DNA of 64,000 nucleotides. Source: Paucibacter sp. KBW04. GTDB lineage: Bacteria > Pseudomonadota > Gammaproteobacteria > Burkholderiales > Burkholderiaceae_C. The first letter of the stretch is position 1. Every line of letters starts with the position of its first letter. The notes beneath the pieces were generated by a model. It worked only from the letters and a program-made list of their open reading frames with translations, was not told the origin of the DNA and made no database searches. This document shows, one piece after another, positions 1 to 64,000 of the stretch. The stretch is from positions 290,787 through 354,786 of the forward strand of contig NZ_QAJN01000002.1 of assembly GCF_003852425.1 (NCBI RefSeq). Direction: 5' to 3'. The translations under genes and the position numbers were made by a program.

Positions 1-1751
1 GCAGCGCGTTCAGCCGCAGCCTCTTGTTCCTGCCGCAGCTTTAGCGCTGCTGCGGCTTCTATTGCGGCTGCCCTTGCAGCTTCTTCTGCGGCTTCTTTTG
101 CGGCAAGTTCGGCGGCCAGTCGGGCTGCCCGTTCGGCCGCTTCGCGGGCAGCTATTTCGGCAGCGAGGCGCTCAGCGGCTTGCCGCTCAGCCTCTTTCTT
201 CGCGTGTGCGGCCTGCTCGGCGGCTTCTCGTTCGGCTTGTTCTCGTTCGGCTCTTTGCTGCTCCGCATCACGCAGGGCTTGTTCTGCGGCTTGCTTTGCG
301 GCTTGTTCCGCAGCCAGCTGAGCGGCGGATTGCTCGGCTGCCAGGCGTGCAGCCGCATCCTTTTCCGCCTGCCGAGCCGCTTGCTCGGCGGCTTGCTGTG
401 CAGCGATGCGGGCGGCAGCTTCCTGGGCCTGTGCCTCTTGCTCGGCTCTTTGCCGCTGCGCTTCACGAAGCGCTTGTTCGGCAGCCTCGCGTTCGGCGTC
501 CAGACGCGCCGCTTCACGCGCAGCCTGCTCTGCGGCCAAGCGCTGTGCTCGTTCTTGCTCCTGCTGCAAAGCCTGTGCAGCTGCAGCCAACGCTTCCTCC
601 TGAGCCAAACGCTGGCGCTCGGCTTCGGCGGCCATGGCTTGCTGGGCGAGCTTCTCTGCCGCCAGTTGCTGCGCCCTCGCCTGCTCCGCCTCCAGGGCCT
701 GCGCCGCGCGCTGCGCCTCGGCTTCTTTGACGAGCTTCTTCGCAGCCAAGGTGGCGCGACGGCGTGACAAGGCTTGCGCTTTCTTGTGGGCCAGCAAGGC
801 CTCTTGGCTCAGGCTTTGTACTTGCCTCTCGTGATGGACCCTGGCTTGCGCGATCTGCTGCTGCAGCAAACGCTGCAACTCAGCGGCACGGGCTTCTTGC
901 AAAGCACGCTCCAAGGCCTGCGCCTGGGTTTGACGCTCCGCCTGCTCTTGCGCCAATCGGCGCATGGCTGCGGCTCGGGCCAGCTGCTCTCTGGCCTGCC
1001 GTTGCAGCGCGAGTTGCTGATCTTTCAGAAGATGGGTAGCCAAGCTGTCGGCGCGCACCAGGGCTTCGCCCAGTTCGGTACGCCAGGCGGCGATGCGCGT
1101 CTGCGCCTGCGACAAGCTGGCCTGCAACAGCAGCGGCCAGCGCAAACGCTGGGCCAGGGCCTGAGATTCCCACTCGGCCTGTGCAAAACCCTGCTGTGCT
1201 TCTTGCTGCAAATCATGAAGCGCTCGGCGGGCCTCTTCTTGGCACAGCTGCAGGCGCTGGGCCAAGGCCTGGGCACGTGCCTGTTCTTGTTCAAGCCTCG
1301 CGGCCTCGGCCCGCTCGGCAGCCATGTCCAGCTCCTCAACCCAGGGGAGCTGCTCGCGGCTGCGACGCTTGGGCGAGGCCGTGGGTGCAGCGCCTTGGGC
1401 CAAGGCAGGCAGGACCTCATCAACGAGCACTGGGGCCGGGTCTTGCTCGGCCGAAGCGGCGGGCGCTGTCCGCCCACTGATATCTTCCACATCGACCACA
1501 TCGACCATCGGCCAACGCTTCTCGGCCCGGGCTGCAGCGACGGAAGGTGGCTGCGGCACCTGGCGGCCCTGGAACATGGCCGTGTTGGCGTTCAGGGTCT
1601 CTTGCGAGATGGAGAGGTCCAAGGGCTTGTTGAGCGCGCGCAGGCGCTCGTTGAAGTCGTCCAGCACCTTGTTGGGGTCAAAAGACGACGACGCGCTTGA
1701 AGCGAAATTAGAAGAAGAGCGGGAGGAATTCCCGGAGTCACCGGCGGCCAT
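1..1751 (-). CDS. Ala/Glu/Arg-rich TolA-like coiled-coil protein (3' end beyond window)
   Basis: An open frame with no stop runs from the ATG at 1751 to the left edge (583 codons visible). The first ~140 residues are Ser/Pro-rich and look conserved-globular or linker (DPNKVLDDFNERL around residue 24). From about residue 140 to the edge the protein is almost only Ala, Glu, Gln and Arg in repeats such as AAEQAAREAARLDAE, which predicts one very long alpha-helical coiled coil as in TolA. No membrane segment is visible in the part present. It starts 43 bp after the Pro-rich gene and probably shares its transcript. The extreme composition creates long false frames on the other strand. Function unknown; a structural or envelope-spanning role is only inferred. 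Confidence 0.75.
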   Translation of the reverse strand, partial: MAAGDSGNSSRSSSNFASSASSSFDPNKVLDDFNERLRALNKPLDLSISQETLNANTAMFQGRQVPQPPSVAAARAEKRWPMVDVVDVEDISGRTAPAASAEQDPAPVLVDEVLPALAQGAAPTASPKRRSREQLPWVEELDMAAERAEAARLEQEQARAQALAQRLQLCQEEARRALHDLQQEAQQGFAQAEWESQALAQRLRWPLLLQASLSQAQTRIAAWRTELGEALVRADSLATHLLKDQQLALQRQAREQLARAAAMRRLAQEQAERQTQAQALERALQEARAAELQRLLQQQIAQARVHHERQVQSLSQEALLAHKKAQALSRRRATLAAKKLVKEAEAQRAAQALEAEQARAQQLAAEKLAQQAMAAEAERQRLAQEEALAAAAQALQQEQERAQRLAAEQAAREAARLDAEREAAEQALREAQRQRAEQEAQAQEAAARIAAQQAAEQAARQAEKDAAARLAAEQSAAQLAAEQAAKQAAEQALRDAEQQRAEREQAEREAAEQAAHAKKEAERQAAERLAAEIAAREAAERAARLAAELAAKEAAEEAARAAAIEAAAALKLRQEQEAAAERA

Positions 1752-1794
1752 GCCCTATTGTGAAGGCCAGGCCCTCACCCGCCCGTCGGGCGAA

Positions 1795-3321
1795 CTACCA
1801 ACGGCAGCCCTTGTCCCGCAAAGCATCGACGGCCAGCGGCACCACCGCCAGCAGGCCAGCTTCGCCATAGGCCTTGCGGCAGTCCTGCTTAGCGGCGTTC
1901 TCCATCTCCTGGCTGAGCTTGGATTTGCGCTCGGGCGGCGTGGGCAACAAGTCCAACACGCCGCGCGAGCCACGGCCCGACAACTCGCCGCCACGCGGCC
2001 GTGGCGGCAAAGACAGATTGAGCTGCAAGGGCGCTTGCGGCGCCGAAGCAGCGGCCGAAGGCGGCGTGGCCACATCGTGACCCAGCCGCGAGCCCGCATC
2101 CGGCGTGCCAAAGCGGGCTTGTGGCGAGGGCTGGCCGGGCTGACCCAGCCGAACGGACGAACGGTCTTGCAAACTGGCAGCTGGCTGGGCGGCGGCCGGG
2201 ACCTCGGCGGCAGGATGGGCCGCAGCGGGGTTCTGCGCGGGCGTTGTTGCCGGTGCCGGTGCGGGCACGGCAGGCGCTGGCGGCAGTGCGGGCGCGCGCT
2301 CTAGCGCGCTGGGCGGCAATGGCTTCAAGGCCGAAGGCGCTTGCAAGGGCTGGGCGGCAAGGCTGGGCAAGGGGGCGGGCTCGGCCAAGGACTTGACAGG
2401 CGGCAGAGGCGGCGCAGGGGCTGCAAGCTCAGGGGCAGCGACGACCGAGGGAACGGGCACGGGCACTGGCAGGGATTCAGGCACAGGAGCGGGCCGGGGC
2501 TCAGGCCTGGCTTGCAGGGCTGGCAATGCCGGGGCGAGGTCCAGGGCCTGAGGTGCCGCTTGAGCACCGCCCGGCTTGAGCAACAGAGGCGCGGGGCGGG
2601 CGCGCTGCACGGCCGGGGCCGGGGCCGCCTCAAATGTCTTGGGCTGAGCTGGGGCCTCGGGCGCGGCCGGCAGTGCTTCAAACTGAGGCACATTCAGCGG
2701 CGCCGGCACAGGCAGGGCCTGCTTGGGCAGGGCGGCCAGCGCGGGGACGGCGGGCACAAGAAAGGGCGCGGGCTGGGCCGGAGCTGGCGCGGGTGCAGGC
2801 ACGGGTGCGGGTGCGGGAGGCGGAGCCGCCACAGCCGCAGTCTCAGGCCTCGTCACAGGCCGGGCCTCAGTCGCAACACTGGGCTGAGGGCTAGGTTTGG
2901 CTTGTGTCGGCGCCTCGGCCTGCCCCTCTCCTGCTGCAGCCTGCCAGGTCCCGAGCTGGGCCGCGCCGGGCTGCGTCGGCCTGGGCTGATCGGCCGCGGG
3001 CAAAGGGCGCGGCGCCCCGCCAAAACGAGCCTGCTTGGCCTGGCCGACGGGCCCGGCATTGTCATCGGGTGCGGGGGGCAGCTGAGGCCTGCCGCTGGGC
3101 TCACCGTTCTCCGGGCCACGCAGGGTGATATTGAGTCGGCCCCAGACGCCCTCGCCCGGCTTGGCCGTGCCGCCCGGCGCATTGCCCAGCAAGAGCACCA
3201 GCCAGACATGCAGCAGCGCCGCCAGCAGCAGGCTCTGCTTGAGCTGGGCTTCGGGCAGCGGCTTGGCAGGCAAGCGAGCGCCTCGGGCGGCGGCAAATGA
3301 GAGGTGTCGGGCTTGGAACAC
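1795..3321 (-). CDS. Pro/Ala-rich TonB-like membrane-anchored protein
   Basis: 508 residues. A hydrophobic segment near residues 29-47 (SLLLAALLHVWLVLLLG) predicts a single N-terminal membrane anchor. It is followed by about 380 residues of Pro/Ala-rich sequence with many PAPAPAP-type stretches, as in the periplasm-spanning part of TonB. The C-terminal ~50 residues differ: charged, with two cysteines (KQDCRKAYGEAG and DKGCRW), and they do not look like the usual ~90-residue TonB fold. The start is a GTG at 3321 without a clear ribosome site, so the true start may lie a little downstream. It precedes the coiled-coil gene on the same strand. A TonB-like or cell-wall-spanning linker role is inference. 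Confidence 0.65.
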   Translation of the reverse strand: MFQARHLSFAAARGARLPAKPLPEAQLKQSLLLAALLHVWLVLLLGNAPGGTAKPGEGVWGRLNITLRGPENGEPSGRPQLPPAPDDNAGPVGQAKQARFGGAPRPLPAADQPRPTQPGAAQLGTWQAAAGEGQAEAPTQAKPSPQPSVATEARPVTRPETAAVAAPPPAPAPVPAPAPAPAQPAPFLVPAVPALAALPKQALPVPAPLNVPQFEALPAAPEAPAQPKTFEAAPAPAVQRARPAPLLLKPGGAQAAPQALDLAPALPALQARPEPRPAPVPESLPVPVPVPSVVAAPELAAPAPPLPPVKSLAEPAPLPSLAAQPLQAPSALKPLPPSALERAPALPPAPAVPAPAPATTPAQNPAAAHPAAEVPAAAQPAASLQDRSSVRLGQPGQPSPQARFGTPDAGSRLGHDVATPPSAAASAPQAPLQLNLSLPPRPRGGELSGRGSRGVLDLLPTPPERKSKLSQEMENAAKQDCRKAYGEAGLLAVVPLAVDALRDKGCRW

Positions 3322-3425
3322 GGGGCAGGCAAGACGGGCAAAAGCGAATGGCTTTGGCCGCAGTCTAGCTGCGCATTTGAGCGGCGGAAGCGAGTTCCGG
3401 GCAGGGCCCGGGCCTGCCTGAAAAA

Positions 3426-3941
3426 TCAGGCCTTCTCGTTCTGCGCGGCCTGCTGCTTGGCCTTGATGTCATCAGGCGACCAGAACAACCAGCCGCGCGC
3501 CTCCATCAGCTCGCGGATGGCCTGGCTCTGGCCCTGGTTGACCTTGCCGGCGATCAGGCCCAGGCGCACTTGCATCTCGGGCAAGGCCATGCCGGCCTCG
3601 ACCAGGTCCTGCTTCAATCGGGCCAGCACGATGCTGCGATAGCGCTCCGAAGTGAAGAGCTTGAAGCGCCCGGTCGGCAGCTCATGCTCTTCCTGCATCT
3701 GCGCCAGCTTGACGCCGGGCGTGTCGGCATAGGACTTGGCCTCCAGCGCCAGCAGCTCGCCGCGCGCCAGATGCAAAGCCACCATATCGACGCTGGGCCG
3801 GGGCGCCGAGGTCTTGCCGATCTGGCGCTTCTCGTCCTGGCTCAGATTGACCTTGACGGCGCGGCGCACCCAAAACCCTTCGGCCTCCAAAAGCCTTTGC
3901 ACCGCTTGTTCAAAGCCGTCTGTTTGTGTCGTGCTCGTCAT
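3426..3941 (-). CDS. Hypothetical protein with PD-(D/E)XK nuclease-like motif
   Basis: 171 residues. The order of conserved-looking polar residues fits the PD-(D/E)XK nuclease core: an early helix with Glu11, Asp52 in SVDMVAL, then Glu67-Ala-Lys69 in LLALEAKSY on the following strand. The middle holds 'RFKLFTSERYRS' and the C-terminus is helical and charged. No signal peptide or membrane segment, so cytosolic. Its ATG overlaps the stop of the upstream GntR gene by 4 bases (ATGA), so the two are very likely co-transcribed and coupled. I do not recognise a named family; the nuclease-fold assignment rests on the motif pattern only, and it could equally be a non-catalytic member. Confidence 0.6.
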   Translation of the reverse strand: MTSTTQTDGFEQAVQRLLEAEGFWVRRAVKVNLSQDEKRQIGKTSAPRPSVDMVALHLARGELLALEAKSYADTPGVKLAQMQEEHELPTGRFKLFTSERYRSIVLARLKQDLVEAGMALPEMQVRLGLIAGKVNQGQSQAIRELMEARGWLFWSPDDIKAKQQAAQNEKA

Positions 3942-4744
3942 TGTTTTACTGCTTCTTTTGTCTTTGCGGTTTTCTTGGCGGCGGCCTTTTTGGCGGCCGG
4001 CTGGGTCTTGGCGGGCTTCAGAGCTTTCGGCGCCTTCACCGCCGCAGCGTTGCGCGCCCGGGCCGGCTTGGCCTCGGCGGCTGCCCCGGCCTCGCTGGGC
4101 CCAGACTGCTGCTGGCGCAGCAGATCCAACACATTGATGCTCAGCCGCGCCGTGTGATTGCGCATGGCCTCGTAGGAGCCCTCGGCATCACCGGCCAGGA
4201 TGGCGGCCAAGATGGCCTGGTGTTCTTCGTGCGAGACCTTGAGGCGGCGCTCCACCTTGGTTTGCGCGGCCCGAAAGGGCGCCAGCTGCTCGCGCAGCTT
4301 GTCCAGAATGCCGGTCAGGCTGCGGTTCTGGGCGCCGGCGCTGATCAGCTGGTGAAACTGATGGTTGAGCTGCAAATAGCCCGCCTCGTCGCCACGCGCC
4401 ACGCAGTCTTCGCTCTGCTGCTGAACCATGGCCAGCTGCTTCTTCTGCACTGCACTCATGCGCTCGGCACTGATGCGGCAGCACAAAGCGTCCAGCTCCA
4501 CCATGGCCTCCAGCATGTCGGACAAATCGCCCAGTCCGATGCTGCGCACGATGCCGCCCTTGCGCGGCTCCAGCTCGATCAGGCCACGCGCATGTAGCTC
4601 GCGCAAGGCCTCGCGAATCGGCGTGCGTGAGACCTGAAAGCGCTCGGCCAGCACCAACTCCTCCAGCTTCTGGCCGGGCGGCAGTTTGCCGCTGACGATG
4701 TCATCGGTGAGGCTGCGGCATATCGCCGCGGAAGCGTTGCCCAT
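3938..4744 (-). CDS. GntR-family regulator, FCD subfamily, with Lys/Ala-rich tail
   Basis: 268 residues. The N-terminal ~70 residues are a winged helix (AERFQVSRTPIREALREL is the typical GntR recognition helix). Residues ~75-210 form the helical FCD ligand domain, with the His-containing stretches LNHQFHQL and SHEEHQAIL expected for metal/carboxylate binding. The last ~45 residues are an unusual basic tail of Lys, Ala and Pro (AAKKAAAKKTAKTKEAVKQ) like bacterial histone-H1-type proteins. FCD regulators usually repress catabolic genes and release DNA on binding an organic acid. It is divergent from the VOC gene at 4914; paired TGTATACA-type sites lie in the intergenic region and again before the FAH operon. 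The effector is unknown. Confidence 0.88.
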   Translation of the reverse strand: MGNASAAICRSLTDDIVSGKLPPGQKLEELVLAERFQVSRTPIREALRELHARGLIELEPRKGGIVRSIGLGDLSDMLEAMVELDALCCRISAERMSAVQKKQLAMVQQQSEDCVARGDEAGYLQLNHQFHQLISAGAQNRSLTGILDKLREQLAPFRAAQTKVERRLKVSHEEHQAILAAILAGDAEGSYEAMRNHTARLSINVLDLLRQQQSGPSEAGAAAEAKPARARNAAAVKAPKALKPAKTQPAAKKAAAKKTAKTKEAVKQ

Positions 4745-4833
4745 TTATGTCTTCCTATGAGTCGGCTTGAGTAAGAACCTGCGAGCCTGATTCTAGCCTT
4801 CAGGAACACAACAGCCCTGACTTTGCCGCCAAT

Positions 4834-4862
4834 TGCATACATATTCAATTCGATGTATACAT
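4834..4862. promoter_or_regulatory. Probable paired GntR/FCD operator
   Basis: In the 169-bp gap between the GntR gene and the VOC gene, TGCATACA (4834-4841) and TGTATACA (4854-4861) lie with centres 20 bp apart. The second is the core of a perfect 10-bp palindrome, ATGTATACAT (4853-4862), the class of site FCD regulators bind. The same spacing recurs at 15709-15736. The position between divergent genes suits autoregulation plus control of the VOC gene. Confidence 0.6.
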
Positions 4863-4913
4863 GCAATCTTGCAAATCTCACTCACCTAAAACCGATCTCA
4901 AAGGAGAACCACC

Positions 4914-5384
4914 ATGGCCGGCAAACTGCGACACATCGCCATCTCATGCCCCGACCCCTGGGCCGTAGCGCCCTTTTACGAGCAATCCTTCGGCATGAAA
5001 AAAGTCGGCGAGACCGACTCCTCGCTGGCGCGCGGCATCTACCTCAGCGACGGCGTGATGTGCGTGGCCTTGCTGAATTACAAGAGCGATGAAGCCGCCG
5101 GCGAGCGCGGCCGCGAATTCGTGGGCCTGCACCACATCGGCTTTTGGGTCGATGACATCAAGGAGGCCAGGGCCGAATGCGAGGCCGCTGGCGGCGCCTA
5201 CTACATGGGCGAGGTGCCGGTGAAGGGCAACATCTTTTACGAGGTCAAGTACAAGGACCCCAACGGCGTCATCATCGACCTGACCGACCACGGCTGGGGC
5301 GGCGCCGCCAAGGACGTGGTGGGCGCGGCCCAAGCGCCGGCCCTGCGCCACCCGGATCTGCAGGCGAACCGCGAGGGGCTTTGA
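4914..5384 (+). CDS. VOC superfamily protein (glyoxalase/dioxygenase-like)
   Basis: 156 residues with the paired beta-alpha-beta-beta-beta layout of the vicinal oxygen chelate fold. KLRHIAISCPDP at the N-terminus and LHHIGFWVDD in the second half each carry a metal-ligand His, and DPNGVIIDLTDHGWGG is the typical closing strand. A clear ribosome site (AAGGAG at 4900-4905) precedes the ATG. The gene stands alone, divergent from the FCD regulator and followed by a terminator, so it is a likely direct target of that regulator. Family members act as lactoylglutathione lyases, extradiol dioxygenases or epimerases; the substrate cannot be told from sequence. Confidence 0.82.
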   Translation: MAGKLRHIAISCPDPWAVAPFYEQSFGMKKVGETDSSLARGIYLSDGVMCVALLNYKSDEAAGERGREFVGLHHIGFWVDDIKEARAECEAAGGAYYMGEVPVKGNIFYEVKYKDPNGVIIDLTDHGWGGAAKDVVGAAQAPALRHPDLQANREGL

Positions 5385-5420
5385 GCGCCCATTCTTTGGT
5401 CCATTGCTAAGAAACGAAAC

Positions 5421-5457
5421 AGCCCTGCGGCATTTGCCCCAGGGCTTTTTCTTTTTT
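5421..5457 (+). terminator. Rho-independent terminator after VOC gene
   Basis: AGCCCTG (5421-5427) pairs with CAGGGCT (5440-5446), with GGC/GCC pairing inside the loop region. A run of T broken by one C follows. It ends the VOC transcript and isolates the agmatine operon downstream. Confidence 0.85.
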
Positions 5458-5482
5458 GCGACGCATGGTTTAGGAGCAAGAC

Positions 5483-5512
5483 ATGAACAAACCAGATCAA
5501 TCAAACCAATAA
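5483..5512 (+). other. Possible 9-residue leader ORF before aguA
   Basis: ATG at 5483 opens a 9-codon frame (MNKPDQSNQ, stop TAA). AGGAG at 5472-5476 lies six bases before it, a better ribosome site than the one before aguA. It sits between the VOC terminator and aguA, 69 bp before the aguA start. It may be a leader peptide or chance; nothing else supports translation. Confidence 0.25.
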
Positions 5513-5581
5513 ATCTCGTTTTTTCTCAAGCCGAGTCCAGACACCATTCGCAGCCATCGCAAGGGCTTTGAACAAAGATGT

Positions 5582-6658
5582 ATGGACTATCGAGCTGAGC
5601 TGGATTTTGATTGCCTGAGCGCGGGCTACCGCATGCCCGCCGAATGGGAGCCTATGGCCGCCACCTGGCTGGGTTGGCCGGTCTTGCAAAACCGTGAGGA
5701 GCTTTGGGGCCCGCACTACGAGGAAGTCTGCCAGGCCTTTGCCCTGCTGGCCCGCACGATTGCCCGTGACCAGCCCTGCATCGTCGCGACCCACCGGCCT
5801 CAGGTCGCAAGAGCGAAAGCGCTCTGCGGCCCCAGCGTCCAAGTGCTTCCCTTGGACCTTGAGGACAACTGGGTGCGCGACTGCGGTGCCATTTTCCTGA
5901 ACCAAAGCCAAGGCCCGGCTCAGCTGGCCTTGGGCTTTCGCTTCAATGCCTGGGGCGAGAAGTACCGCCCCTACGAGGGCTGCGCCCGCCTGGCGCAGGA
6001 CATGGCCCAAGCCACGCAAATGCCGCTGATCCGATCGGAGATGGTGTTGGAAGGCGGCTCCTTCTATGTGGACGGGCAAGGCACGCTGCTGACCACCGAG
6101 AGCTGCCTGCTCCACCCCAATCGCAACCCCGGCATGACTCGGACCGAGATCGAGCAGGAGCTGCGACGCATGCTGGGCGTCAGCAAAATCGTCTGGCTGC
6201 CCGGCCATGCCGCCGAGGTCGAGACCAACGGCCATATAGACGGCATCGCCTCTTTCTTCGCGCCTGGCCAGATCCTCTTCAATGCGGCCGACCCAGACAT
6301 GGGCGACTACTACCGCAGCATGGAGGAGAACCGCCGGGCCTTGGCTCTGGCCACCGATGCGCAGGGCCGCCAATTCCAGTTGCTGGATCTGCCCGTGCCA
6401 CGCGGCGCAGCCAACTACGGCAGTGAGCGCTTTTGCGACTGCTACGCCAACTACATCCTCACCAATCACGCGGTGATCTCCACCGCCTTCGGGCTGCCGC
6501 AGGACGAGCAGGCACGCCGGGTCTTTGCCCAAGCCTTTCCGGGCCGGCGGGTCGAGCTGCTGCCCATTGCCGCCATCTCGATCGGCGGCGGCGCGGCGCA
6601 CTGCTCTACCCAGCAACAGCCTCTGAACCGTCATCCACGCCAGGGAGACTCCGCATGA
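5582..6658 (+). CDS. aguA: Agmatine deiminase (cytosolic)
   Basis: 358 residues, close to the usual length. Agmatine deiminase converts agmatine to N-carbamoylputrescine and ammonia. Family motifs seen: YRMPAEWEP (residues 16-24), W97-V-R-D-C-G102 (usually WMRDSGP), LEGGS (156-160), ESCLLHPNRNPG (173-184), H218-I-D220-G, and the nucleophile Cys341 in GGGAAHCSTQQ. There is no signal peptide, so it acts in the cytosol. The aguB ATG overlaps its stop by 4 bases. The ribosome site is weak (AAGGG about 16 bases upstream); an out-of-frame ATG lies at 5578. Cys replaces Ser in the WxRDxG motif, a mild oddity. It is the first of four family members within 9 kb. Confidence 0.93.
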   Translation: MDYRAELDFDCLSAGYRMPAEWEPMAATWLGWPVLQNREELWGPHYEEVCQAFALLARTIARDQPCIVATHRPQVARAKALCGPSVQVLPLDLEDNWVRDCGAIFLNQSQGPAQLALGFRFNAWGEKYRPYEGCARLAQDMAQATQMPLIRSEMVLEGGSFYVDGQGTLLTTESCLLHPNRNPGMTRTEIEQELRRMLGVSKIVWLPGHAAEVETNGHIDGIASFFAPGQILFNAADPDMGDYYRSMEENRRALALATDAQGRQFQLLDLPVPRGAANYGSERFCDCYANYILTNHAVISTAFGLPQDEQARRVFAQAFPGRRVELLPIAAISIGGGAAHCSTQQQPLNRHPRQGDSA

Positions 6659-7620
6659 CTGAACGCCACCTCACCGTCGCCGCCATCCAGATGGCCTCCG
6701 GCGACTGGGATCTGCAAGCCAATATGCAGCGCGCGGAACGCCTGATCCGCCAGGCCGCTGCTGCTGGCGCGCAACTGATCGTCTGCCCCGAGTTGTTTAT
6801 GTGCCCCTACTTCTGCATCGACCAGAACGTGCAGCATCTGGAACTGGCCGAGCCTTTCGAGGGCAACCCGCGCGTCGCCCACTTTGCCCGCTTGGCGGGC
6901 GAGCTCGGCGTGGTGATTCCCATTGGCTTCTTCGAACGCGCCGGCAACGCTGCCTACAACTCGGTGGCCATGGCCGATGCCGACGGGCGCATCCTGGGGG
7001 TCTACCGCAAGACCCATATTCCCGACGGGCCGGGCTATACCGAGAAGTTCTACTTCACACCCGGCGACACCGGCTTCAAGGTCTGGGACACACGCTACGG
7101 TCGCATCGGCCTGGCCATCTGCTGGGACCAGTGGTATCCCGAGACCGCCCGCAGCCTGGCCCTGATGGGCGCCGAAGTGCTGTGCTTCCCCACCATCATC
7201 GGCTCCGAACCGCACAGCGCCGAGATGGACACCGCCGGCCACTGGCAGCGCACCATGCAAGGCCATGCCGCCGCCAATATGGTGCCGGTGCTGGCCGCCA
7301 ACCGCATCGGCCGCGAGACCGGCCTGGGCAATGGCAACCCGCAGCAACAGGCACTCAGCGCCAATTTCTACGGCTCCAGCTTCATCGCCGATCACCTGGG
7401 TGAAAAGGTCGCCGAAGCCAACCGGGTGGACGAATGCATCTTGATCCACCGCTTCGAGCTGGAAGGCATACGCCTGGACCGCCAGAGCTTTGGCTTCTTC
7501 CGCGACCGCCGCCCCGAGATGTACGCCGCCTTGCTCAGCAGCGATGGCCAGCACACCCGCCCCGATCTGCGCCGCCCGGCGCAATTCCTTCCCAACGACA
7601 CTCAGGAACAAAACCCATGA
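6655..7620 (+). CDS. aguB: N-carbamoylputrescine amidase
   Basis: 321 residues of the nitrilase superfamily. The enzyme hydrolyses N-carbamoylputrescine to putrescine, CO2 and ammonia, completing the two-step agmatine route begun by AguA. The catalytic triad is visible as Glu46 (VCPELF), Lys119 (VYRKTHIPDGPGY) and Cys156 (GLAICWDQWYPE); the last two stretches are the AguB signatures. The start is the ATG at 6655, which overlaps the aguA stop (ATGA) and is followed at once by the conserved strand TVAAIQMA; an upstream in-frame start at 6433 lies inside aguA and is not credible. No signal peptide, so cytosolic. Its own stop overlaps the next start by 4 bases. Confidence 0.94.
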   Translation: MTERHLTVAAIQMASGDWDLQANMQRAERLIRQAAAAGAQLIVCPELFMCPYFCIDQNVQHLELAEPFEGNPRVAHFARLAGELGVVIPIGFFERAGNAAYNSVAMADADGRILGVYRKTHIPDGPGYTEKFYFTPGDTGFKVWDTRYGRIGLAICWDQWYPETARSLALMGAEVLCFPTIIGSEPHSAEMDTAGHWQRTMQGHAAANMVPVLAANRIGRETGLGNGNPQQQALSANFYGSSFIADHLGEKVAEANRVDECILIHRFELEGIRLDRQSFGFFRDRRPEMYAALLSSDGQHTRPDLRRPAQFLPNDTQEQNP

Positions 7621-8726
7621 TCACCCGCAGAACCTTAGGCCGACGCTTGCTGGCCGCCGGCTCCGGCCTGGCCTTGCCCGGCATGCTGAGCCTCAGCCAC
7701 CCCGCTCAGGCCGCCGGCAACAACCCGCCCTGGCTGATGCCCGACGAAGCCGCCAAGCACAAGCGCACCTGGATGGCCTTCGGCGCCAGCCGCACGATCT
7801 GGGGCAGCAGCCTGCTGCCCAAGGTGCGAGCCAATCTGGGCCTGATCGCCAGCACCATCGCCGAGTTCGAGCCCGTCACCCTGCTGGCGCGCCCGAACGA
7901 ACTCGGCCTGGCGCGCCAGTACTGCGGCAGCGAGGTGCAATTGCTCTCAGCCGCCCTGGACGACATCTGGATGCGCGATAGCGGCTGCGTCTTCGTCAAG
8001 AACCCGCAAGGGCAAGCGGCTGGCCTGGACTTCGGCTTCAACGGCTGGGGCGGCAAGCAGGCCTGCGCCCAGGACAAGAAAGTCGCCGCCCTGAGCTCGG
8101 CGGCTGCCGGTGCCCTGGCCATCAAGGCCGGCATCATCATGGAAGGCGGCGCCATCGAAGTCGACGGCCAGGGCACGGCCATCCTGACCGAGAGCTGCAT
8201 CCTCAACAGCAACCGCAACCCCGGCATGAGCAAGGCCACGGCCGAGGCCAAGCTGATGCCTTTGCTGGGCTTGAAGAAGATCATCTGGTTGCCGGGCATC
8301 AAGGGCCGCGACATCACCGACGCCCACACCGACTTCTACGCCCGCTTCGTCAGGCCCGGCGTGGTGGTGGCGCACTACGACAGCGACCCCTACTCCTACG
8401 ACAACGCGGTCACCAAAAAACATCTCAACCTGCTGCGTGCGGCCCAGGACGCCCAAGGCCGGGTGCTGGATGTGATTCAGCTGACGGCCCCCACCCAGAC
8501 TCGTGCGGGCCGTAACAATCCGGACTTCGCCGCGGGCTACGTCAACTTCTATCTGGTCAACGGCGGCCTGATCCTGCCCGAGTTCGGCGACGCCCGCGCG
8601 GACGCCATCGCCCGCAGCACCTTGCAAGACCTGCTGCCCCAGCATGAGATCGTGCAACTCAATATCGATGCGATCGCGGCCGGCGGCGGCGGCATCCATT
8701 GCGTCACCCAACAGGAGCCCGCATGA
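7617..8726 (+). CDS. Exported agmatine-deiminase-family protein (copy 1, Tat-type signal)
   Basis: 369 residues. The N-terminus has a twin-arginine-type signal (TRRTLGRRLL, then a hydrophobic stretch, likely cut after AQA at residue 32), so the enzyme should act in the periplasm. The deiminase core is intact: DDIWMRDSG, MEGGAIEVDGQGTA, ESCILNSNRNPGMS, AHTDFYARF (His and Asp kept) and Cys362 in GGGGIHCVTQQ. Identity to cytosolic AguA is visible in every motif, but the sequence is clearly closer to the two exported copies at 12300 and 13505. It is coupled by ATGA overlaps to aguB before and the PotF-like gene after. The substrate may be agmatine or another guanidino compound; peptidyl-arginine deimination is a less likely alternative. 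Confidence 0.85.
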   Translation: MITRRTLGRRLLAAGSGLALPGMLSLSHPAQAAGNNPPWLMPDEAAKHKRTWMAFGASRTIWGSSLLPKVRANLGLIASTIAEFEPVTLLARPNELGLARQYCGSEVQLLSAALDDIWMRDSGCVFVKNPQGQAAGLDFGFNGWGGKQACAQDKKVAALSSAAAGALAIKAGIIMEGGAIEVDGQGTAILTESCILNSNRNPGMSKATAEAKLMPLLGLKKIIWLPGIKGRDITDAHTDFYARFVRPGVVVAHYDSDPYSYDNAVTKKHLNLLRAAQDAQGRVLDVIQLTAPTQTRAGRNNPDFAAGYVNFYLVNGGLILPEFGDARADAIARSTLQDLLPQHEIVQLNIDAIAAGGGGIHCVTQQEPA

Positions 8727-9823
8727 AGTTGATCACCTCCCTATTGGCCCTGGCCTGCCTGGCCCTGCCCTTGCAAGGCCGGGCACAGCCCGAAGAGAAG
8801 TTCCTGAATTTCTACAACTGGTCCAGCTATATCGCCGACGACACGATTGCCAACTTCGAAAAAGAGACCGGCATCCGGGTGCGCTATGACACCTTCGACA
8901 GCAGCGAGATCCTGCACACCAAGCTGGTCGCGGGTCGCACCGGCTATGACCTCGTCATGTCCTCCACCGGCTGGGCTCGCATGCAAGCCGATGGCGGCCT
9001 GCTGCAGCCGCTCAACAAAGCCTTGCTGCCGAATCTGAAGAATATGGACCCGGTGATTCAGGCCCAGGTTCTCAAGCTCGACCCCGGCAATCAATACATG
9101 GTGACCTGGTTGTGGGGTTACACGACGGTGGGCATCAATGTGGACAAGGTGCGCGCCGCCCTGGGCAACACCCCCATGCCGGAGAACGCCTGGGACTTGC
9201 TCTTCAAGCCCGAGTATGTTTCCAAGCTCAAGTCCTGCGGCGTGTCCTACCTTGACTCCTCATCGGAAGTTTTGCCCGCCGTGCTGCACTATCTGGGCCG
9301 CCCCTTGAGCAGCAGCAACCCGGCCGACTACCAGGCCGCCAATGCCCTGCTCAAATCGGTGCGCCCCTATGTGACGCTGTTCAGCTCGGCCGGCTTCATC
9401 GACGACATGATCTCCGGCAGCCTGTGCGTGGCCATGGGCTGGTCGGGCGACTTGAACAACGCACGCCAGCGCGCCATCGAGAGCAAATCGGGCCAGCGCA
9501 TCGAAGCCCTGCTGCCCAAAACCGGCGGCATCATGTACTTCGACACCCTGGTCATTCCTGCCGACGCACCGCATGTGGCCAACGCGCATGCCTTCATGAA
9601 CTACATCCTGCGTCCCGAAGTGCATGCCAGCCTGACCAACAAGCTGTTCTACGCCAACCCCAACAAGGAGGCACGGCGCTTCGTCCGGCCCGAGATCGCC
9701 AGCAATCCTTCCGTCTACCCCAGCGAAGCGGAGATCCAACGCATGGGCGTACAGGGTGCAGTCAACAACGATATGCGGCGCCTGATGGCCCGCAGCTTCA
9801 CCGCCTTCAAGTCAGGCTACTAA
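8723..9823 (+). CDS. Polyamine-type ABC substrate-binding protein (PotF/PotD family)
   Basis: 366 residues with a Sec signal peptide (LLALACLALPLQGRA, cut before QPEEK). The mature start FLNFYNWSSYIADDTI followed by ETGIRVRYDTFDSSE is the hallmark of PotD/PotF periplasmic binding proteins for putrescine and spermidine. GYDLVMSSTGW, DPGNQYMVTWLWG and YVTLFSSAGFIDDMISG also fit. The ATG overlaps the stop of the exported deiminase by 4 bases. No matching PotGHI permease or ATPase lies in the window, so it must share a transporter encoded elsewhere or act as a sensor/scavenger. From context its ligand could be N-carbamoylputrescine, putrescine or agmatine (inference). Confidence 0.87.
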   Translation: MKLITSLLALACLALPLQGRAQPEEKFLNFYNWSSYIADDTIANFEKETGIRVRYDTFDSSEILHTKLVAGRTGYDLVMSSTGWARMQADGGLLQPLNKALLPNLKNMDPVIQAQVLKLDPGNQYMVTWLWGYTTVGINVDKVRAALGNTPMPENAWDLLFKPEYVSKLKSCGVSYLDSSSEVLPAVLHYLGRPLSSSNPADYQAANALLKSVRPYVTLFSSAGFIDDMISGSLCVAMGWSGDLNNARQRAIESKSGQRIEALLPKTGGIMYFDTLVIPADAPHVANAHAFMNYILRPEVHASLTNKLFYANPNKEARRFVRPEIASNPSVYPSEAEIQRMGVQGAVNNDMRRLMARSFTAFKSGY

Positions 9824-9892
9824 CCCCGGCCCACACCAGGCAATCGCTGCAGCGCGGCGGGGTCAGGTCTTGCCTAAAAAATGGAGAATCGC

Positions 9893-11302
9893 ATGCAACC
9901 CAATGCATTGAACGCACTGGCCATAGCGCTCAGCCTGGCGATCCCGGGCTACTCCCTCGCAGAACCGGCACAAGTCCTACCGAATGAGCTTCAGCAAGAA
10001 CTGCGCCGTATGCAAGCCAGCATGGCCCAGTTGCAGGCCCGCATGCAGGAGCTGGAGGCGCAGCTGAAGACGGCCGCACCGAGTGCGGCGCAATGGGGCA
10101 TGACGCCCGAACAGGCGCGCCAGCTCGGGCGCATCACCGTCAAGACCGAGGCGCTGGAGGAGTGGAACGAAAGCCTGGGCTACAAAGGCCTGAAGATCAG
10201 CGGCATGATGGATCCGGTCTACCTCTACAGCAGTGGGCAGAACCGAGCCGGTTTTCAGTTTCTCAATGCCGGCGATGGGGGCGAGTACGCCATCGACAAC
10301 GGCTCCTTCGGCATGGCCATGCTGGACTTTCAGAAAGAGTTAGACGGCGGCAGCCGCTGGCGCCTGACGCTGGCACCCAACCGCGGCGGCGGCGGCATCG
10401 CCATTGATGGCAAGTCCATCATCCACGAGGCCAGTGTCTCCCTGCCGCTAGGTGACTTACAGACGCGGCTGATCGCCGGCCAGATTCCCGATTGGTCGGG
10501 TCACGAACCCATGCAGGCCACGCTCAACAAGTTCATCACCCACAATTTGTTGTTCGACTTCACCATCCCTGCGGTCTACACCGGCGCCGGCCTGGAGCTG
10601 GCGCGAGGCAAATGGCTGATCAAAGGCCTGCTGGCCAATGTGAACAGCTCCAAGCGCCAGGCGGGCGAGAAGACGCCGGCCCTGGTCTACCGCATTGATT
10701 ACGCCAAGGGTGAATTCAGCGGCTTTGGCCTGGCCGGCCTGCACGGCCGCCTGCCCAATTACCGTGCCAGCGACCCGAGCGGCAACCCGATCAGCGGCCA
10801 GGCCTACGACAGCCGTGACAGCTGGGCCCATACCCTGGAGATCGATGGCTACTTCATCCGTGGCGACTGGACCTTGAGCGGCCAGCTCGGCGGCGGCATG
10901 CAAAAACGCGCGGCCATCAGCGCCGACCCGCTCAGCGGCGAACTGCGCGACAGCCGCTGGTGGGGTATCTCGACCCTGGCCGCCTACAAACTGAGTCCCA
11001 AATTGGAAGCGCTGTTGCGTGCTGACTATCTCAACAACAGCCGTCACGGTGGTGGCGCCCTGGGCTACAGCTTTGCCGACGGACGCAATGGCTTGGGCCC
11101 GGCTCCCGGCGGTGACCCCGAGCGCGGCGCCGATCGCTATGCCCTGGCCCTGGGCCTGCGCTACGCCTGGGACGCCAACACCTTGTTCAAACTGGAATAC
11201 CGCCTCGACCGCGCCAGCCTGCCGGTCTTTCTGGACCTGAGCGATGGCCAGTACCGGCGCAGCAATCAAATCTTTGGCAGTTCCCTGGTGTTGAGTTTTT
11301 AA
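9893..11302 (+). CDS. Outer membrane beta-barrel protein, DUF3138-like
   Basis: 469 residues from the ATG at 9893, preferred over the ATG at 9881 because GGAG at 9883-9886 gives correct spacing and a signal peptide follows directly (ALAIALSLAIPGYSLA). After the signal comes a short coiled coil (LQQELRRMQASMAQLQARM). The rest is alternating polar/hydrophobic strands ending in SSLVLSF, with the terminal Phe of outer membrane barrels. Layout and style fit Burkholderiales DUF3138/porin-like proteins; this naming is tentative. It lies 69 bp after the PotF-like gene on the same strand and could be the outer membrane entry route for the compound the locus handles. Its stop overlaps the convergent LysR gene by 4 bp. 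Confidence 0.75.
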   Translation: MQPNALNALAIALSLAIPGYSLAEPAQVLPNELQQELRRMQASMAQLQARMQELEAQLKTAAPSAAQWGMTPEQARQLGRITVKTEALEEWNESLGYKGLKISGMMDPVYLYSSGQNRAGFQFLNAGDGGEYAIDNGSFGMAMLDFQKELDGGSRWRLTLAPNRGGGGIAIDGKSIIHEASVSLPLGDLQTRLIAGQIPDWSGHEPMQATLNKFITHNLLFDFTIPAVYTGAGLELARGKWLIKGLLANVNSSKRQAGEKTPALVYRIDYAKGEFSGFGLAGLHGRLPNYRASDPSGNPISGQAYDSRDSWAHTLEIDGYFIRGDWTLSGQLGGGMQKRAAISADPLSGELRDSRWWGISTLAAYKLSPKLEALLRADYLNNSRHGGGALGYSFADGRNGLGPAPGGDPERGADRYALALGLRYAWDANTLFKLEYRLDRASLPVFLDLSDGQYRRSNQIFGSSLVLSF

Positions 11303-12189
11303 TCATCCTGCCCTTGAGCCACCAACCAGTCGAACATTTGCTCGACAAAGGGCGAGCGGGCCTCTCCCGCCACCCTGGCCAGCCACCAGGTATTGCCAGG
11401 CAAACGGGGGTAGGCGGCCAAGACCTGCAAGCTGCCAGCGCGCAGGCCGCCGTCGGCCAACAAGCGCGACATGCAAGCAATGCCTTGGCCCAGCAGCACC
11501 CCGTCCAGCAAAAGGCGGCGGTCGTCGTAGATGGCCCGCTTGCGCAGGCCGGACAGCTGCTCCCGGAAAATAGCGGCCGTGGGCTCGCTGGTGAGATCCT
11601 CCTCCAGGCACAAAAGCTCGGTGTGCTGGGCATGGGCTTGCAGGGGCAAGGCGTCCAGGCACTGCGCCAGATCGGCGCGCGCCACCATCACCCATTCGTC
11701 CTTCAACAGCGGCAGCTGGGCCAGATTGGATTGCTGCACCGGCCGGTCGCTGATGACGATGTCCACATCGATCTCATCGACATAACGCGCACTTTCATCG
11801 CTAGACAAAACCGGGCACAGGCCGGGTACGGCCGCCAGCAACTGGCTCAGACGCGGCTGCAACCAGCCCTGCAACAACAGGGCCGGCGCGACCATGGCCA
11901 CCAGGCCGGGGTCCAGATAGGTGGAGATACGCCCTAGGCCGCTGCGCAAGGTATTGACGGAACGCTGCACGCTGCGCTGCAAAACCTCGCCCGCCACCGT
12001 CAACTCCACGCCACGGCCCACACGCCGGAACAGGGGTTGACCGACCTGCTCCTCCAACTGCTGAATCTGGTGACTGATGGCCGATTGCGAGAGGCACAAC
12101 TCGTCCGCGGCGCGGGAGAAGTTGCCGTGCCGCGCGGCGGCCTCAAATCCCATCAAAAGCTTGAGAGAAGGGATTCTTTGGGCTGACAT
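11299..12189 (-). CDS. LysR-family transcriptional regulator (GcvA-like)
   Basis: 296 residues from the ATG at 12189; the longer frame to 12273 adds no family sequence. The helix-turn-helix (FEAAARHGNFSRAADELCLSQSAISHQIQQLE) is standard LysR, and the GcvA-type opening IPSLKLLMGFEAAARHG is clear. The effector domain continues to WWLARVAGEARSPFVEQMFDWL. It is divergent from the exported lipoprotein-type deiminase at 12300 with 110 bp between the starts, so it most likely controls 12300-14614 and possibly the operon behind it. Its stop overlaps the outer-membrane gene tail to tail. The effector is unknown; a guanidino or polyamine compound is the natural guess. Confidence 0.85.
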   Translation of the reverse strand: MSAQRIPSLKLLMGFEAAARHGNFSRAADELCLSQSAISHQIQQLEEQVGQPLFRRVGRGVELTVAGEVLQRSVQRSVNTLRSGLGRISTYLDPGLVAMVAPALLLQGWLQPRLSQLLAAVPGLCPVLSSDESARYVDEIDVDIVISDRPVQQSNLAQLPLLKDEWVMVARADLAQCLDALPLQAHAQHTELLCLEEDLTSEPTAAIFREQLSGLRKRAIYDDRRLLLDGVLLGQGIACMSRLLADGGLRAGSLQVLAAYPRLPGNTWWLARVAGEARSPFVEQMFDWLVAQGQDD

Positions 12190-12299
12190 ATGAGAAGACT
12201 TGATTAATTGTCGGAAGAAATCGCAATTTTCATAAAGACTCCGGCTGCCCACAATACGGGCAATCCCATCCACCCCTCGCTCGCCAGACCCCGCCCCCG

Positions 12300-13451
12300 A
12301 TGATTCGCAGCCGCCGCCTCTTCCTCAAGTCCCCTGCTCTCATGGCCTCCGGCCTGTGCCTGCCCTCACTGCCCTTTTTGCTCGGCGCTTGCGGGGGCGG
12401 CTCGGCATCGAATGACACCAGCACTCCGCCCACCCCGCCGACTACCGAGCCCGCTTGGCACATGCCCGAAGAAGGCGGTGCGCATCGCGCAACCTGGATG
12501 GCGTTTGCCGCCTCCGCTTCGATCTGGGGGAGCGAGCGCGGTGCCGTGCATGCAGCCCTGGCGCGTATTGCGGACGCCATCGTTCAGGTCGAGCCGGTGA
12601 AGATGCTGGTGCCCACGCAAGACCTCGCGCTGGCCAGCAGCCTGCTGGACCCACGCATCCAACTGATCCCGCAAGACTGTGACGATCTGTGGCTGCGCGA
12701 CAGTGGCGCCCTCTTCGTCAAAGACGCCCAAGGACAGTCGGGCGCCTGCGACTTCCACTTCAATGGCTGGGGCCAAAAACAAACGCACGCCAAGGACGCC
12801 TTGCTGGCCGCAGCCATGGCGCGCCACACCCAAGCGAAGCTCTTGAGCGCCGGGCTGGTGCTCGAAGGCGGTGCCATCGAGCATGACGGCCAGGGCACGG
12901 CCATCATCACCGAGAGCTGTGTGCTCAACCCCAATCGCAATCCCGGCCTGAGCAAGGCCGCCTGCGAGGCGGAGCTGCTACGCCTTTTGGGCTTGCGCAA
13001 AATCATCTGGTTGCCAGGCATCGCCGGACGCGATATCACCGATGGCCACACAGACTTCTACGCTCGCTTTGCCGGCCCGGGTGTGGTGCTGGCCAATCTG
13101 GAAACAGATCCCAGTTCCTACGACTATGCGCTAACCCGCAAACATCTGGACATCTTGAACGCGGCCACCGACGCCGAGGGCCGCCGCCTGCAGGTCCTGC
13201 CGCTGGAGCCCCCAAGCCAAATCCGCGCACCCTATGCCCAGCGCCGCGATTTCGCAGCCGGCTATGTCAATTTCTACCTGACCCAGGCCTGCGTCTTCAT
13301 GCCCGAGTTTGGCGACGCGGCGGCCGACGCAAAAGCCCGGCAGCGACTGGCCGAGGCTTTCCCTAGCCGTCAGGTGGTGCAAATCTATATCGACGCCATC
13401 GCGGCCGGTGGCGGGGGTATCCATTGCACAACACAGCAAGAACCCGCCTGA
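12300..13451 (+). CDS. Exported agmatine-deiminase-family lipoprotein (copy 2)
   Basis: 383 residues. The N-terminus carries an exact twin-arginine motif (SRRLFLK, residues 4-10), then a hydrophobic stretch and a lipobox LGAC with Cys31, followed by a Gly/Ser/Thr/Pro-rich linker. It should therefore be folded in the cytosol, exported by Tat and lipid-anchored. The deiminase core is complete: CDDLWLRDSGALF, LEGGAIEHDGQGTA, ESCVLNPNRNPGLS, GHTDFYARF and Cys376 in GGGGIHCTTQQ. It is divergent from the LysR gene and lies 53 bp before the third exported copy. A Tat lipoprotein deiminase beside two soluble-type exported copies suggests different locations or substrates rather than simple redundancy. 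Confidence 0.86.
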   Translation: MIRSRRLFLKSPALMASGLCLPSLPFLLGACGGGSASNDTSTPPTPPTTEPAWHMPEEGGAHRATWMAFAASASIWGSERGAVHAALARIADAIVQVEPVKMLVPTQDLALASSLLDPRIQLIPQDCDDLWLRDSGALFVKDAQGQSGACDFHFNGWGQKQTHAKDALLAAAMARHTQAKLLSAGLVLEGGAIEHDGQGTAIITESCVLNPNRNPGLSKAACEAELLRLLGLRKIIWLPGIAGRDITDGHTDFYARFAGPGVVLANLETDPSSYDYALTRKHLDILNAATDAEGRRLQVLPLEPPSQIRAPYAQRRDFAAGYVNFYLTQACVFMPEFGDAAADAKARQRLAEAFPSRQVVQIYIDAIAAGGGGIHCTTQQEPA

Positions 13452-13504
13452 GGCCTCCCCGGCCAGTCGACCTACAGTCCAAACAAGCCAATCACGGAGC
13501 TTTA

Positions 13505-14614
13505 ATGATGCAAACACGCCGCAATCTTTTGAACCTGGGTCTGGCAAGCGGTCTCGGTCTGCTGGGCCTGCCGCCCCAAGCCCTGGCCGCGACCGGGCAG
13601 ACAGGGCAAGGCAGCTGGCACATGCCCGACGAAGCCGAGCCGCACCGGGCGACCTGGATGTCCTTTGGCCCGCGCGAGGAGATTTGGGGCGAGCGCTTGC
13701 TGGAGGCGGTGCGGCTCAACCTGGGCAGCATCGCCCGCTCGATAGCGGCTTATGAACCCGTGCATATGCTGGTGCGCGAAGAAGACCAGGACCTGGCTTA
13801 CGAGACCTGCGGCCCCAAGGTGCAGCTGCATGTGCGCGAGGTTGATGATTTGTGGATGCGCGACAGCGGCCCGGTTTTTGTGCGCAACGCTCAGGGCCAG
13901 CGCGCCGCTGTGGACTTCAATTTCAATGGCTGGGGCAAGAAGCAGGCGCATGCACACGACGCCCAGGTGGCCCGCTTCGTCGCCCAGCAAAGCGGCGTGC
14001 CTAGGCTCGCCACCCGCCTGGTACAGGAGGGCGGCGGCATCGAGGTCGATGGCCAGGGCACGGCCATCATCACCGAGAGCTGTGTGCTCAACCCCAACCG
14101 CAACCCCGGCGTCGGCAAGGCGGCCTGCGAGACCGAGTTGAAGCGCCTGCTGGGCATCGAGAAAGTGATCTGGCTGCCGGGCATTGCCGGGCGCGACATC
14201 ACCGACGGCCATACCGACTTCTACGCCCGCTTCAGCAGCCCTGGCGTGGTGGTGGCCGGCTTCGACGCCGACCCCGAGTCCTACGACCATGCGGTGACGC
14301 AAAAGCACTTGCAGATCCTGCGCGCCGCCACCGATGCGCGCGGGCGCAAGCTCAAGGTCATGGTGCTGGCCGGGCCGGCTGATGTACGCAAGGCCTTCAA
14401 GAGCGACAGCTTTGCCGCCGGCTACATCAACTTTTATGTCTGCAACGGCGCCGTCATTGCCCCCGAATTTGGTGACAAGCGCGGCGATGCCAATTGCCGC
14501 AGCCTCTTGCAGGAGCTGTTCCCCAAGCGCGACATCGTGCAGCTCAATATCGATGCGGTGGCGGCCGGCGGTGGCGGCATCCACTGCACCACGCAGCAAG
14601 AACCGGCCGCCTAA
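13505..14614 (+). CDS. Exported agmatine-deiminase-family protein (copy 3)
   Basis: 369 residues. GGAG at 13496-13499 serves the ATG at 13505 or the next codon ATG at 13508. The signal is Tat-like (TRRNLLNLGLASG, probable cut after ALA near residue 28). Core motifs are complete: VDDLWMRDSGPVF (the canonical WMRDSGP form), QEGGGIEVDGQGTA, ESCVLNPNRNPGVG, GHTDFYARF and Cys361 in GGGGIHCTTQQ. It is most similar to copies 1 and 2, which points to tandem duplication. It follows copy 2 by 53 bp, and its stop overlaps the convergent dehydrogenase gene by 4 bases. Deimination of agmatine or a related guanidino compound in the periplasm is the likely role. Confidence 0.86.
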   Translation: MMQTRRNLLNLGLASGLGLLGLPPQALAATGQTGQGSWHMPDEAEPHRATWMSFGPREEIWGERLLEAVRLNLGSIARSIAAYEPVHMLVREEDQDLAYETCGPKVQLHVREVDDLWMRDSGPVFVRNAQGQRAAVDFNFNGWGKKQAHAHDAQVARFVAQQSGVPRLATRLVQEGGGIEVDGQGTAIITESCVLNPNRNPGVGKAACETELKRLLGIEKVIWLPGIAGRDITDGHTDFYARFSSPGVVVAGFDADPESYDHAVTQKHLQILRAATDARGRKLKVMVLAGPADVRKAFKSDSFAAGYINFYVCNGAVIAPEFGDKRGDANCRSLLQELFPKRDIVQLNIDAVAAGGGGIHCTTQQEPAA

Positions 14615-15648
14615 ACCGGCACCGGGTTGGGCAAGACCTGAGCCTCAAAGAAGGCGGACAGATTGGTCATCAAGCAAGCCAGCTGAGCGCGCTGGGCCTC
14701 GGGCGAGCGGCCGGAGATATGTGGGGTCAGCAGCACCTGATCCAGCGCCGCCAGCTCGGGCGGCACCAGCGGCTCATCCTCCAACACATCCAGGCCGGCG
14801 CCGGCGATCTCCCCGGCTTGCAGGGCCGCGATCAAGTCGGCCGTGCGGACCACACTGCCGCGCGCGATATTGATCAGATAGCCCTGCGGCCCCAGGCGGC
14901 GCAAGACCTCGCGTGTGACCATGTGATGGGTGGCCGGGCCACCGGGGCAGGCCAGCACCAGATAGTCCGAGGCCTCGGCCAGAGCGAGCAGATCGGCATG
15001 GAAGCGGTAGGGCAGATCGGGCTTGGCCAGACGGCTGTGATAGGCCACGCTCATATCAAAACCCAGGGCGCGGCGCGCAATCTGCTGACCGATATTGCCC
15101 ATGCCCACCAGGCCCAGGCGGCGGCCGTTGAGCGTGGGCCGCTCGGCCCGGCTGCTGAGCCAGGCCCCGGCCTTGACGGCACGATCCAGGCCAACGATGC
15201 CGCGCGCCAGGCCCAGCATCAAGGCCAGGGCGTGATCCGCCACCGTGGCGTTATTGATGCCCGGCGCATGCGTTACCGCCACACCCAGCTCGCGCGCCGC
15301 CGCCACATCGATGGCCTCATAACCCGCACCAAAAGCACACACAATGCCCAGCCCATTCCCTTGCCGATGAGCTTGGCCCGCACCCAGCGCCAGCATCTGC
15401 GCGCGGCTCAAGCCCCGCGTGCCATTGCTGAGCACGGCCTGCACGCCCTGGCCGCGCGCGCGCAAATCCGCCAGCAGTGATTGCAGATCGGCATCAAATC
15501 CGCCCGGTGCAGAGATCAGCTGGTAGCGCTGGGCCAAGCGCTGTTCGAACTCAGCTTGCAAAGGGATCAGGATCAATAGCGTCGGCTTGGCCGAGCTGGG
15601 GGCGGGCAAGCCAGCGATAGAAGCGGGGTTGGCAAGAGCGGGCATCAA
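14611..15648 (-). CDS. D-2-hydroxyacid dehydrogenase (NAD-dependent)
   Basis: 345 residues, a normal length for the family. Seen are VCAFGAGYEAIDVAAARE, the Rossmann motif GLVGMGNIGQQIARRA, the signature NIARGSVVRT with catalytic Arg, the acid EDEPLVPPEL and the catalytic His in LLTPHISGRSPEA. Such enzymes reduce 2-oxo acids to D-2-hydroxy acids (hydroxypyruvate/glyoxylate reductase types). The first ~20 residues are low-complexity and the start could be slightly downstream. The gene is divergent from the FAH operon, and the paired TGTATACA-like operator lies 61-88 bp before its start, so it may be co-regulated with that operon. The substrate is not determined. Confidence 0.88.
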   Translation of the reverse strand: MMPALANPASIAGLPAPSSAKPTLLILIPLQAEFEQRLAQRYQLISAPGGFDADLQSLLADLRARGQGVQAVLSNGTRGLSRAQMLALGAGQAHRQGNGLGIVCAFGAGYEAIDVAAARELGVAVTHAPGINNATVADHALALMLGLARGIVGLDRAVKAGAWLSSRAERPTLNGRRLGLVGMGNIGQQIARRALGFDMSVAYHSRLAKPDLPYRFHADLLALAEASDYLVLACPGGPATHHMVTREVLRRLGPQGYLINIARGSVVRTADLIAALQAGEIAGAGLDVLEDEPLVPPELAALDQVLLTPHISGRSPEAQRAQLACLMTNLSAFFEAQVLPNPVPV

Positions 15649-15708
15649 AACTCCGGTCGTGTTGCGGGGCGATAGGCATGCCGGTAAATACCCTTGATCG
15701 CATTGTTA

Positions 15709-15736
15709 TGTATACACGGCAGTGTTATTGTATTCA
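15709..15736. promoter_or_regulatory. Second paired GntR/FCD operator
   Basis: TGTATACA (15709-15716) and TGTATTCA (15729-15736) have centres exactly 20 bp apart, the same spacing as at 4834-4862. The pair lies 51-78 bp before the TTG start of the FAH gene, between it and the divergent dehydrogenase. Confidence 0.6.
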
Positions 15737-15786
15737 CATGCCGCAGCAAATGCGGTGCCGGAATCGCTCATCAAGGAGTCAAGACT

Positions 15787-16719
15787 TTGAACTGGTACGC
15801 ACTCGCCACCTATGACAAGGGCCAAGGCCCGCGCGCCGCCCTGGTGCTGCAGGATCGCCTGTTTGACGCCGCCGAGGCCGCGGCTGCGGCCGGCCTGGAC
15901 TCGCATGTGCTGCTGCAAGGCGTGCAAGCCGGCATCGAGCAATGGACGCAGTCCGCTCCCGCCATTGCCGCGCTGGCTGCCCACGTGCAAGACTTGGCGG
16001 CGCAAGGCGCGCTCCAGCCCCTGGCCGCCCACAGCTACCGGCTGTGCGCGCCCTACCGGCCGGGCCGCATCTTCGGCGCGGCCTCCAACTACTACGAGCA
16101 TGCCAAGGAAATGGGCACCCAGCTGGCCCCACGCAGCGAGAGCGCGCCCTATGTCTTCATGAAGGCCGACAGCAGCGTGATCGCCACCGAGGTCGATGTC
16201 ATCAAGCCCGCCAACACCCAGAAGCTGGATTGGGAGGTGGAGTTGGGCGTCATCATCGGCCGCGAGTGCCGCCATATCGGCGTGGACGAGGCATTCGAGG
16301 TGATCGCCGGCTACACCGTCTTCAACGATATCAGCGCCCGCGACCTGAACCGCCGCAGCGACTACCCCTTCACCCATGACTGGTTCCGCGGCAAGAGCTT
16401 TGACACCTTCGGCCCCATGGGCCCCTGGTTTGTGCCGCGCGACTGCATCGCCGACCCGCAGAAGCTGCGCATGCGACTCTCGGTCAACGAGGAAATGATG
16501 CAGGACGATACGACCGAGGGCATGGTCTTCAATATCGCCGAGCAGATCGCCTACCTTTCCTCCATGCTGACCCTGAGGCCCGGTGACCTGCTGGCAACCG
16601 GCACCCCGACCGGCGTGGGCATGGGCAGCGGCCGCTTTCTGAAGCCGGGCGATGTGATGGTGGCCAGCATCGAAGGCATTGGCAGCTTGCGCAATCGCGT
16701 GGTCGCGGCAGCGGCCTGA
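15787..16719 (+). CDS. Fumarylacetoacetate hydrolase family protein
   Basis: 310 residues from a TTG start at 15787, chosen because AAGGAG at 15773-15778 sits eight bases before it and the protein then begins NWYALATYDKG; the ATG at 15694 would place the operator inside the gene. The FAH fold is clear: GAASNYYEHAKEMG, WEVELGVIIGRECRHI, GYTVFNDISARDL, FDTFGPMGPW and LLATGTPTGVGMG, with the acidic metal ligands in the second and third stretches. Members hydrolyse or decarboxylate 2,4-dioxo acids and ring-cleavage products. It is first in a plus-strand operon with an NMT1-type transporter, a VOC enzyme, a DapA-like aldolase and RidA. The substrate is unknown. Confidence 0.9.
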   Translation: MNWYALATYDKGQGPRAALVLQDRLFDAAEAAAAAGLDSHVLLQGVQAGIEQWTQSAPAIAALAAHVQDLAAQGALQPLAAHSYRLCAPYRPGRIFGAASNYYEHAKEMGTQLAPRSESAPYVFMKADSSVIATEVDVIKPANTQKLDWEVELGVIIGRECRHIGVDEAFEVIAGYTVFNDISARDLNRRSDYPFTHDWFRGKSFDTFGPMGPWFVPRDCIADPQKLRMRLSVNEEMMQDDTTEGMVFNIAEQIAYLSSMLTLRPGDLLATGTPTGVGMGSGRFLKPGDVMVASIEGIGSLRNRVVAAAA

Positions 16720-16765
16720 GCAGCTTGGCAGAGCATCCCAACAACAAAGCCTTGAGGGACGGGAC

Positions 16766-17809
16766 ATGAAGACATCGATGAACAGCCTGTGGAACAAGAC
16801 CTGCTGCGGCCTGAGCCGGCTGCTGCTTGCTGCCCTCGCCAGCCTGGGCCTGCAAGCGAGCGCCGCGCAAGCGCAAGACAGGCCACTGGAGAAAGTGAAG
16901 TTCAATCTGGCCTGGTTGCCCCAGGGCAGCACCGGCGGCGTGCTGGTGGCCGCGGCCAAAGGCTTTTATGCCGAGGCCGGCCTGGAGGTGCAGACCCAGC
17001 GCGGCTATGGCGGCCAGCGCACCGTCAACGAAATCGACCAGGGCTTGTTCGAGTTTGGCTATGGCGACCCGATCAGCGTCATGCTCAACCGCGCCAATGG
17101 CGGCAAGACGGTGATGGTGGGCGCCATCAACACGGTGTGGCCCGCCGCGCTGTGCTATCTCAACAATCCCAAGCGCAAGATCAGCGGCCTGGCCTCGATC
17201 AAGGGCATGAGCTTGGGCGGCGGCGCCGCCTCGCCCTTGCAGAACATCGTGCCCGCCTGGCTGCAGGCCAATGGCCTGCCCGCCAACCATGTGAAGCTCT
17301 TGCGCCTGGACCCCTCGGTCATCAACCCCAGCTTTCTGGAAGGCAAGATCGACCTGGCCGAATGCTGGGAAGGCGCCAACAAGCCGCTGCTGGACGCCCT
17401 GGCCGCCCGCGAGGGCAAGACCGTGGGCATGCTGCGTTACCGTGACTTCAATCTGAACATCTATGGCAACGGCATCGTCACCAGCGAGAAGCTGATCGCC
17501 AACAAGCCCGAGCTGGTCAAGCGCTTCGTAGCCGCCACCTACCACGGCTATGAGTACATGCGCCAGCACCCCGAGGAAGCGGCGGAGCTGATCGCCGCCA
17601 GCAACAAGCTGACCGCCAAGGCCATTCTGCTGCAGCAGATCAAGGAAACCAACGACATCATCAGCGACGCCGGGGCCGACAACAAAAAGCTGGGCTTCAT
17701 CCGCGCCGACCGCATGCACGGCACCATCGAATTCGCCAAGAAGGCCTTCCACGTCACCGCCGCCGTGCGCGGTGGCGAGGTCTACACCAACCGTTTCATC
17801 AGCGACTGA
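16766..17809 (+). CDS. NMT1/THI5-like ABC transporter substrate-binding protein
   Basis: 347 residues with a signal peptide (LLLAALASLGLQASAAQA). The mature part starts VKFNLAWLPQGSTGGVLVAAAKGFY, the pattern of the NMT1/THI5/SsuA family, followed by GYGGQRTVNEIDQGLFEFGYGD and NGIVTSEKLIANKPELVKRF. These periplasmic proteins bind pyrimidines, sulfonates, riboflavin or aromatic acids. The permease and ATPase are encoded just downstream (18440 and 19202) with the VOC gene inserted between, so it belongs to a complete importer within the catabolic operon. The ATG at 16766 follows a GAGGGACGGG stretch. The ligand cannot be named from sequence. Confidence 0.87.
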   Translation: MKTSMNSLWNKTCCGLSRLLLAALASLGLQASAAQAQDRPLEKVKFNLAWLPQGSTGGVLVAAAKGFYAEAGLEVQTQRGYGGQRTVNEIDQGLFEFGYGDPISVMLNRANGGKTVMVGAINTVWPAALCYLNNPKRKISGLASIKGMSLGGGAASPLQNIVPAWLQANGLPANHVKLLRLDPSVINPSFLEGKIDLAECWEGANKPLLDALAAREGKTVGMLRYRDFNLNIYGNGIVTSEKLIANKPELVKRFVAATYHGYEYMRQHPEEAAELIAASNKLTAKAILLQQIKETNDIISDAGADNKKLGFIRADRMHGTIEFAKKAFHVTAAVRGGEVYTNRFISD

Positions 17810-17828
17810 GGCAGGGATCAAGCAAGCC

Positions 17829-18413
17829 ATGGACATCCAGCCCAACAAGCCACAAGCCATCCGCCCCCGCAAGCTCGGCCATCTGGTGCTGATGGTGCGA
17901 GACATCCACAAATCGGTGCAGTTCTACACCGAGATCCTGGGCCTGCAGGTCTCGGACTGGATCAGCGACCAGATGGTGTTTCTGCGCGCCGGCGCAGACC
18001 ATCACGATCTGGCCCTGTCCCAGCTGCCGCCGGGCGCCGACTTCGCCGATCTGCCGCGCTACAACCGCCCCGGCCTGGAGCATTTCTCCTATCTGGTCGA
18101 CGATATGGCCGAGATGGAGCGGGCCGTGCAGCTGCTGCAAGCCCATCAGATCGAGATCGTGCGCGGCATCGGCAAGCACGGGCCGGGCGAGAACCTCTTC
18201 CTGGTCTTCAAAGACCCGGACGGCAACAACGTCGAGCTCTATTGCGAGATGACCCAGATCGCGCCCGATCAGCCCCACGAGGCCAGGGTCTGGGAACGCA
18301 ATATCGAGTCCTTCGACCAATACCGCTTTGCCCGCTTCGTCGTGCCGCCACCCCAAGCGGTGGTGGACGCCAAGTCCGGCAAGACCGCCACCCCGCCCGA
18401 CAACAAGCGCTGA
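17829..18413 (+). CDS. VOC family enzyme, extradiol-dioxygenase-like
   Basis: 194 residues from the ATG at 17829, 19 bp after the binding-protein gene. RKLGHLVLMVRDIHKSVQFY opens the first VOC module, the second begins LEHFSYLVDDMAEME, and FKDPDGNNVELYCEM supplies the Glu ligand. The His/His/Glu metal set of type I extradiol dioxygenases is therefore present. The C-terminal ~45 residues (ESFDQYRFARFVVPPPQ and a Lys-rich end) are an extension. It is embedded between the genes of an ABC importer, so it probably acts early on the imported compound. Ring cleavage followed by the FAH enzyme would make chemical sense, but that order is inference. Confidence 0.83.
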   Translation: MDIQPNKPQAIRPRKLGHLVLMVRDIHKSVQFYTEILGLQVSDWISDQMVFLRAGADHHDLALSQLPPGADFADLPRYNRPGLEHFSYLVDDMAEMERAVQLLQAHQIEIVRGIGKHGPGENLFLVFKDPDGNNVELYCEMTQIAPDQPHEARVWERNIESFDQYRFARFVVPPPQAVVDAKSGKTATPPDNKR

Positions 18414-18439
18414 AGACTGAGCGCCGGAGAACAAGCGTG

Positions 18440-19183
18440 ATGAAACGTGTGTTGGAAACCGTGATTTTCTGGGGCCTGCTGGCCGCGCTGTGGGAGTTTG
18501 GCGTGGGCTGGCTGGGCATCAGGCGCTATCTGCTGCCGCCGCTATCGGCCGTGCTCGGCGCCGGCTGGGAGGCCCGTGAGACCTTGCTGGCCGAAACCTG
18601 GGTGACCCTGCTGGAGGTGCTGGCCGGCTTTGGCCTGGCGGTGGTGGGCGGCGTGCTGCTGGGGGTGTTGATTCATCTCAGCCCCCTGGCCCGGCGCACC
18701 CTCTACCCCCTGATCACCGCCTTGCAAAGCATGCCCAAGATCGCGCTGGCGCCGCTGATGATTGTCTGGTTCGGCTACGGCTTTGCCTCCAAGCTGGCCT
18801 CGACCTTTTTGTTCGCCTTCTTCCCCGTGGTGGTGGCGACGCTGGGCGGCATGGCCAATGTGCCCATCCATCTGGACGAGCATTTCAAGGCCCTGGGCGC
18901 TCGCCCCTGGGACCGCTTCTGGCGCCTGCAGGTGCCGGCCGCCCTACCCGCCTTTGTGGACGGCATCAAGATCGCCATGCCCCTGGCCGTCATCGGCGCC
19001 ATCGTGGGCGAGTTCATAGGCGCCGAAGAGGGTCTGGGCCATTTGATGACCCTGGCCACGGCGAACGCCCAGACCGATTTGATGTTCGCCGCCATCCTGG
19101 TGATCACCGCCCTGGCCGTCTTCCTCTACTGGCTGGTGGAGCGCTTGGCCAAGGCCGTCTGGTGGCGCGGCATTTCCTTCTAG
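18440..19183 (+). CDS. ABC transporter permease (SsuC/TauC type)
   Basis: 247 residues from the ATG at 18440; a GTG at 18437 sits better relative to GGAG (18425-18428) and is an alternative. About six membrane segments are visible, among them VIFWGLLAALWEFGVGWLG at the N-terminus and AAILVITALAVFLYWLVERL at the C-terminus. The ATPase-contact loop is FKALGARPWDRFWRLQVPAALP, matching the EAA motif of the nitrate/sulfonate/taurine class. With the NMT1-type binding protein and the ATPase 18 bp downstream it completes an inner membrane importer for the operon's unknown substrate. Confidence 0.9.
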   Translation: MKRVLETVIFWGLLAALWEFGVGWLGIRRYLLPPLSAVLGAGWEARETLLAETWVTLLEVLAGFGLAVVGGVLLGVLIHLSPLARRTLYPLITALQSMPKIALAPLMIVWFGYGFASKLASTFLFAFFPVVVATLGGMANVPIHLDEHFKALGARPWDRFWRLQVPAALPAFVDGIKIAMPLAVIGAIVGEFIGAEEGLGHLMTLATANAQTDLMFAAILVITALAVFLYWLVERLAKAVWWRGISF

Positions 19184-19201
19184 TCGAGTGAGCCCCTTCC
19201 C

Positions 19202-20005
19202 ATGAACGCCCCCACCCAAGAAGAATCCGCCCAGAGCATGCCCGCCATCGCGGTGCGCCAGGTGCTCAAGACCTTTGTCGGCAAGCATGAAGTCAAGGCC
19301 CTGGAGGCCGTGGACCTGAGCGTGGCGCCGCGCGAGTTCGTCTCCATCCTCGGCCCCAGCGGCTGCGGCAAAAGCACCTTGCTGCGCATCGTCGCCGGCC
19401 TCACCCCTTACGAGGGTGGCGAGGTGCGGGTGCAAGAGCGCCTGGTCAAAGGCCCAGGCCCCGAGATCGGCGTCGTCTTCCAGAGCAGCAATATGCTGCC
19501 TTGGCTGACGGTGGCTCAGAATATGAGCCTGGGTGCCCAGCTGCGCGGCCTGCCCAGCGAAGCCATGCGGCACAAGCTGGCCGCGCTAACCGAGACCCTG
19601 GGCCTCAAAGGTTTTGAGAACCATCACCCACACCAGCTCTCGGGCGGCATGCGGCAGCGCGCGGCCATCGGCCAGATCCTGGCGCTAGACCCGCAAATCC
19701 TTTTGATGGACGAGCCCTTCGGCGCCCTCGACGCCCTGACCCGCGACCGCCTCAATGTGGAGCTGCTGCGCATCTGGCAGGAGCTGCGCCAGACCGTGCT
19801 GCTGGTGACGCACAGCATTGCCGAGGCGGTGTTCTTGTCGGACCGAGTGGTGGTGATGTCGGGCCGGCCCGGCCGCGTCGTCAAAGAGATCAGCATCGAT
19901 CTGCCGCGCCCGCGCCGGCCCGAGGAGATCAAGTCGCACCCGCGCTACGGCGAGTACATCGCCGAGCTGTCCCGCCTGATGGGGGTGTTCAATGATGAGC
20001 ACTGA
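19202..20005 (+). CDS. ABC transporter ATP-binding protein (SsuB/TauB type)
   Basis: 267 residues. Walker A is GPSGCGKST, the Q-loop VVFQSSNMLPWLTV, the signature HQLSGGMRQRAAIG, Walker B LLMDEPFGALD, and the switch His lies in LLVTHSIAEAVFLSDRVVVM. The sequence pattern belongs to the nitrate/sulfonate/taurine/NMT1 import class. It energises uptake through the permease at 18440. The next gene starts inside its last 14 bp, so translation of the alpha/beta hydrolase is probably coupled to it. Confidence 0.93.
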   Translation: MNAPTQEESAQSMPAIAVRQVLKTFVGKHEVKALEAVDLSVAPREFVSILGPSGCGKSTLLRIVAGLTPYEGGEVRVQERLVKGPGPEIGVVFQSSNMLPWLTVAQNMSLGAQLRGLPSEAMRHKLAALTETLGLKGFENHHPHQLSGGMRQRAAIGQILALDPQILLMDEPFGALDALTRDRLNVELLRIWQELRQTVLLVTHSIAEAVFLSDRVVVMSGRPGRVVKEISIDLPRPRRPEEIKSHPRYGEYIAELSRLMGVFNDEH

Positions 20006-20924
20006 GGCCGCGGCCGTGCAGGCCTTGCTGCGCCGCATCGGCCCGGTCTGGGCCAGCGATATCAACAGCCATCGCGAGCAGGTCGTGCAGGCCTACACCC
20101 CGCTGCTGGAGGCCCACCCGCTGCCAGGCATGCTGCTGAGCGCCGAGCTGAGTTACGGCCCACATGCGCGGCAATGCCTGCAGGTCTACCAGGGCACTAA
20201 GGGCTTGCAGGCGCAGCGCAGTGAAGCCTTGCAGCCGATTGCGATGTTTGTGCACGGCGGCGCTTTCTTGCGCGGGCAGATGAATAGCAATGCCCAGGTC
20301 TACGGCAATGTGCCACGCTACTTCGCCCGCCACGGCTTTGTGGGCGTCAATATGGAATACCGCTTGGCACCCGAGGCGCCCTTCCCGGCCGGTGCGCAAG
20401 ACGTGGGCCTGGCGGTGGACTGGCTGCATCAGCATGCATCCAAGTTTGGCGGCGACGCGCGGCGCATTCTCTTGATCGGCCATTCGGCCGGTGGCGCCCA
20501 TGTGGCCAGTTACGCCTGCGACCCCCGTGTGCGCCCGGCCCGGCCCCGGGTGGCGGGCGTGGCCCTGATCAGCGCCCGGCTGCGCGCCGATGTGCGGGCC
20601 GACAACCCCAATGCCGCCGGCGTGCGCGCCTATTTTGGCGAGGAGGCTTGGCGTTACGAGGCCGACTCGCCGGTCAGCCACGCGGCCCAGCTGAATCTGC
20701 CCGCCCTGCTGGCCGTGGCCGAGTACGAGAACCCCTGGCTGGATGTCTACGCCGCCGAGTTCTGCCACCGCGTGGGCCTGGCCCAGGGCCGCATCCCGCG
20801 CCTGCTCTGCCTGCCGCGGCACAACCACACCTCCATCGTCGCCCATCTCGACAGCGGCGAAACCTCGCCCCTGGGCGAGGCCTTGCTGGACTTCGCCGCC
20901 AGCCTGCCGCCCTGCCCGGGCTAG
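19992..20924 (+). CDS. Alpha/beta hydrolase (HSL-type esterase or arylformamidase-like)
   Basis: 310 residues. The oxyanion motif HGGAFLRG (normally HGGG/HGGA), the strand MEYRLAPEAPFPAGAQDV and the nucleophile elbow GHSAGG are those of the hormone-sensitive-lipase group, which also contains kynurenine formamidase-like proteins. The likely catalytic His is in PRHNHTSIV near the C-terminus. No signal peptide, so cytosolic. Its start (ATGATG at 19992) overlaps the ATPase gene by 14 bp. In this operon it probably hydrolyses an ester, amide or formamide in the degraded compound. The exact substrate is open. Confidence 0.85.
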   Translation: MMSTEAAAVQALLRRIGPVWASDINSHREQVVQAYTPLLEAHPLPGMLLSAELSYGPHARQCLQVYQGTKGLQAQRSEALQPIAMFVHGGAFLRGQMNSNAQVYGNVPRYFARHGFVGVNMEYRLAPEAPFPAGAQDVGLAVDWLHQHASKFGGDARRILLIGHSAGGAHVASYACDPRVRPARPRVAGVALISARLRADVRADNPNAAGVRAYFGEEAWRYEADSPVSHAAQLNLPALLAVAEYENPWLDVYAAEFCHRVGLAQGRIPRLLCLPRHNHTSIVAHLDSGETSPLGEALLDFAASLPPCPG

Positions 20925-20983
20925 CGAACGGCGCCAAGAAGCAAGCGCCCACCCGACTGTTTCAATTCAAGGAAAGAAAAGCC

Positions 20984-21889
20984 ATGAGCTCTGCGCAAGC
21001 ACTGAGCGGCGCATTCGCGCCCGTCATCACCCCCTTCCACGCCGACGGCAGCATCGATGTGCCGCGCTTTCTGGCCCATTGCCAATGGCTGATCCAGCAG
21101 GGCGCGGGCCTGGCGCCTTTCGGCACCAATAGCGAGGCGAATTCCCTGTCCTTTGCCGAGCGCAGCGCCTTGCTGGGCCAGATGGTGGAAGCCGGCCTGC
21201 CGCCCAGCCGCATGCTGCCCGGCACCGGCGCCTGCTCGGCCCCAGAGGCCGCGGCCCTGAGCCGCCAGGCGATTGAGCTGGGCTGCGCGGGGGTCTTGAT
21301 GCTGCCGCCCTTTTTCTACAAAGGCATCAGCGACGAGGGGCTCTACGCCTTTTACGCCGATGTGATCGCGCGCATTGGCGATGCCCGCCTGCGCCTCTAC
21401 CTGTATCACATCCCGGCCCTGTCGGGCGTGCCCATCACCCACGCGGTGATCGAGCGACTGCTGCGCGACTTCCCCGGCATCGTCGTGGGCATCAAGGACA
21501 GCTCGGGCGATTGGAACAATATCGAGACGATGTTGCAGCGCTTCCCGACGCTGGCGGTGTTCCCGGCCTCGGAGAGCTTTTTGTCCCGCTCGCGGCCCCT
21601 GGGTGGGCGCGGCTGCATCTCGGCCACCGTCAATATCAACCCCGGGCCCATCAGCCGTTTGGTGGAGAGCTGGCACACAGACGAGGGTCAGGTCTTGCAA
21701 GCCCAGGTGGATGCGGTGCGCAAGATCGCCCAGGCCTATCCCATGATTGCCGCGCTCAAAGAAGTCATGGCCCAGGGCTTGCAAGACCCCGACTGGCGCC
21801 GCCTGCGCGCGCCTTTAGACCTTTTGCCCGCCGACAAGGCCGCCAGCCTTTTGAAGGATCTGCAAGCCGCCGGCTTCCAGCTGCGATGA
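20984..21889 (+). CDS. Dihydrodipicolinate synthase/N-acetylneuraminate lyase family aldolase
   Basis: 301 residues from the ATG at 20984, with AAGGAAAG just before it. It has the class I aldolase barrel motifs: GAFAPVITPFHADGSID, the pyruvate-binding APFGTNSEANSLS, the catalytic Tyr in LYLYHIPALSG and the Schiff-base Lys in VVGIKDSSGDWNN. Members condense or cleave pyruvate adducts, or dehydrate sugar acids. As part of a catabolic operon a retro-aldol cleavage releasing pyruvate is more likely than lysine synthesis. Its stop overlaps the RidA start by 4 bases. Confidence 0.88.
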   Translation: MSSAQALSGAFAPVITPFHADGSIDVPRFLAHCQWLIQQGAGLAPFGTNSEANSLSFAERSALLGQMVEAGLPPSRMLPGTGACSAPEAAALSRQAIELGCAGVLMLPPFFYKGISDEGLYAFYADVIARIGDARLRLYLYHIPALSGVPITHAVIERLLRDFPGIVVGIKDSSGDWNNIETMLQRFPTLAVFPASESFLSRSRPLGGRGCISATVNINPGPISRLVESWHTDEGQVLQAQVDAVRKIAQAYPMIAALKEVMAQGLQDPDWRRLRAPLDLLPADKAASLLKDLQAAGFQLR

Positions 21890-22287
21890 GCGCCGCCCTC
21901 ATCAAGCCCCTGGGCGCCTACCCGGCGCTGAAGCGGCGGGGCGATTGGCTTTTTGTCTCCGGCATGAGCGCGCGCCAGGCCGATGGCGGCTGCGCCGGGG
22001 TCAGCGAGTCCGGGGGCCAGCTTCAGATCGACGTTGCCCTGCAGACCCGGGTGGTGATCGAGAAGATACGCGCCGCCCTGCAGACCGAGGGCGCGGCCCT
22101 GAGCGACTGCGTGAGCCTCGTGTGCTACCTGACCGATATGCGCGACTTCGCCGCCTATAACGCAGCCTATGCCGAGTACTTCGACCTCAGCGGCCCGGCC
22201 CGCACGACGGTGGCCGTGCACCAGCTGCCCCACCCGCATATGCGCATCGAGATCACTGCCACCGCCTGCCTGGGCCCTAGGCCGTGA
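21886..22287 (+). CDS. RidA family protein (enamine/imine deaminase)
   Basis: 133 residues, the normal RidA length. Features are LFVSGMSAR near the N-terminus, the helix TRVVIEKIRAALQTEGAALS, VSLVCYLTDMRDFAAYNAAYAEYF and the C-terminal PHPHMRIEITATACLG, where the conserved Arg and Glu of the active pocket lie. RidA proteins hydrolyse reactive 2-aminoacrylate-type enamines; some relatives are 2-aminomuconate deaminases in aromatic degradation. Coupling to the aldolase gene through an ATGA overlap suggests it removes nitrogen from an intermediate of this pathway, which implies a nitrogen-containing substrate (inference). Confidence 0.87.
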   Translation: MSAALIKPLGAYPALKRRGDWLFVSGMSARQADGGCAGVSESGGQLQIDVALQTRVVIEKIRAALQTEGAALSDCVSLVCYLTDMRDFAAYNAAYAEYFDLSGPARTTVAVHQLPHPHMRIEITATACLGPRP

Positions 22288-22354
22288 GCCCGCACACAAT
22301 CTGGGCTATGGTGAGCTTGAGCTCATTTGTTGTTGCCGCGAACAAGGTGATCTG

Positions 22355-23173
22355 ATGTTGGAAATTGCGATGTATCTGGCCCTGGGCGCTTTTGCCGGGG
22401 TGCTGGCCGGCCTGCTGGGCGTGGGGGGCGGCATCGTCATCGTGCCGCTTTTGCTGCTGATCTTCGGCGGCCTGCCCTGGGGTGAGGCGCAGGCCGCCAG
22501 CCTGGCCCACCTGGCCCTGGGCACCTCGCTGGCCAGCATCGTCTTCACCTCGGTCTCCAGCGTGCGCGCCCATCACCGCCGCGGCGCGGTGGACTGGGCC
22601 CTGGTCAGGCGCATGAGCCCGGGTTTGATTGTGGGGACCTTGGCCGGCAGCTGGCTGGCCGGCCAGATGTCCACGCCCTTGCTGAAGAGCGTGTTCGTGG
22701 CCTTCGCCTTTTACGTCGGCATCCAGATGCTGATGAACTACCGCCCGGCCCCGGGCCGCGAGCTGCCCGGCGCCTTGGGCCTGCATGCCGCAGGCGGCGG
22801 CATTGGGGTGTTTTCCAGCCTGGTGGGCATAGGCGGCGGCTCGGTCTCCGTGCCCTTTATGAGCTGGTGCAATGTGCCCTTGCACCGCGCCATCGCCAGC
22901 TCGGCCGCCCTGGGCTTCCCCATCGCCGTGGCCGGCGCCCTAGGTTTTATCGTCAACGGCTTGCTGGCCCAAGCCAAGGGTCAGGTCTTGCCCCCGCACA
23001 GCCTGGGCTATGTCTATCTGCCCGCCCTGGCCGCCATCGCCCTGGCCTCGGTGCTCACCGCCCCGCTGGGTGCCCGCCTGGCCCACGCCTTGCCGGTGGC
23101 GCAGCTCAAACGCATGTTCGCCGTGCTGCTTTTGCTGCTGGGTGCGCGCATGTTGTGGAGTCTGTTGCGCTGA
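22355..23173 (+). CDS. TauE/SafE family membrane exporter
   Basis: 272 residues, almost entirely hydrophobic with about eight membrane segments. The two family repeats are visible as AGVLAGLLGVGGGIVIVP and FSSLVGIGGGSVSVPFMSW. The start at 22355 follows AAGGTGATCTG. TauE/SafE proteins are linked to movement of sulfite, sulfoacetate or other organic acids across the inner membrane. It follows RidA by 67 bp on the same strand and is probably the last gene of the operon. An exporter here could remove an acidic by-product; a sulfonated substrate would fit both it and the SsuABC-like importer, but nothing proves this. Confidence 0.88.
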   Translation: MLEIAMYLALGAFAGVLAGLLGVGGGIVIVPLLLLIFGGLPWGEAQAASLAHLALGTSLASIVFTSVSSVRAHHRRGAVDWALVRRMSPGLIVGTLAGSWLAGQMSTPLLKSVFVAFAFYVGIQMLMNYRPAPGRELPGALGLHAAGGGIGVFSSLVGIGGGSVSVPFMSWCNVPLHRAIASSAALGFPIAVAGALGFIVNGLLAQAKGQVLPPHSLGYVYLPALAAIALASVLTAPLGARLAHALPVAQLKRMFAVLLLLLGARMLWSLLR

Positions 23174-23230
23174 GCGCCCAGCCTCCAGATGAGGGCTTGA
23201 TGAAAGCCCTGACTTGATGCCTTGGGCCTA

Positions 23231-23260
23231 TTGCAAAAACAACTGTACAAACATACAGTT
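23231..23260 (+). promoter_or_regulatory. Promoter with 20-bp palindromic operator before VOC gene
   Basis: AACTGTA (23241-23247) and TACAGTT (23254-23260) form a perfect inverted repeat with a 6-bp spacer. A plausible promoter overlaps it: TTGCAA (23231-23236) and TACAGT (23254-23259) with 17-bp spacing. A repressor bound there would block the -10 region. The size suits a TetR-type dimer; no such regulator is in the window. Confidence 0.5.
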
Positions 23261-23302
23261 GCCTCGGCAGTACCCACCCCATCCATCGAGGAGCGAAGCG
23301 AC

Positions 23303-23716
23303 ATGCTTGACCACATGACTTTCCGCGTGAGCGATATTGCCCGCGCCAAAGCGTTTTACACCCCCACTCTGGCGCCGCTGGGCTACACCCTGATATTCGA
23401 AGGCAACTATGGCTCGAATATGCTGGGCTATGCCTACCCAGACGCCGCCGAGCCCGAGGGCAAGAAGGCCGACGTCTGGTTCATCGACGGCCCCTCACCC
23501 TATGGCGGGCCGCCGGCCACCACCGGCTGCCATCTGGCCTGGCGAGCCGAGAACCGGGCCCAGGTGGATGCTTTCTACCGCGCCGCCATCGCCGCCGGTG
23601 GCAAAGACAACGGCGCCCCCGGCCTACGCCCAGACTATCACCCCAATTACTACGGCGCCTTCGTGATCGACCCCGAGGGCAACAATATCGAGGCGGTCTG
23701 TCACCGGCCTGAGTAG
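23303..23716 (+). CDS. VOC family protein (small glyoxalase-like)
   Basis: 137 residues from the ATG at 23303, with GAGGAG at 23288-23293 as ribosome site. MLDHMTFRVSDIARAKAFYTPTL and YGAFVIDPEGNNIEAVCHRPE at the ends are typical of the single-domain VOC proteins often annotated as glyoxalase or bleomycin-resistance-like. GCHLAWRAENRAQVDAFY opens the second module. The gene stands alone behind a palindromic operator, which suggests dedicated repression. The substrate is unknown; detoxification of a reactive aldehyde or a drug-like compound is possible. Confidence 0.85.
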   Translation: MLDHMTFRVSDIARAKAFYTPTLAPLGYTLIFEGNYGSNMLGYAYPDAAEPEGKKADVWFIDGPSPYGGPPATTGCHLAWRAENRAQVDAFYRAAIAAGGKDNGAPGLRPDYHPNYYGAFVIDPEGNNIEAVCHRPE

Positions 23717-23730
23717 CCGCCCCCAAGGGC

Positions 23731-25878
23731 TTAAAGCTGGGCGACAAAAAGCTTCTTGATCACCCAGTCTTTGAGCCCCAGCTTGCCGTCCAGACCCAGA
23801 CGCTGCAGATAGGCGGCCGGCGCTTGGCGCTGGCTCAGCAGGCTGCGCAGGAGGGTTCCACGCGAGGCCCAGGGCTTGTCGGCAATGGCCTTGAGCTGCT
23901 TGAGGGCGCGGGCCATCTTCAGCTCGTCGGCATCGAGGTCGGTGCCAAAAGGGTAGTCGGGCAGCTGGCCAGAGCGGCGCCAAGGGCTCAGCACCTCGCT
24001 CAGATGCTGGGGCAGATTGCGGCGGCAGTGCGCGGGCAGCTGGTAGCCCGGCTCCAGCTTGCCATGGGCCTGGGCGGCGCGGATCAGCTCGGCCTGGAAG
24101 CGGCTGTCGGCAATCGCCAGCAGGCGTTTGATGACCTCGCTATCGGATTGGCCGCGCAGATCGGCCACACCGTACTCGGTGATGACGATGTCGCGCAGAT
24201 GGCGCGGGATGGTCACATGGCCGTAGTTCCAAACGATATTGCTGCGCAGATGGCCGTGGTTGGTATAGCAAGAGCGCAGCAGCAGGATGGAACGCGCATC
24301 CGGCAAGGCATGGGCTTGCGCCACAAAGTTGTACTGCCCGCCCACGCCTGAGACCAGCTGCTGAGACTCCAGTGCGTCCGAGGCGGCCGCGCCCAGCAAC
24401 GTCATCTTCATGGTGGTGTTGATGAAGCGGGCCTTGACGCGCTGGGCGCGCTTGAGCGCCTCGCTCCCCAAGCCATCGTCGAAGATCTCGTTGACGTGGG
24501 AGATGCGCGTCATGGCGATGCGCTCACGCAAGGCCTCGGGCATCTCGCGCAGGCGTTGGTAAAAATCGCGCGGCCCGAGGAAGAAGCCGCCGTGCAACAC
24601 AGCCGCGCGCCGCCAGCGCTCGCCCAGCAGATGCTGGGCGATGCAGGCCTGGCTGGTGGGCGCAAGCAAATCATTGGCGCAGCGGATCTCGCCGCGGCAA
24701 AGCTCGCCGCCCTGCAAGCTCACATCGCTGCGGAGCAGGCCATGGTCTTGCAAATAGACCAGGTCGTGCGCCGACAGTGCGGCGCCCACACGGCCGCGCT
24801 GCAGCAGGCCCAGCAAGGCGTTCAAGTCCGGCGCATCGCCCAACAAGCCGATGCCGGCCAGCGCTTGCAAGTCGAGGTCTTCGAAGACCAGACGGCGCAC
24901 GATGCCCGCATCGATCAGGCGCAGAAAGCCGTTGACGAACATCTCGGAGCAGCCATACAGGCCTTGCTTGAAGGGCCCCAACTCGCGCCCCTGCAAGCCG
25001 GCCGGGCACAGGCCGCGTAGGATCTCGCCATAGGCCTCGGGCTGACGGTCGCGCAAGATCAAGGCCTGGGCGATGGCGTCGCCCAGGGAGCCGATGCCGA
25101 TCTGCAAAGTGCCGCCATCGGGCACCAGGCTGGAGGCATGCAGGCCGATGGCGTAGTCCGCGCTGCCCACGGCTGAATTGGGCGGCGCGAATACCGCATG
25201 GCTGCAGCCCGGCGCGTCCAGTACCAGGTCGAAGAAGCCATCGCTGGCTTCGGCCGCGCCGCCCATAAAGGGCAGCTGCTCATTGACCATGGCCACGGCA
25301 AGCAGGGGCCGGCCCTGCGCCCGCAGGCCTTCGACCAGATCAAAGCTCAGCTCCGGGTTGCAGGACAGGGACAGACGCTTAGGCGCGCCCGCCTGCAGCG
25401 GCGCGGCCGGCGCCACCGCCTGCATGATCAGGTTGACGCCCTGGATCATCATGTCGCGCACGACAAAGCTGTAATTGGTGCAGACGTAATGCTGCTGAGC
25501 CTGTGCATTACCCAGGTAGTCGCCGGTCTTGAAAAAAAACTCGTGCACGGCGACGTTGGCAGGCAAGAGACCGGCGCGCGCGTCCTTGACGTAGTCCAGA
25601 TCGGGATAGTCCTCGAACACCCGGTCCAGCAAAGGCTTGAGGAAGTTGCGCTCCAGCGCTGACTTGCCCACCGGTCGCTCCAGCGACAAGGCCGTCATCA
25701 GGCGCAGGCGGCGCTCCGGCATGGCCTTGATTCGCCGGTAGAGCGCATTCACCAGCGGATTGGGCTTGCCAATGCCCAGTGGAATGGCCAGCACGATCTC
25801 GCCCTGGACCCGGGCCAGAACCTCGTCCACGACGCGGTCCATCTGGCCCAGCCAGACACTGCTCTTGCTTTGCGGCAT
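23731..25878 (-). CDS. Acetyl-CoA hydrolase/transferase family protein
   Basis: 715 residues from the ATG at 25878, which follows an AAGGGG ribosome site; the ATG at 25941 adds only a basic stretch. It has the two CoA-transferase-like halves: VLAIPLGIGKPNPLVNALYRR near the N-terminus and, in the C-terminal domain, SGVGGQYNFVAQAHALPDAR, the GVGG(Q/A)xDF-type CoA-binding loop, then YGVADLRGQSDSEV. It is longer than the ~430-500 residues of 4-hydroxybutyrate or acetyl-CoA transferases, with extra sequence at the C-terminus. Likely action: moving CoA between acyl groups or hydrolysing acyl-CoA in the cytosol. It is convergent with the VOC gene and monocistronic. Confidence 0.87.
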   Translation of the reverse strand: MPQSKSSVWLGQMDRVVDEVLARVQGEIVLAIPLGIGKPNPLVNALYRRIKAMPERRLRLMTALSLERPVGKSALERNFLKPLLDRVFEDYPDLDYVKDARAGLLPANVAVHEFFFKTGDYLGNAQAQQHYVCTNYSFVVRDMMIQGVNLIMQAVAPAAPLQAGAPKRLSLSCNPELSFDLVEGLRAQGRPLLAVAMVNEQLPFMGGAAEASDGFFDLVLDAPGCSHAVFAPPNSAVGSADYAIGLHASSLVPDGGTLQIGIGSLGDAIAQALILRDRQPEAYGEILRGLCPAGLQGRELGPFKQGLYGCSEMFVNGFLRLIDAGIVRRLVFEDLDLQALAGIGLLGDAPDLNALLGLLQRGRVGAALSAHDLVYLQDHGLLRSDVSLQGGELCRGEIRCANDLLAPTSQACIAQHLLGERWRRAAVLHGGFFLGPRDFYQRLREMPEALRERIAMTRISHVNEIFDDGLGSEALKRAQRVKARFINTTMKMTLLGAAASDALESQQLVSGVGGQYNFVAQAHALPDARSILLLRSCYTNHGHLRSNIVWNYGHVTIPRHLRDIVITEYGVADLRGQSDSEVIKRLLAIADSRFQAELIRAAQAHGKLEPGYQLPAHCRRNLPQHLSEVLSPWRRSGQLPDYPFGTDLDADELKMARALKQLKAIADKPWASRGTLLRSLLSQRQAPAAYLQRLGLDGKLGLKDWVIKKLFVAQL

Positions 25879-26058
25879 CGCGCTTGTCCCCTTCAACTTC
25901 TTTTTTCTTGTGGGGCGCGCATGCCTCGCCCCTGCCAACACTGCCTATTCAAGCCGCCATTGCATCACCAAACGCGTGTCTGGCAAACGAGTCGGCAAAC
26001 CTTGACAAAGCAGAGTTGGGCTGTCAAGCAGGGGCGCTCGACGCGGGCAAACCTTGTT

Positions 26059-27858
26059 TCACTCCGGCTTGGCGGGTGCGGCAAACCAAGCACTCTTGGG
26101 CACAAACTTAGGCTCGGCCGGATCGCCCAGATAGTGCGGCGACATGATCTGGACACCGTACTCGTTGAACACATCCTGGATATTGGCGTGCAGATTGCTC
26201 AAGACCACGGCGCGTGAACGCGGCTCGCTAGGAATGGCCTGACAAACCAAGCGGTACTCAGGGTAGAAATCTGACAAGGCGGTCTGAAACACCTGCGGCT
26301 TAGGGCTGGCCAACACCCCTTGGGTTCGGCGCGCGCCCTCCTCCAGCATGGCCTCCACCTGACGCCAAGGCGTGTCGTAGCCGATGGTGACCGTGGTGTC
26401 CACAATAAAGCCGGGGCCGCGCACGGTGCGCGAGTAATTCTTGGTCACCGTGCTGAGCACCAGCGAGTTCGGCAGGGTGAGCTCCTCACCCAAACCGGTG
26501 CGGATGCGGGTGGTGAACATGCCCAGCTCGGTCACCGTGCCCTCGTGATCGGCGATGCGCACGAACTCACCTACGCGTATGGTGCGAGAGAACATCAGAA
26601 TCATGCCGCTGGCACCTTGACCCACGATGCTGGAGGCCCCCAGCGAGATCATCAAGCCCAGCAGCACCGACAAGCCTTTGAAGGCCTCGCTGCCCGAACC
26701 GGGCAGATAGGGGTAGGCCATCACCAGGGCGAACAGCCAGATGCCGATGCTGACGATGCGCCGCGTGGCGCGCACCGTGTCTTGATCCAGCCAACCAAGC
26801 ACGGCCTCGCCACGTTCGACGCGGTCAAACACCGGGCTCAGGATGTTGATGACCGCCCGGGCAAGCGCGAAGATCACCAGGGCAACGAAGAGATCGGGAA
26901 TGGCCCGCAGCACGCCGCCGCCTATGCGCCAAACCACTTGAATCAGGTAAGCGCTGAGTTGCTCACCCCAGGGCCGGGTGTAGGGAAACTGGCTCAAACA
27001 GAAGCTGAGCCATTGATAGCTCAGCAAAGCCAGAATCGTCCAGCTGCTCAGGCGTACCAGCACATGAGTGAGGGTCAGCAGCTTGTCTCGCTGCAGGAGT
27101 TGAATACCGGCCAGCACCAGACCCGCCGTCGTTTTGCTGATGAGGGCGGCCAGACGCGCACTCACCACGTCGCGACCACGCAGCAGCAAAGCAATGGCGA
27201 CGCCAAACACCAGCGTGGCAAGCACAACGGCAACAGCCGCATGCCAAAGTCTTGCGCCGTCCCGGCTCTCACGCGTCTCGGCGACCAAGCGTTCAATCTG
27301 TTGCTTGGCGGCGGCGGCGGCCTGATCCAGGGTCTGCCTTTGATCCAGGTCCACATCGTCCGGGGTCAGGATGAACGCCATCTGCCCGTCCACCATCAAG
27401 ACCCGATTGGGGGCCTCGACTCTCACCGTCACCACACCACGTTCCACCCGGGCCAGAATCTCATTCATCACCAGCTGGGCCCGGCGCGCGCGGTCGCTGG
27501 GCACCGAACCCATATGAGCGCCTCGGAAGGTCGCCAGCTGACGATTGAGCACCATGACCGATACACCCGGGACATCTGCCGTCGGCGACGCCACAAGATT
27601 GGCTCGCGAGGCTTCAACAGCAGGGCCTGATGCGTCGGCGGCGCTGGCCGCTTGAACCGCCTCAGCCGCGCGGCCTTGTGCCAAGGCTTGGGGCGCCCAT
27701 CCCGGCAGGCCACTCAAACAAAGCAGGACAAGCAGGGCCAAACAGCGGCCAAGCAGCCTTTGTTGAAGTTCTTTGCTTGCCTGTGTGATGGGGCTGCTGT
27801 GCATGCTGAAGTTGTGCTGAAAGTAGGAACAAATGGTGGGCAAGAAGATGCCAGGCAT
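26059..27858 (-). CDS. MscS-family mechanosensitive ion channel
   Basis: 599 residues from the ATG at 27858; an ATG at 27804 would give 581 residues and a cleaner signal peptide (LLGRCLALLVLLCLSGLPG). A periplasmic N-terminal region is followed by several membrane segments from roughly residue 205. The MscS core includes LMISLGASSIVGQGASGMIL (pore helix) and GEFVRIADHEGTVTELGMF (beta domain). The C-terminal domain ends FVPKSAWFAAPAKPE. Such channels open under membrane tension to release solutes during osmotic downshock. The gene is divergent from the amidohydrolase gene. Confidence 0.88.
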   Translation of the reverse strand: MPGIFLPTICSYFQHNFSMHSSPITQASKELQQRLLGRCLALLVLLCLSGLPGWAPQALAQGRAAEAVQAASAADASGPAVEASRANLVASPTADVPGVSVMVLNRQLATFRGAHMGSVPSDRARRAQLVMNEILARVERGVVTVRVEAPNRVLMVDGQMAFILTPDDVDLDQRQTLDQAAAAAKQQIERLVAETRESRDGARLWHAAVAVVLATLVFGVAIALLLRGRDVVSARLAALISKTTAGLVLAGIQLLQRDKLLTLTHVLVRLSSWTILALLSYQWLSFCLSQFPYTRPWGEQLSAYLIQVVWRIGGGVLRAIPDLFVALVIFALARAVINILSPVFDRVERGEAVLGWLDQDTVRATRRIVSIGIWLFALVMAYPYLPGSGSEAFKGLSVLLGLMISLGASSIVGQGASGMILMFSRTIRVGEFVRIADHEGTVTELGMFTTRIRTGLGEELTLPNSLVLSTVTKNYSRTVRGPGFIVDTTVTIGYDTPWRQVEAMLEEGARRTQGVLASPKPQVFQTALSDFYPEYRLVCQAIPSEPRSRAVVLSNLHANIQDVFNEYGVQIMSPHYLGDPAEPKFVPKSAWFAAPAKPE

Positions 27859-28154
27859 ATGCCGCCGGGCACGTGCCGCCAGACCGAGGGCTGACCGGCC
27901 CGCATTTCAGAAAATGCGCGGCGCATCATCGCAGGGATGTCAGCGCTTACGCAGCAGCAGAGCGGTCAAATAATCCCCAAACATCGAACCCATCAAAGTT
28001 ATTTGATCAATATCAAGCCGACCCAGTTTGATCATCTTGCTGTAGTGATAGACCCCTAGAATTTCACAGCCACGCAGCCTCCACCTCCCCTGCGCCAGCC
28101 AAGTTCTGATGAAAAACCTTGCAATTGTCCAGTTGCAATCTTGGAAAGAGATCT
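27859..28154. other. 296-bp divergent intergenic region
   Basis: No credible gene. It is more AT-rich than its surroundings, which suits promoters for the divergent mechanosensitive channel and amidohydrolase. The only clear element is the FNR/ANR-type box at 28003-28016. A second half-like stretch, TTTGATCATCTTG, follows it at about 28027. Confidence 0.6.
28003..28016. promoter_or_regulatory. FNR/ANR-type binding site (perfect TTGAT-N4-ATCAA)
   Basis: TTGATCAATATCAA matches the FNR/ANR/CRP-family anaerobic consensus in all ten fixed bases. Its centre is about 145 bp before the amidohydrolase start; with a -41.5 placement transcription would begin near 28051, giving a ~100-base leader. It could also act on the divergent channel gene. 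Confidence 0.6.
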
Positions 28155-30011
28155 ATGAAAGTCGCATTCAGTTCGATGACTATCGCCACGAGTTTGCTTT
28201 GCGCGGGTGCCGCTGCTGCGGCCACACCAGCGGCTGACACGATCTATCTGGGTGGAGACATCGTCACCATCAACGAGTTGCAACCTGCGGCGCAGGCCGT
28301 GGCCGTGAGCAAGGGCCGCATCCTCAAGGTCGGTGACAAGGACGAGATCCTCAAGCTCAAGGGCAGCAAAACGCGCGTGGTGGATCTGAAGGGGCAAACC
28401 ATGCTGCCCGGCTTCATCGATGGTCACGGCCATATCTTCAATGTCGGCTTTCAAGCGGCATCGGCGAATGTCTTGCCCGCACCCGATGGCGTGGTCAACG
28501 ACATTCCGACGCTGGTGAAGACGCTACGCGAGACCCAAAGCAACCCCGTCACCCAAAAGCTGGGCTTCATCATCGGCTTTGGCTATGACGACTCACAACT
28601 GGCCGAGCAGCGCCATCCGACCCGCGACGAGCTGGACCAAGTCTCCAAAGATGTGCCGGTGCTGATCATTCATCAGAGCGGACACCTGGGCGCAGTCAAT
28701 AGCAAGGCCTTGGCTCTGTTCAAGCTCGACAAGGACAGCAAGAACCCGGCCGGTGGCACCATCCGCCGCCGTGAAGGCTCGCAAGAGCCCAATGGCGTGC
28801 TGGAAGAAAACGCCTTGTTTGGCCTGCTCTTCCCCTTGATGGGCAAGCTGGGGGATGCCGAGAACCAAGCCATGGTCAAGGCCGGCCAGGAGCTGTACCT
28901 GAAGTTCGGCTACACCACCGCACAAGAAGGGCGGGCCACCGGTGCTGCCATCAAGACCTTCGGTCAATCTGCCCAGAAGGGCGATCTGAAGATCGATGTG
29001 GTCGCTTATGCGGACATGGCTTCGTCCGAGGCCTCGATGAACAGCCCCTGGGCCTCGCGCAGCTACAAAAACCACTTCCGCATCGGCGGCGTCAAGCTCA
29101 ATCTGGACGGCTCCCCTCAAGGCAAGACCGCCTGGCTGACCAAGCCCTACTTCAAGGTGCCCGAGGGCCAGCCCGCCGATTACGCGGGTTACCCGACCTT
29201 CAAGCAAGACGCTCAACTGGACGGCATGGTGGAGCGCGCCTTCAGCAAGGGCTGGCAGGTGCTGGCCCATGTCAACGGTGACGCCGCCATCGACCAATAC
29301 ATCGGCGCCGTGCGCAAGGCCGAGGAAAAGCTAGGCCGCGCCGATCGGCGCGCCGTGGCCATCCACGCCCAGACCGCGCGACTGGATCAGGTGCAGGCCT
29401 TCCACGACCTCGGCATCATGCCCTCCTTCTTCCCCATGCACACCTTCTACTGGGGCGACTGGCACCGTGACTCGGTGCTCGGCAACGAGCGCGCGCAAAA
29501 CATCTCGCCCACCGGTTGGGCGATGGAGCGCGGCATGATTTTCAGCTCCCACCATGACGCCCCGGTGGCCCTGCCCAGCTCGATCCGCGTGCTCTCGGCC
29601 ACCGTCAACCGCAGCACCCGCACGGGCAAGGTCTTGGGCCCCGAGCACCGCGTGACGCCGCTGGTCGGCCTCAAGGCCTTGACCCTGTGGGCCGCCTACC
29701 AGTACTTCGAGGAAAAGGACAAGGGCTCGATCGAGGTCGGCAAGCTGGCAGACTTCACCTTGCTGGACAAAAACCCGCTGAAGATTCCGCGTGAGCAACT
29801 GGCCGATCTGGTCGTGACCGGCGCCATCAAGCAGGACAAGCAGGTCTACGAGCTGAAGGCCCAGACGCAGGCGCAAGGCCAAGACAAACTGAGTTGCGCA
29901 AACTCTGACCGCTGCCTGGCCTCTGCCGCCCGCAGCCTGAGCTTGGCGGGCCTGATCCATGCGCACGACCACGATGAGGCAGGCGGCGACGAGCACTCGC
30001 ACGCCCACTAA
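28155..30011 (+). CDS. Exported amidohydrolase (amidohydrolase family 3, NfdA-like)
   Basis: 618 residues from the ATG at 28155, preceded by GAAAGAGA. A Sec signal (TIATSLLCAGAAAAA) puts it in the periplasm, unusual for this mostly cytosolic group. Metal motif GFIDGHGHIF is the usual HxH of the family; HVNGDAAIDQYIGAV and FSSHHDAPVALPSS supply further ligands, and GSIEVGKLADFTLLDKNP is the typical composite-domain end. The family removes N-formyl or other amide groups. The C-terminus carries an extra Cys-containing segment and a His-rich tail (HAHDHDEAGGDEHSHAH), probably metal-binding. It lies behind an FNR-type box and is followed by a strong terminator. The substrate is unknown. Confidence 0.86.
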   Translation: MKVAFSSMTIATSLLCAGAAAAATPAADTIYLGGDIVTINELQPAAQAVAVSKGRILKVGDKDEILKLKGSKTRVVDLKGQTMLPGFIDGHGHIFNVGFQAASANVLPAPDGVVNDIPTLVKTLRETQSNPVTQKLGFIIGFGYDDSQLAEQRHPTRDELDQVSKDVPVLIIHQSGHLGAVNSKALALFKLDKDSKNPAGGTIRRREGSQEPNGVLEENALFGLLFPLMGKLGDAENQAMVKAGQELYLKFGYTTAQEGRATGAAIKTFGQSAQKGDLKIDVVAYADMASSEASMNSPWASRSYKNHFRIGGVKLNLDGSPQGKTAWLTKPYFKVPEGQPADYAGYPTFKQDAQLDGMVERAFSKGWQVLAHVNGDAAIDQYIGAVRKAEEKLGRADRRAVAIHAQTARLDQVQAFHDLGIMPSFFPMHTFYWGDWHRDSVLGNERAQNISPTGWAMERGMIFSSHHDAPVALPSSIRVLSATVNRSTRTGKVLGPEHRVTPLVGLKALTLWAAYQYFEEKDKGSIEVGKLADFTLLDKNPLKIPREQLADLVVTGAIKQDKQVYELKAQTQAQGQDKLSCANSDRCLASAARSLSLAGLIHAHDHDEAGGDEHSHAH

Positions 30012-30030
30012 TCTTCATCTTCATCATCGA

Positions 30031-30060
30031 CGACGCCGAATCTTCGGCGTCGTTTTTTTT
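30031..30060 (+). terminator. Rho-independent terminator after amidohydrolase gene
   Basis: CGACGCCGAA (30031-30040) pairs perfectly with TTCGGCGTCG (30043-30052) around a 2-base TC loop (effectively larger), followed by eight T. Confidence 0.93.
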
Positions 30061-30076
30061 AACGCTGCCCCGATCC

Positions 30077-30886
30077 ATGACTTCATTCAAACTCAAGCGC
30101 GCCGCCATGTTCGTCGCCGCCCTGCCCACACTTCTGAGCCATGCGGCCCAAGCCCAAAGTGCGGACGATCTGGCCAAGGCCACCGCCAATCCGGTCGCCG
30201 ACCTGATCTCCCTGCCCTTTCAAAGCAACTGGGATCGCAAGGTCGGCGTTGAGGGCAACACGCAGTACACCCTCAATGTGCAGCCCGTGATTCCGGTGAA
30301 GGTGAACGCCGACTGGAACCTGATCACCCGCACCATCGTGCCCCTGGTGAACCAGCCTGCTCTGGCAGTCGGCCAAGACAGCACCTGGGGCCTGGGCGAT
30401 GTCGTCGCCTCGCAGTTTTTCTCGCCCGCGAAAACCGGCGCCTTCATTTGGGGCGCGGGGACGGTCTTCATGCTGCCGACGGCCAGCAAGGACAGGCTGG
30501 GCACGGGCAAATGGTCGGCCGGCCCCACCGGCGTCGTGCTGGTGCAAACCGGGCCCTGGACCTATGGTGGCTTGGCCAATCACCTGCGCTCCTTCGCCGG
30601 TGACAAATCCCGCGGCACCGTGCAGGCCACATTCCTGAACCCCTTCGTCAGCTACAGCCTGGGTCAAGGTTGGACGACCACCCTGTCGCCCGAATACACC
30701 TACAACTGGGAAGCCCCCTCGGGCCAGCGAGAAACCTTTCCGGTAGCGGCCATGATTTCCAAAGTCACCGTCGTGGGCAAACAGCCCATCAGCGTGGCCC
30801 TGGGTTACAAGCATTTTGTCAAAGCGCCCAACGATCAACTCGACAGCGGCTTCCGTTTCGCCGTGAGTTTTCTGTTCCCCAAGTAA
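30077..30886 (+). CDS. Outer membrane channel-like protein (phenol-degradation MetA / neuromedin-U-like 'transporter' family)
   Basis: 269 residues with a signal peptide (AAMFVAALPTLLSHAAQAQS). The mature part is made of amphipathic beta-strands: YTLNVQPVIPVKVNADWNLI, AGTVFMLPTASKDRLGTG, WTTTLSPEYTYNWEAPSG and a final strand SGFRFAVSFLFPK. This pattern matches the family often annotated 'transporter' or 'neuromedin U', thought to be outer membrane barrels. It sits between the exported amidohydrolase and the DUF1254 protein but has its own start after the terminator. The transported compound is unknown. Confidence 0.75.
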   Translation: MTSFKLKRAAMFVAALPTLLSHAAQAQSADDLAKATANPVADLISLPFQSNWDRKVGVEGNTQYTLNVQPVIPVKVNADWNLITRTIVPLVNQPALAVGQDSTWGLGDVVASQFFSPAKTGAFIWGAGTVFMLPTASKDRLGTGKWSAGPTGVVLVQTGPWTYGGLANHLRSFAGDKSRGTVQATFLNPFVSYSLGQGWTTTLSPEYTYNWEAPSGQRETFPVAAMISKVTVVGKQPISVALGYKHFVKAPNDQLDSGFRFAVSFLFPK

Positions 30887-31030
30887 GGACCTCGGCCAGG
30901 TCCGGCGCTGAACCCAGTTGATGGCAGCGCTGGATGCCAAGTCGCTTGGGTCTGGCACTCGCTGGCTTTGAACGACCGGCTTTGATTGCGTCGCAGCGCC
31001 AAAACAAGCTCAATCAAGGGAGATTGAATC

Positions 31031-32452
31031 ATGAGCATTCTTGGACAATTGAAGCGCGGTTTGCAAGGCCTCGGCCTGGCCACCGCCGCATTGCTAACTC
31101 TGCATTCGTATGCAGCCCCGGCCACAAAGCCCGCGGCCGACTGGCGCGAGATGAACGCCTACACCCTGGGCGTGCAAGCCTATATCTATGCCTTCCCCTG
31201 GTCCTACTTTCCCGAGGAGCGCTGGAAGCGCAGCGCCGATGTAGACCGCCAAGCCAATGTGCTGCGTCACTTCCGTGAGCTCAAAGATGCCAGCCATCTG
31301 GACGGCGGCTCGCCGAACAACGACACGCTGTATTCACGCGCCTGGATCTATACCAATGAGGAGCCGGTGATCCTGTCGGTGCCCGCCATTCCTGACCGTT
31401 ATCACTCGGTTGAGTTGGTGGATTTCCGCGGCGATAACTTCGCCTACGTCGGCAGGCGCAGCACCGGCGACGAGGCTGGCCATTTCGCCATCGTCGGCCC
31501 GGGCTGGAAAGGGACTTTGCCCGCCGGCGTGACCCTCTTGCCCGCATCGAGCACGAGCTGGTCCTTCGCCCAAGTCCGTACCTACGTCAAGGACGCCACC
31601 GACCTGCCGGCCGCGCGGGCCATCCAGGACGGCTACAAGCTGACCCCGCTCTCGCAATGGCTGAACGCCAGCGCCAAGCCGGCCAAGGCCCCCGAGATTT
31701 GGCACCCCTTGGATCGCAAGGCCGATCCCTTGAACGAATGGCGGACCATCAATCGCGCCTTGCTTGAGTTCCCCACCGATGCGATTGACGCGGACCTGCT
31801 GCGCTCCTTCGCAAGCATTGGCGTCGGCCCTGGCCTGGATATCGATGGCCTGGATGCCAGCACCCGGCGCGGCCTGGCAAGGGCGGCCGTCGATGGCCGA
31901 AAAATCATCTTCGGCGGCTTCGCCGGTGGCTATGGCCAGACCCAGATCAATGGCTGGAACTATCCGCCCAAGCAAACCGGCCGGATGACCCAGTCGCGCG
32001 ACTGGCTGTTGCGCGCGATTCAACCGGCGGTCGGATTCATTGCCAACGATCCCGTCGAAGCGACCTATCTGAATGTCTCGGTGGACGGCGAGGGCAAGCC
32101 TCTCTCGGGAAAGAATCGCTACGTGATCCACTTCGCGCCCGGCGCCCAGCCCAAGGTCAAGGCCTTCTGGTCCATCACGATGTACAACGACAAGACCAAT
32201 CTGGTGGCCAACTCGATCAATCGTTACTCGATTGGCGACCGCAGCGGCATGAAGCCCAATGCAGACGGCAGCCTGACGGTGTATTTGCAAAAGGATTCGC
32301 CCGAGGCCAGCAAGCGCAGCAACTGGCTGCCCACACCGGACGGCGCCTTCTTCCTGTTCTTGCGCGCCTATCTGCCCGAGGCCGATATCGTCAACCAGAC
32401 TTGGCAGCCGCCCAAGGTCACCAAGGTTGAGGCCGCAGCCAACAAGCCTTAA
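31031..32452 (+). CDS. Exported DUF1254/DUF1214 domain protein
   Basis: 473 residues. AGGGAG before the ATG; signal peptide ending near LHSYAAPA. Residues ~40-170 are DUF1254 (YTLGVQAYIYAFPWSYFPEE, NNDTLYSRAWIYTNEEPVIL, RYHSVELVDFRGDNFAYVG). The C-terminal third is DUF1214 (FAPGAQPKVKAFWSITMYN, DGAFFLFLRAYLPEADIVNQTWQPP). The fused pair is common in secreted proteobacterial proteins, with no agreed function. It follows the outer membrane protein by 144 bp and ends at a strong terminator, so 30077-32452 may form one transcript. Confidence 0.88.
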   Translation: MSILGQLKRGLQGLGLATAALLTLHSYAAPATKPAADWREMNAYTLGVQAYIYAFPWSYFPEERWKRSADVDRQANVLRHFRELKDASHLDGGSPNNDTLYSRAWIYTNEEPVILSVPAIPDRYHSVELVDFRGDNFAYVGRRSTGDEAGHFAIVGPGWKGTLPAGVTLLPASSTSWSFAQVRTYVKDATDLPAARAIQDGYKLTPLSQWLNASAKPAKAPEIWHPLDRKADPLNEWRTINRALLEFPTDAIDADLLRSFASIGVGPGLDIDGLDASTRRGLARAAVDGRKIIFGGFAGGYGQTQINGWNYPPKQTGRMTQSRDWLLRAIQPAVGFIANDPVEATYLNVSVDGEGKPLSGKNRYVIHFAPGAQPKVKAFWSITMYNDKTNLVANSINRYSIGDRSGMKPNADGSLTVYLQKDSPEASKRSNWLPTPDGAFFLFLRAYLPEADIVNQTWQPPKVTKVEAAANKP

Positions 32453-32481
32453 GGCCTCTCAATTTCAGCGCTTCGCTCAGC

Positions 32482-32518
32482 AATGCCCCTGACCCAGCCG
32501 GTCAGGGGCATTTTTTTT
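32482..32518 (+). terminator. Rho-independent terminator after DUF1254 gene
   Basis: AATGCCCCTGAC (32482-32493) pairs with GTCAGGGGCATT (32501-32512) around a 7-base loop and runs into eight T (32511-32518). It serves the plus strand; the convergent kynR gene ends just beyond. Confidence 0.93.
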
Positions 32519-32540
32519 GAGGCCGGCGACGGCGCGCGCC

Positions 32541-33023
32541 TCAGGCGGCCCGTCCGTCCGGAATCGGCATCCCCTCCAGCCCCTTGACCTCTTGCATGGA
32601 GAAACTGGTGCGCAGGCTTTTGACGCCGGGCAGGCGGCGCAGCTTGTGCTGCATCAGGGCGGAGTAGGCATCCAGGTCCTGGGCCACCACGATGAGCACA
32701 AAGTCCTCGGGGCCGGACACGCCGTGGCAGAGCACCACCTCGGGGATGTCGCGCACCGCGCGCTCGAAATCCAGAGAATGGTCTTCATCCTGGCTGTCGA
32801 TGCTGATGGTCACAAACGCCATCACGCCATAGCCCAGGGCGCGGCGATCCAGGCGGGCGGTGTAACCCGCAATCAAACCGGCATCTTCCAGACGCTTGAT
32901 GCGCCGCCAGCAAGGCGATTGAGACATGCCCGTCATCTGCGCCAGCTCCGAGGTGGTGAGCCGGGCGTTGTTTTGTAGCGCTTTCAACAAGGCACGGTCG
33001 GTCGCATCGATCTCAACTTGCAT
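32541..33023 (-). CDS. kynR: Lrp/AsnC-family regulator of kynurenine genes
   Basis: 160 residues. The helix-turn-helix (LTTSELAQMTGMSQSPCWRRIKRLEDAGLI) and the AsnC ligand-binding domain (GVMAFVTISIDSQDE, GPEDFVLIVVAQDLDAYSALM) are clear, and the length is normal for the family. Its gene is divergent from kynureninase with 148 bp between the starts, the arrangement known for KynR, which senses kynurenine and activates kyn genes in Pseudomonas and Burkholderia. The kynR name rests on that synteny plus family; it could be another Lrp-type regulator. Confidence 0.85.
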   Translation of the reverse strand: MQVEIDATDRALLKALQNNARLTTSELAQMTGMSQSPCWRRIKRLEDAGLIAGYTARLDRRALGYGVMAFVTISIDSQDEDHSLDFERAVRDIPEVVLCHGVSGPEDFVLIVVAQDLDAYSALMQHKLRRLPGVKSLRTSFSMQEVKGLEGMPIPDGRAA

Positions 33024-33130
33024 AAGAAATTCTCCAAAACCACTGTTTCAGGATCAATTTACCCCAAACAAAGGCTTGTAGGGTTAGCTCGGTGAAGATA
33101 AACGAAGTCAAAAACATAGACTGGCCTCGT

Positions 33131-33138
33131 TGTATACA
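33131..33138. promoter_or_regulatory. Single TGTATACA site before kynU
   Basis: An exact TGTATACA lies 34-41 bp before the kynU start. A weak partner, TCCGTACA (five of eight bases), sits 20 bp further on at 33151-33158. It may be a third FCD-regulator site or simply part of a -10 element. Confidence 0.35.
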
Positions 33139-33171
33139 TAAACGCCTGTTTCCGTACAGAGCAAAGCCGCC

Positions 33172-34440
33172 ATGAACTCTGCCTCGATTGCTTCGACTGT
33201 TTCCCCTGCCACCCTGGACCGCGCCCACTGCCTGAGTCTGGACGCCCAAGACCCCCTGGCCGCCCGCCGTGAGCTGTTCGCGTTGCCGGCCGGCGTGATC
33301 TATCTGGACGGCAACTCCCTGGGCGCCATGCCGCGCGCCGTGCCGGGCCGCATGCAAAAAGCGATCGAGCAGGAATGGGCCGTGGGCTTGATCCGCAGCT
33401 GGAACGATGCCGACTGGTACCCCGCGCCGCAGCGCGTTGGCGCACGCATCTCCCAGCTGATAGGCGCGCAGGGCCATGAGGTGATCGTGGCCGACTCGAC
33501 CTCGGTCAATCTCTTCAAGCTGCTGGTGGCGGCCCTGCGCCTGCGCCCCGGCCGCAAAACCATTCTGGGTGAGAACGGCAACTTCCCCACCGATGCCTAT
33601 ATCGCCTCCGGCGTGGCCGAGCTGAGCGGTGTGCAGCACCGCGCCGTCTCTCCCGATGAGGTGATGGCCGCCCTGAACGAAGACGTGGCCGTGCTGACCC
33701 TGACCCATGTGAACTACAAGAGCGGCCAGGTCTATGACATGGCCGCCATCACCCGCCGCGCCCATGAGGTGGGGGCCCTGGTGATCTGGGACCTGGCCCA
33801 CACGGCCGGCGCCATGCCCTGCGATCTGAACGCCTGCGAGGCCGACTTCGCCGTCGGCTGCGGCTACAAATATCTGAACGGCGGCCCCGGCGCGCCCTCT
33901 TTCGCCTTCGTGGCCCAACGCCATCACGACAGCCTGCGTCAGCCCATCACCGGCTGGCACGGCCATGCCAAGCCTTTTGCCTTTGGTCAAAGCTATGAGC
34001 CGGCACCCGGCATCGATCGCATGCTGGTGGGAACGGCGCCGCAGATGGGCTTGTTCGCCCTCGAAGCCGCGCTGACCGTGTTTGACGGTCTGGACTTGCA
34101 GCAGCTGCGCGCCAAGAGCTTGTCGCTGACCGGCCTCTTCATCCGCCTGATCGACCAGGAACTCGCCGGCTTTGGCTTCGGCCTCGCCACCCCGCGCGAA
34201 GACGCGCTGCGCGGCAGCCAAGTCTCGCTCACCCACGAGCAAGGCTATGCCATCGTGCAGGCCCTGATCGCCCGCGGCGTGATTGGTGACTTCCGCGCCC
34301 CCGACATCCTGCGCTTCGGCTTTGCCGCCCTCTACCTCAGCCATGCCGATGTCTGGGACGCGGTGGCCACGCTGAAAGACGTGATGCAAAACAAGGCCTG
34401 GCAAGCCCCCGAGTTCATGGCCAAGAAGGCCGTGACCTGA
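33172..34440 (+). CDS. kynU: Kynureninase
   Basis: 422 residues, the normal length. A PLP enzyme that splits kynurenine into anthranilate and alanine in tryptophan degradation. Seen are GVIYLDGNSLGAMPRAVP near the N-terminus, DSTSVNLFKLLVAALRLRPG, the PLP Asp/His region LVIWDLAHTAGAMP, the Schiff-base Lys in GCGYKYLNGGPGAPSF and the C-terminal DFRAPDILRFGFAALYLSHADV. The gene is divergent from kynR. The usual partners kynA and kynB do not follow; a porin gene comes next after 125 bp, so the other steps must be encoded elsewhere. Confidence 0.95.
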   Translation: MNSASIASTVSPATLDRAHCLSLDAQDPLAARRELFALPAGVIYLDGNSLGAMPRAVPGRMQKAIEQEWAVGLIRSWNDADWYPAPQRVGARISQLIGAQGHEVIVADSTSVNLFKLLVAALRLRPGRKTILGENGNFPTDAYIASGVAELSGVQHRAVSPDEVMAALNEDVAVLTLTHVNYKSGQVYDMAAITRRAHEVGALVIWDLAHTAGAMPCDLNACEADFAVGCGYKYLNGGPGAPSFAFVAQRHHDSLRQPITGWHGHAKPFAFGQSYEPAPGIDRMLVGTAPQMGLFALEAALTVFDGLDLQQLRAKSLSLTGLFIRLIDQELAGFGFGLATPREDALRGSQVSLTHEQGYAIVQALIARGVIGDFRAPDILRFGFAALYLSHADVWDAVATLKDVMQNKAWQAPEFMAKKAVT

Positions 34441-34565
34441 GGCCCTGCCCCTAGGCCAGGACGGGCCGGTGGCCCGTCGCCATATCCCCGTCCGCCCCGA
34501 CCTTGTCCGCTCCCCCGGCAGTTCGACCTTGTATTGAAGCGATTTTTCATTCAGGAGATCCCCCC

Positions 34566-35633
34566 GTGAGAGACCAAACTTCCCTTCGCACGCCGCTGGC
34601 CCTGGCGGCCGCCGCGCTCTTGAGCAGCACGCCGGTGCTGGCCCAAGTCACCATCTCTGGCTATGTCGATGCGGCGCTTGAGCACATCAGCTCCGGCGGC
34701 AAGACCTTGAACCGCGTCAGCTCCGGCGGCCTCACCACTTCGCGTCTGGAGTTCACGGCCAAGGAAGACCTCGGCAATGGCTTGTCCGCCAAGATCCGCC
34801 ACGAAATGATCATCAAGCCCGATGCCGGGACCATGGATGCCAACTCGCGCGAGACCTATGTCCAGTTGGCCCACAAAGACTGGGGCGACATCAATCTGGG
34901 CCGCCTGAATCTGTCCTCGTACAACCTGTATGGCTATGCCGACCCGAGCTATGGCTCGGCCTACAGCCCGGTCAATAACGTGATGGTGTTCTACGCGCCC
35001 TGGCGCGAGTCCAATGCCATCTCCTTCAATTCAGCCAAGTTCGGCGGTGGCTTCCAAGTTCGCGCCACCATCACTGCAGGCAAGGAAGAAAGCGACAACA
35101 GCAAGAATGGCCGCGTCATCAGCCTGGGCGCCTCTTACTGGAACGGCCCGCTGTTCCTCAGCATCGCCAACGACATTCAGAACAAGACCAATATCTGGGA
35201 CAAGGCCAAGACCAAGAACGAGACCTCGCGCGACACCTATATCTCCGGCGTCTACCGCATCGGTCAGTTCGACCTCACGGCCATCCTGCACGACTACAAC
35301 GGCTATTACGCCTACCCGCCCTACGTCGGCTTCAGCACCCACGGCAATAGCCTGCAACTGGGCACGCGGATTTCCATCAACGACCAGATCCGTCTGTTCG
35401 CCAGCGTGGTGCGACGCAATGACGCCACCGGTGCCTTGGCCGACGCCACAGGCGCAACGCTGGGTGCCACTTACCACTTCTCCAAGCGCACCACGGCCTA
35501 CGCCACCTACGGCACCGTGCGCAACGGCAGCCCCGGCAGCGCAGGCGCTGAGTACCCCATCGACTGGGGTCTGACACCCAAGTCCGGAGAGAACCCCGAG
35601 GGCTATATGTTCGGCCTGCGCCACGCCTTCTGA
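34566..35633 (+). CDS. Gram-negative porin
   Basis: 355 residues from a GTG at 34566, chosen because AGGAG at 34553-34557 lies eight bases before it and a signal peptide follows at once (PLALAAAALLSSTPVLAQ). The mature protein starts VTISGYVDAALEHISSGGK, and the body shows 16-strand-type porin repeats (TSRLEFTAKEDLGNGLSAKI, YVQLAHKDWGDINLGRLN), ending GYMFGLRHAF with the terminal Phe needed for outer membrane assembly. It is a general or acid-specific diffusion channel of the Burkholderiales Gram-neg-porin group. Its position after kynU may reflect uptake of aromatic acids (inference). Confidence 0.9.
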   Translation: MRDQTSLRTPLALAAAALLSSTPVLAQVTISGYVDAALEHISSGGKTLNRVSSGGLTTSRLEFTAKEDLGNGLSAKIRHEMIIKPDAGTMDANSRETYVQLAHKDWGDINLGRLNLSSYNLYGYADPSYGSAYSPVNNVMVFYAPWRESNAISFNSAKFGGGFQVRATITAGKEESDNSKNGRVISLGASYWNGPLFLSIANDIQNKTNIWDKAKTKNETSRDTYISGVYRIGQFDLTAILHDYNGYYAYPPYVGFSTHGNSLQLGTRISINDQIRLFASVVRRNDATGALADATGATLGATYHFSKRTTAYATYGTVRNGSPGSAGAEYPIDWGLTPKSGENPEGYMFGLRHAF

Positions 35634-35665
35634 CGGTTCTGCCCCGCCCACCCAAGACTCAAGAG

Positions 35666-37366
35666 ATGCCAATCACCATGCTGAAACTTCACACCAACCT
35701 GCTCTTGGGCGCCGCCCTGCTGAGCGGTGCAGCCCTCGCCCAAGCCCCCAAGAGCGGGGCGAACCTGAACGCCCCCGACGCCCCTCCGGGCAAGCCCTTG
35801 AACCAGAACCTGCTGCCCGGTGAACCGCCCCACCCGGCGCCCGGCAGCTATGGCTATGACGCCAAGACCGGCAAGTTCAAAATGCCCGAGATGACCCCCG
35901 ACGCCTATGGTGCCCACCCGGTCGAGGGCAGCCTGCCCTATCTGGACCAAAACACCTACGCCAAAAACTTCAAGCAAGAAGGCTTCTACCCCTTTGTGGC
36001 CGGCGCCGGCCACAGCTGGCAGGCCAGCTTTGACTGGCAAGGCCGCCGCTATCTCTACGACTACGAGACCTGGCACTACAACGTCTTCGACATCACCGAC
36101 CCGCGCGATATGAAGCTGGTGGGCAAGAAAAACTTCGACATCAAGGGCGGCGAACATCAGTTCGGCCCCTTCACCGTCAAGTACAACAAGTCCCTGGGCA
36201 AGATGATCGCGGTGCAGTGCTATGAGACGCCGCGTTATGGCGTGGTCTGGAACAAGTACGGCAACCCCGATCAGGTCAAGGCCTTGCGCGACCGCAAGAT
36301 GCTGCGCGGCTTCCGCATGTTCGAAGTCACCGGCCCCTTGTGGACCGACTGGAAGCTGCTCAGCGAAACCTCGCTGGACCCTTATCACTCGGCCAAAGAC
36401 CCGGTGCAACAAGGCTCGGGCTGCCAGGACGTGCCGGTCTACGACGGCGACAAATACCTCTTCGTCGCTGGCGCACCCGACGACACCTTTGCCAACACCG
36501 AGTACAAAACCTATCTGTTCGCCGGGGGTCAGATGGCCTTCGATGTCTCCAACCCCAGCGAACCCAAACGGCTCTCGATGTGGTGGGCACCGGGCTCGCG
36601 CCTGGGCGAGGAAGAGGAATACAAAAAGAACCCGCGTGCCGGCAACAAGACCTCCTGGATGGGCGCGCGCATGCCGCTCTTCATCCCCACCCCGGTCGAA
36701 AAAGGTGGCAAGTACGGCTATGCGGCCATGGGCGGCTTCGGCTTTTATGTGATCGACATCAGCGATCCCAAGGCCATGAAGCAGGTGGCGCATATCGATA
36801 TGCCGGTCAGCGTCACCGGCACCGAGGGCGACAACATCGACGTCTCCAAGGTCGCCACCACGGGCATGGTCTATTACAGCGGCTACCCGATGAGCGAGGA
36901 CTGCTACGAGCCCTTCAAAGACATCTACGCCATCGATGTGCGCGACCCGCTGAAGCCCAAGATCGCCTACACCCTGCCCCGCCCCGTGCCCGACGCCTCC
37001 GCGCCTTTCACCGATTTCTGCCAGCGCCGCGGCAGCTTTGGCCCCAAGCGCAGTGGCTATGCGCAGATCCAGCCCGGCACTCCCAGCCAGCGCTATATGC
37101 CTTACAGCTACTACAACGCCGGCATGCAGATGTTTGACCTGAAGGACCCGGCCAAGCCCGTCATCGCCGGCTACTTCACGCCCAAGATGATTGGTGAGAT
37201 CCCCGTCAGGGACGGCCAGACCCAAAGCATCCGCGCCCTGCCCAATCCGGTGCACAGCATTTTTGTGGAATGGGACCGCAATCTGGTTTGGGTCTTCTCC
37301 AACCACGGCATGTATGTCTTGTCCTCCGAACTGCTGGGCAAGCCGGTGACGGGGCTGCCCAAGTGA
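35666..37366 (+). CDS. Exported LVIVD-repeat protein
   Basis: 566 residues; ATG at 35666, or at 35678, which starts the signal peptide proper (LLLGAALLSGAALAQA). The body has repeated blocks of the LVIVD/beta-propeller type: YNVFDITDPRDMKLVG, MAFDVSNPSEPKRLS, FYVIDISDPKAMKQVA, YAIDVRDPLKPKI and MQMFDLKDPAKPVIAGYF, about one per 50-100 residues. Such proteins are probably periplasmic propellers of unclear function. Its stop overlaps the GTG of the cytochrome c gene by 4 bases, so the two are translated together; an electron-transfer or sensor pairing is inferred from this. Confidence 0.83.
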   Translation: MPITMLKLHTNLLLGAALLSGAALAQAPKSGANLNAPDAPPGKPLNQNLLPGEPPHPAPGSYGYDAKTGKFKMPEMTPDAYGAHPVEGSLPYLDQNTYAKNFKQEGFYPFVAGAGHSWQASFDWQGRRYLYDYETWHYNVFDITDPRDMKLVGKKNFDIKGGEHQFGPFTVKYNKSLGKMIAVQCYETPRYGVVWNKYGNPDQVKALRDRKMLRGFRMFEVTGPLWTDWKLLSETSLDPYHSAKDPVQQGSGCQDVPVYDGDKYLFVAGAPDDTFANTEYKTYLFAGGQMAFDVSNPSEPKRLSMWWAPGSRLGEEEEYKKNPRAGNKTSWMGARMPLFIPTPVEKGGKYGYAAMGGFGFYVIDISDPKAMKQVAHIDMPVSVTGTEGDNIDVSKVATTGMVYYSGYPMSEDCYEPFKDIYAIDVRDPLKPKIAYTLPRPVPDASAPFTDFCQRRGSFGPKRSGYAQIQPGTPSQRYMPYSYYNAGMQMFDLKDPAKPVIAGYFTPKMIGEIPVRDGQTQSIRALPNPVHSIFVEWDRNLVWVFSNHGMYVLSSELLGKPVTGLPK

Positions 37367-37773
37367 GTCGCGCGCTGCTGCTTTGTTTGCTGAGCGCGGC
37401 AGCGCTAGGGGCGGGGCTTTCGGCGCCGCTCTCAAGCCAAGCACAGGCGCAAGCGCAAGCCAGCGCCGACTGGCGTGCCTTCGACGCCTGCATGGCCTGC
37501 CATGCCCGCGACAAGGCCTTGGTCGGTCCCTCTTTCCAAGCCATACGCGAGCGCTACGCCGGCCAGGCCGAGGCGGCCGCCCAATTGGCGCAGCGCATCA
37601 CCCAGGGCAGCAGCGGGCGCTGGGGGGAGATCCCCATGCCCGCCAATAGCGCGCTCAACCAGGCCCAGGCCCTGGCTGCGGCGCGCTGGATTCTGGGCGA
37701 GAAAGCGCCCGCCCCTGTTTCTTCAGTTTCCCCCTCCACCGCAAGTCAAGCGGATCTCTCAAAAAAGGACTGA
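37363..37773 (+). CDS. Small class I c-type cytochrome
   Basis: 136 residues from a GTG at 37363 overlapping the stop of the LVIVD gene (GTGA). A signal peptide (LLLCLLSAAALGAGLSAPL) precedes a single haem site CMACH, with the distal Met probably in IPMPANSALNQAQALAAARW, as in cytochrome c551/c552-like proteins. It ends with a Ser/Pro-rich tail. It should be a periplasmic one-electron carrier. Strict coupling to the LVIVD-repeat gene suggests a functional pair. The next gene, a LivK-type binding protein, starts only 5 bp later. Confidence 0.87.
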   Translation: MSRALLLCLLSAAALGAGLSAPLSSQAQAQAQASADWRAFDACMACHARDKALVGPSFQAIRERYAGQAEAAAQLAQRITQGSSGRWGEIPMPANSALNQAQALAAARWILGEKAPAPVSSVSPSTASQADLSKKD

Positions 37774-37777
37774 CCCC

Positions 37778-38935
37778 ATGAAGCAAGAAATCAAGACCTC
37801 ATTCACCCTGTCCCTGCTGGGCGCTGCCACCTTGCTGGCCGCCCAAACCGTCTCGGCCCAAGACCTGGTCGTCAAGATCGGTCACGTCGGCCCGACCAGC
37901 GGCGCCATCGCCCACCTGGGCAAGGACAATGAGTTGGGCGCCCGCATGGCCATCGATGAACTCAATGCCAAGGGCGTGGTCATCGGCGGCAAAAAGGTCA
38001 AGCTGGAACTGCTGGGCGAGGACGATGCCGGCGATCCCAAGCAAGGCACGCAAGCCGCGCAAAAGCTGGCCGACTCCAAGGTCAACGGCGTGGTGGGCCA
38101 TCTGAACTCGGGCACCACCATCCCCGCCTCCAAGATTTACTCCGACGCCGGCATCCCGCAAATCTCGCCCTCGGCCACCAACCCCAAATACACCCGCAAC
38201 GGCTACAAGACCGCCTTCCGCGTGGTGGCCGACGATGTGCATCTGGGCGGCACCCTGGGCCGCTACGCCGCCAAGGACCTGCAGGGCAAGTCCATCGCCG
38301 TCATCGACGACCGCACGGCCTATGGCCAGGGCGTGGCCGACGAGTTTGAGAAAGGCGTGAAGGGCGCGGGCGGCAAGATCATCGGCCGCGAGTTCACCAA
38401 TGACAAGGCGACCGACTTCAGCGCCATCCTGACCAGCTTGAAGGCCAAGAAGCCCGACATCATCTTCTTCGGCGGCATGGACGCCGTGGCCGGCCCCATC
38501 ATCCGCCAGATGAAGCAGTTAGGCCTGAACGCCAAGCTGATCGGCGGCGACGGCATCTGCACCGCCGAGCTGCCCAAGCTGGCCGCCGGCACCATGGGCG
38601 ATGGCCAGGTCTTCTGCGCCGAAGCCGGCGGTGTGGACGCCAGCCAGAAGCAAGCGATGGAAGACTTCCGCGCCCGCTTCAAGGCCAACACCAAGTTGGA
38701 AGTGCAGGTCTATGCGCCCTACTCCTACGACGCTGTGGGCGTGCTGGTCGCGGCCATGGTCAAGGCCGGCTCCGCCGAGCCCGCCAGATACCTGCCGGTG
38801 CTGGCCAAGACCGAGGGATACAAAGGCGTGACCGGCACCATCAGCTTCGACGCCAAGGGCGATATCAAGAACGGCGCCCTGACGCTCTACACCTACAAGG
38901 CCGGCGCCCGCGAGCAACTGGCTGTGGTGCGCTGA
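37778..38935 (+). CDS. Branched-chain-amino-acid-type ABC substrate-binding protein (LivK family)
   Basis: 385 residues with signal peptide (LLGAATLLAAQTVSAQ). Typical family stretches are VKIGHVGPTSGAIAHLGKDN, VNGVVGHLNSGTTIPASKIY, AFRVVADDVHLGGTLGRYAA and DIIFFGGMDAVAGPIIRQMK. It binds an amino acid or an aromatic/organic acid in the periplasm. No LivHMGF membrane or ATPase genes follow, so the importer lies elsewhere or the protein has another role. It starts 5 bp after the cytochrome c gene and is followed by a structured region and a terminator. Confidence 0.9.
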   Translation: MKQEIKTSFTLSLLGAATLLAAQTVSAQDLVVKIGHVGPTSGAIAHLGKDNELGARMAIDELNAKGVVIGGKKVKLELLGEDDAGDPKQGTQAAQKLADSKVNGVVGHLNSGTTIPASKIYSDAGIPQISPSATNPKYTRNGYKTAFRVVADDVHLGGTLGRYAAKDLQGKSIAVIDDRTAYGQGVADEFEKGVKGAGGKIIGREFTNDKATDFSAILTSLKAKKPDIIFFGGMDAVAGPIIRQMKQLGLNAKLIGGDGICTAELPKLAAGTMGDGQVFCAEAGGVDASQKQAMEDFRARFKANTKLEVQVYAPYSYDAVGVLVAAMVKAGSAEPARYLPVLAKTEGYKGVTGTISFDAKGDIKNGALTLYTYKAGAREQLAVVR

Positions 38936-39022
38936 TCACGCAGGCTGAGGAAGAGCAACAAAGATTCCAACAATGCCGGTGGGCGGCCGCAATTCAGGCA
39001 GCGGCTGCACCTTCGACACCGG

Positions 39023-39084
39023 GTTCATGGCCCGACCTGCTGGGCATGGGGAGAGCGTGCTCCAGCAGGTCGGTGCCCATGAAC
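39023..39084. repeat. Long imperfect inverted repeat downstream of LivK gene
   Basis: CGACCTGCTGG (39033-39043) and CCAGCAGGTCG (39062-39072) pair perfectly. The arms extend outward through GTTCATG (39023-39029) and CATGAAC (39078-39084) with a small bulge. It lies in the 228-bp gap before the terminator at 39125. Confidence 0.6.
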
Positions 39085-39124
39085 TTCGGCATTAGGCCAA
39101 GGCGCTCAAAGGTCTTGCTGGCCG

Positions 39125-39160
39125 GCCCGACACCGCTCAGGTGATCGGGCTTCTTTTTTT
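39125..39160 (+). terminator. Rho-independent terminator of the LVIVD/cytochrome/LivK transcript
   Basis: GCCCGA-CACC (39125-39134) pairs with GGTG-A-TCGGGC (39140-39150, one bulged A) and is followed by TTCTTTTTTT. Confidence 0.85.
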
Positions 39161-39163
39161 GCC

Positions 39164-40126
39164 CTAGCTGCAATCAAAGCACTGCACAAAACCCTCCCAC
39201 GCGCTGCCGCGCAACACGTGCTCGACAAAGCGCCCCCGAGTCAGCTCGCCGATCAAGGCCCGCCAAAAGGCTTGAGCCGCGTGGTTGTTCAACATCTGCC
39301 CCACCTCCCAGTAGCCCGGATGAGCCGCGAACACCGCCCGCGCCAGCTGCTGGCCCAGGCCTTGGCGCCGGTACTTTTTCAGGATGAAGAACTGCTCCAT
39401 CCAGCAGCCCTCTTGCTCTGCCTGGCCTGATCGCAGGGCGCCAGCCACCTTGAGTCTTTGGCTCAGCAAGGCAAAGCCGGCGTAGCGCCTGTTCACCCGC
39501 AGCAGATAGGCGCGCCGACCGCGCTCCGCCGTCTCACCGGGCAGGGCGTAGCCAAAGCAGCCCTGCTCGTCCAGGTCCTGATCCCAGATATCGGATAAAT
39601 CATGTTGATACAGCTCCAACATCTGGCGCAGGGCGGGCCCGTCTGCAGGCAGGGCCGGGCTGATCTGAATCGCCGCTTCAGGCTCAGAGCGCGCCTGGCT
39701 CTGCAGGTCTGCTCGCAAACGCTTGTGCAAAAACAGGCGGGGCTGCCCGGCGGGGAAGTCCTCTAGACGGGCAAAGACGCGATAGCCTCGCCGCTCATAA
39801 AAGCCCTGAGCCTGCCAGGCAAAGCGGTCGAGAACCACCGCTTGCGCGCCCTGCGTTAGCGCCTGCGCTTCGGCCTGCGCCAACAAGGCCTGACCCAGGC
39901 CCTGGCCGCGCGCCGCCTCATCCACCCACAGGGCCTCCACCGCCAGCCAGCCCAGGCACAAGTCCGCCACCACGCCGCCCAGCAAAGCGCCGGCCGGGTC
40001 GCGGGCAGAAAGCCAGAGCGCTTGAAAGCTCAGGCCGCCGGTCTCGCGGTTGAAGCGCTGCAGGCGCACGCAAATCTCCTGCGCCTCCTCAAGCTGCGCG
40101 GCTTGAATGCTGAAAGCCGGGGTCAC
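39164..40126 (-). CDS. Tandem GNAT-domain acetyltransferase
   Basis: 320 residues from a GTG at 40126 that overlaps the stop of the upstream small membrane protein gene by 4 bases (GTGA); the upstream ATG would run deep into that gene. Two GNAT modules are present. The first has VEALWVDEAARGQGLGQALLAQAE (acetyl-CoA loop RGQGLG) and FYERRGYRVFARL; the second has EQFFILKKYRRQGLGQQLAR (loop RRQGLG) and closes with YWEVGQMLNNHAAQAFW. Such tandem proteins acetylate amines or peptides in the cytosol; the substrate is unknown. Confidence 0.85.
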   Translation of the reverse strand: MTPAFSIQAAQLEEAQEICVRLQRFNRETGGLSFQALWLSARDPAGALLGGVVADLCLGWLAVEALWVDEAARGQGLGQALLAQAEAQALTQGAQAVVLDRFAWQAQGFYERRGYRVFARLEDFPAGQPRLFLHKRLRADLQSQARSEPEAAIQISPALPADGPALRQMLELYQHDLSDIWDQDLDEQGCFGYALPGETAERGRRAYLLRVNRRYAGFALLSQRLKVAGALRSGQAEQEGCWMEQFFILKKYRRQGLGQQLARAVFAAHPGYWEVGQMLNNHAAQAFWRALIGELTRGRFVEHVLRGSAWEGFVQCFDCS

Positions 40127-40341
40127 CGTTGGCGCCCCGTCCACAACAAAAGCCCTCCCAGCAAGAGCGCCGCCACACTGGCCCACAGCGGCACGGCAAT
40201 CGTCCCCATCTGACGCACCGTCAGCGTCACCGAGGCCTGCGACAGAACGGCCGTGCTCTGGGTATAGCTAAAGCCATCCAAGCTCAAGCCGGCCACGCCC
40301 ATCGCGAGCAAAACCACACCCTTCCACTGCTTTGATTTCAT
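40123..40341 (-). CDS. Small membrane protein, DUF3185-like
   Basis: 72 residues with two hydrophobic segments, GVVLLAMGVAGLSLDGFSY and VPLWASVAALLLGGLLLW, joined by a polar loop (SQASVTLTVRQMG). Size and layout fit the DUF3185 family of two-helix inner membrane proteins. The stop overlaps the acetyltransferase start. Function unknown. Confidence 0.7.
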   Translation of the reverse strand: MKSKQWKGVVLLAMGVAGLSLDGFSYTQSTAVLSQASVTLTVRQMGTIAVPLWASVAALLLGGLLLWTGRQR

Positions 40342-40523
40342 GCCCTAGCTCCCATGTCTTTCTGTATTTTTTGTCTCAAATGTTTTGCCTCTCGGTCGAG
40401 CGCCACCGACGCCATCGCTCATGGCCAGACAGCGCCTTCAATCAATGTGAAGGCGCAAGTGAGGACCCAGACCTGCGTTGGAACAACTGACAGCGGCGGT
40501 TTCAAGCCCCGCTGGTCACCAAC

Positions 40524-40886
40524 TTACTTGACCCGTTCGCCATAGCGAATGCTGACCAAGCGCCCCGACTCGAATCGCAAGGTGGTCATGAACTGACCGT
40601 AGCCGGGGTTGTAGGTCCACTCGTCCACGGTTTCGCAGACCTGGGGACGGCGCGGCTGCTCAGGCGCTGGCGTCGGAGTCGGCGCAGGCCCGGCTTCACC
40701 CGGCTTGCAAAAAGAGTCCTTGAACACCGGCTCCCCGCACTTGAGCGCGGCCGAGGCCTTGTCGTCGCCCAGATTGACCAGATCGTTCTTGCAACGGAAG
40801 GAGCGCGTCTGGGCCTCGGCGGAAAAGGACTGGGTCAAGGCAAGCATGGCCAGCAGGGCCATGAAAGATTGCAGTTGGGTTCTCAT
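40524..40886 (-). CDS. Secreted DUF2845 domain protein
   Basis: 120 residues. A signal peptide (SFMALLAMLALTQSFSAEA) is followed by SFRCKNDLVNLGDDKASAALKCGEP, the start of the DUF2845 domain. Its Cys pairs suggest disulfides. A Pro/Thr-rich insert (APTPTPAPEQP) precedes the closing YNPGYGQFMTTLRFESGRLVSI. It should be periplasmic or surface-exposed. The 182-bp stretch between it and 40341 holds nothing I recognise. Function unknown. Confidence 0.78.
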   Translation of the reverse strand: MRTQLQSFMALLAMLALTQSFSAEAQTRSFRCKNDLVNLGDDKASAALKCGEPVFKDSFCKPGEAGPAPTPTPAPEQPRRPQVCETVDEWTYNPGYGQFMTTLRFESGRLVSIRYGERVK

Positions 40887-41005
40887 CGTCTTGCAAACAC
40901 GGTAGGTGGGGACCTGTTCCGGCGGCTGGAGTGAGGGCCGCAGCGGATGGCTATGACTCTAGCCGCAATTGCTGCTGCAGCTAAAAGTCAGCTTCAGACG
41001 CCGTT

Positions 41006-41659
41006 CTAGGCAGGTTTTGCACAGCCATTCCCCTTGCACGCGCGCATCGCGCCTCGCTTGCGCCGGTAGTCGCTGACGAGGCCTTGCGAGAACTCCAGCT
41101 CGCAACAAGCCAGCAGCCTGGTCTTCAACAATGCGCGGCCCCGGCTCACCCGGCTCTTCATGGCCGCCAGGCTGATGCCTTGGGCGGCGGCCGCCTCGGC
41201 CAAGCGGCGGCCCTCGAAGTCGCTGGCGATCAAGGCCTCGCGGTAGATGGCTGGCAGCTGCAAGAGCATGGGCCGCAAGCATTCGGCCAACTGCTGGTGG
41301 GCCGACTCGGGCTGCTGCTCCTGCGCAGCGGCCGGGCTCAAGCTCGAAGACGCGTCCGCCTCCATCTCATCCAGCGCCAGCAACTGCGGGCGCGCCGCCC
41401 GGTAGTGATCGGCCAGGGCGCTGCGCAAGGCCGCGTACAGCCAGGCGGGCAGATGACGCGGCGCATGCGCGCCCTGGAGCGCCACGCTGGCTTTGAGAAA
41501 AACCTCCTGCACCAGATCGTCCACCAAGGCCGGGTCGGCCACACGCCTGCGCACAAAGGCTCGCATGCCTTGGCGCAGGCTGGCAAAGGCGGCCGCCAGA
41601 TCCTTCTCGGGCTGCGGCGCCGCATCAGCCACAACAAGCGCCCTCGGCAGTAGCGCCAT
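41006..41659 (-). CDS. ECF-type RNA polymerase sigma factor (SigZ-like)
   Basis: 217 residues from an ATG at 41659 inside the end of the upstream gene; a GTG at 41632 is an alternative with only 8 bp overlap. Region 2 is visible as VDDLVQEVFLKASVALQG and PAWLYAALRSALADHYR; region 4 as LPAIYREALIASDFEGRRLAEAAAAQGISLAAMKSRVSRGR. The end carries several Cys (LLACCELEF, CKGNGC), as SigZ-type factors do, perhaps for redox or metal sensing. No anti-sigma gene is adjacent. Overlap with the ArsI-like gene suggests joint expression and a link to metalloid or thiol stress (inference). Confidence 0.83.
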   Translation of the reverse strand: MALLPRALVVADAAPQPEKDLAAAFASLRQGMRAFVRRRVADPALVDDLVQEVFLKASVALQGAHAPRHLPAWLYAALRSALADHYRAARPQLLALDEMEADASSSLSPAAAQEQQPESAHQQLAECLRPMLLQLPAIYREALIASDFEGRRLAEAAAAQGISLAAMKSRVSRGRALLKTRLLACCELEFSQGLVSDYRRKRGAMRACKGNGCAKPA

Positions 41660-42140
41660 CCGCTTGCAGGGGCAGACAGCATGGGCTTTTGGCCTGCGGC
41701 CCATCCGCCGCCGCGGCCCTCAAGGGGATGCAGCAAGCGCCGCTTTGATTGGCCGTGTCCTGGCCGAACACCGGCGCCTCTTCAAGCGTGTGGAAATGCT
41801 CCCAGGCCAGGCCTTGCGGGTCCACGGTCCAGTGCTTCTCGCTGCGGGCATAGCAACAGGCCGCATCGGCCTGATCGAGTACATCGGCCTCGCCGGCGGC
41901 AGCCTCGGCCAGGCGTTTCAAGCCTTCCAGTTCCTCACGGGAGTCGACCTGGAAGCCGAGGTGATTCACGCCCGTGCTGTGCCCACGCGAGGAGATGGCG
42001 AAGTTCAGGCCTGGATCGTCCAACATCCACTTGGCATAGTCCTCCCGCTGCTTGGCGGGGGCTTGGCCGAAGAGCCGGCTGTAGAAGGCGATGCTGGCGC
42101 CCAGGTTGTCAACGGCGACGTGAACATGGAAGCGTTTCAT
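41625..42140 (-). CDS. ArsI/CadI-like VOC protein (C-As lyase type)
   Basis: 171 residues. The VOC fold with FHVHVAVDNLGASIAFYSRLF matches the ArsI/CadI family. The metal ligands His5 or His7, His60 (VNHLGF) and Glu114 (AWEHFH), and the vicinal thiol pair Cys95-Cys96 (AACCYA) that binds trivalent organoarsenical in ArsI, are at the expected places. After ~residue 125 there is an added tail with three more Cys pairs (GACCIP, SPCCLP, GACCG). ArsI cleaves the carbon-arsenic bond of methylarsenite with O2. The sigma-factor gene starts within its 3' end. Confidence 0.8.
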   Translation of the reverse strand: MKRFHVHVAVDNLGASIAFYSRLFGQAPAKQREDYAKWMLDDPGLNFAISSRGHSTGVNHLGFQVDSREELEGLKRLAEAAAGEADVLDQADAACCYARSEKHWTVDPQGLAWEHFHTLEEAPVFGQDTANQSGACCIPLRAAAADGPQAKSPCCLPLQADGATAEGACCG

Positions 42141-42230
42141 GGCGAGGTCCTTTTTTTGGGTCGCATCGAAACTGATGCCCCCGTTTAGACGTAAGCCCGG
42201 CTCAAAGGTTGCAAAAAAGAGTCTTGCCCT

Positions 42231-42710
42231 TCAGATCCAGCGCCGCACCTGGGCCTGATAGCTGTCGTAAGCAGGGCCGAAATGCCGGGCCAGGACGCGC
42301 TCCTCGGGCAAGATTTGAAAGCGATTCATATAAAGCACAAAGCCCGGCAGCAAGGCCAAGGCCAGACCATGCGAGAGCAGCCAGGCCCAACCCAACAGCG
42401 CCAGCGCGAAGCCCAGATACATGGGGTTGCGGCTGTAGGCATAGATGCCCTCGCGAACCACCTCGCGGCTGGTCTCGGGCCGCGTCGGGTTCACCGTCGT
42501 GCCCGCGCGCCGAAAGGCCCAGACACCGGCCGCCGCGCAAGCTGCGCCCAAAGCCATCAACACCGGGCCTAGGCCTTGGGCCCAGGGCAGGCTCAGTTCA
42601 AACATCGGCAAGGTGCTGTCCAGCAGCGCCATCACAAGGGCAAAACCCAGCACCAGCAGCAGCGGCGGTACTCTTAACTCAAGGCGATTGAAAACAGGGA
42701 CTGGGTCCAT
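42231..42710 (-). CDS. Isoprenylcysteine methyltransferase-like membrane protein
   Basis: 159 residues with four to five hydrophobic segments (PPLLLVLGFALVMALLD, GPVLMALGAACAAAGVWAF, LGFALALLGWAWLLSHGL). The conserved C-terminal motif is REGIYAYSRNPMYLGF followed by NRFQILPEERVLARHFGPAYDSY, where S-adenosylmethionine binds in the ICMT/PEMT superfamily. It should be an inner membrane methyltransferase of unknown substrate. It begins 59 bp before the SRPBCC gene ends, in the same direction. Confidence 0.83.
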   Translation of the reverse strand: MDPVPVFNRLELRVPPLLLVLGFALVMALLDSTLPMFELSLPWAQGLGPVLMALGAACAAAGVWAFRRAGTTVNPTRPETSREVVREGIYAYSRNPMYLGFALALLGWAWLLSHGLALALLPGFVLYMNRFQILPEERVLARHFGPAYDSYQAQVRRWI

Positions 42711-42770
42711 GGTTCAGGACGGATGTGAGCCGAGGTTCTAGGGTGGTTCGGCGCTCAAGTATCGAGTTTT

Positions 42771-43226
42771 CTAAGCCTCGCAAAGCGCCTTCAAGCGGCC
42801 CAATGCCAAGGGAAACGTCCGCTGCATATAGGCTTCGAAATCGGGCAAAGTTTCCACCACCACGCGCAACTCCGTGCCGTCCACCTGCTTGAGGAAGTGA
42901 TAGTTCTCATAGGCCGGCGCCCAGGCGCGCACCTCCGCGCTCTCGGTGACATCAATGCCCGCCTGAACCTCACCCAAGTGGCGGATCGACAAGAACTCGG
43001 GCGGGCGGCTCTGCGCAATTTCCGCACAAATACCATCGCCCTTGGGCGACAGAAAGCGAATCGCCGCCCCCTCCTCCCATGCGCCCTCAAAGTGAGAGCC
43101 CTCGCAGAAAGCCGAGGTCCAGTCGCGATAAGCTTGATCATCCTGCAGCATCTGCCAGACTCGCTCAGGCGCGGCCTGGATCTGCACCGAGAACTGCAAG
43201 GTCTTTTTTACCGTCGTCCCACTCAT
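42771..43226 (-). CDS. SRPBCC-family protein (START-like ligand-binding fold)
   Basis: 151 residues. TLQFSVQIQAAPERVWQMLQDDQAYRDW is the standard opening of the SRPBCC/polyketide-cyclase-like fold, and WEEGAAIRFLSPKGDGI with the C-terminal helix FEAYMQRTFPLALGRLKALCEA completes it. These cytosolic proteins bind hydrophobic ligands; many small ones resemble AHSA1. It is divergent from cysK with 161 bp between the starts. No more specific function can be given. Confidence 0.82.
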   Translation of the reverse strand: MSGTTVKKTLQFSVQIQAAPERVWQMLQDDQAYRDWTSAFCEGSHFEGAWEEGAAIRFLSPKGDGICAEIAQSRPPEFLSIRHLGEVQAGIDVTESAEVRAWAPAYENYHFLKQVDGTELRVVVETLPDFEAYMQRTFPLALGRLKALCEA

Positions 43227-43387
43227 TTATGGCTCCTTTGCTGCGAGGCCCGCACTTTCGATCTGCTTCATGCTAATGACCGGCGAGCGCACCGTCAGCG
43301 CAGGCTTTCCCTGGATTGCGAGGCTCACACGCTACCATTCCCAACATCTGGATCTGTCATTGCAGCCACCCGCAGGAGAGCACAAAC

Positions 43388-44317
43388 ATGAAAGCCAACA
43401 ACATCCTCGCCACCATTGGCAACACCCCCCATGTCCGTCTGCAGCGCCTGTTCAAGGGCGTCGCGACCGCCGGCCAGGAGGTCTGGATCAAGTCCGAGCG
43501 CAGCAACCCCGGCGGCTCGATCAAGGACCGCATCGCCCTGGCCATGGTGGAGGACGCTGAAGCCCGTGGCCTCTTGCAACCCGGCGGCACCATCATCGAG
43601 CCGACCTCGGGCAATACCGGCGTGGGCCTGGCCATGGTGGCCGCCGTCAAGGGCTACAAGCTGATCCTGGTGATGCCGGACAGCATGTCGGTCGAGCGCC
43701 GCCGCCTGATGCTGGCCTATGGCGCCAGCTTCGATCTGACTCCGCGTGAGAAGGGCATGAAGGGCGCCATCGCCCGCGCCCAGGAATTGCAGGCACAGAA
43801 CCCAGGTTCCTGGATCCCGCAGCAGTTCGAAAATCCGGCCAATGTCGCCGTCCATGTGCGCACGACCGCGCAGGAAATCTTGAACGACTTCCCCGAAGGC
43901 CTGGACGTGTTGATCACCGGCGTGGGCACGGGCGGACACATCAGCGGCTGCGCCCAGGTGCTGAAAAAAGCCTGGCCCAATCTCAAAGTGTTCGCGGTGG
44001 AGCCCAGCGCCTCGCCCGTCATCAGCGGCGGCGCGCCCAGCCCCCACCCCATCCAAGGCATTGGCGCGGGCTTTATCCCGGCAAATCTGCACACCGACCT
44101 GCTGGACGGCGTGATCCAGGTCGATGCCGAACCGGCACGTGAGTACGCCCGCCGCAGCGCACGCGAGGAAGGCCTGCTGGTGGGCATCTCCAGCGGCGCC
44201 ACCCTGGCCGCCATCGCGCAAAAGCTGCCCGAGCTGGCGCCCAATGCCCGCGTGCTGGGCTTCAACTACGACACGGGCGAGCGCTATCTGTCGATCGAAG
44301 GTTTCCTGCCGGCTTGA
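43388..44317 (+). CDS. cysK: Cysteine synthase (O-acetylserine sulfhydrylase)
   Basis: 309 residues from the ATG at 43388, preceded by AGGAG. PLP enzyme making cysteine from O-acetylserine and sulfide. [17 protein letters not shown] opens it, the PLP Lys is in [12 protein letters not shown], the substrate loop is [12 protein letters not shown], the phosphate loop [10 protein letters not shown], and the end [14 protein letters not shown] with YDTGERYLS is typical of CysK. CysM is the main alternative; the sequence fits CysK better. It stands alone on the plus strand between minus-strand genes. Confidence 0.93.
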
Positions 44318-44324
44318 TGAGGCC

Positions 44325-45350
44325 CTAATCCTCCAGCTCGACGCTGACGCCCGCCTGGTCGTTTTCCTTTTTGGCTTGGGCGGCCAACTCGGCCTCCAGC
44401 GGGCGCAAGGACTCCATCAATTCGCCCACCGGTTTGGGCTCAACCAGGCGTAAGGCCGGTGGCGGCAAGGCGCTGAGGTAGGCCGGGCCTAGCCAGTACT
44501 GCTGCTCCTGGCGGCGCGCCATGTCCAGGCCCAAGTCCAAGCAAACCAGCGCCAGCATGGCAATGGCAATGCGGCGCAGAACACGCGGGCGCGGCCAGAT
44601 CAGGCTGGCATGCCAAGTCAGCAGCAAGGCCAGGCCGAAGGTGTCGGTCAAGCCCTCCAGCACCATCAGCCGGGGCCAGGAGAAGGCATAGGCCAGGGCG
44701 GGAAGCAGCTGCGCCAAAAGCAGGCGCAAGATCAGCAAGCTGAGTGCAATGCGCAAATGGGCGGCAAAAGGGAAGCTGCGCCGGAACAACTGGGTCAGCA
44801 AGGCGCAAAAACCCACCCACAGCAGCAAGAGCCCCAAGGGCCCGAGCACGGCCGTGCTGTAGTCCATCCAGCGCGCACCCGGGTCGAGTTGCGACCATTG
44901 CTGGCCGACTAACATGGCCAACCAAAGCAGCAACAGGCCCAGCACCTGAAGCATGCCGGGCCGCAGACGCAGATGCTGGCCTTGCAAGCGGTGCAGATGC
45001 GACTCCAGGGGCTGCTCAGGTGGCAAGGCCGCGTCAAGGCTGCGCCAGCGCAGCTGGCTGGCGCCGAGCTGAAATTGAGCGCTATCGCCTAGGACTAACT
45101 CTTCACCCGCCCGGAGCCGCCGCTCGCCCAGCCAGCCGCCATTCAGGCTGGCCAACATCTGCAACTGCGGGCCGCTCTCCGCCCAGTCCAGTTGCGCATG
45201 TTCGGCGGCCAGATGGGGGTCATCCAAAATCCAATCGCAGGCGGCCGAGCGGCCGATGCGCAGCGGCCATTGCGTCACGCGCTGCACCCGCAAGACCTGT
45301 CCCTCGCGGCCCAGCAGCTCCAAAACTCCGATGCGCTGCGCTGTCATCAT
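44325..45350 (-). CDS. FHA-domain membrane protein
   Basis: 341 residues. The N-terminal ~110 residues are a forkhead-associated domain: WPLRIGRSAACDWILDD with the conserved Gly-Arg-Ser, then HLAAEHAQLDW with the conserved His and LASLNGGWLGERRL with the Asn-Gly. It should bind phosphothreonine. Residues ~130-275 hold about four membrane helices (LQVLGLLLLWLAMLVGQQW, LGPLGLLLLWVGFCALLTQL). Its start overlaps the stop of the trypsin-like protease gene by 4 bases, so the two are made together. No protein kinase lies in the window. The pair suggests phospho-controlled membrane signalling linked to proteolysis (inference). Confidence 0.83.
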   Translation of the reverse strand: MMTAQRIGVLELLGREGQVLRVQRVTQWPLRIGRSAACDWILDDPHLAAEHAQLDWAESGPQLQMLASLNGGWLGERRLRAGEELVLGDSAQFQLGASQLRWRSLDAALPPEQPLESHLHRLQGQHLRLRPGMLQVLGLLLLWLAMLVGQQWSQLDPGARWMDYSTAVLGPLGLLLLWVGFCALLTQLFRRSFPFAAHLRIALSLLILRLLLAQLLPALAYAFSWPRLMVLEGLTDTFGLALLLTWHASLIWPRPRVLRRIAIAMLALVCLDLGLDMARRQEQQYWLGPAYLSALPPPALRLVEPKPVGELMESLRPLEAELAAQAKKENDQAGVSVELED

Positions 45351-46804
45351 TTCGCTCCGCCGCTGTTGTTGTTGCTGTTGCTGGGGGTCTTTGGCGTCCA
45401 GCCAAAGCCCTCAAGATAATGGGCGCTCAACTTCAGCGCATTGTCAAAGCTCACCCCTGCAGCGTTGAAGCGGCCTAAAGCGCCTTGGGTGGAAGCATCC
45501 ACCGTAGTCACCAGCACGCTCAAATCATGCAAGCCCGCCAGCTTGCGATAGGCACGCAGGCAGACCACGGCACGCAGGGGCAAGCCCTCCTTCGAAGAGA
45601 CGAACTCCTCTTTGCAGAAAGGCGCCGTGCGGTCCTTATCGTCCCGACCCAGACGCTCATTGCGGAAGCTGGCTGAATACTGCTTGGCAAAACGCAGCGG
45701 ACCCAGCTTGGCGCCGTCATACACCTCATGGCTCATGGACAGATAGCCCGTCTGCAAACGGCCGTCGATGAAGAGCGCATGCTCCATGCGGCATTGCGAG
45801 CGTTGGAACTCCAGGCCCTTGGAGTCGGCCGGCGTGCCGCGCCCCCAGCAACGCATGAACAGCTCCTGCGGCACCGGCAGGCGGTAAATGTCCGCACTGC
45901 CAGCCGCCGGCGCCTGCCAGGGCTGGGCAATGAAGCGGGTGCTCAGCTCCTCTTGATAGGCCAGCAACTGCTCACGCAAGCGGCCCCAGGCCGGCTGGCT
46001 GATGGGCTTGGCATGGCGGCTGCGCTCCAGCAAGGCCTGGGCGTACTCACCCGGCACCAAAAAACTCATCTGCTGGGCAAAGAACATGGCCGAGACATTG
46101 ACGCCCACCACCCGCCCCGCCTCGTCCACCACCGGCCCCCCACTCATGCCGGCATTGATGCTGCCCGAGTAGTAAATCAGCGCGTCAAAGCTGCGCTCCA
46201 CCAGGCCGTTGTAATTGCCTTCCACCACGGCAAAGGCCACATCGTGCGGATTGCCCATGGAATAGATGCGGTCCCCCTTGGCCAGGGGCTGGCTCACAGG
46301 ACGAAAGCTCAGGCTCCCGCGATTCTTCAGACCCGGCTCCGCGCCCTTGGGCGCCACCACACGCAGCAAGGCCAGATCGCGGCGCACATCAAAGTCCAGC
46401 AGCTCCAGCTGGCCCTCCTGGCCATCGGTGCTGGCATAGCGCAGGCGGTAGCGATCGGGCTCCAGCGCGACCTGGCTGATGACGTGGTAATTCGTCAGCA
46501 CATGGCCTTCTTCGCTGACCAGAAAGCCCGAACCGACCGAAGCCTGGCTGTCCTGGCTCTTCAAGAGTGTGCGGATCTGCAGCAGCTGTGAGCGGGCGCT
46601 CTCGTAGACGCGCCTGGCGGTGGCCGAGACGGCTGCGGGCGGCGGCACTGCCGAGGCCGCCGCTGCGGCAGGCTGGGGCTGCGCCGAGGCCTGCCAAGGC
46701 TGGCCCAGACTCAAGACCCACAAGGCCTGCAAACAGATGAGGCCCAGGGCCATGGCGGCCTGCCCGGGCTTTGTGTTTCTTTTGCTATCGATGCGGCTGT
46801 GCAA
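45347..46804 (-). CDS. Trypsin-like (S1/DegP-type) serine protease, exported
   Basis: 485 residues. The N-terminal hydrophobic segment (ALGLICLQALWVLSLG) is a signal or anchor, followed by an Ala/Pro linker. The catalytic triad is visible: His in VLTNYHVISQV, Asp in DVRRDLALLRV and Ser in INAGMSGGPVVDEAG. The protease domain covers about residues 65-265; no PDZ domain is obvious. The C-terminal ~220 residues form a second domain with several Cys (FMRCWGRG, SQCRMEH, PFCKEE, VVCLRAYR) that I do not recognise, ending in an Asn/Ser-rich tail. It is probably periplasmic and is coupled to the FHA membrane protein gene. Confidence 0.87.
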   Translation of the reverse strand: MHSRIDSKRNTKPGQAAMALGLICLQALWVLSLGQPWQASAQPQPAAAAASAVPPPAAVSATARRVYESARSQLLQIRTLLKSQDSQASVGSGFLVSEEGHVLTNYHVISQVALEPDRYRLRYASTDGQEGQLELLDFDVRRDLALLRVVAPKGAEPGLKNRGSLSFRPVSQPLAKGDRIYSMGNPHDVAFAVVEGNYNGLVERSFDALIYYSGSINAGMSGGPVVDEAGRVVGVNVSAMFFAQQMSFLVPGEYAQALLERSRHAKPISQPAWGRLREQLLAYQEELSTRFIAQPWQAPAAGSADIYRLPVPQELFMRCWGRGTPADSKGLEFQRSQCRMEHALFIDGRLQTGYLSMSHEVYDGAKLGPLRFAKQYSASFRNERLGRDDKDRTAPFCKEEFVSSKEGLPLRAVVCLRAYRKLAGLHDLSVLVTTVDASTQGALGRFNAAGVSFDNALKLSAHYLEGFGWTPKTPSNSNNNSGGAK

Positions 46805-46855
46805 GAAGCGCTCCCGTGATCTTGTTGCGCGCCATGCTAGCTCAGCCTGCCCTAC

Positions 46856-47632
46856 TCAAAGCCGAGGCGGTCTGAACACTTGGGGGTCAGCATAAAAGTC
46901 GGCCGACTCATTGGCCGGCCACCAGCCGGGAACGCCCAGTACGGGCAAAGGCACAAAAGGTTTGCGCGCCAGCCATTCGGGATCGTCAAGCGCTGCGCAA
47001 ACCGAGGCCTCGTCCAGCGTGGGGAGGATCAAAACATGGGCGCAGATGGGCTTGCGCGGCAGCATCAGCTTTTCCAGCAGCGCATGGCCAAAAGGCAGCA
47101 GCTGGGCTTGCTGCCAATCATCGCGTAACTCAATAAACAAGCGCTGCCAGTCGCGTGCCCGCAAGGCCTCGCACAGGGGCTGGGGCGCGCTGAGAAAGGC
47201 CGCGTTTTCATCCAGCACGGTGAGCGCATCGCGCAGGGGCCCGCGCGTGCTGCCGCGCAGATCACCGCGCTCACTCATGTGCAAGGCGTTGAGCCGGGCT
47301 TTGAGACGCGGCCACAGCAGCCAGATCAGGCCATTGAGCAGATCGTGTGCGTTGTCTCGCGTGGGCACGCTGGCAGTGCGGTGCACAAAGCGCTCGTAAG
47401 CCTCGCCCTCAGGCAAAAGCTCTTGCGGCACAAAGCGCAGAGGCCCGGCGGCCAGAACAATCGGCACCGCGCGCAGGGCAAGCGCCTGGTTCAAGGCCTC
47501 GGCCACCGAGTCGCTAGGCCTCAGGGCCTCTAGCAAGACCTGACCCTGCGGCCGGTAAGCTTGGAGCCAGGGCTGGCCCAGCGTTTGCTCAAACGCTGCG
47601 GCCAGGTCCGCTGAACTTAGCGCAGCTTCCAA
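46856..47632 (-). CDS. DUF3025 domain protein
   Basis: 258 residues. The motif [26 protein letters not shown] (in part) is the DUF3025 signature, followed by the helical [19 protein letters not shown] and the closing [21 protein letters not shown]. No signal peptide. Its start lies inside the end of pyrC (16-bp overlap), so it is co-expressed with it. Function unknown. It could relate to pyrimidine metabolism only by neighbourhood. Confidence 0.83.
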
Positions 47633-48666
47633 GCCAAAGATTCGCCGCCGCGCAAGGGCTTGAGCTGGGCCTCGCCAAAAGGCACGGCGCTAGGCAAAGT
47701 CCAGCTCTCTTTGACCAAGGTCACCTGGGCCGTGTTGCGCGGCAAGTTGTAGAAGTCCGGGCCGTTGAAGCTGGCAAAAGCCTCCAGCTTGTCCAGCGCG
47801 TCGGCGGACTCAAAGGCCTCGGCATACAGCTCCAGCGCCGACAAGGCGGTGAAGCAACCGGCGCCACAGACCGAGTTCTCCTTCATCTGCGAGGCATGGG
47901 GCGCGCTGTCCGTGCCCAGGAAGAATTTGTGCGAGCCCGAGGTGGCCGCCTTCAGCAAGGCCAGGCGATGCTGCTCGCGCTTGAGCACCGGCAAGCAGTA
48001 ATAGTGCGGGCGCAGGCCACCCATGAAGATGGCATTGCGGTTGTAGAGCAGATGCTGGGGCGTCAGCGTGGCGGCGGTGAAGTCGTCGGCGCTCATCACA
48101 TACTCGGCCGCTTCCTGGGTCGTGATGTGCTCGAACACCACCTTCAGCTCGGGCATATCGCGGCGCAGCGGCGTCATCACCCGGTCGATGAAGACGGCCT
48201 CACGGTCGAACACATCGACCTCGGGGTCGGTCACCTCACCATGCACCAGCAAGGGCAGGCCGGCGCGCTGCATGGCCTCCAGGGTTTTGTAGCACTTGCG
48301 GATATCGGTCACGCCGGCATCGCTATTGGTGGTGGCACCGGCCGGGTAAAGCTTCAAAGCCACCACGCCCGCGTCCTTGGCCCGCGCGATCTCCTCGACC
48401 GGGGTCAGGTCGGTCAGATACAGCGTCATCAAGGGCTCGAAGTTAGCGCCTGCCGGCAAAGCCGCCAAGATGCGCTCGCGATAGGCCTGGGCCTGGGCGG
48501 CCGTGGTGACGGGCGGGCGCAGATTGGGCATCACGATGGCACGGGCAAACTGCGCCGCCGTGTAGGGCAGCACGCTGCGCAAAGCCGCTTCATCGCGCAG
48601 ATGCAGATGCCAGTCGTCGGGGCGGGTGAGAGTGAGGGATTGGGGCTGAGCGTGGGGCGTGTTCAT
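47617..48666 (-). CDS. pyrC: Dihydroorotase (class II)
   Basis: 349 residues from the ATG at 48666. Zinc enzyme closing carbamoyl-aspartate to dihydroorotate in pyrimidine synthesis. Metal His pair in [10 protein letters not shown], carboxylated Lys in [17 protein letters not shown], further His in LLVHGEVTD and [10 protein letters not shown], and the catalytic Asp region in [15 protein letters not shown]. Length and motifs match E. coli-type PyrC. DUF3025 follows with a 16-bp overlap. Upstream is the terminator of the glt operon. Confidence 0.95.
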
Positions 48667-48702
48667 GGGCTGTGATTGTCGCAGAGACGGCATTCAGGCA
48701 TG

Positions 48703-48728
48703 AAAAAGGCGGTCCGATGGGACCGCCT
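48703..48728 (-). terminator. Rho-independent terminator after gltL
   Basis: AGGCGGTCC (48707-48715) and GGACCGCCT (48720-48728) form a perfect stem with a 4-base loop; on the minus strand it runs into five T (48703-48707). It separates the glt operon from pyrC. Confidence 0.92.
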
Positions 48729-48750
48729 GATTTGACGCTGAGTCTGAGTT

Positions 48751-49485
48751 TTAGTGCTGCAGGATCTTGTTGAGGAAGTCCTTGGCGCGTGGTGAGCGCG
48801 CATCCGGATTGCCGAAGAATTCTTCGCGCTTGCAGTCCTCGATGATCTTGCCGGCGTCCATGAAGATGACGCGGCTGCTGACCTTCTTTGCGAAGCCCAT
48901 TTCGTGAGTCACGCACATCATGGTCATGCCCTCTTGAGCCAGCTTGACCATCACGTCCAGCACTTCGCCGACCATTTCGGGGTCCAGGGCCGAGGTGGGC
49001 TCGTCGAAGAGCATGACGATGGGGTCCATGCTGAGCGCTCGGGCAATCGCCACTCGCTGCTGCTGGCCGCCGGAGAGCTGACCAGGGAATTTGTCCTTGT
49101 GGGCCGACAGACCCACACGGTCCAACATCTTCAGGCCGCGGGCCTTGGCGTCGTCGGGCGTGCGGCCCAGGACCTTGATCTGGGCGATGGTCAGGTTCTC
49201 GGTCACGCTCAGGTGCGGGAACAGCTCAAAGTGCTGGAACACCATGCCCACGCGCGAGCGCAGACGGGGCAGATTGGTCTTGGGGTCGGCGAGCGAAACG
49301 CCGTCCACCACGATATCGCCCTTCTGGAAGGGCTCCAGCGCATTGACGGTCTTGATCAGCGTGGACTTGCCCGAGCCCGAGGGACCGCAGACCACCACCA
49401 CTTCGCCCTTGTCGATCTTGGTGCTGCAGTCGGTCAAAACCTGGAAGGGACCGTACCACTTGGAAACATTCTTGATTTCAATCAC
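48751..49485 (-). CDS. gltL: Glutamate/aspartate ABC transporter ATPase
   Basis: 244 residues. Walker [17 protein letters not shown]-loop [15 protein letters not shown], signature [15 protein letters not shown], Walker [16 protein letters not shown] and switch His in [12 protein letters not shown] are all intact and in the polar amino acid uptake pattern (GltL/GlnQ). It powers the GltJK permease. It is the last gene of gltIJKL and is followed by a strong terminator. Confidence 0.95.
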
Positions 49486-49539
49486 AGCAAACTCCTCTCG
49501 CGGTGGCCTGCCAAAAGGCAGGCACCGGCAACAAATTGA

Positions 49540-50205
49540 TCAGCGGATGATGGCGATCTTCTTTTGCAAGCGACGCACCAGCATCGACAGGCTGAAACAG
49601 ATCACGAAGTAAACGACGGCTGCCACCAAGTAGGTTTCCACCGGGCGGTTGAAGTTCTTGCCGGCAATCTCGAAGCCCTTGAGCAAGTCGTAGGCACCGA
49701 TGGCATAGACCAGAGAGGTGTCCTGGAACAGGATGATGGTCTGGGCCATCAGCACCGGCAACATATTGCGGAAGGCTTGCGGCAGCACCACCAACTGCAT
49801 GGTCTGGCCATAGCTCATGCCCATGGCATAACCGGCAGCCACCTGGCCTCGCGGCACCGACTGAATGCCCGCGCGCATGATCTCGGAGAAGTAGGCCGCC
49901 TCAAATACCGTGAAGGTGATGATGGCCGACAGCTCCGCGCCCATGGGCTTGCCGATCAACATCGGGATCAGCAAGAAGAACCACAGAATCACCATCACCA
50001 GGGGGATGGAGCGCAGGGTGTTGACGTAAAAAGCCGCCGGGGCAATCAGCCACTTCTTGCCCGACAAGCGCATCAGCGCCAGCACGGTGCCCAGGACGAT
50101 GCCGCCCAGGGTCGCGATCAGGGTCAGCTGGATGCTGAAGATCAGGCCCTTGAGGATGAAGCTGGAGGCGACGCCCCAGTTGAGGAAAGAAAAGTCGAGA
50201 TTCAT
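49540..50205 (-). CDS. gltK: Glutamate/aspartate ABC transporter permease
   Basis: 221 residues with five hydrophobic helices. The permease motif AAYFSEIMRAGIQSVPRGQVAAGYAMGMS (EAA-type loop) and PQAFRNMLPVLMAQTIILFQDTSL are those of HisM/GltK proteins. It begins LDFSFLNWGVASSFILKGL. It forms the inner membrane channel with GltJ. Spacing to gltL is 54 bp. Confidence 0.94.
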   Translation of the reverse strand: MNLDFSFLNWGVASSFILKGLIFSIQLTLIATLGGIVLGTVLALMRLSGKKWLIAPAAFYVNTLRSIPLVMVILWFFLLIPMLIGKPMGAELSAIITFTVFEAAYFSEIMRAGIQSVPRGQVAAGYAMGMSYGQTMQLVVLPQAFRNMLPVLMAQTIILFQDTSLVYAIGAYDLLKGFEIAGKNFNRPVETYLVAAVVYFVICFSLSMLVRRLQKKIAIIR

Positions 50206-50224
50206 ACAGCCTCCCGCTGGGCCG

Positions 50225-50278
50225 CCCCGAGGGAGGCTGGCGCCCCCTCGGGGGGCAGGAACGAAGTGACGTGGGGGC
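50225..50278. repeat. GC-rich palindromic intergenic element between gltJ and gltK
   Basis: CCCCGAGGG (50225-50233) pairs with CCCTCGGGG (50245-50253), and GCCCCC (50242-50247) can alternatively pair with GGGGGC (50273-50278). It lies in the 76-bp gap between two coupled transporter genes. It resembles GC-rich repeats scattered between genes in Burkholderiales, from memory only. Confidence 0.45.
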
Positions 50279-50281
50279 TCA

Positions 50282-51025
50282 TCATTTGCCGGCTCCCATC
50301 ATGCCCGGCACCTGGATGCGGTGTTCAATGAAGAGGGCCACCCGGTTGACGAAGAAGGCCGAGACGAAGTACAGCGCCGTGACGGCCAGATAGATCTCCA
50401 CGCTGCGCGCGGTTTCTTCCGAGGCCTGCATGGCGAACATGGTCAGCTCGGCAATGCTCACCGCGAACGCCACCGAGGAGTTCTTGATGATGTTCATGCT
50501 CTCGCTGGTCAGCGGCGGGATGACGATGCGGAAGGCCATGGGCAGCAGCACATAGCGGTAGGTCTGCGGCAGGGTGAAACCCATGGCCAGGCCGGCATAA
50601 CGCTGACCCTTGGGCAGACTCTGAATGCCCGCCCTCACCTGCTCGGCCACGCGGGCCGAGGTGAAGAAGCCCAGGGCCAGCACCACCAGGATGAAGCTGG
50701 GCACCTGGCGCAGGGCAGGGATCAGCGCCGGCAGCACGTGGTACCAAAGAAAGATCTGCACCAGCAGCGGGATGTTGCGGAAGGTCTCCGTCCACGCGTC
50801 GCCGATGAAGACCAGGCCCTTGTTGGGCGTGGTGCGCAAGATGCCCATCAGCGAACCCACGAGCAGGGCCACCAGCAGGGCCAGCACCGCGACGCTCAGC
50901 GTCCAGCCCCAGGCCGACATCATCCAGTTCAAATAGGTGATATCTCCGCCGCTGCCGAAACAGCTGGGAATCACCTCCCCGTCAATGGTGTTCTTGCAGA
51001 ACACCTGCCAATCCCATGTAGACAC
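50282..51025 (-). CDS. gltJ: Glutamate/aspartate ABC transporter permease
   Basis: 247 residues. WQVFCKNTIDGEVIPSCFGS is the typical long N-terminus of GltJ, followed by five membrane helices and the conserved loop SARVAEQVRAGIQSLPKGQ with PMAFRIVIPPLTSESMNIIKN. It pairs with GltK. A terminator hairpin between gltI and this gene should lower its transcription relative to the binding protein. Confidence 0.94.
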   Translation of the reverse strand: MSTWDWQVFCKNTIDGEVIPSCFGSGGDITYLNWMMSAWGWTLSVAVLALLVALLVGSLMGILRTTPNKGLVFIGDAWTETFRNIPLLVQIFLWYHVLPALIPALRQVPSFILVVLALGFFTSARVAEQVRAGIQSLPKGQRYAGLAMGFTLPQTYRYVLLPMAFRIVIPPLTSESMNIIKNSSVAFAVSIAELTMFAMQASEETARSVEIYLAVTALYFVSAFFVNRVALFIEHRIQVPGMMGAGK

Positions 51026-51040
51026 GTCTGACTCCTATCC

Positions 51041-51079
51041 CAAAAAACTAAGGCCGCACGGGAACGCCCGGGCGGCCTT
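51041..51079 (-). terminator. Attenuating terminator between gltI and gltJ
   Basis: Read on the minus strand, AAGGCCGC (51079-51072) pairs with GCGGCCTT (51057-51050) and is followed by AG and six T (51048-51041 region). Partial read-through would give more GltI than GltJKL, the usual ratio for ABC importers. Confidence 0.82.
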
Positions 51080-51143
51080 TGCTCCGGCTCGATTCACGCG
51101 TTCAGTTCAAAACTACCGCTCCGAATGCGCCGAGCGCGGCGAC

Positions 51144-52052
51144 TCACTTCTTGGCGTAGTCTTCGGCAGGCTTGTCATTGGGGTTGGCAATGGCGGCCTT
51201 CAGGTTGTCGCTCATGGCCAGACCCACCTTGGTGTTCGACGGGGGGATGGCTTGCATCAGCCACTTGTCGTACAGCTTGTTGATTTCGCCGGACTTCATC
51301 ATGGCCTTGATGCTGTCGTCCACAGCCTTCTTGAAGGCGGGGTCGTCCTTGCGGAACATGATGGCGATGGGTTCCACCGACAGCACTTCGCCAACAATCT
51401 TGTAGTCAGCCGGGTTCTTGGACTTGGACACCAGGCCGGCCAGCAGGGAGCCGTCCATCACAAAGGCGTCGGCACGGCCGGATTCCAGCAGCAGGAAGCT
51501 GTCGGCGTGATCCTTGCCGAACACTTCCTTGAAGTCCAGGCCGGAGGCGCGCTCATGCTTGCGCAGGGTCTGCACCGAGGTCGTGCCGGTGGTGGTGGCA
51601 ACGGTGCGGCCAGCCAATTGGTTGATGGAGTTGATGCCCGAGTTGGCCTTGGTGACCATGCGCACTTCTTCAACAAAAGTGGTCACGGCAAAGGACACAT
51701 CCTTCTCGCGCGCCTTGTTGTTGGTGGTGGAGCCGCACTCGATGTCCACGGTGCCGTTTTGCACCAGGGGGATACGGTTTTGCGAAGTCACGGGCTGGTA
51801 CTTGATGTCCAGCTTGGCCAGGCCCAGGCTCTTTTGCACATCGGCCAGCACGCGCTGGCAGATCTCGACGTGGTAACCCACGTACTTGCCATCGCCCAGG
51901 GTGTAAGACAGGGCGCCGGAGGACTCACGCACGCCCATGGTCACGCTACCTGCGTCCTTGATCTTTTTGAGGGTGTCTTCAGCATGCACCGCGCCAACGG
52001 CAGCGGCGGCCAGGGCCAGAGCGAGGGTTTGGGCGAGCAGAGATTTCTTCAT
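51144..52052 (-). CDS. gltI: Glutamate/aspartate-binding periplasmic protein
   Basis: 302 residues from the ATG at 52052 (GGAG nine bases upstream). Signal peptide LLAQTLALALAAAAVGAVHA. The mature protein shows the polar amino acid binding pattern: VTMGVRESSGALSYTLGDGK, YQPVTSQNRIPLVQNGTVDI, GSTTNNKAREKDVSFAVT and DGSLLAGLVSKSKNPADY. It captures glutamate and aspartate for GltJKL. It is first in its operon. Confidence 0.94.
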   Translation of the reverse strand: MKKSLLAQTLALALAAAAVGAVHAEDTLKKIKDAGSVTMGVRESSGALSYTLGDGKYVGYHVEICQRVLADVQKSLGLAKLDIKYQPVTSQNRIPLVQNGTVDIECGSTTNNKAREKDVSFAVTTFVEEVRMVTKANSGINSINQLAGRTVATTTGTTSVQTLRKHERASGLDFKEVFGKDHADSFLLLESGRADAFVMDGSLLAGLVSKSKNPADYKIVGEVLSVEPIAIMFRKDDPAFKKAVDDSIKAMMKSGEINKLYDKWLMQAIPPSNTKVGLAMSDNLKAAIANPNDKPAEDYAKK

Positions 52053-52234
52053 AAACACTCCAGTAAAAAGGGGCGCGGATAAGCGCTGAAAAAAGGTATG
52101 CACAGACTTGCCAGCAAGACATGCTGCAGATACCGAAGGAGAACACGTGGATGGCACTATCCACATAAGTGGTTACACGAATTCGATGATCGAACGAGGT
52201 CAAACAAATGAGGACGCCGGGCGCATGACGCACA

Positions 52235-53176
52235 TCAGGGCGCTGTGAGGAAATCCCATAGCGCCAGGGCTGAAGGCTTGTTGCGGCGAGACAGCTCGGG
52301 CCGCTCGCGGTAGATGCGCAACTCCATGGTCAGCTCAAACTCACCCGGCGCCGCCGCTTGCACCAGGCGGCCGGCCCGCAGCTCCTGCTGTACCGAGCTG
52401 GCCGGCAAAAAAGTCAGGCCGTGGCCTTCCAAGGCCATGGCCTTGAGGCCCTCGGCCATATCGGTCTCATAAATAGCGTCAAGGTTCAGCGGCACGGCGG
52501 AGGCCTTGGCGATCAACTCAACCAAGCGCCCCAGATAAGCCCCGGAGGCATAGCTGAGAAAGGGAATCTTGGGGCCGCCCTGGCTGACCGCGCCCTTGGC
52601 CTTGGCTTGCGAGGGCAGTCGAAACAGCGGCCGGCCCTTGGGGTCGGCCTTGGCATAGGCGGCTAGCGTCTCTTGGCCCAGGGAGGCCATCTCGTAGCGT
52701 TCGGGGTCCAGCTGCAAGGGCTGGCTGGCGTGGTGATACACGATCAGCAGATCGCAATTGCCCTCGCTCAGCTGCAACATGGCGTCATGCACATTGAGCG
52801 CATTGAGACGGCTCTTCAACGCACCGAAGCGCTGGCGCAGATCCATCAGCCAATGCGGGAAGAAGCTAAAGGCCAGCGAATGCGGCACGGCGAACTCAAT
52901 CATGTCCTGGCCGGCGGCCTGGTGGCTGCGCAACATATTGCGAGTGGCCTGCAGATTGCCAAGGATCTCCACCGCCTGGGCCAGCAAGGTTTCACCGGCG
53001 CCGGTGAGACGAGTCGGGTAGGAGGATCGATCCACCAGATCCGTACCCGCCCAGGCCTCCAAGGCTTGGATGCGACGCGAAAAAGCCGGCTGAGTCACAT
53101 GCCTCAGCTGCGCCGAGCGCGAAAAGCTGCGCGTCTCGGCCAGGCTCACGAAATCTTCAAACCATTTGGTCTCCAC
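52235..53176 (-). CDS. LysR-family regulator, HypT/YjiE-like
   Basis: 313 residues from a GTG at 53176; the frame reaches back to 53389 but that part is not family-like. ETKWFEDFVSLAETRSFSRS and HVTQPAFSRRIQALEAWAGT match the N-terminus of HypT-type LysR proteins, in which hypochlorite responsiveness is described in E. coli. The effector domain includes AFSFFPHWLMDLRQRFG and LEGHGLTFLPASSVQQEL. It lies between gltI and the divergent PEP-CTERM gene (224 bp apart); which of these it controls is unclear. Confidence 0.85.
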   Translation of the reverse strand: METKWFEDFVSLAETRSFSRSAQLRHVTQPAFSRRIQALEAWAGTDLVDRSSYPTRLTGAGETLLAQAVEILGNLQATRNMLRSHQAAGQDMIEFAVPHSLAFSFFPHWLMDLRQRFGALKSRLNALNVHDAMLQLSEGNCDLLIVYHHASQPLQLDPERYEMASLGQETLAAYAKADPKGRPLFRLPSQAKAKGAVSQGGPKIPFLSYASGAYLGRLVELIAKASAVPLNLDAIYETDMAEGLKAMALEGHGLTFLPASSVQQELRAGRLVQAAAPGEFELTMELRIYRERPELSRRNKPSALALWDFLTAP

Positions 53177-53300
53177 GCCCGCAGTGTAGCCGGGCGGCCC
53201 GGGCCGACCGGTGGGCTCACAAGCCAGCGCCGCCGAAGCTCGCCCAGACCGAGCTGTCGCGCCAAACCGCCTCGTGTTTGCCCTGGATCCGCCCTTTACC

Positions 53301-53317
53301 CCCCTTGATTGAAGGGG
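53301..53317. promoter_or_regulatory. Inverted repeat between LysR and PEP-CTERM genes
   Basis: CCCCTT (53301-53306) and AAGGGG (53312-53317) flank GATTG; TTA and TAA just outside extend the symmetry with a 2-base bulge. It is a possible operator about 84 bp before the PEP-CTERM gene. Confidence 0.35.
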
Positions 53318-53400
53318 TAAGCCATGCACTATTTCACAAAGTCTCTGGCTACATTCAGCCCGACGGATCCCGCAAACCCCGCAAACCACGGAGCTAACCT

Positions 53401-54099
53401 ATGTTGGCAAAGAGAACCCTGATCGCATGCTTTTGCCTGGGTGCTAGTTTGACGGCGCAGGCCGCCCCCCTCTTGATGGACTTCGAGGGCGTCCCCACCG
53501 CCACCAACAATCTGGTGAGCGGCGTCAACCCCTATAGCGCGGACGTGCAGTTCCTCAGCAGCGCCCTCAGCGTCACCAGCGCTTGGCCGGACTCCCCTGG
53601 TGGGGGCCTGGGTGGAGGCCTGTTCTTCCGCGACCCAGCGATTTATGGCTCAGGCACCCGCGGCGCCTTGTTTATGTCGGGCGTTGAAGATGCGCAAGGC
53701 AATACCTCTCTTGTGTTCAATGTGATGGGCGGCTTCACGGAGCATTTTTCCATGCTGTTCGCGTCCTTGTCGGCCAGTGCTTCGGTGCAGGTCTTTGACG
53801 GGCTGAATGGCCAGGGCCAGCAGTTGGGCGGGCGCGGCATCTCAAGCACCGCCCCCTGTGTCGATCCCAATACCGGCGCCACCTTGTCCGACTTCGTCTG
53901 CAACTGGGGCACGGCCGACATCAATTTCAGCGGCACGGCGCATTCGGTCCGCATCAGCGGCAACAACTCGGCCTTTTATCTGGACGATATCCTGCTGGGC
54001 CAATCCGGCGGAGGCACCCTGCCCGAACCCGGCAGCATGGCGCTGAGCTTGGCCGCCCTGGGCGCGATGGCCTGGCGAGCCAAGTCACGCAAGCCCTGA
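53401..54099 (+). CDS. PEP-CTERM sorting-signal secreted protein
   Basis: 232 residues. Signal peptide (TLIACFCLGASLTAQAAP), a central beta-rich domain beginning LLMDFEGVPTATNNLVSGVN, and at the C-terminus the sorting signal LPEPGSMALSLAALGAMAW followed by RAKSRKP: Pro-Glu-Pro, a membrane helix and a basic end. PEP-CTERM proteins are cut by exosortase and sent to the surface or exopolysaccharide matrix. No exosortase gene is in the window. The body resembles other short PEP-CTERM proteins with jelly-roll-like folds; its ligand is unknown. Confidence 0.9.
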   Translation: MLAKRTLIACFCLGASLTAQAAPLLMDFEGVPTATNNLVSGVNPYSADVQFLSSALSVTSAWPDSPGGGLGGGLFFRDPAIYGSGTRGALFMSGVEDAQGNTSLVFNVMGGFTEHFSMLFASLSASASVQVFDGLNGQGQQLGGRGISSTAPCVDPNTGATLSDFVCNWGTADINFSGTAHSVRISGNNSAFYLDDILLGQSGGGTLPEPGSMALSLAALGAMAWRAKSRKP

Positions 54100-54122
54100 A
54101 CCTGACCTCCAAGCTTGAGCGC

Positions 54123-54146
54123 AAAGGGCCGCATACGCGGCCCTTT
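54123..54146. terminator. Bidirectional terminator-like hairpin between PEP-CTERM and Atm1-type genes
   Basis: AAAGGGCCGC (54123-54132) and GCGGCCCTTT (54137-54146) form a perfect 10-bp stem with a 4-base loop between convergent genes. T runs are short on both strands. Confidence 0.7.
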
Positions 54147-54170
54147 TGCTGGGTACTTTCGGAATCGCGC

Positions 54171-55988
54171 TCAGCCTGCTGCGCCGCTTTGCTGCAAACG
54201 CCACATGCGGGCGTACACGCCTTGCTGGGCCAGCAAGGCCTCGTGAGACCCGCGCTCGACGATGCGGCCGGCCTCCAGCACCAGAATCTCATGCGCGTCG
54301 ACCACGGTGGACAGGCGGTGGGCGATCACCAGCACCGTCTTGTTCTGGCCGGCGGCGTCCAGCTCCGCTTGAATGGCGCGTTCGTTGCTGGAGTCCAGCG
54401 CCGAGGTCGCCTCGTCAAAAATCATCAGGGGCGGGTTCTTCAGCAAGGTTCTTGCGATCGCCACACGCTGCTTCTCGCCGCCGCTGAGCTTGAGCCCACG
54501 CTCGCCCACCATGGTCTCGTAACCCTTTGGCGTGGCCGAGATAAAGCCATGGATATGCGCCGCCTTGGCCGCCGCCTCCACCTGGGCCTGGGTGGCCCCG
54601 GGCTGGCCGTAGGCGATGTTGTAAGCCACCGTGTCATTGAACAGCACCGTGTCCTGCGGCACGATGCCTATGGCCCGGCGCAGGCTGGACTGGGTGACGC
54701 TGCGCAGTTCCTGGCCGTCGATGGTGATGCGGCCGCTGTCGATGTCGTAGAAGCGGAACAGCAGGCGCGCCAGCGTGCTCTTGCCCGAACCGCTAGGCCC
54801 CACCACCGCCACCTTTTTGCCGGCCGGGATCTCAAACGACACGTCATGCAGGATGGGCCGCGCCTTGTCGTAGGCAAAGCTCACATGCTCAAAGCGCACG
54901 GCCGCGCCCTGCACCTGCAAGGTCTTGGCATCGGGCAGATCGGCCACCTCGCGTTCACGCTCCAGGAGGCCGAACATCTTTTCCAGATCGGTCAGGCTTT
55001 GCTTGATCTCGCGGTAGATCACGCCCAAGAAGTTGAGCGGGATGTAGAGCTGGATCATGAAGGCGTTGACCATCACCAAATCGCCCAAGCTCATGCGCCC
55101 CGCCACCACGCCCTCGGTGGCGCGCCACAACATCAGCACCAAGGCCGTGGCGATGATGAGCTGTTGGCCGGTGTTGAGCAGCGAGAGCGTGGATTGCGAC
55201 TTCAGCTGGGCACGGCGCAGCTTCTCCAGGCTCTCGTCATAACGCTGGGCCTCGAAGTCCTCGTTATTGAAGTACTTGACGGTCTCGAAATTGAGCAAGG
55301 AGTCGATGGCCTTGCTATGTGCCACCGAGTCCAGCTCATTGAGCTGCTTGCGGAACTTGGTGCGCCACTCGGTCACGGTGATGGTGAAGCCGATATAAAG
55401 CACCAGAGCAGCCAGGGTGATCCAGGCGAACCAGGCATCGAACTTGATGGCCAACAGGCCCAGCACCAGGGCCACCTCGATCAGGGTCGGCACGATGCTG
55501 TAGAGCGAGTAAGAGATCAGCGAATGCACGGCGCGGGTGCCGCGCTCGATATCGCGGGTCATGCCGCCGGTCTGGCGCTCCAGATGGAAGCGCAGGCTCA
55601 AATCATGCAAATGGCGAAACACCTGCAGGGAGATGGAGCGTGCCGTGCCCTCGGTGGCCTTGGCGAAGATCAGCTCGCGCAACTCGGTGAACAGCGAGGT
55701 TGACAGACGCAAAGCGCCGTAGGCGAACAGCAGGCCCAGGGGCACGACGGCCATGCTCTGCACCGAACCGGGCTTGATGGCCAGGCTGTCCACCAGCGAC
55801 TTGAGCAACAAGGGCACGCCCACATTGGCGAACTTGGCGCACAACATAAAGCCCAGGGCGATGGCCACCCGCCAGCGGTAGCGCCACAGATAGGGCAGCA
55901 GCTTGCGGACCGTCTGCCAGTCGCCACGTGGCGCTGGGCTGGCCGCTTCGGGCCCGCTGGGCATGGCAATGGCAGGGCTTTTTCGCAT
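54171..55988 (-). CDS. Atm1/HMT1-type ABC exporter (membrane and ATPase domains fused)
   Basis: 605 residues. Six membrane helices in residues ~40-320 (WRVAIALGFMLCAKFANVGV and LIEVALVLGLLAIKFDAWF among them), with the family stretch LNFETVKYFNNEDFEAQRYD. The ATPase domain has Walker [15 protein letters not shown], signature KLSGGEKQRVAIART, Walker B LMIFDEATSALDSSNE and switch His in IAHRLST. The sequence matches the ABCB7/Atm1 group, which exports glutathione-bound sulfur or metal conjugates. It works as a homodimer in the inner membrane. It is divergent from the thioesterase gene. Confidence 0.92.
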   Translation of the reverse strand: MRKSPAIAMPSGPEAASPAPRGDWQTVRKLLPYLWRYRWRVAIALGFMLCAKFANVGVPLLLKSLVDSLAIKPGSVQSMAVVPLGLLFAYGALRLSTSLFTELRELIFAKATEGTARSISLQVFRHLHDLSLRFHLERQTGGMTRDIERGTRAVHSLISYSLYSIVPTLIEVALVLGLLAIKFDAWFAWITLAALVLYIGFTITVTEWRTKFRKQLNELDSVAHSKAIDSLLNFETVKYFNNEDFEAQRYDESLEKLRRAQLKSQSTLSLLNTGQQLIIATALVLMLWRATEGVVAGRMSLGDLVMVNAFMIQLYIPLNFLGVIYREIKQSLTDLEKMFGLLEREREVADLPDAKTLQVQGAAVRFEHVSFAYDKARPILHDVSFEIPAGKKVAVVGPSGSGKSTLARLLFRFYDIDSGRITIDGQELRSVTQSSLRRAIGIVPQDTVLFNDTVAYNIAYGQPGATQAQVEAAAKAAHIHGFISATPKGYETMVGERGLKLSGGEKQRVAIARTLLKNPPLMIFDEATSALDSSNERAIQAELDAAGQNKTVLVIAHRLSTVVDAHEILVLEAGRIVERGSHEALLAQQGVYARMWRLQQSGAAG

Positions 55989-56049
55989 GTGGCTGTTGGC
56001 TTCGCTTGGGCTCGTTCAGAATGGAGGCTGATTCTCTCAGGCTTAGCTC

Positions 56050-56499
56050 ATGCCCAACACCAGCGATCTTTCCTCCAATAACAACAGTCACCTGCCATCC
56101 GCTACCTCCCCCGCCATGCCGCGCGAGCTGGTGTTGCGCGTCATGCCCATGCCGGCCGATGCCAATGCCAATGGCGATATCTTCGGTGGCTGGATCATGG
56201 CCCAGGTGGACTTGGCCGGCTCCGTGCTGCCCAGCCGCGTCTCGCGCGGCCGCGTCACCACCGTGGCGGTGAACGAGTTCGTGTTCAAGCAGCCGGTTTC
56301 GGTCGGCGATCTGCTGTCCTTCTACGCCCAAGTCACCCGCATCGGCCGCACCTCCATCACCGTCCATGTGGAGGTGATTGCCGAACGCAATCCGGCGGAC
56401 CCACAAGTGGTCAAGGTGACCGAGGCCAATCTGACCTATGTGGCGATTGACCGCGAGGGCAAGCCACGGCCTTTTGCAGAGGCACAGGCGCAGGCCTAA
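56050..56499 (+). CDS. Acyl-CoA thioesterase (YciA-like hotdog fold)
   Basis: 149 residues. LRVMPMPADANANGDIFGGWI is the YciA/BACH signature, with the catalytic Asn/Asp region and the GGW turn, followed by GRVTTVAVNEFVFKQPVSVG and ISITVHVEV-type strands. It hydrolyses acyl-CoA esters in the cytosol. The gene is followed after 20 bp by the FAD oxidoreductase gene and may share its transcript. The beta-oxidation genes further on give it a plausible context. Confidence 0.9.
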   Translation: MPNTSDLSSNNNSHLPSATSPAMPRELVLRVMPMPADANANGDIFGGWIMAQVDLAGSVLPSRVSRGRVTTVAVNEFVFKQPVSVGDLLSFYAQVTRIGRTSITVHVEVIAERNPADPQVVKVTEANLTYVAIDREGKPRPFAEAQAQA

Positions 56500-56519
56500 C
56501 TTCTTAGTTAAACGCTCCC

Positions 56520-57683
56520 ATGAACGCCCTCAGCTCCAGCACAAAGACCCGCGTCTTGATCCTGGGCGGTGGGGCCATGGGCAGTGCCCTGGCGGCAGCC
56601 CTGAGCCAGAGGCCCGGCTGGGCGGAGCGCATCAGCGTGCTGGAGCGCGACCCCACATATGCCCGCGCCTCCTCGGCACTGTCCGCCGCCTCTATCCGCC
56701 AGCAGTTCAGCACGCCGCTGAACATCGCCCTCTCGCAATACGGCTTGCAAACACTGCGGGCTCAGCCCCAGGCGCAGCTGCAGGAGCGCGGCTACCTCTA
56801 CCTGGCCACCCCAGCGGGCCGAGCACGACAAGAAGCCCTGCACAGCCTGCAGCGCAGCCAGGGCGCCAGCATCGATTTGCTCAAGCCTACCCAGCTGCGA
56901 GAGCGCTGGCCCTGGCTGGCCACCCAGGACTTGAGCCTGGGCAGTTGGGGGCGCTCCGGTGAAGGCTGGTTTGACGGCTGGGGCCTTTTGCAAGGCCTGC
57001 GCAGCCAAGCGTTTCAAGCCGGGGTGCGCTACCTGCAAGGCGAGGCAGTCGCCCTGCGCACGGAGCCGGGCAGCGGTGCGCTGACGGGGGTGGAGAGCAC
57101 GCTCGGGTTCTTGCAGGCCGATGTCTATGTGCTGGCCTGCGGCGCTTGGTCGGGCCGGCTGGCCGCCACGGCCGGCCTGGCCGTGCCCGTGAGTGCCAAG
57201 CGGCGCAGCGTTTACGGTTTTCGCAGCCCGGAAGTGGCGGCAGGCTGCCCGCTGGTCATCGACCCCTCGGGGCTTTGGTTCCGCCCCGAGGGCGATCAAT
57301 TCATCTGCGGCGGGCCGCCCTTGGGGCCGGACGAAGACGATTTGCCGCTGGAGCCCGAGCCCGATCTGTTCGAGCAAAAACTCTGGCCCGCCCTGGCCGA
57401 GCGGGTGCCGGGCTTTGAGTCCCTGCGCCCCACACGCGCCTGGGCCGGCTATTACGAGATGAATAGTTTCGACCACAACGGTCTGGTCGGCGCGCTGGAC
57501 ACCTGCCCCAATCTGCTGCTGGCCTGTGGCTTTTCGGGCCACGGCCTGCAGCACGCCGCCGGCGTGGGCCGGGGCCTGGCCGAGTGGCTGGAGTTGGGGC
57601 GTTATCAAACGCTGGATCTGTCGCCGCTCTCCGCCAATCGGATCGCGGCGAACACGCCGGTGGTCGAGCTCAATGTGATCTGA
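56520..57683 (+). CDS. FAD-dependent oxidoreductase (DAO family)
   Basis: 387 residues. The dinucleotide-binding motif RVLILGGGAMGSALAAAL opens the protein, and a second FAD-contact stretch YVLACGAWSGRLAATAGL plus the C-terminal LLLACGFSGHGLQHAAGVGRG are typical of the glycine/D-amino acid oxidase family. Such enzymes oxidise amines or amino acids, passing electrons to O2 or quinone; relatives include FOXRED1-like proteins. Cytosolic or membrane-associated. The substrate is unknown. Confidence 0.87.
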   Translation: MNALSSSTKTRVLILGGGAMGSALAAALSQRPGWAERISVLERDPTYARASSALSAASIRQQFSTPLNIALSQYGLQTLRAQPQAQLQERGYLYLATPAGRARQEALHSLQRSQGASIDLLKPTQLRERWPWLATQDLSLGSWGRSGEGWFDGWGLLQGLRSQAFQAGVRYLQGEAVALRTEPGSGALTGVESTLGFLQADVYVLACGAWSGRLAATAGLAVPVSAKRRSVYGFRSPEVAAGCPLVIDPSGLWFRPEGDQFICGGPPLGPDEDDLPLEPEPDLFEQKLWPALAERVPGFESLRPTRAWAGYYEMNSFDHNGLVGALDTCPNLLLACGFSGHGLQHAAGVGRGLAEWLELGRYQTLDLSPLSANRIAANTPVVELNVI

Positions 57684-57704
57684 ACTCGACGCCGGCGACC
57701 TCGC

Positions 57705-58469
57705 TTACTCGAACTTGGAGAAATCCGGGGCGCGCTTCTGGAAAAAGGCCTGGAAGGCTTCCATGGCCTCGGGCGAGCGCAGACGAGCACCGAAGATTTC
57801 GGCCTCATGTTTGATGGTCTCCAGCACCTGCTCATGGCTGTGACGGCGCATCAGGCGTTTGCTTTCGCGCACGGCGCTAGGTGCCAGGGTGTTGAAACGC
57901 TCGGCCACGCGGCGGGCGTGATTCACGACTTCACCAGCAGGCAGCACGGCATTGGCGATGCCGCATTCCACCGCGTCGGCGCCGGTGAAGGGGTCGCCCA
58001 GCAGCAGCTTCTCGGCCGCTCGTGCGTGGCCCATCAGGCGGGGCACGACGATGCTGGAGCCAAACTCGGGCACCAAGCCCAGACCCACAAAAGGCATGGC
58101 CAGGCGCGCGTCGTCGGCCACATAGACGAAGTCACAGTGCAGGAGCAAGGTGGTGCCGATGCCGATGGCAGCGCCGTTGACGGCGGCGATCACCGGCTTC
58201 TCGCAGTTCAGCAAAGCGCGCATGAACTGGAACACCGGGGCGTCCTCGTCCCGCGGCGGGCTGCTCATGAAGTCCTCGATGTCATTGCCCGAGGTGAAGA
58301 TGCCGGGCTGGCCCTGGATCAACACGGCGCGCACGCTCTTGTCGCTATTGGCGGCGACCAAGGCATCGGCCATGGCCTGATACATCACGCGGGTCAGGGC
58401 ATTCTTCTTCTCGGGGCGGGCGATCTCGATGCTGGCCACGCCGTTGACGATTGCGGTCTTGATGCTCAT
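57705..58469 (-). CDS. Enoyl-CoA hydratase/isomerase family protein
   Basis: 254 residues from the ATG at 58469 (AGGAG before it). The crotonase fold is shown by IEIARPEKKNALTRVMYQAM, the oxyanion stretch PGIFTSGNDIEDFM, and AAVNGAAIGIGTTLLLHCDF with FVGLGLVPEFGSS. The Glu of GLVPEFGSS is the likely catalytic acid, but the other usual Glu of hydratases is not evident, so an isomerase role (moving double bonds for beta-oxidation) is possible. It lies just after the thiolase on the same strand and belongs to the fatty-acid set. Confidence 0.88.
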   Translation of the reverse strand: MSIKTAIVNGVASIEIARPEKKNALTRVMYQAMADALVAANSDKSVRAVLIQGQPGIFTSGNDIEDFMSSPPRDEDAPVFQFMRALLNCEKPVIAAVNGAAIGIGTTLLLHCDFVYVADDARLAMPFVGLGLVPEFGSSIVVPRLMGHARAAEKLLLGDPFTGADAVECGIANAVLPAGEVVNHARRVAERFNTLAPSAVRESKRLMRRHSHEQVLETIKHEAEIFGARLRSPEAMEAFQAFFQKRAPDFSKFE

Positions 58470-58522
58470 GGAAATATCTCCTGCGGAATGCAAACTTTGG
58501 ATGCGATTGTCCCGGATGTAGA

Positions 58523-58552
58523 GAAGGCCTGACGCACGGGCATCAGGCCTTC
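58523..58552. terminator. Hairpin between thiolase and enoyl-CoA hydratase genes
   Basis: GAAGGCCTGA (58523-58532) and TCAGGCCTTC (58543-58552) form a perfect 10-bp stem with a 10-base loop. No T run follows on the minus strand, so it is at most a weak terminator or an RNA-stability element. Confidence 0.55.
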
Positions 58553-58580
58553 CATTCAAACGCGATCTAGGCGCGCCAGA

Positions 58581-59795
58581 TCACAGGCGTTCGATGATGC
58601 CTGCGGCACCCTGACCCGCGCCCACGCACATGGTCACCATGCCGTACTTGCCGCCGGTGCGGCGCAAGCCGTGGATGACCGAGGCCGCGCGGATAGCACC
58701 GGTGGCGCCCAGGGGGTGGCCCAGGGCGATGGCGCCGCCATTGGGGTTGACCTTGCTGCGATCCAGCACGATGCCCTTGCTGTCCAGATCGTTCAGCACG
58801 GCCAGGGACTGGGCGGCGAAGGCTTCGTTCAACTCCACCCAATCCAGATCGGCGGCCGTGATGCCGGCCAGCTTCAGAGCGGCGGGGATGGCTTCGATCG
58901 GGCCGATGCCCATGATTTCGGGCGGCACGCCACGCACGGCAAAGCTGACGAAACGCGCCAGCGGAGTCAGGCCGAAGCGCTTGACCGCGGCTTCCGAGGC
59001 CACGATCAGGGCGCCGGAGCCGTCCGAGGTCTGCGAGCTGTTGCCGGCGGTGACGCTGCCCTTGGCGGCGAACACCGGCTTCAGACGGGCCAGGCCTTCC
59101 ATCGAGGTGTCGGCACGCGGGCCTTCGTCGATCTCGACGATGCGGCGGCGCTCGGAGATGGAGCCGTCCAGCAGATTGGGCGAGCGCTCGATGATCTCAA
59201 ACGGCGTCATCTCGGCCTTGAAGTGGCCGGCAGCGATGGCGGCCTGGGCGCGACGATGCGACTCGACGGCAAACTCGTCTTGCGCTTCGCGGCTGATCTT
59301 CCACTGGGTGGCGACCTTCTCGGCCGTCAGGCCCATGCCGTAGGCGATGCCGATGTTCTCGTCACGCTCAAAAATCAGCGGCGACAGCGAAGGCTTGTTG
59401 CCGCCCATGGGCACCATGCTCATGGACTCGACACCGGCGGCGATCATCACCTCGGCCTCGCCCACACGGATGCGGTCGGCCGCCATCTGCAGAGCGGTGA
59501 TGCCTGACGCGCAGTAACGGTTCACCGTCACACCACCCACGGTGTTAGGCAGGCCGGACAGCACGGCACCGACGCGGGCGATATTCATGCCCTGCTCGCC
59601 CTCGGGGAAGGAGCAGCCGACGATGGCGTCCTCGATGGCCTTCGGGTCAAGACCTGGCACCTGAGCCAAGGCGGCTTGGATGGCGCGCACCAGCATCTCG
59701 TCCGGACGAGTGTTCTTGTAGTAACCACGACCCGACTTGCCGATGGGCAGGCGGGTGGCGGCGCAGATATAGGCTTCTTGAACTTGTTTGCTCAT
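58581..59795 (-). CDS. Acetyl-CoA C-acyltransferase (3-ketoacyl-CoA thiolase)
   Basis: 404 residues. It cleaves 3-ketoacyl-CoA with CoA, the last step of beta-oxidation. Catalytic Cys in NRYCASGITALQMAADRI, His in IALGHPLGATGA and second Cys in MVTMCVGAGQGAAGI. It follows the multienzyme gene by 67 bp, as in fadBA-type operons. The sequence resembles FadA/FadI-type degradative thiolases more than biosynthetic PhaA. Confidence 0.93.
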   Translation of the reverse strand: MSKQVQEAYICAATRLPIGKSGRGYYKNTRPDEMLVRAIQAALAQVPGLDPKAIEDAIVGCSFPEGEQGMNIARVGAVLSGLPNTVGGVTVNRYCASGITALQMAADRIRVGEAEVMIAAGVESMSMVPMGGNKPSLSPLIFERDENIGIAYGMGLTAEKVATQWKISREAQDEFAVESHRRAQAAIAAGHFKAEMTPFEIIERSPNLLDGSISERRRIVEIDEGPRADTSMEGLARLKPVFAAKGSVTAGNSSQTSDGSGALIVASEAAVKRFGLTPLARFVSFAVRGVPPEIMGIGPIEAIPAALKLAGITAADLDWVELNEAFAAQSLAVLNDLDSKGIVLDRSKVNPNGGAIALGHPLGATGAIRAASVIHGLRRTGGKYGMVTMCVGAGQGAAGIIERL

Positions 59796-59819
59796 GATCT
59801 TCTTTCTGGTCAGTTGGGA

Positions 59820-59850
59820 ACAGAGCTTCTCGATTGGCTCGAAGCTCTGT
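59820..59850. other. Intergenic hairpin between multienzyme and thiolase genes
   Basis: ACAGAGCTTC (59820-59829) pairs perfectly with GAAGCTCTGT (59841-59850); GGG/CCC just outside add pairs with one bulge. No T run. Such hairpins often protect the upstream mRNA within operons. Confidence 0.55.
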
Positions 59851-59862
59851 CCCGCAAGGTCA

Positions 59863-62259
59863 TTAGTTGCGGACGGGCTTACCGGTTTGCAACATGCCCA
59901 TGATGCGTTCCTGGGTCTTAGGGTGTTCCAACAAGCTGCAGAAATGCTTGCGCTCCAAGGCCATCAGGTATTCCTCGTCGACCAGAGAGCCGGCCTCCAC
60001 GGCACCGCCGCAGACCACGTCAGCGATCAGGCTGGCGAGGTGGAAGTCGTGGGCGCTGATGAAGCCGCCGTCACGCATATTGGCCAGCTGACCCTTGATG
60101 GTGGCGATGCCCGAACGGCCGGCCACAGCGAACTTGGCCCGCAGAGGCGCGCGGTAGCCGGAGTCGAACATGGCCTTGGCTTGCGCCGTGGCCACAAACA
60201 GCAGCTCGTCCTTATTGGGCACGACGATGTCGCTGTCCAGCAAGAAGCCGTTCTTCTTGGCTTCCAGGGCCGAGGTCGCCACCTTGGCCGTGGCTGCGGT
60301 GGTGAAGCCGTCCTTCAGGAACATGAAGATGTCAGCATTCGCGTTGCCGGCCGCTGCCATCTCGGCCGCGCGGCGGGCGATGTAGGTCAGACCACCGCCG
60401 CCGGGGATCAGGCCCACGCCCACTTCCACCAGGCCCACATAACTTTCCATGTGAGCGACACGGCGTGCGCAATGCACGGCCAGCTCGGCGCCACCGCCCA
60501 GGGCCAGACCGCGCATGGCGGCGATCACCGGCACATTGGCGTAGCGCAGGCGCAGCATCATGTCCTGCAGCTTCTTCTCTTCCGGGGCGATGCCCTTGGC
60601 GCCCTTGCTCATGAAGACGGGCATCAGGGCTTCCAGATTGGCACCGGCCGAGAACACATCGTCCGGCGACCAGATCACCAGGCCCTTATAGCCAGCTTCA
60701 GCGATTTCGACCGCCTTCAGCAGGCCATCGGTCACGGTGGGGCTGATCAGATGCAACTTGGCGGTAATCGAGGCAATGACGACTTCATTGTCCAGGGTCC
60801 AGACGCGCACTTCCTCGTTCTTGAACAGCTCGGTGCCGGCCTTCAAAGGCTCGGCTGCGCCTTCGCCAAACAGGCTTTCCGGGAAGGCCTGACGCTGGTA
60901 GACGGGCAGTTCGGCGCGAGCCTTGAACTTGCCTTCCGCCGCGCTCCAGGAACCGGCCGAGCTGTGCACGCCGCCGTTATCGGCGACCGGGCCTTCAAAC
61001 ACCCAGGCGGGCAGAGCGGCGCTGGACAAAGTCTTGCCGGCCGCGATGTCTTCCTTGATCCACTCGGCCACTTGCTTCCAGCCAGCTTGTTGCCACAGCT
61101 CGAAGGGGCCTTGGCTAGAGCCAAAGCCCCAGCGCATGGCGAAATCGATTTCGCGGGCGGTGTCGGCCACGGTGTCCAGATGCACGGCCACGTAGTGGAA
61201 GCTGTCGCGCAGAATGGACCACAGGAACTGGGCTTGCGGGTTGCTCGACTCACGCAGCAGCTTGATGCGCTCGGCCGCGGGCTTCTTCAACATGCGGGCG
61301 ACGATCTCGTCGGCCTTCTTGCCGCCGGCCACGTACTCGCCGGTGGCGAAGTCCAGACGCTGAATGTCCTTGCCGACCTTTTTGTAGAAGCCGCCGCCGC
61401 TCTTCTGACCCAGGGCGCCCTTTTCGATCAGGGTCGCCAAGACCTTGGGCGTGGCGTACATCGAGTAGAAAGGGTCGGCCTGCAGATTGTCCTGCATGGT
61501 CTTCATCACATGGGCCATGGTGTCCAGGCCCACGACGTCGGCAGTGCGGAAGGTGCCGCTGGAGGCGCGACCCAGCTTCTTGCCGGTCAGGTCGTCCACC
61601 AGGTCCACGGAGAGGCCAAACTTCTCGGCCTCGATCATGGTGGCCATCATGCCGGCGACGCCGACCCGGTTGGCCACGAAGTTAGGCGTGTCATTGGCGC
61701 GCACAACGCCCTTGCCCACGGCGGTGGTGACGAAGCTTTCCAGCTGGTCAATCACTTCCGGACGGGTGGTGGGGGTGTTGATCAACTCCACCAGATACAT
61801 GTATCGCGGCGGGTTGAAGAAGTGGATGCCGCAGAAACGTGGCTTCAATTCTTCGGGCAGCACCTCGGCCAGCTTGGTGATGGACAGGCCCGAGGTGTTG
61901 GAGGCCACGATGGCGCTAGGCGAGACGAAGGGAGCGATCTTCTTGTAGAGATCCAGCTTCCAGTCCATGCGCTCGGCGATGGCCTCGATGATGAGGTCGC
62001 AGTCCTTCAGCTGTTCCAGATGCTCTTCGTAATTTGCTTGGCTAATCAGGGCCGCATCGGCCACATCACCCAGGGGTGCGGGTTTGAGCTTCTTCAGGCC
62101 ATCAATCGCCTTGGCGACGATGCCATTCTTGGGGCCTTCCTTGGCCGGCAGGTCGAACAGCACCACGGGCACTTTGACGTTGACCAGATGCGCAGCGATC
62201 TGCGCGCCCATCACGCCAGCGCCGAGCACGGCGACTTTGCGAACTTGGAATCGACTCAC
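59863..62259 (-). CDS. 3-hydroxyacyl-CoA dehydrogenase/enoyl-CoA hydratase (FadN-type multienzyme)
   Basis: 798 residues from a GTG at 62259 (GGGAGAAG just before it); the ATG-like upstream start at 62304 adds unrelated residues. The dehydrogenase half comes first: VRKVAVLGAGVMGAQIAAHL, CGIHFFNPPRYMYLVELINT and GFYKKVG. The hydratase half is C-terminal: AMRGLALGGGAELAVHCARR and EVGVGLIPGGGGLTYI. This order is the reverse of E. coli FadB and like Bacillus FadN. It performs the hydration and oxidation steps of beta-oxidation in the cytosol. Thiolase follows. Confidence 0.92.
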   Translation of the reverse strand: MSRFQVRKVAVLGAGVMGAQIAAHLVNVKVPVVLFDLPAKEGPKNGIVAKAIDGLKKLKPAPLGDVADAALISQANYEEHLEQLKDCDLIIEAIAERMDWKLDLYKKIAPFVSPSAIVASNTSGLSITKLAEVLPEELKPRFCGIHFFNPPRYMYLVELINTPTTRPEVIDQLESFVTTAVGKGVVRANDTPNFVANRVGVAGMMATMIEAEKFGLSVDLVDDLTGKKLGRASSGTFRTADVVGLDTMAHVMKTMQDNLQADPFYSMYATPKVLATLIEKGALGQKSGGGFYKKVGKDIQRLDFATGEYVAGGKKADEIVARMLKKPAAERIKLLRESSNPQAQFLWSILRDSFHYVAVHLDTVADTAREIDFAMRWGFGSSQGPFELWQQAGWKQVAEWIKEDIAAGKTLSSAALPAWVFEGPVADNGGVHSSAGSWSAAEGKFKARAELPVYQRQAFPESLFGEGAAEPLKAGTELFKNEEVRVWTLDNEVVIASITAKLHLISPTVTDGLLKAVEIAEAGYKGLVIWSPDDVFSAGANLEALMPVFMSKGAKGIAPEEKKLQDMMLRLRYANVPVIAAMRGLALGGGAELAVHCARRVAHMESYVGLVEVGVGLIPGGGGLTYIARRAAEMAAAGNANADIFMFLKDGFTTAATAKVATSALEAKKNGFLLDSDIVVPNKDELLFVATAQAKAMFDSGYRAPLRAKFAVAGRSGIATIKGQLANMRDGGFISAHDFHLASLIADVVCGGAVEAGSLVDEEYLMALERKHFCSLLEHPKTQERIMGMLQTGKPVRN

Positions 62260-62289
62260 GAACTTCTCCCAAAAAACACTGCTTGAGAG

Positions 62290-62320
62290 CAAAGCCCGCA
62301 GCATGCTGCGGCGGGCTTTG
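62290..62320 (-). terminator. Hairpin after DUF2147 gene
   Basis: CAAAGCCCGC (62290-62299) pairs with GCGGGCTTTG (62311-62320), with a further GCAGCATGCTGC palindrome inside the loop. It lies just after the DUF2147 stop on the minus strand; the T run is lacking, so termination may be partial. Confidence 0.6.
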
Positions 62321-62331
62321 CCATAAAAGAA

Positions 62332-62772
62332 TTACTCGGCACGCACCCAGGTCTGGGTCCGACCGAACATGGGCGCGCCGACATAGCCACGCATTTCCAG
62401 TTTCTTGCCACCTTCGATGGGCTTCAGGCGCGCCTTGTAGGTCTTGCCGTTATTGGGGTCGAGGATCTCGCCGCCACCCCACAAGCCCTTGTCATCGCTG
62501 TCTTGCTTGATGCCCTTGAGGATGGTCATGCCCACGACGGGCTTGTCCTTGCGCTCGTCTGTGCATTTATCGCATTTGGCGTCTTGTTTGCTGGCGTCGA
62601 AGATTTTCTCGATCACACCCGTGAGGACGCCGCCGTTGTCGCTGATGCGAACCAGGGACTTCTCGGTCTTGCCATCGTCGTCAATGGTCTTCCACAGGCC
62701 CACCGGCGTGGCTTGCGCCATGGCGAGATTAGCGACCAGGGTCAGAGCGGCAGCGGCAAAAATTGTCTTCAT
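62332..62772 (-). CDS. Secreted DUF2147 domain protein
   Basis: 146 residues. Signal peptide (FAAAALTLVANLAMAQA). The DUF2147 domain starts PVGLWKTIDDDGKTEKSLVRI, has a CDKC pair in the middle (DAKCDKCTDERKDKPVVG) and ends MRGYVGAPMFGRTQTWVR. These small periplasmic beta-barrel proteins are common in proteobacteria; function is unknown. It sits between the acyl-CoA dehydrogenase and the multienzyme genes, on the same strand, with 72-85 bp gaps. Confidence 0.88.
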   Translation of the reverse strand: MKTIFAAAALTLVANLAMAQATPVGLWKTIDDDGKTEKSLVRISDNGGVLTGVIEKIFDASKQDAKCDKCTDERKDKPVVGMTILKGIKQDSDDKGLWGGGEILDPNNGKTYKARLKPIEGGKKLEMRGYVGAPMFGRTQTWVRAE

Positions 62773-62857
62773 GGGTGTCTCCGATATAGGTTTGGTTTGA
62801 ATCCCGAGCGATGAGCACCGAAGTGCTCATCTCAACAACAAGAAATCCGACGCGAGC

Positions 62858-64000
62858 TTAGAACAGGGCTTCGTCCATTTCCATCAAAGGCTGCAGGCCG
62901 GCACGTGCGGTGCGGATCAGCGATGCAGTCTCGGGCAGGAGCTTCGCAAAATAGAAGCGTGCCGTCGAGAGCTTGGCGGTGTAGAACTTGTCGCCGCTGG
63001 CTTGCTTCTCCAGCGCCACCTTGGCCATGCGGGCCCAGAAGTAGGCGAAGGTCAGGTGACCGACGACACGCAGGTAGTCGACCGCTGCAGCGCCAACTTC
63101 ATCGGGGTTCTGGAAGGCCTTCATGCCGATCTCGGTGGTCAGCTTGGTGACCTTATCGCCCAGATCTGCCAGCGGGTTGATGAACTCCTGCATGGCTTCA
63201 TTGGTACCCTCTTCTTCGACGAAGGCGGCGATCTTTTTGCCGAACTTCTTCAGCTTGGCGCCGTTGTCCATCAGCACCTTGCGGCCCAGCAGGTCCAGGG
63301 ACTGGATGGTGTTGGTGCCTTCGTAGATCATGTTGATGCGGGCGTCACGGACGAACTGCTCCATGCCCCACTCGTGGATGAAGCCGTGGCCGCCGAAGAC
63401 CTGCATGCAGTGCGAGGTGGCGATCCAGCCGTTGTCGGTGATGAAGGCCTTGATGATGGGCGTCAGCAGCGCGACTTCGTCGTCGGCCTCTTTGCGCTCG
63501 TCTTCATCGTCCGAGCTCAGGGCGCGGTCCAGGGTGACGGCCACATAGGTCGACAGGGCGCGGCCGCCTTCGGCGTAAGCGCGCGCGGTCAGCAGCATCT
63601 TGCGCACATCGGGGTGCACGATGATGGGGTCGGCGGCCTTCTCTGGCGCCTTGGGGCCGGACAGGGCACGCATCTGGATGCGGTCCTTGGCGTAGGCGGC
63701 GGCGTTCTGATACGCCACTTCGGTCAGGCCCAGGGACTGGTTGCCCACGCCCAGGCGAGCGGCGTTCATCATCACGAACATGGCGGCCAAGCCCTTGTTG
63801 GGCTGCCCCACCAGGGTGCCGACGGCGTCTTCCAGCACCATCTGGCAGGTGGAGTTGGCGTGAATGCCCATCTTGTGCTCCAGGCCAGCGCAGAAGATGC
63901 CATTGCGCTGCCCCAAGCTGCCATCCGCATTCACCAGAAACTTGGGCACGACGAAGAGCGAGATGCCCTTGGAGCCTTCGGGCGCGTCCGGCAGGCGGGC
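62858..64000 (-). CDS. Acyl-CoA dehydrogenase (5' part beyond window)
   Basis: The frame is open to the right edge (about 380 codons present, C-terminal part). GSKGISLFVVPKFL and MGIHANSTCQMVLEDAVG are the middle beta domain. The C-terminal helical domain holds the catalytic-base region MQVFGGHGFIHEWGMEQFVRDARINMIYEGTNTIQ, seen in part as YEGTNTIQSLDLLGRK. It ends in the extra C-terminal domain of the ~600-residue FadE5/DmdC-like group (AYFWARMAKVALEKQ, MEMDEALF). It makes the first double bond in acyl-CoA oxidation with FAD. It is the first visible gene of the fatty-acid cluster. Confidence 0.92.
   Translation of the reverse strand, partial: ARLPDAPEGSKGISLFVVPKFLVNADGSLGQRNGIFCAGLEHKMGIHANSTCQMVLEDAVGTLVGQPNKGLAAMFVMMNAARLGVGNQSLGLTEVAYQNAAAYAKDRIQMRALSGPKAPEKAADPIIVHPDVRKMLLTARAYAEGGRALSTYVAVTLDRALSSDDEDERKEADDEVALLTPIIKAFITDNGWIATSHCMQVFGGHGFIHEWGMEQFVRDARINMIYEGTNTIQSLDLLGRKVLMDNGAKLKKFGKKIAAFVEEEGTNEAMQEFINPLADLGDKVTKLTTEIGMKAFQNPDEVGAAAVDYLRVVGHLTFAYFWARMAKVALEKQASGDKFYTAKLSTARFYFAKLLPETASLIRTARAGLQPLMEMDEALF

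Follow-up and report, generated by a model that had tools for sequence, protein, structure and literature searches.

What does a membrane protein bearing an FHA domain do beside an exported trypsin-like protease, when the two genes overlap and recur together? This question was raised by a gene pair of Paucibacter sp. KBW04 that lies in the window, i.e., the whole 64,000-nt stretch of DNA analysed here (GCF_003852425.1, contig NZ_QAJN01000002.1, 290,787-354,786). An earlier note had proposed an FHA-protease signalling module, perhaps related to type VI secretion; the conserved pair and the unrecognised protease domain in that proposal held up, while the type VI relation did not and phosphothreonine reading became doubtful here. 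The reading favoured below, to which we would tentatively give not quite an even chance on sequence grounds, is that of a periplasmic protease tethered at the membrane, whose membrane/tail partner is obligate and whose cytosolic FHA input is optional; for this module we infer, at most, binding, activity, direction, and substrate.

Both open reading frames were recovered on the minus strand with the 4-base overlap that had been noted before (Table 1), and a protease/partner overlap was present in 86/103 rows, a count that includes near-duplicates and uses starts picked by a fixed rule. Upstream of the pair on the same strand were a DUF3025 gene and an amidohydrolase gene (Pfam), the latter presumably pyrC; downstream was a convergent gene for a PLP-dependent enzyme (Pfam), which we take to be cysM. 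Two further loci of the window, both on the minus strand, were recorded: (i) at 41006-42140, a gene for a Glyoxalase-family protein with a C-terminus rich in Cys pairs, presumably ArsI-like, together with an overlapping sigma-70-family gene that had regions 2 and 4 only; and (ii) a single open reading frame at 39164-40186 with two stretches matching GNAT acetyltransferases.

Table 1. Coordinates in the window of the protease gene, the partner gene, and their predicted features
Feature	Coordinates	Strand	Basis or remarks
RBS-like GGGAG	46811-46815	-	6 nt ahead of protease TTG start
Protease gene	45347..46804	-	485 aa, TTG start; in-frame ATG alternative at 46753
Predicted signal peptide, AxA-type cleavage site, about residues 1-42	46679..46804	-	Sequence
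Trypsin-like HtrA/DegS-fold catalytic domain (predicted), residues 61-266	46007..46624	-	Pfam, AF2, VIA
Catalytic triad span	46142..46486	-	H107 46484-46486, D143 46376-46378, S221 46142-46144
Unclassified alpha/beta C-terminal domain, residues 300-472	45389..45907	-	AF2 model, alignment, profile searches
ATGA overlap, protease stop/FHA gene start	45347..45350	-	Sequence; 4 bases
FHA-5TM-tail partner gene	44325..45350	-	341 aa; ORF and Pfam
FHA domain, residues 5-105, predicted cytosolic	45036..45338	-	Pfam, AF2, Rad53 alignment
Five predicted transmembrane helices, residues 131-282, N-in/C-out	44505..44960	-	AF2; loop K+R counts
Periplasmic tail motif (predicted), residues 289-301, PAYLSALPPPALR	44448..44486	-	Conservation; about as conserved as FHA core
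C-terminal predicted periplasmic helix, residues 308-335	44346..44429	-	AF2 model

Protease and its C-terminal domain

Export of the protease was predicted from its signal peptide, and a simple script rule found A.A after a hydrophobic core in 94/103 relatives' N-termini (near-duplicates included). The description of an exported protease paired with an FHA membrane protein was borne out at the level of prediction, the pair itself being conserved (see below). The catalytic domain matched Pfam Trypsin_2 (1.2e-27), and the closest structure to the AF2 model (mean pLDDT 86.8) was DegS lacking its PDZ, 2qf0_F (Z 26.1, rmsd 2.1, 192 residues aligned; VIA, with rows within 1 Z ranked as tied). The triad, previously called intact, was nearly invariant across 43 aligned relatives: H107 in 43/43, S221 in 43/43, and D143 in 42/43 (N in L019). 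By its model, the protein is an HtrA/DegS-fold serine protease with predicted activity.

HtrA/DegS proteases, presumably MEROPS S1C, shared with it the trypsin-like fold and the H-D-S triad, but the window protease differed from them in having (i) no PDZ match, with a four-Cys C-terminal domain instead, and (ii) a constant membrane partner. No PDZ family was matched by the window protease (Pfam, E up to 1) or was among the families matching 46 C-terminal domains (Pfam, E up to 0.1), and the protease scored far below the cut-offs of the curated DegP/DegS/DegQ models (best 75.3 of 416.2 bits). Control of HtrA-type proteases usually runs via PDZ domains and misfolded proteins of the envelope; if the favoured reading is true, a widespread, constantly paired protease lacking a PDZ match, with a dedicated membrane partner that bears a cytosolic FHA, would represent a different control route for such proteases.

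The second, Cys-containing domain, which had been left unrecognised, stayed so: residues 300-472 of the window protease matched no Pfam family, and a search of PDB sequences with a 46-row profile of the domain gave no match at E up to 1. When the 46 C-terminal domains were searched against Pfam, five families were hit, each matching one member only (best E 0.011). C319, C338, C397, and C415 were invariant in all 46 rows of the alignment; the model suggests the pairs 319-338 and 397-415, each from neighbouring strands, and makes disulfides probable. Among the structural matches listed, none was specific to residues 300-472, the queries being full-length with the trypsin domain dominating, and this gave no evidence of a new fold.

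Membrane partner and distribution of the pair

The partner was modelled with a mean pLDDT of 89.5 (AF2), and its predicted N-in/C-out topology fitted the loop K+R counts in 43 homologues (mean K+R for N-flank and loops 1-4: 1.95 / 0.67 / 2.37 / 0.67 / 2.79); the first 25 tail residues carried 1.88 K+R, above the other predicted periplasmic loops, and this counts against the favoured reading. The mean frequency of the top residue was 0.70 in tail residues 289-301, against 0.56 over the FHA domain as a whole and 0.48 in the helices; among 13-residue windows of the partner, the best lay in the FHA core (0.73), with 0.70-0.71 reached in the tail, so the tail motif and the FHA core were the two conserved spots of this protein. 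A related Pro/aromatic/Leu/Pro pattern was kept in several FHA-less partners (by eye). The membrane and tail part of the window protein matched no Pfam family, and it made up, together with the protease C-terminal domain, two protein parts in the window that lack a Pfam match.

Conservation beyond the strain was surveyed at several taxonomic levels, and the linkage was found in family, class, and phylum: (i) a near-full-length protease relative was present in 39/120 family genomes, own genome included (E <=9.6e-121; next best 6.5e-18; hand count), loci were fetched for 30 of these 39 (own included), and 27/29 family-level fetched loci had the two genes adjacent on one strand with the protease first, with the exceptions L026 (contig end) and L027; (ii) the full protease profile matched 25/369 class genomes at 1e-30, and 21/23 class-level loci had an FHA partner in that arrangement, with the exceptions L163 (FHA-less partner) and L165 (contig end), one of the 25 genomes (G218, contig-edge fragment) being left out of the longer-region loci; (iii) 14/299 genomes of the phylum survey matched, 5 of them outside the class, and the partner was found in 9/9 newly fetched loci, on the same strand with the protease first; and (iv) the partner was adjacent on the same strand, protease first, in 72/74 GTDB loci, both misses being at contig ends. 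Because some genomes contributed to both L034-L107 and L005-L033, the tallies of these two sets are not independent. Named relatives came from Roseateles, Paucibacter, Pelomonas, Mitsuaria, Rubrivivax, Aquabacterium, Dasania, and Porticoccaceae records. This arrangement recurs across Pseudomonadota more than by chance, and the restriction to a single strain that the note had named as its refutation does not apply. No description of an FHA-membrane-protein/protease pair was found in the open-access library searched, in agreement with the earlier view of an undescribed module.

The protease C-terminal domain and the membrane+tail part were also traced separately. The C-terminal domain was present in 22/339 class genomes. 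The membrane+tail profile gave 20 strong matches in the same 339 genomes, all 20 adjoining the protease, a partly circular count since the profile was built largely from partners beside proteases, most of the 20 included; the count therefore bears on whether stray relatives exist and is no second discovery of the pair. Weak strays were seen at 3.9e-4 in G357 (also with a strong match) and at 5.5e-4 in G233, and, since few candidates were scored per genome, diverged stand-alone relatives of the membrane+tail part could be missed. The only genomes with the C-terminal domain and no strong partner match were G262 and G420, the gene being at a contig end in both, and the start of an FHA partner was visible before the contig end in G420 (L147).

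Mobile carriage was rejected, as 0/778 matching plasmid records contained a stretch that covered 80% of the protease, and a scan of viral contigs using the single protease protein gave no relative. Anti-phage defence was rejected likewise, PADLOC matches being confined to the trypsin domain, within residues 74-250. Two local irregularities were observed: in L027 (1420-4020), the protease frame has no stop and reads on through the FHA gene, owing to either a sequencing error or an extension; and G067, an assembly listed as 6% contaminated, had two near-full-length protease copies (L015; contig C62:29156-30466), 75% and 72% identical to the query.

FHA domain, kinases, and FHA decay in family f150

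The partner matched Pfam FHA at 2e-9, above the cut-off, and had the FHA fold and the GR motif together with the motif His and Asn-Gly (H51, N70, and G71). FHA domains that bind phosphothreonine carry an SxxH motif, and in Rad53 the aligned Ser contacts the phosphate. When the window FHA was aligned with Rad53, Arg34, His51, and Asn70 were the same residues, and Rad53's Ser corresponded to Ala48, so the Ser of SxxH was lacking in the window FHA. The phosphothreonine reading in the cytosol proposed earlier is doubtful for this clade: Arg34, His51, and Asn70 are kept, but Ala48 stands in place of the Ser. Across 93 relatives, the window protein included among those with Ala, the position was occupied by 76 Ala, 8 S, 4 C, 3 D, 1 G, and 1 E, which counts against the favoured reading; the FHA Arg was kept in 91/93 aligned partners. 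The two other FHA proteins of the window genome keep the Ser, and L222, L225, and L227 carry it too (by eye), so canonical sites occur in other lineages.

Ser/Thr kinases, which the note had suggested looking for nearby, showed no general adjacency: within the fetched stretches (1.51 Mb total), a kinase was found in 4/106 loci by a neighbourhood model that included the kinases of three of these four loci, and PP2C in 4/106. Compared with 15 kinase matches in the 5.6 Mb of the window genome, this proximity was about chance with no overall enrichment, and kinase neighbours as a general rule were rejected. The individual cases were (i) L225, where genes for a CHASE2-kinase, a PP2C, and an FHA protein come after the pair, all on one strand, and (ii) L150 and L154, with kinase and PP2C genes upstream of the pair and two genes in between, which we take to be rph and rdgB. 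Apart from the pair, the window genome contained a row of Ser/Thr kinase, PP2C, and FHA genes on contig C30 (L166, 4770-7529), resembling the cluster after the pair in L225, and a protein with a nucleotide cyclase domain and a C-terminal partial FHA match on contig C1 (L167, 7197-8186).

Family f150 separated the FHA domain from the rest of the module. The protease C-terminal domain was present in 12/12 f150 genomes, the sole positives among 32 genomes of the order, and the protease and membrane/tail partner were kept in all 12 (weakest partner match L243, 23.2 bits). By eye on the translations, the FHA was absent in six (G267, G766, G769, G770, G771, and G772) and the FHA Arg was lost in four (G379, G764, G767, and G768); the remaining two (G763 and G765) kept the Arg without a strong kinase, which counts against the favoured reading. 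At E 1e-8, PF00069 kinases were missing from 7/12 f150 genomes, and 5/12 had one match each (2.8e-14 to 1.5e-10). By comparison, all 39/39 other protease-bearing genomes tested had a PF00069 match of 1.6e-34 or better; these 39 were the own genome plus 12 and 26 from two further sets, with the partner gene confirmed in 34/39 (loci of G091, G099, G105, and G113 not fetched; partner off contig in G262) and with G018, which had no pair (best match 2.9e-14), excluded. Outside f150, G319 (L155) lost the FHA Arg and retained three kinases, another point against the favoured reading.

Since f150 is one clade of small genomes, the match of FHA loss with kinase loss is possibly one event. On the protease tree, the FHA-less versus Arg-less rows needed two changes, and one change sufficed in 0/200 bootstrap trees; the well-supported branches alone force no more than one. 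Small genome size alone gives no explanation, because G205 (2.3 Mb) and G649 (1.8 Mb) keep the FHA and kinases. The decay of the FHA in a clade without strong kinase matches provides a natural experiment by which its role becomes testable. The module outlasts loss of the FHA but, apart from contig ends, was never seen lacking the membrane/tail part; we therefore regard the membrane/tail part as the constant partner and take the FHA to be an input more probably than an output.

Proposed control of the protease

Under the favoured reading, the protease would be exported via its Sec signal peptide into the periplasm, and five helices would anchor the partner in the inner membrane, leaving its FHA in the cytosol and its conserved Tyr/Leu/Pro tail in the periplasm. 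The tail and the membrane part would bind the protease, most likely at its C-terminal domain, and the partner would thereby keep the protease membrane-tethered, with protease activity either held or switched. The FHA, in origin a Ser/Thr phosphorylation reader, would tune this control as an input from the cytosol (inside-out signalling). Physical binding, gating, direction, phospho-input, and substrate are here what we infer for the module. A full inside-out phospho-relay, in which the FHA reads Ser/Thr phosphorylation in the cytosol and this gates a dedicated periplasmic HtrA-like protease through the five-helix protein, the tail docks on the four-Cys domain, and the FHA is being lost, leaving the core alone, in a lineage without kinases, is possible and somewhat doubtful. 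If it is true, bacterial Ser/Thr phosphorylation could be linked to proteolysis outside the cytosol.

Alternatively, the partner might be a constitutive tether or inhibitor that anchors or safeguards the protease, with the FHA as an assembly or phospho-independent docking domain and no signalling in this clade. Ala48 at the Ser position, the dispensability of the FHA in f150 with the remainder retained, and the lack of kinase enrichment near the pair all fit a tether; however, the almost universal FHA Arg and an FHA core that is the partner's best-conserved 13-residue stretch argue against it, as do the several lineages in which the Ser persists, with kinase/PP2C genes alongside in three cases (L150, L154, and L225), and the decayed or missing FHA in 10/12 genomes of the sole clade without strong kinases. 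We consider it rather unlikely.

Outside-in signalling like that of DegS-RseA, in which envelope stress sensed by the protease leads it to cut or load the partner and the FHA relays to the cytosol, appears improbable: the DegS-like protease fold and a membrane partner with a cytosolic domain and a conserved periplasmic tail would suit it, but loss of the FHA would end such a pathway, yet 6/12 f150 genomes keep the protease and the membrane/tail part, and the protease has no PDZ match for peptide sensing.

That the pair belongs to, or regulates, type VI or some other secretion system, as weak TagH-like and YscD-like FHA similarity might hint, is very improbable, both matches being under cut-off (TagH, TIGR03354 34.5 bits versus 120.25; SctD/YscD of type III, PF16697 29.5 of 33.2 bits and TIGR02500 12 of 86 bits) and the T6SS sheath gene VipB (PF05943) being present in only 12/47 genomes searched and absent from 35/47, i.e., the window's genome and 34 others, so the type VI link once suggested was dropped. 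TagH/Fha of type VI secretion shares the N-terminal FHA with the partner, which differs in its five helices, its periplasmic tail, and the absence of a VipB link. YscD/SctD likewise shares an FHA-like domain on a membrane protein; YscD has one transmembrane helix, whereas the partner has five predicted helices and a different periplasmic part.

A combination of FHA and trypsin domains is also listed for NP_811686.1 of Bacteroides thetaiotaomicron, an FHA-FHA-trypsin protein (PMC2605481); that protein carries two FHA domains and the trypsin domain in one chain, while the domains of the Paucibacter pair are encoded by two genes, with the membrane predicted to lie between them.
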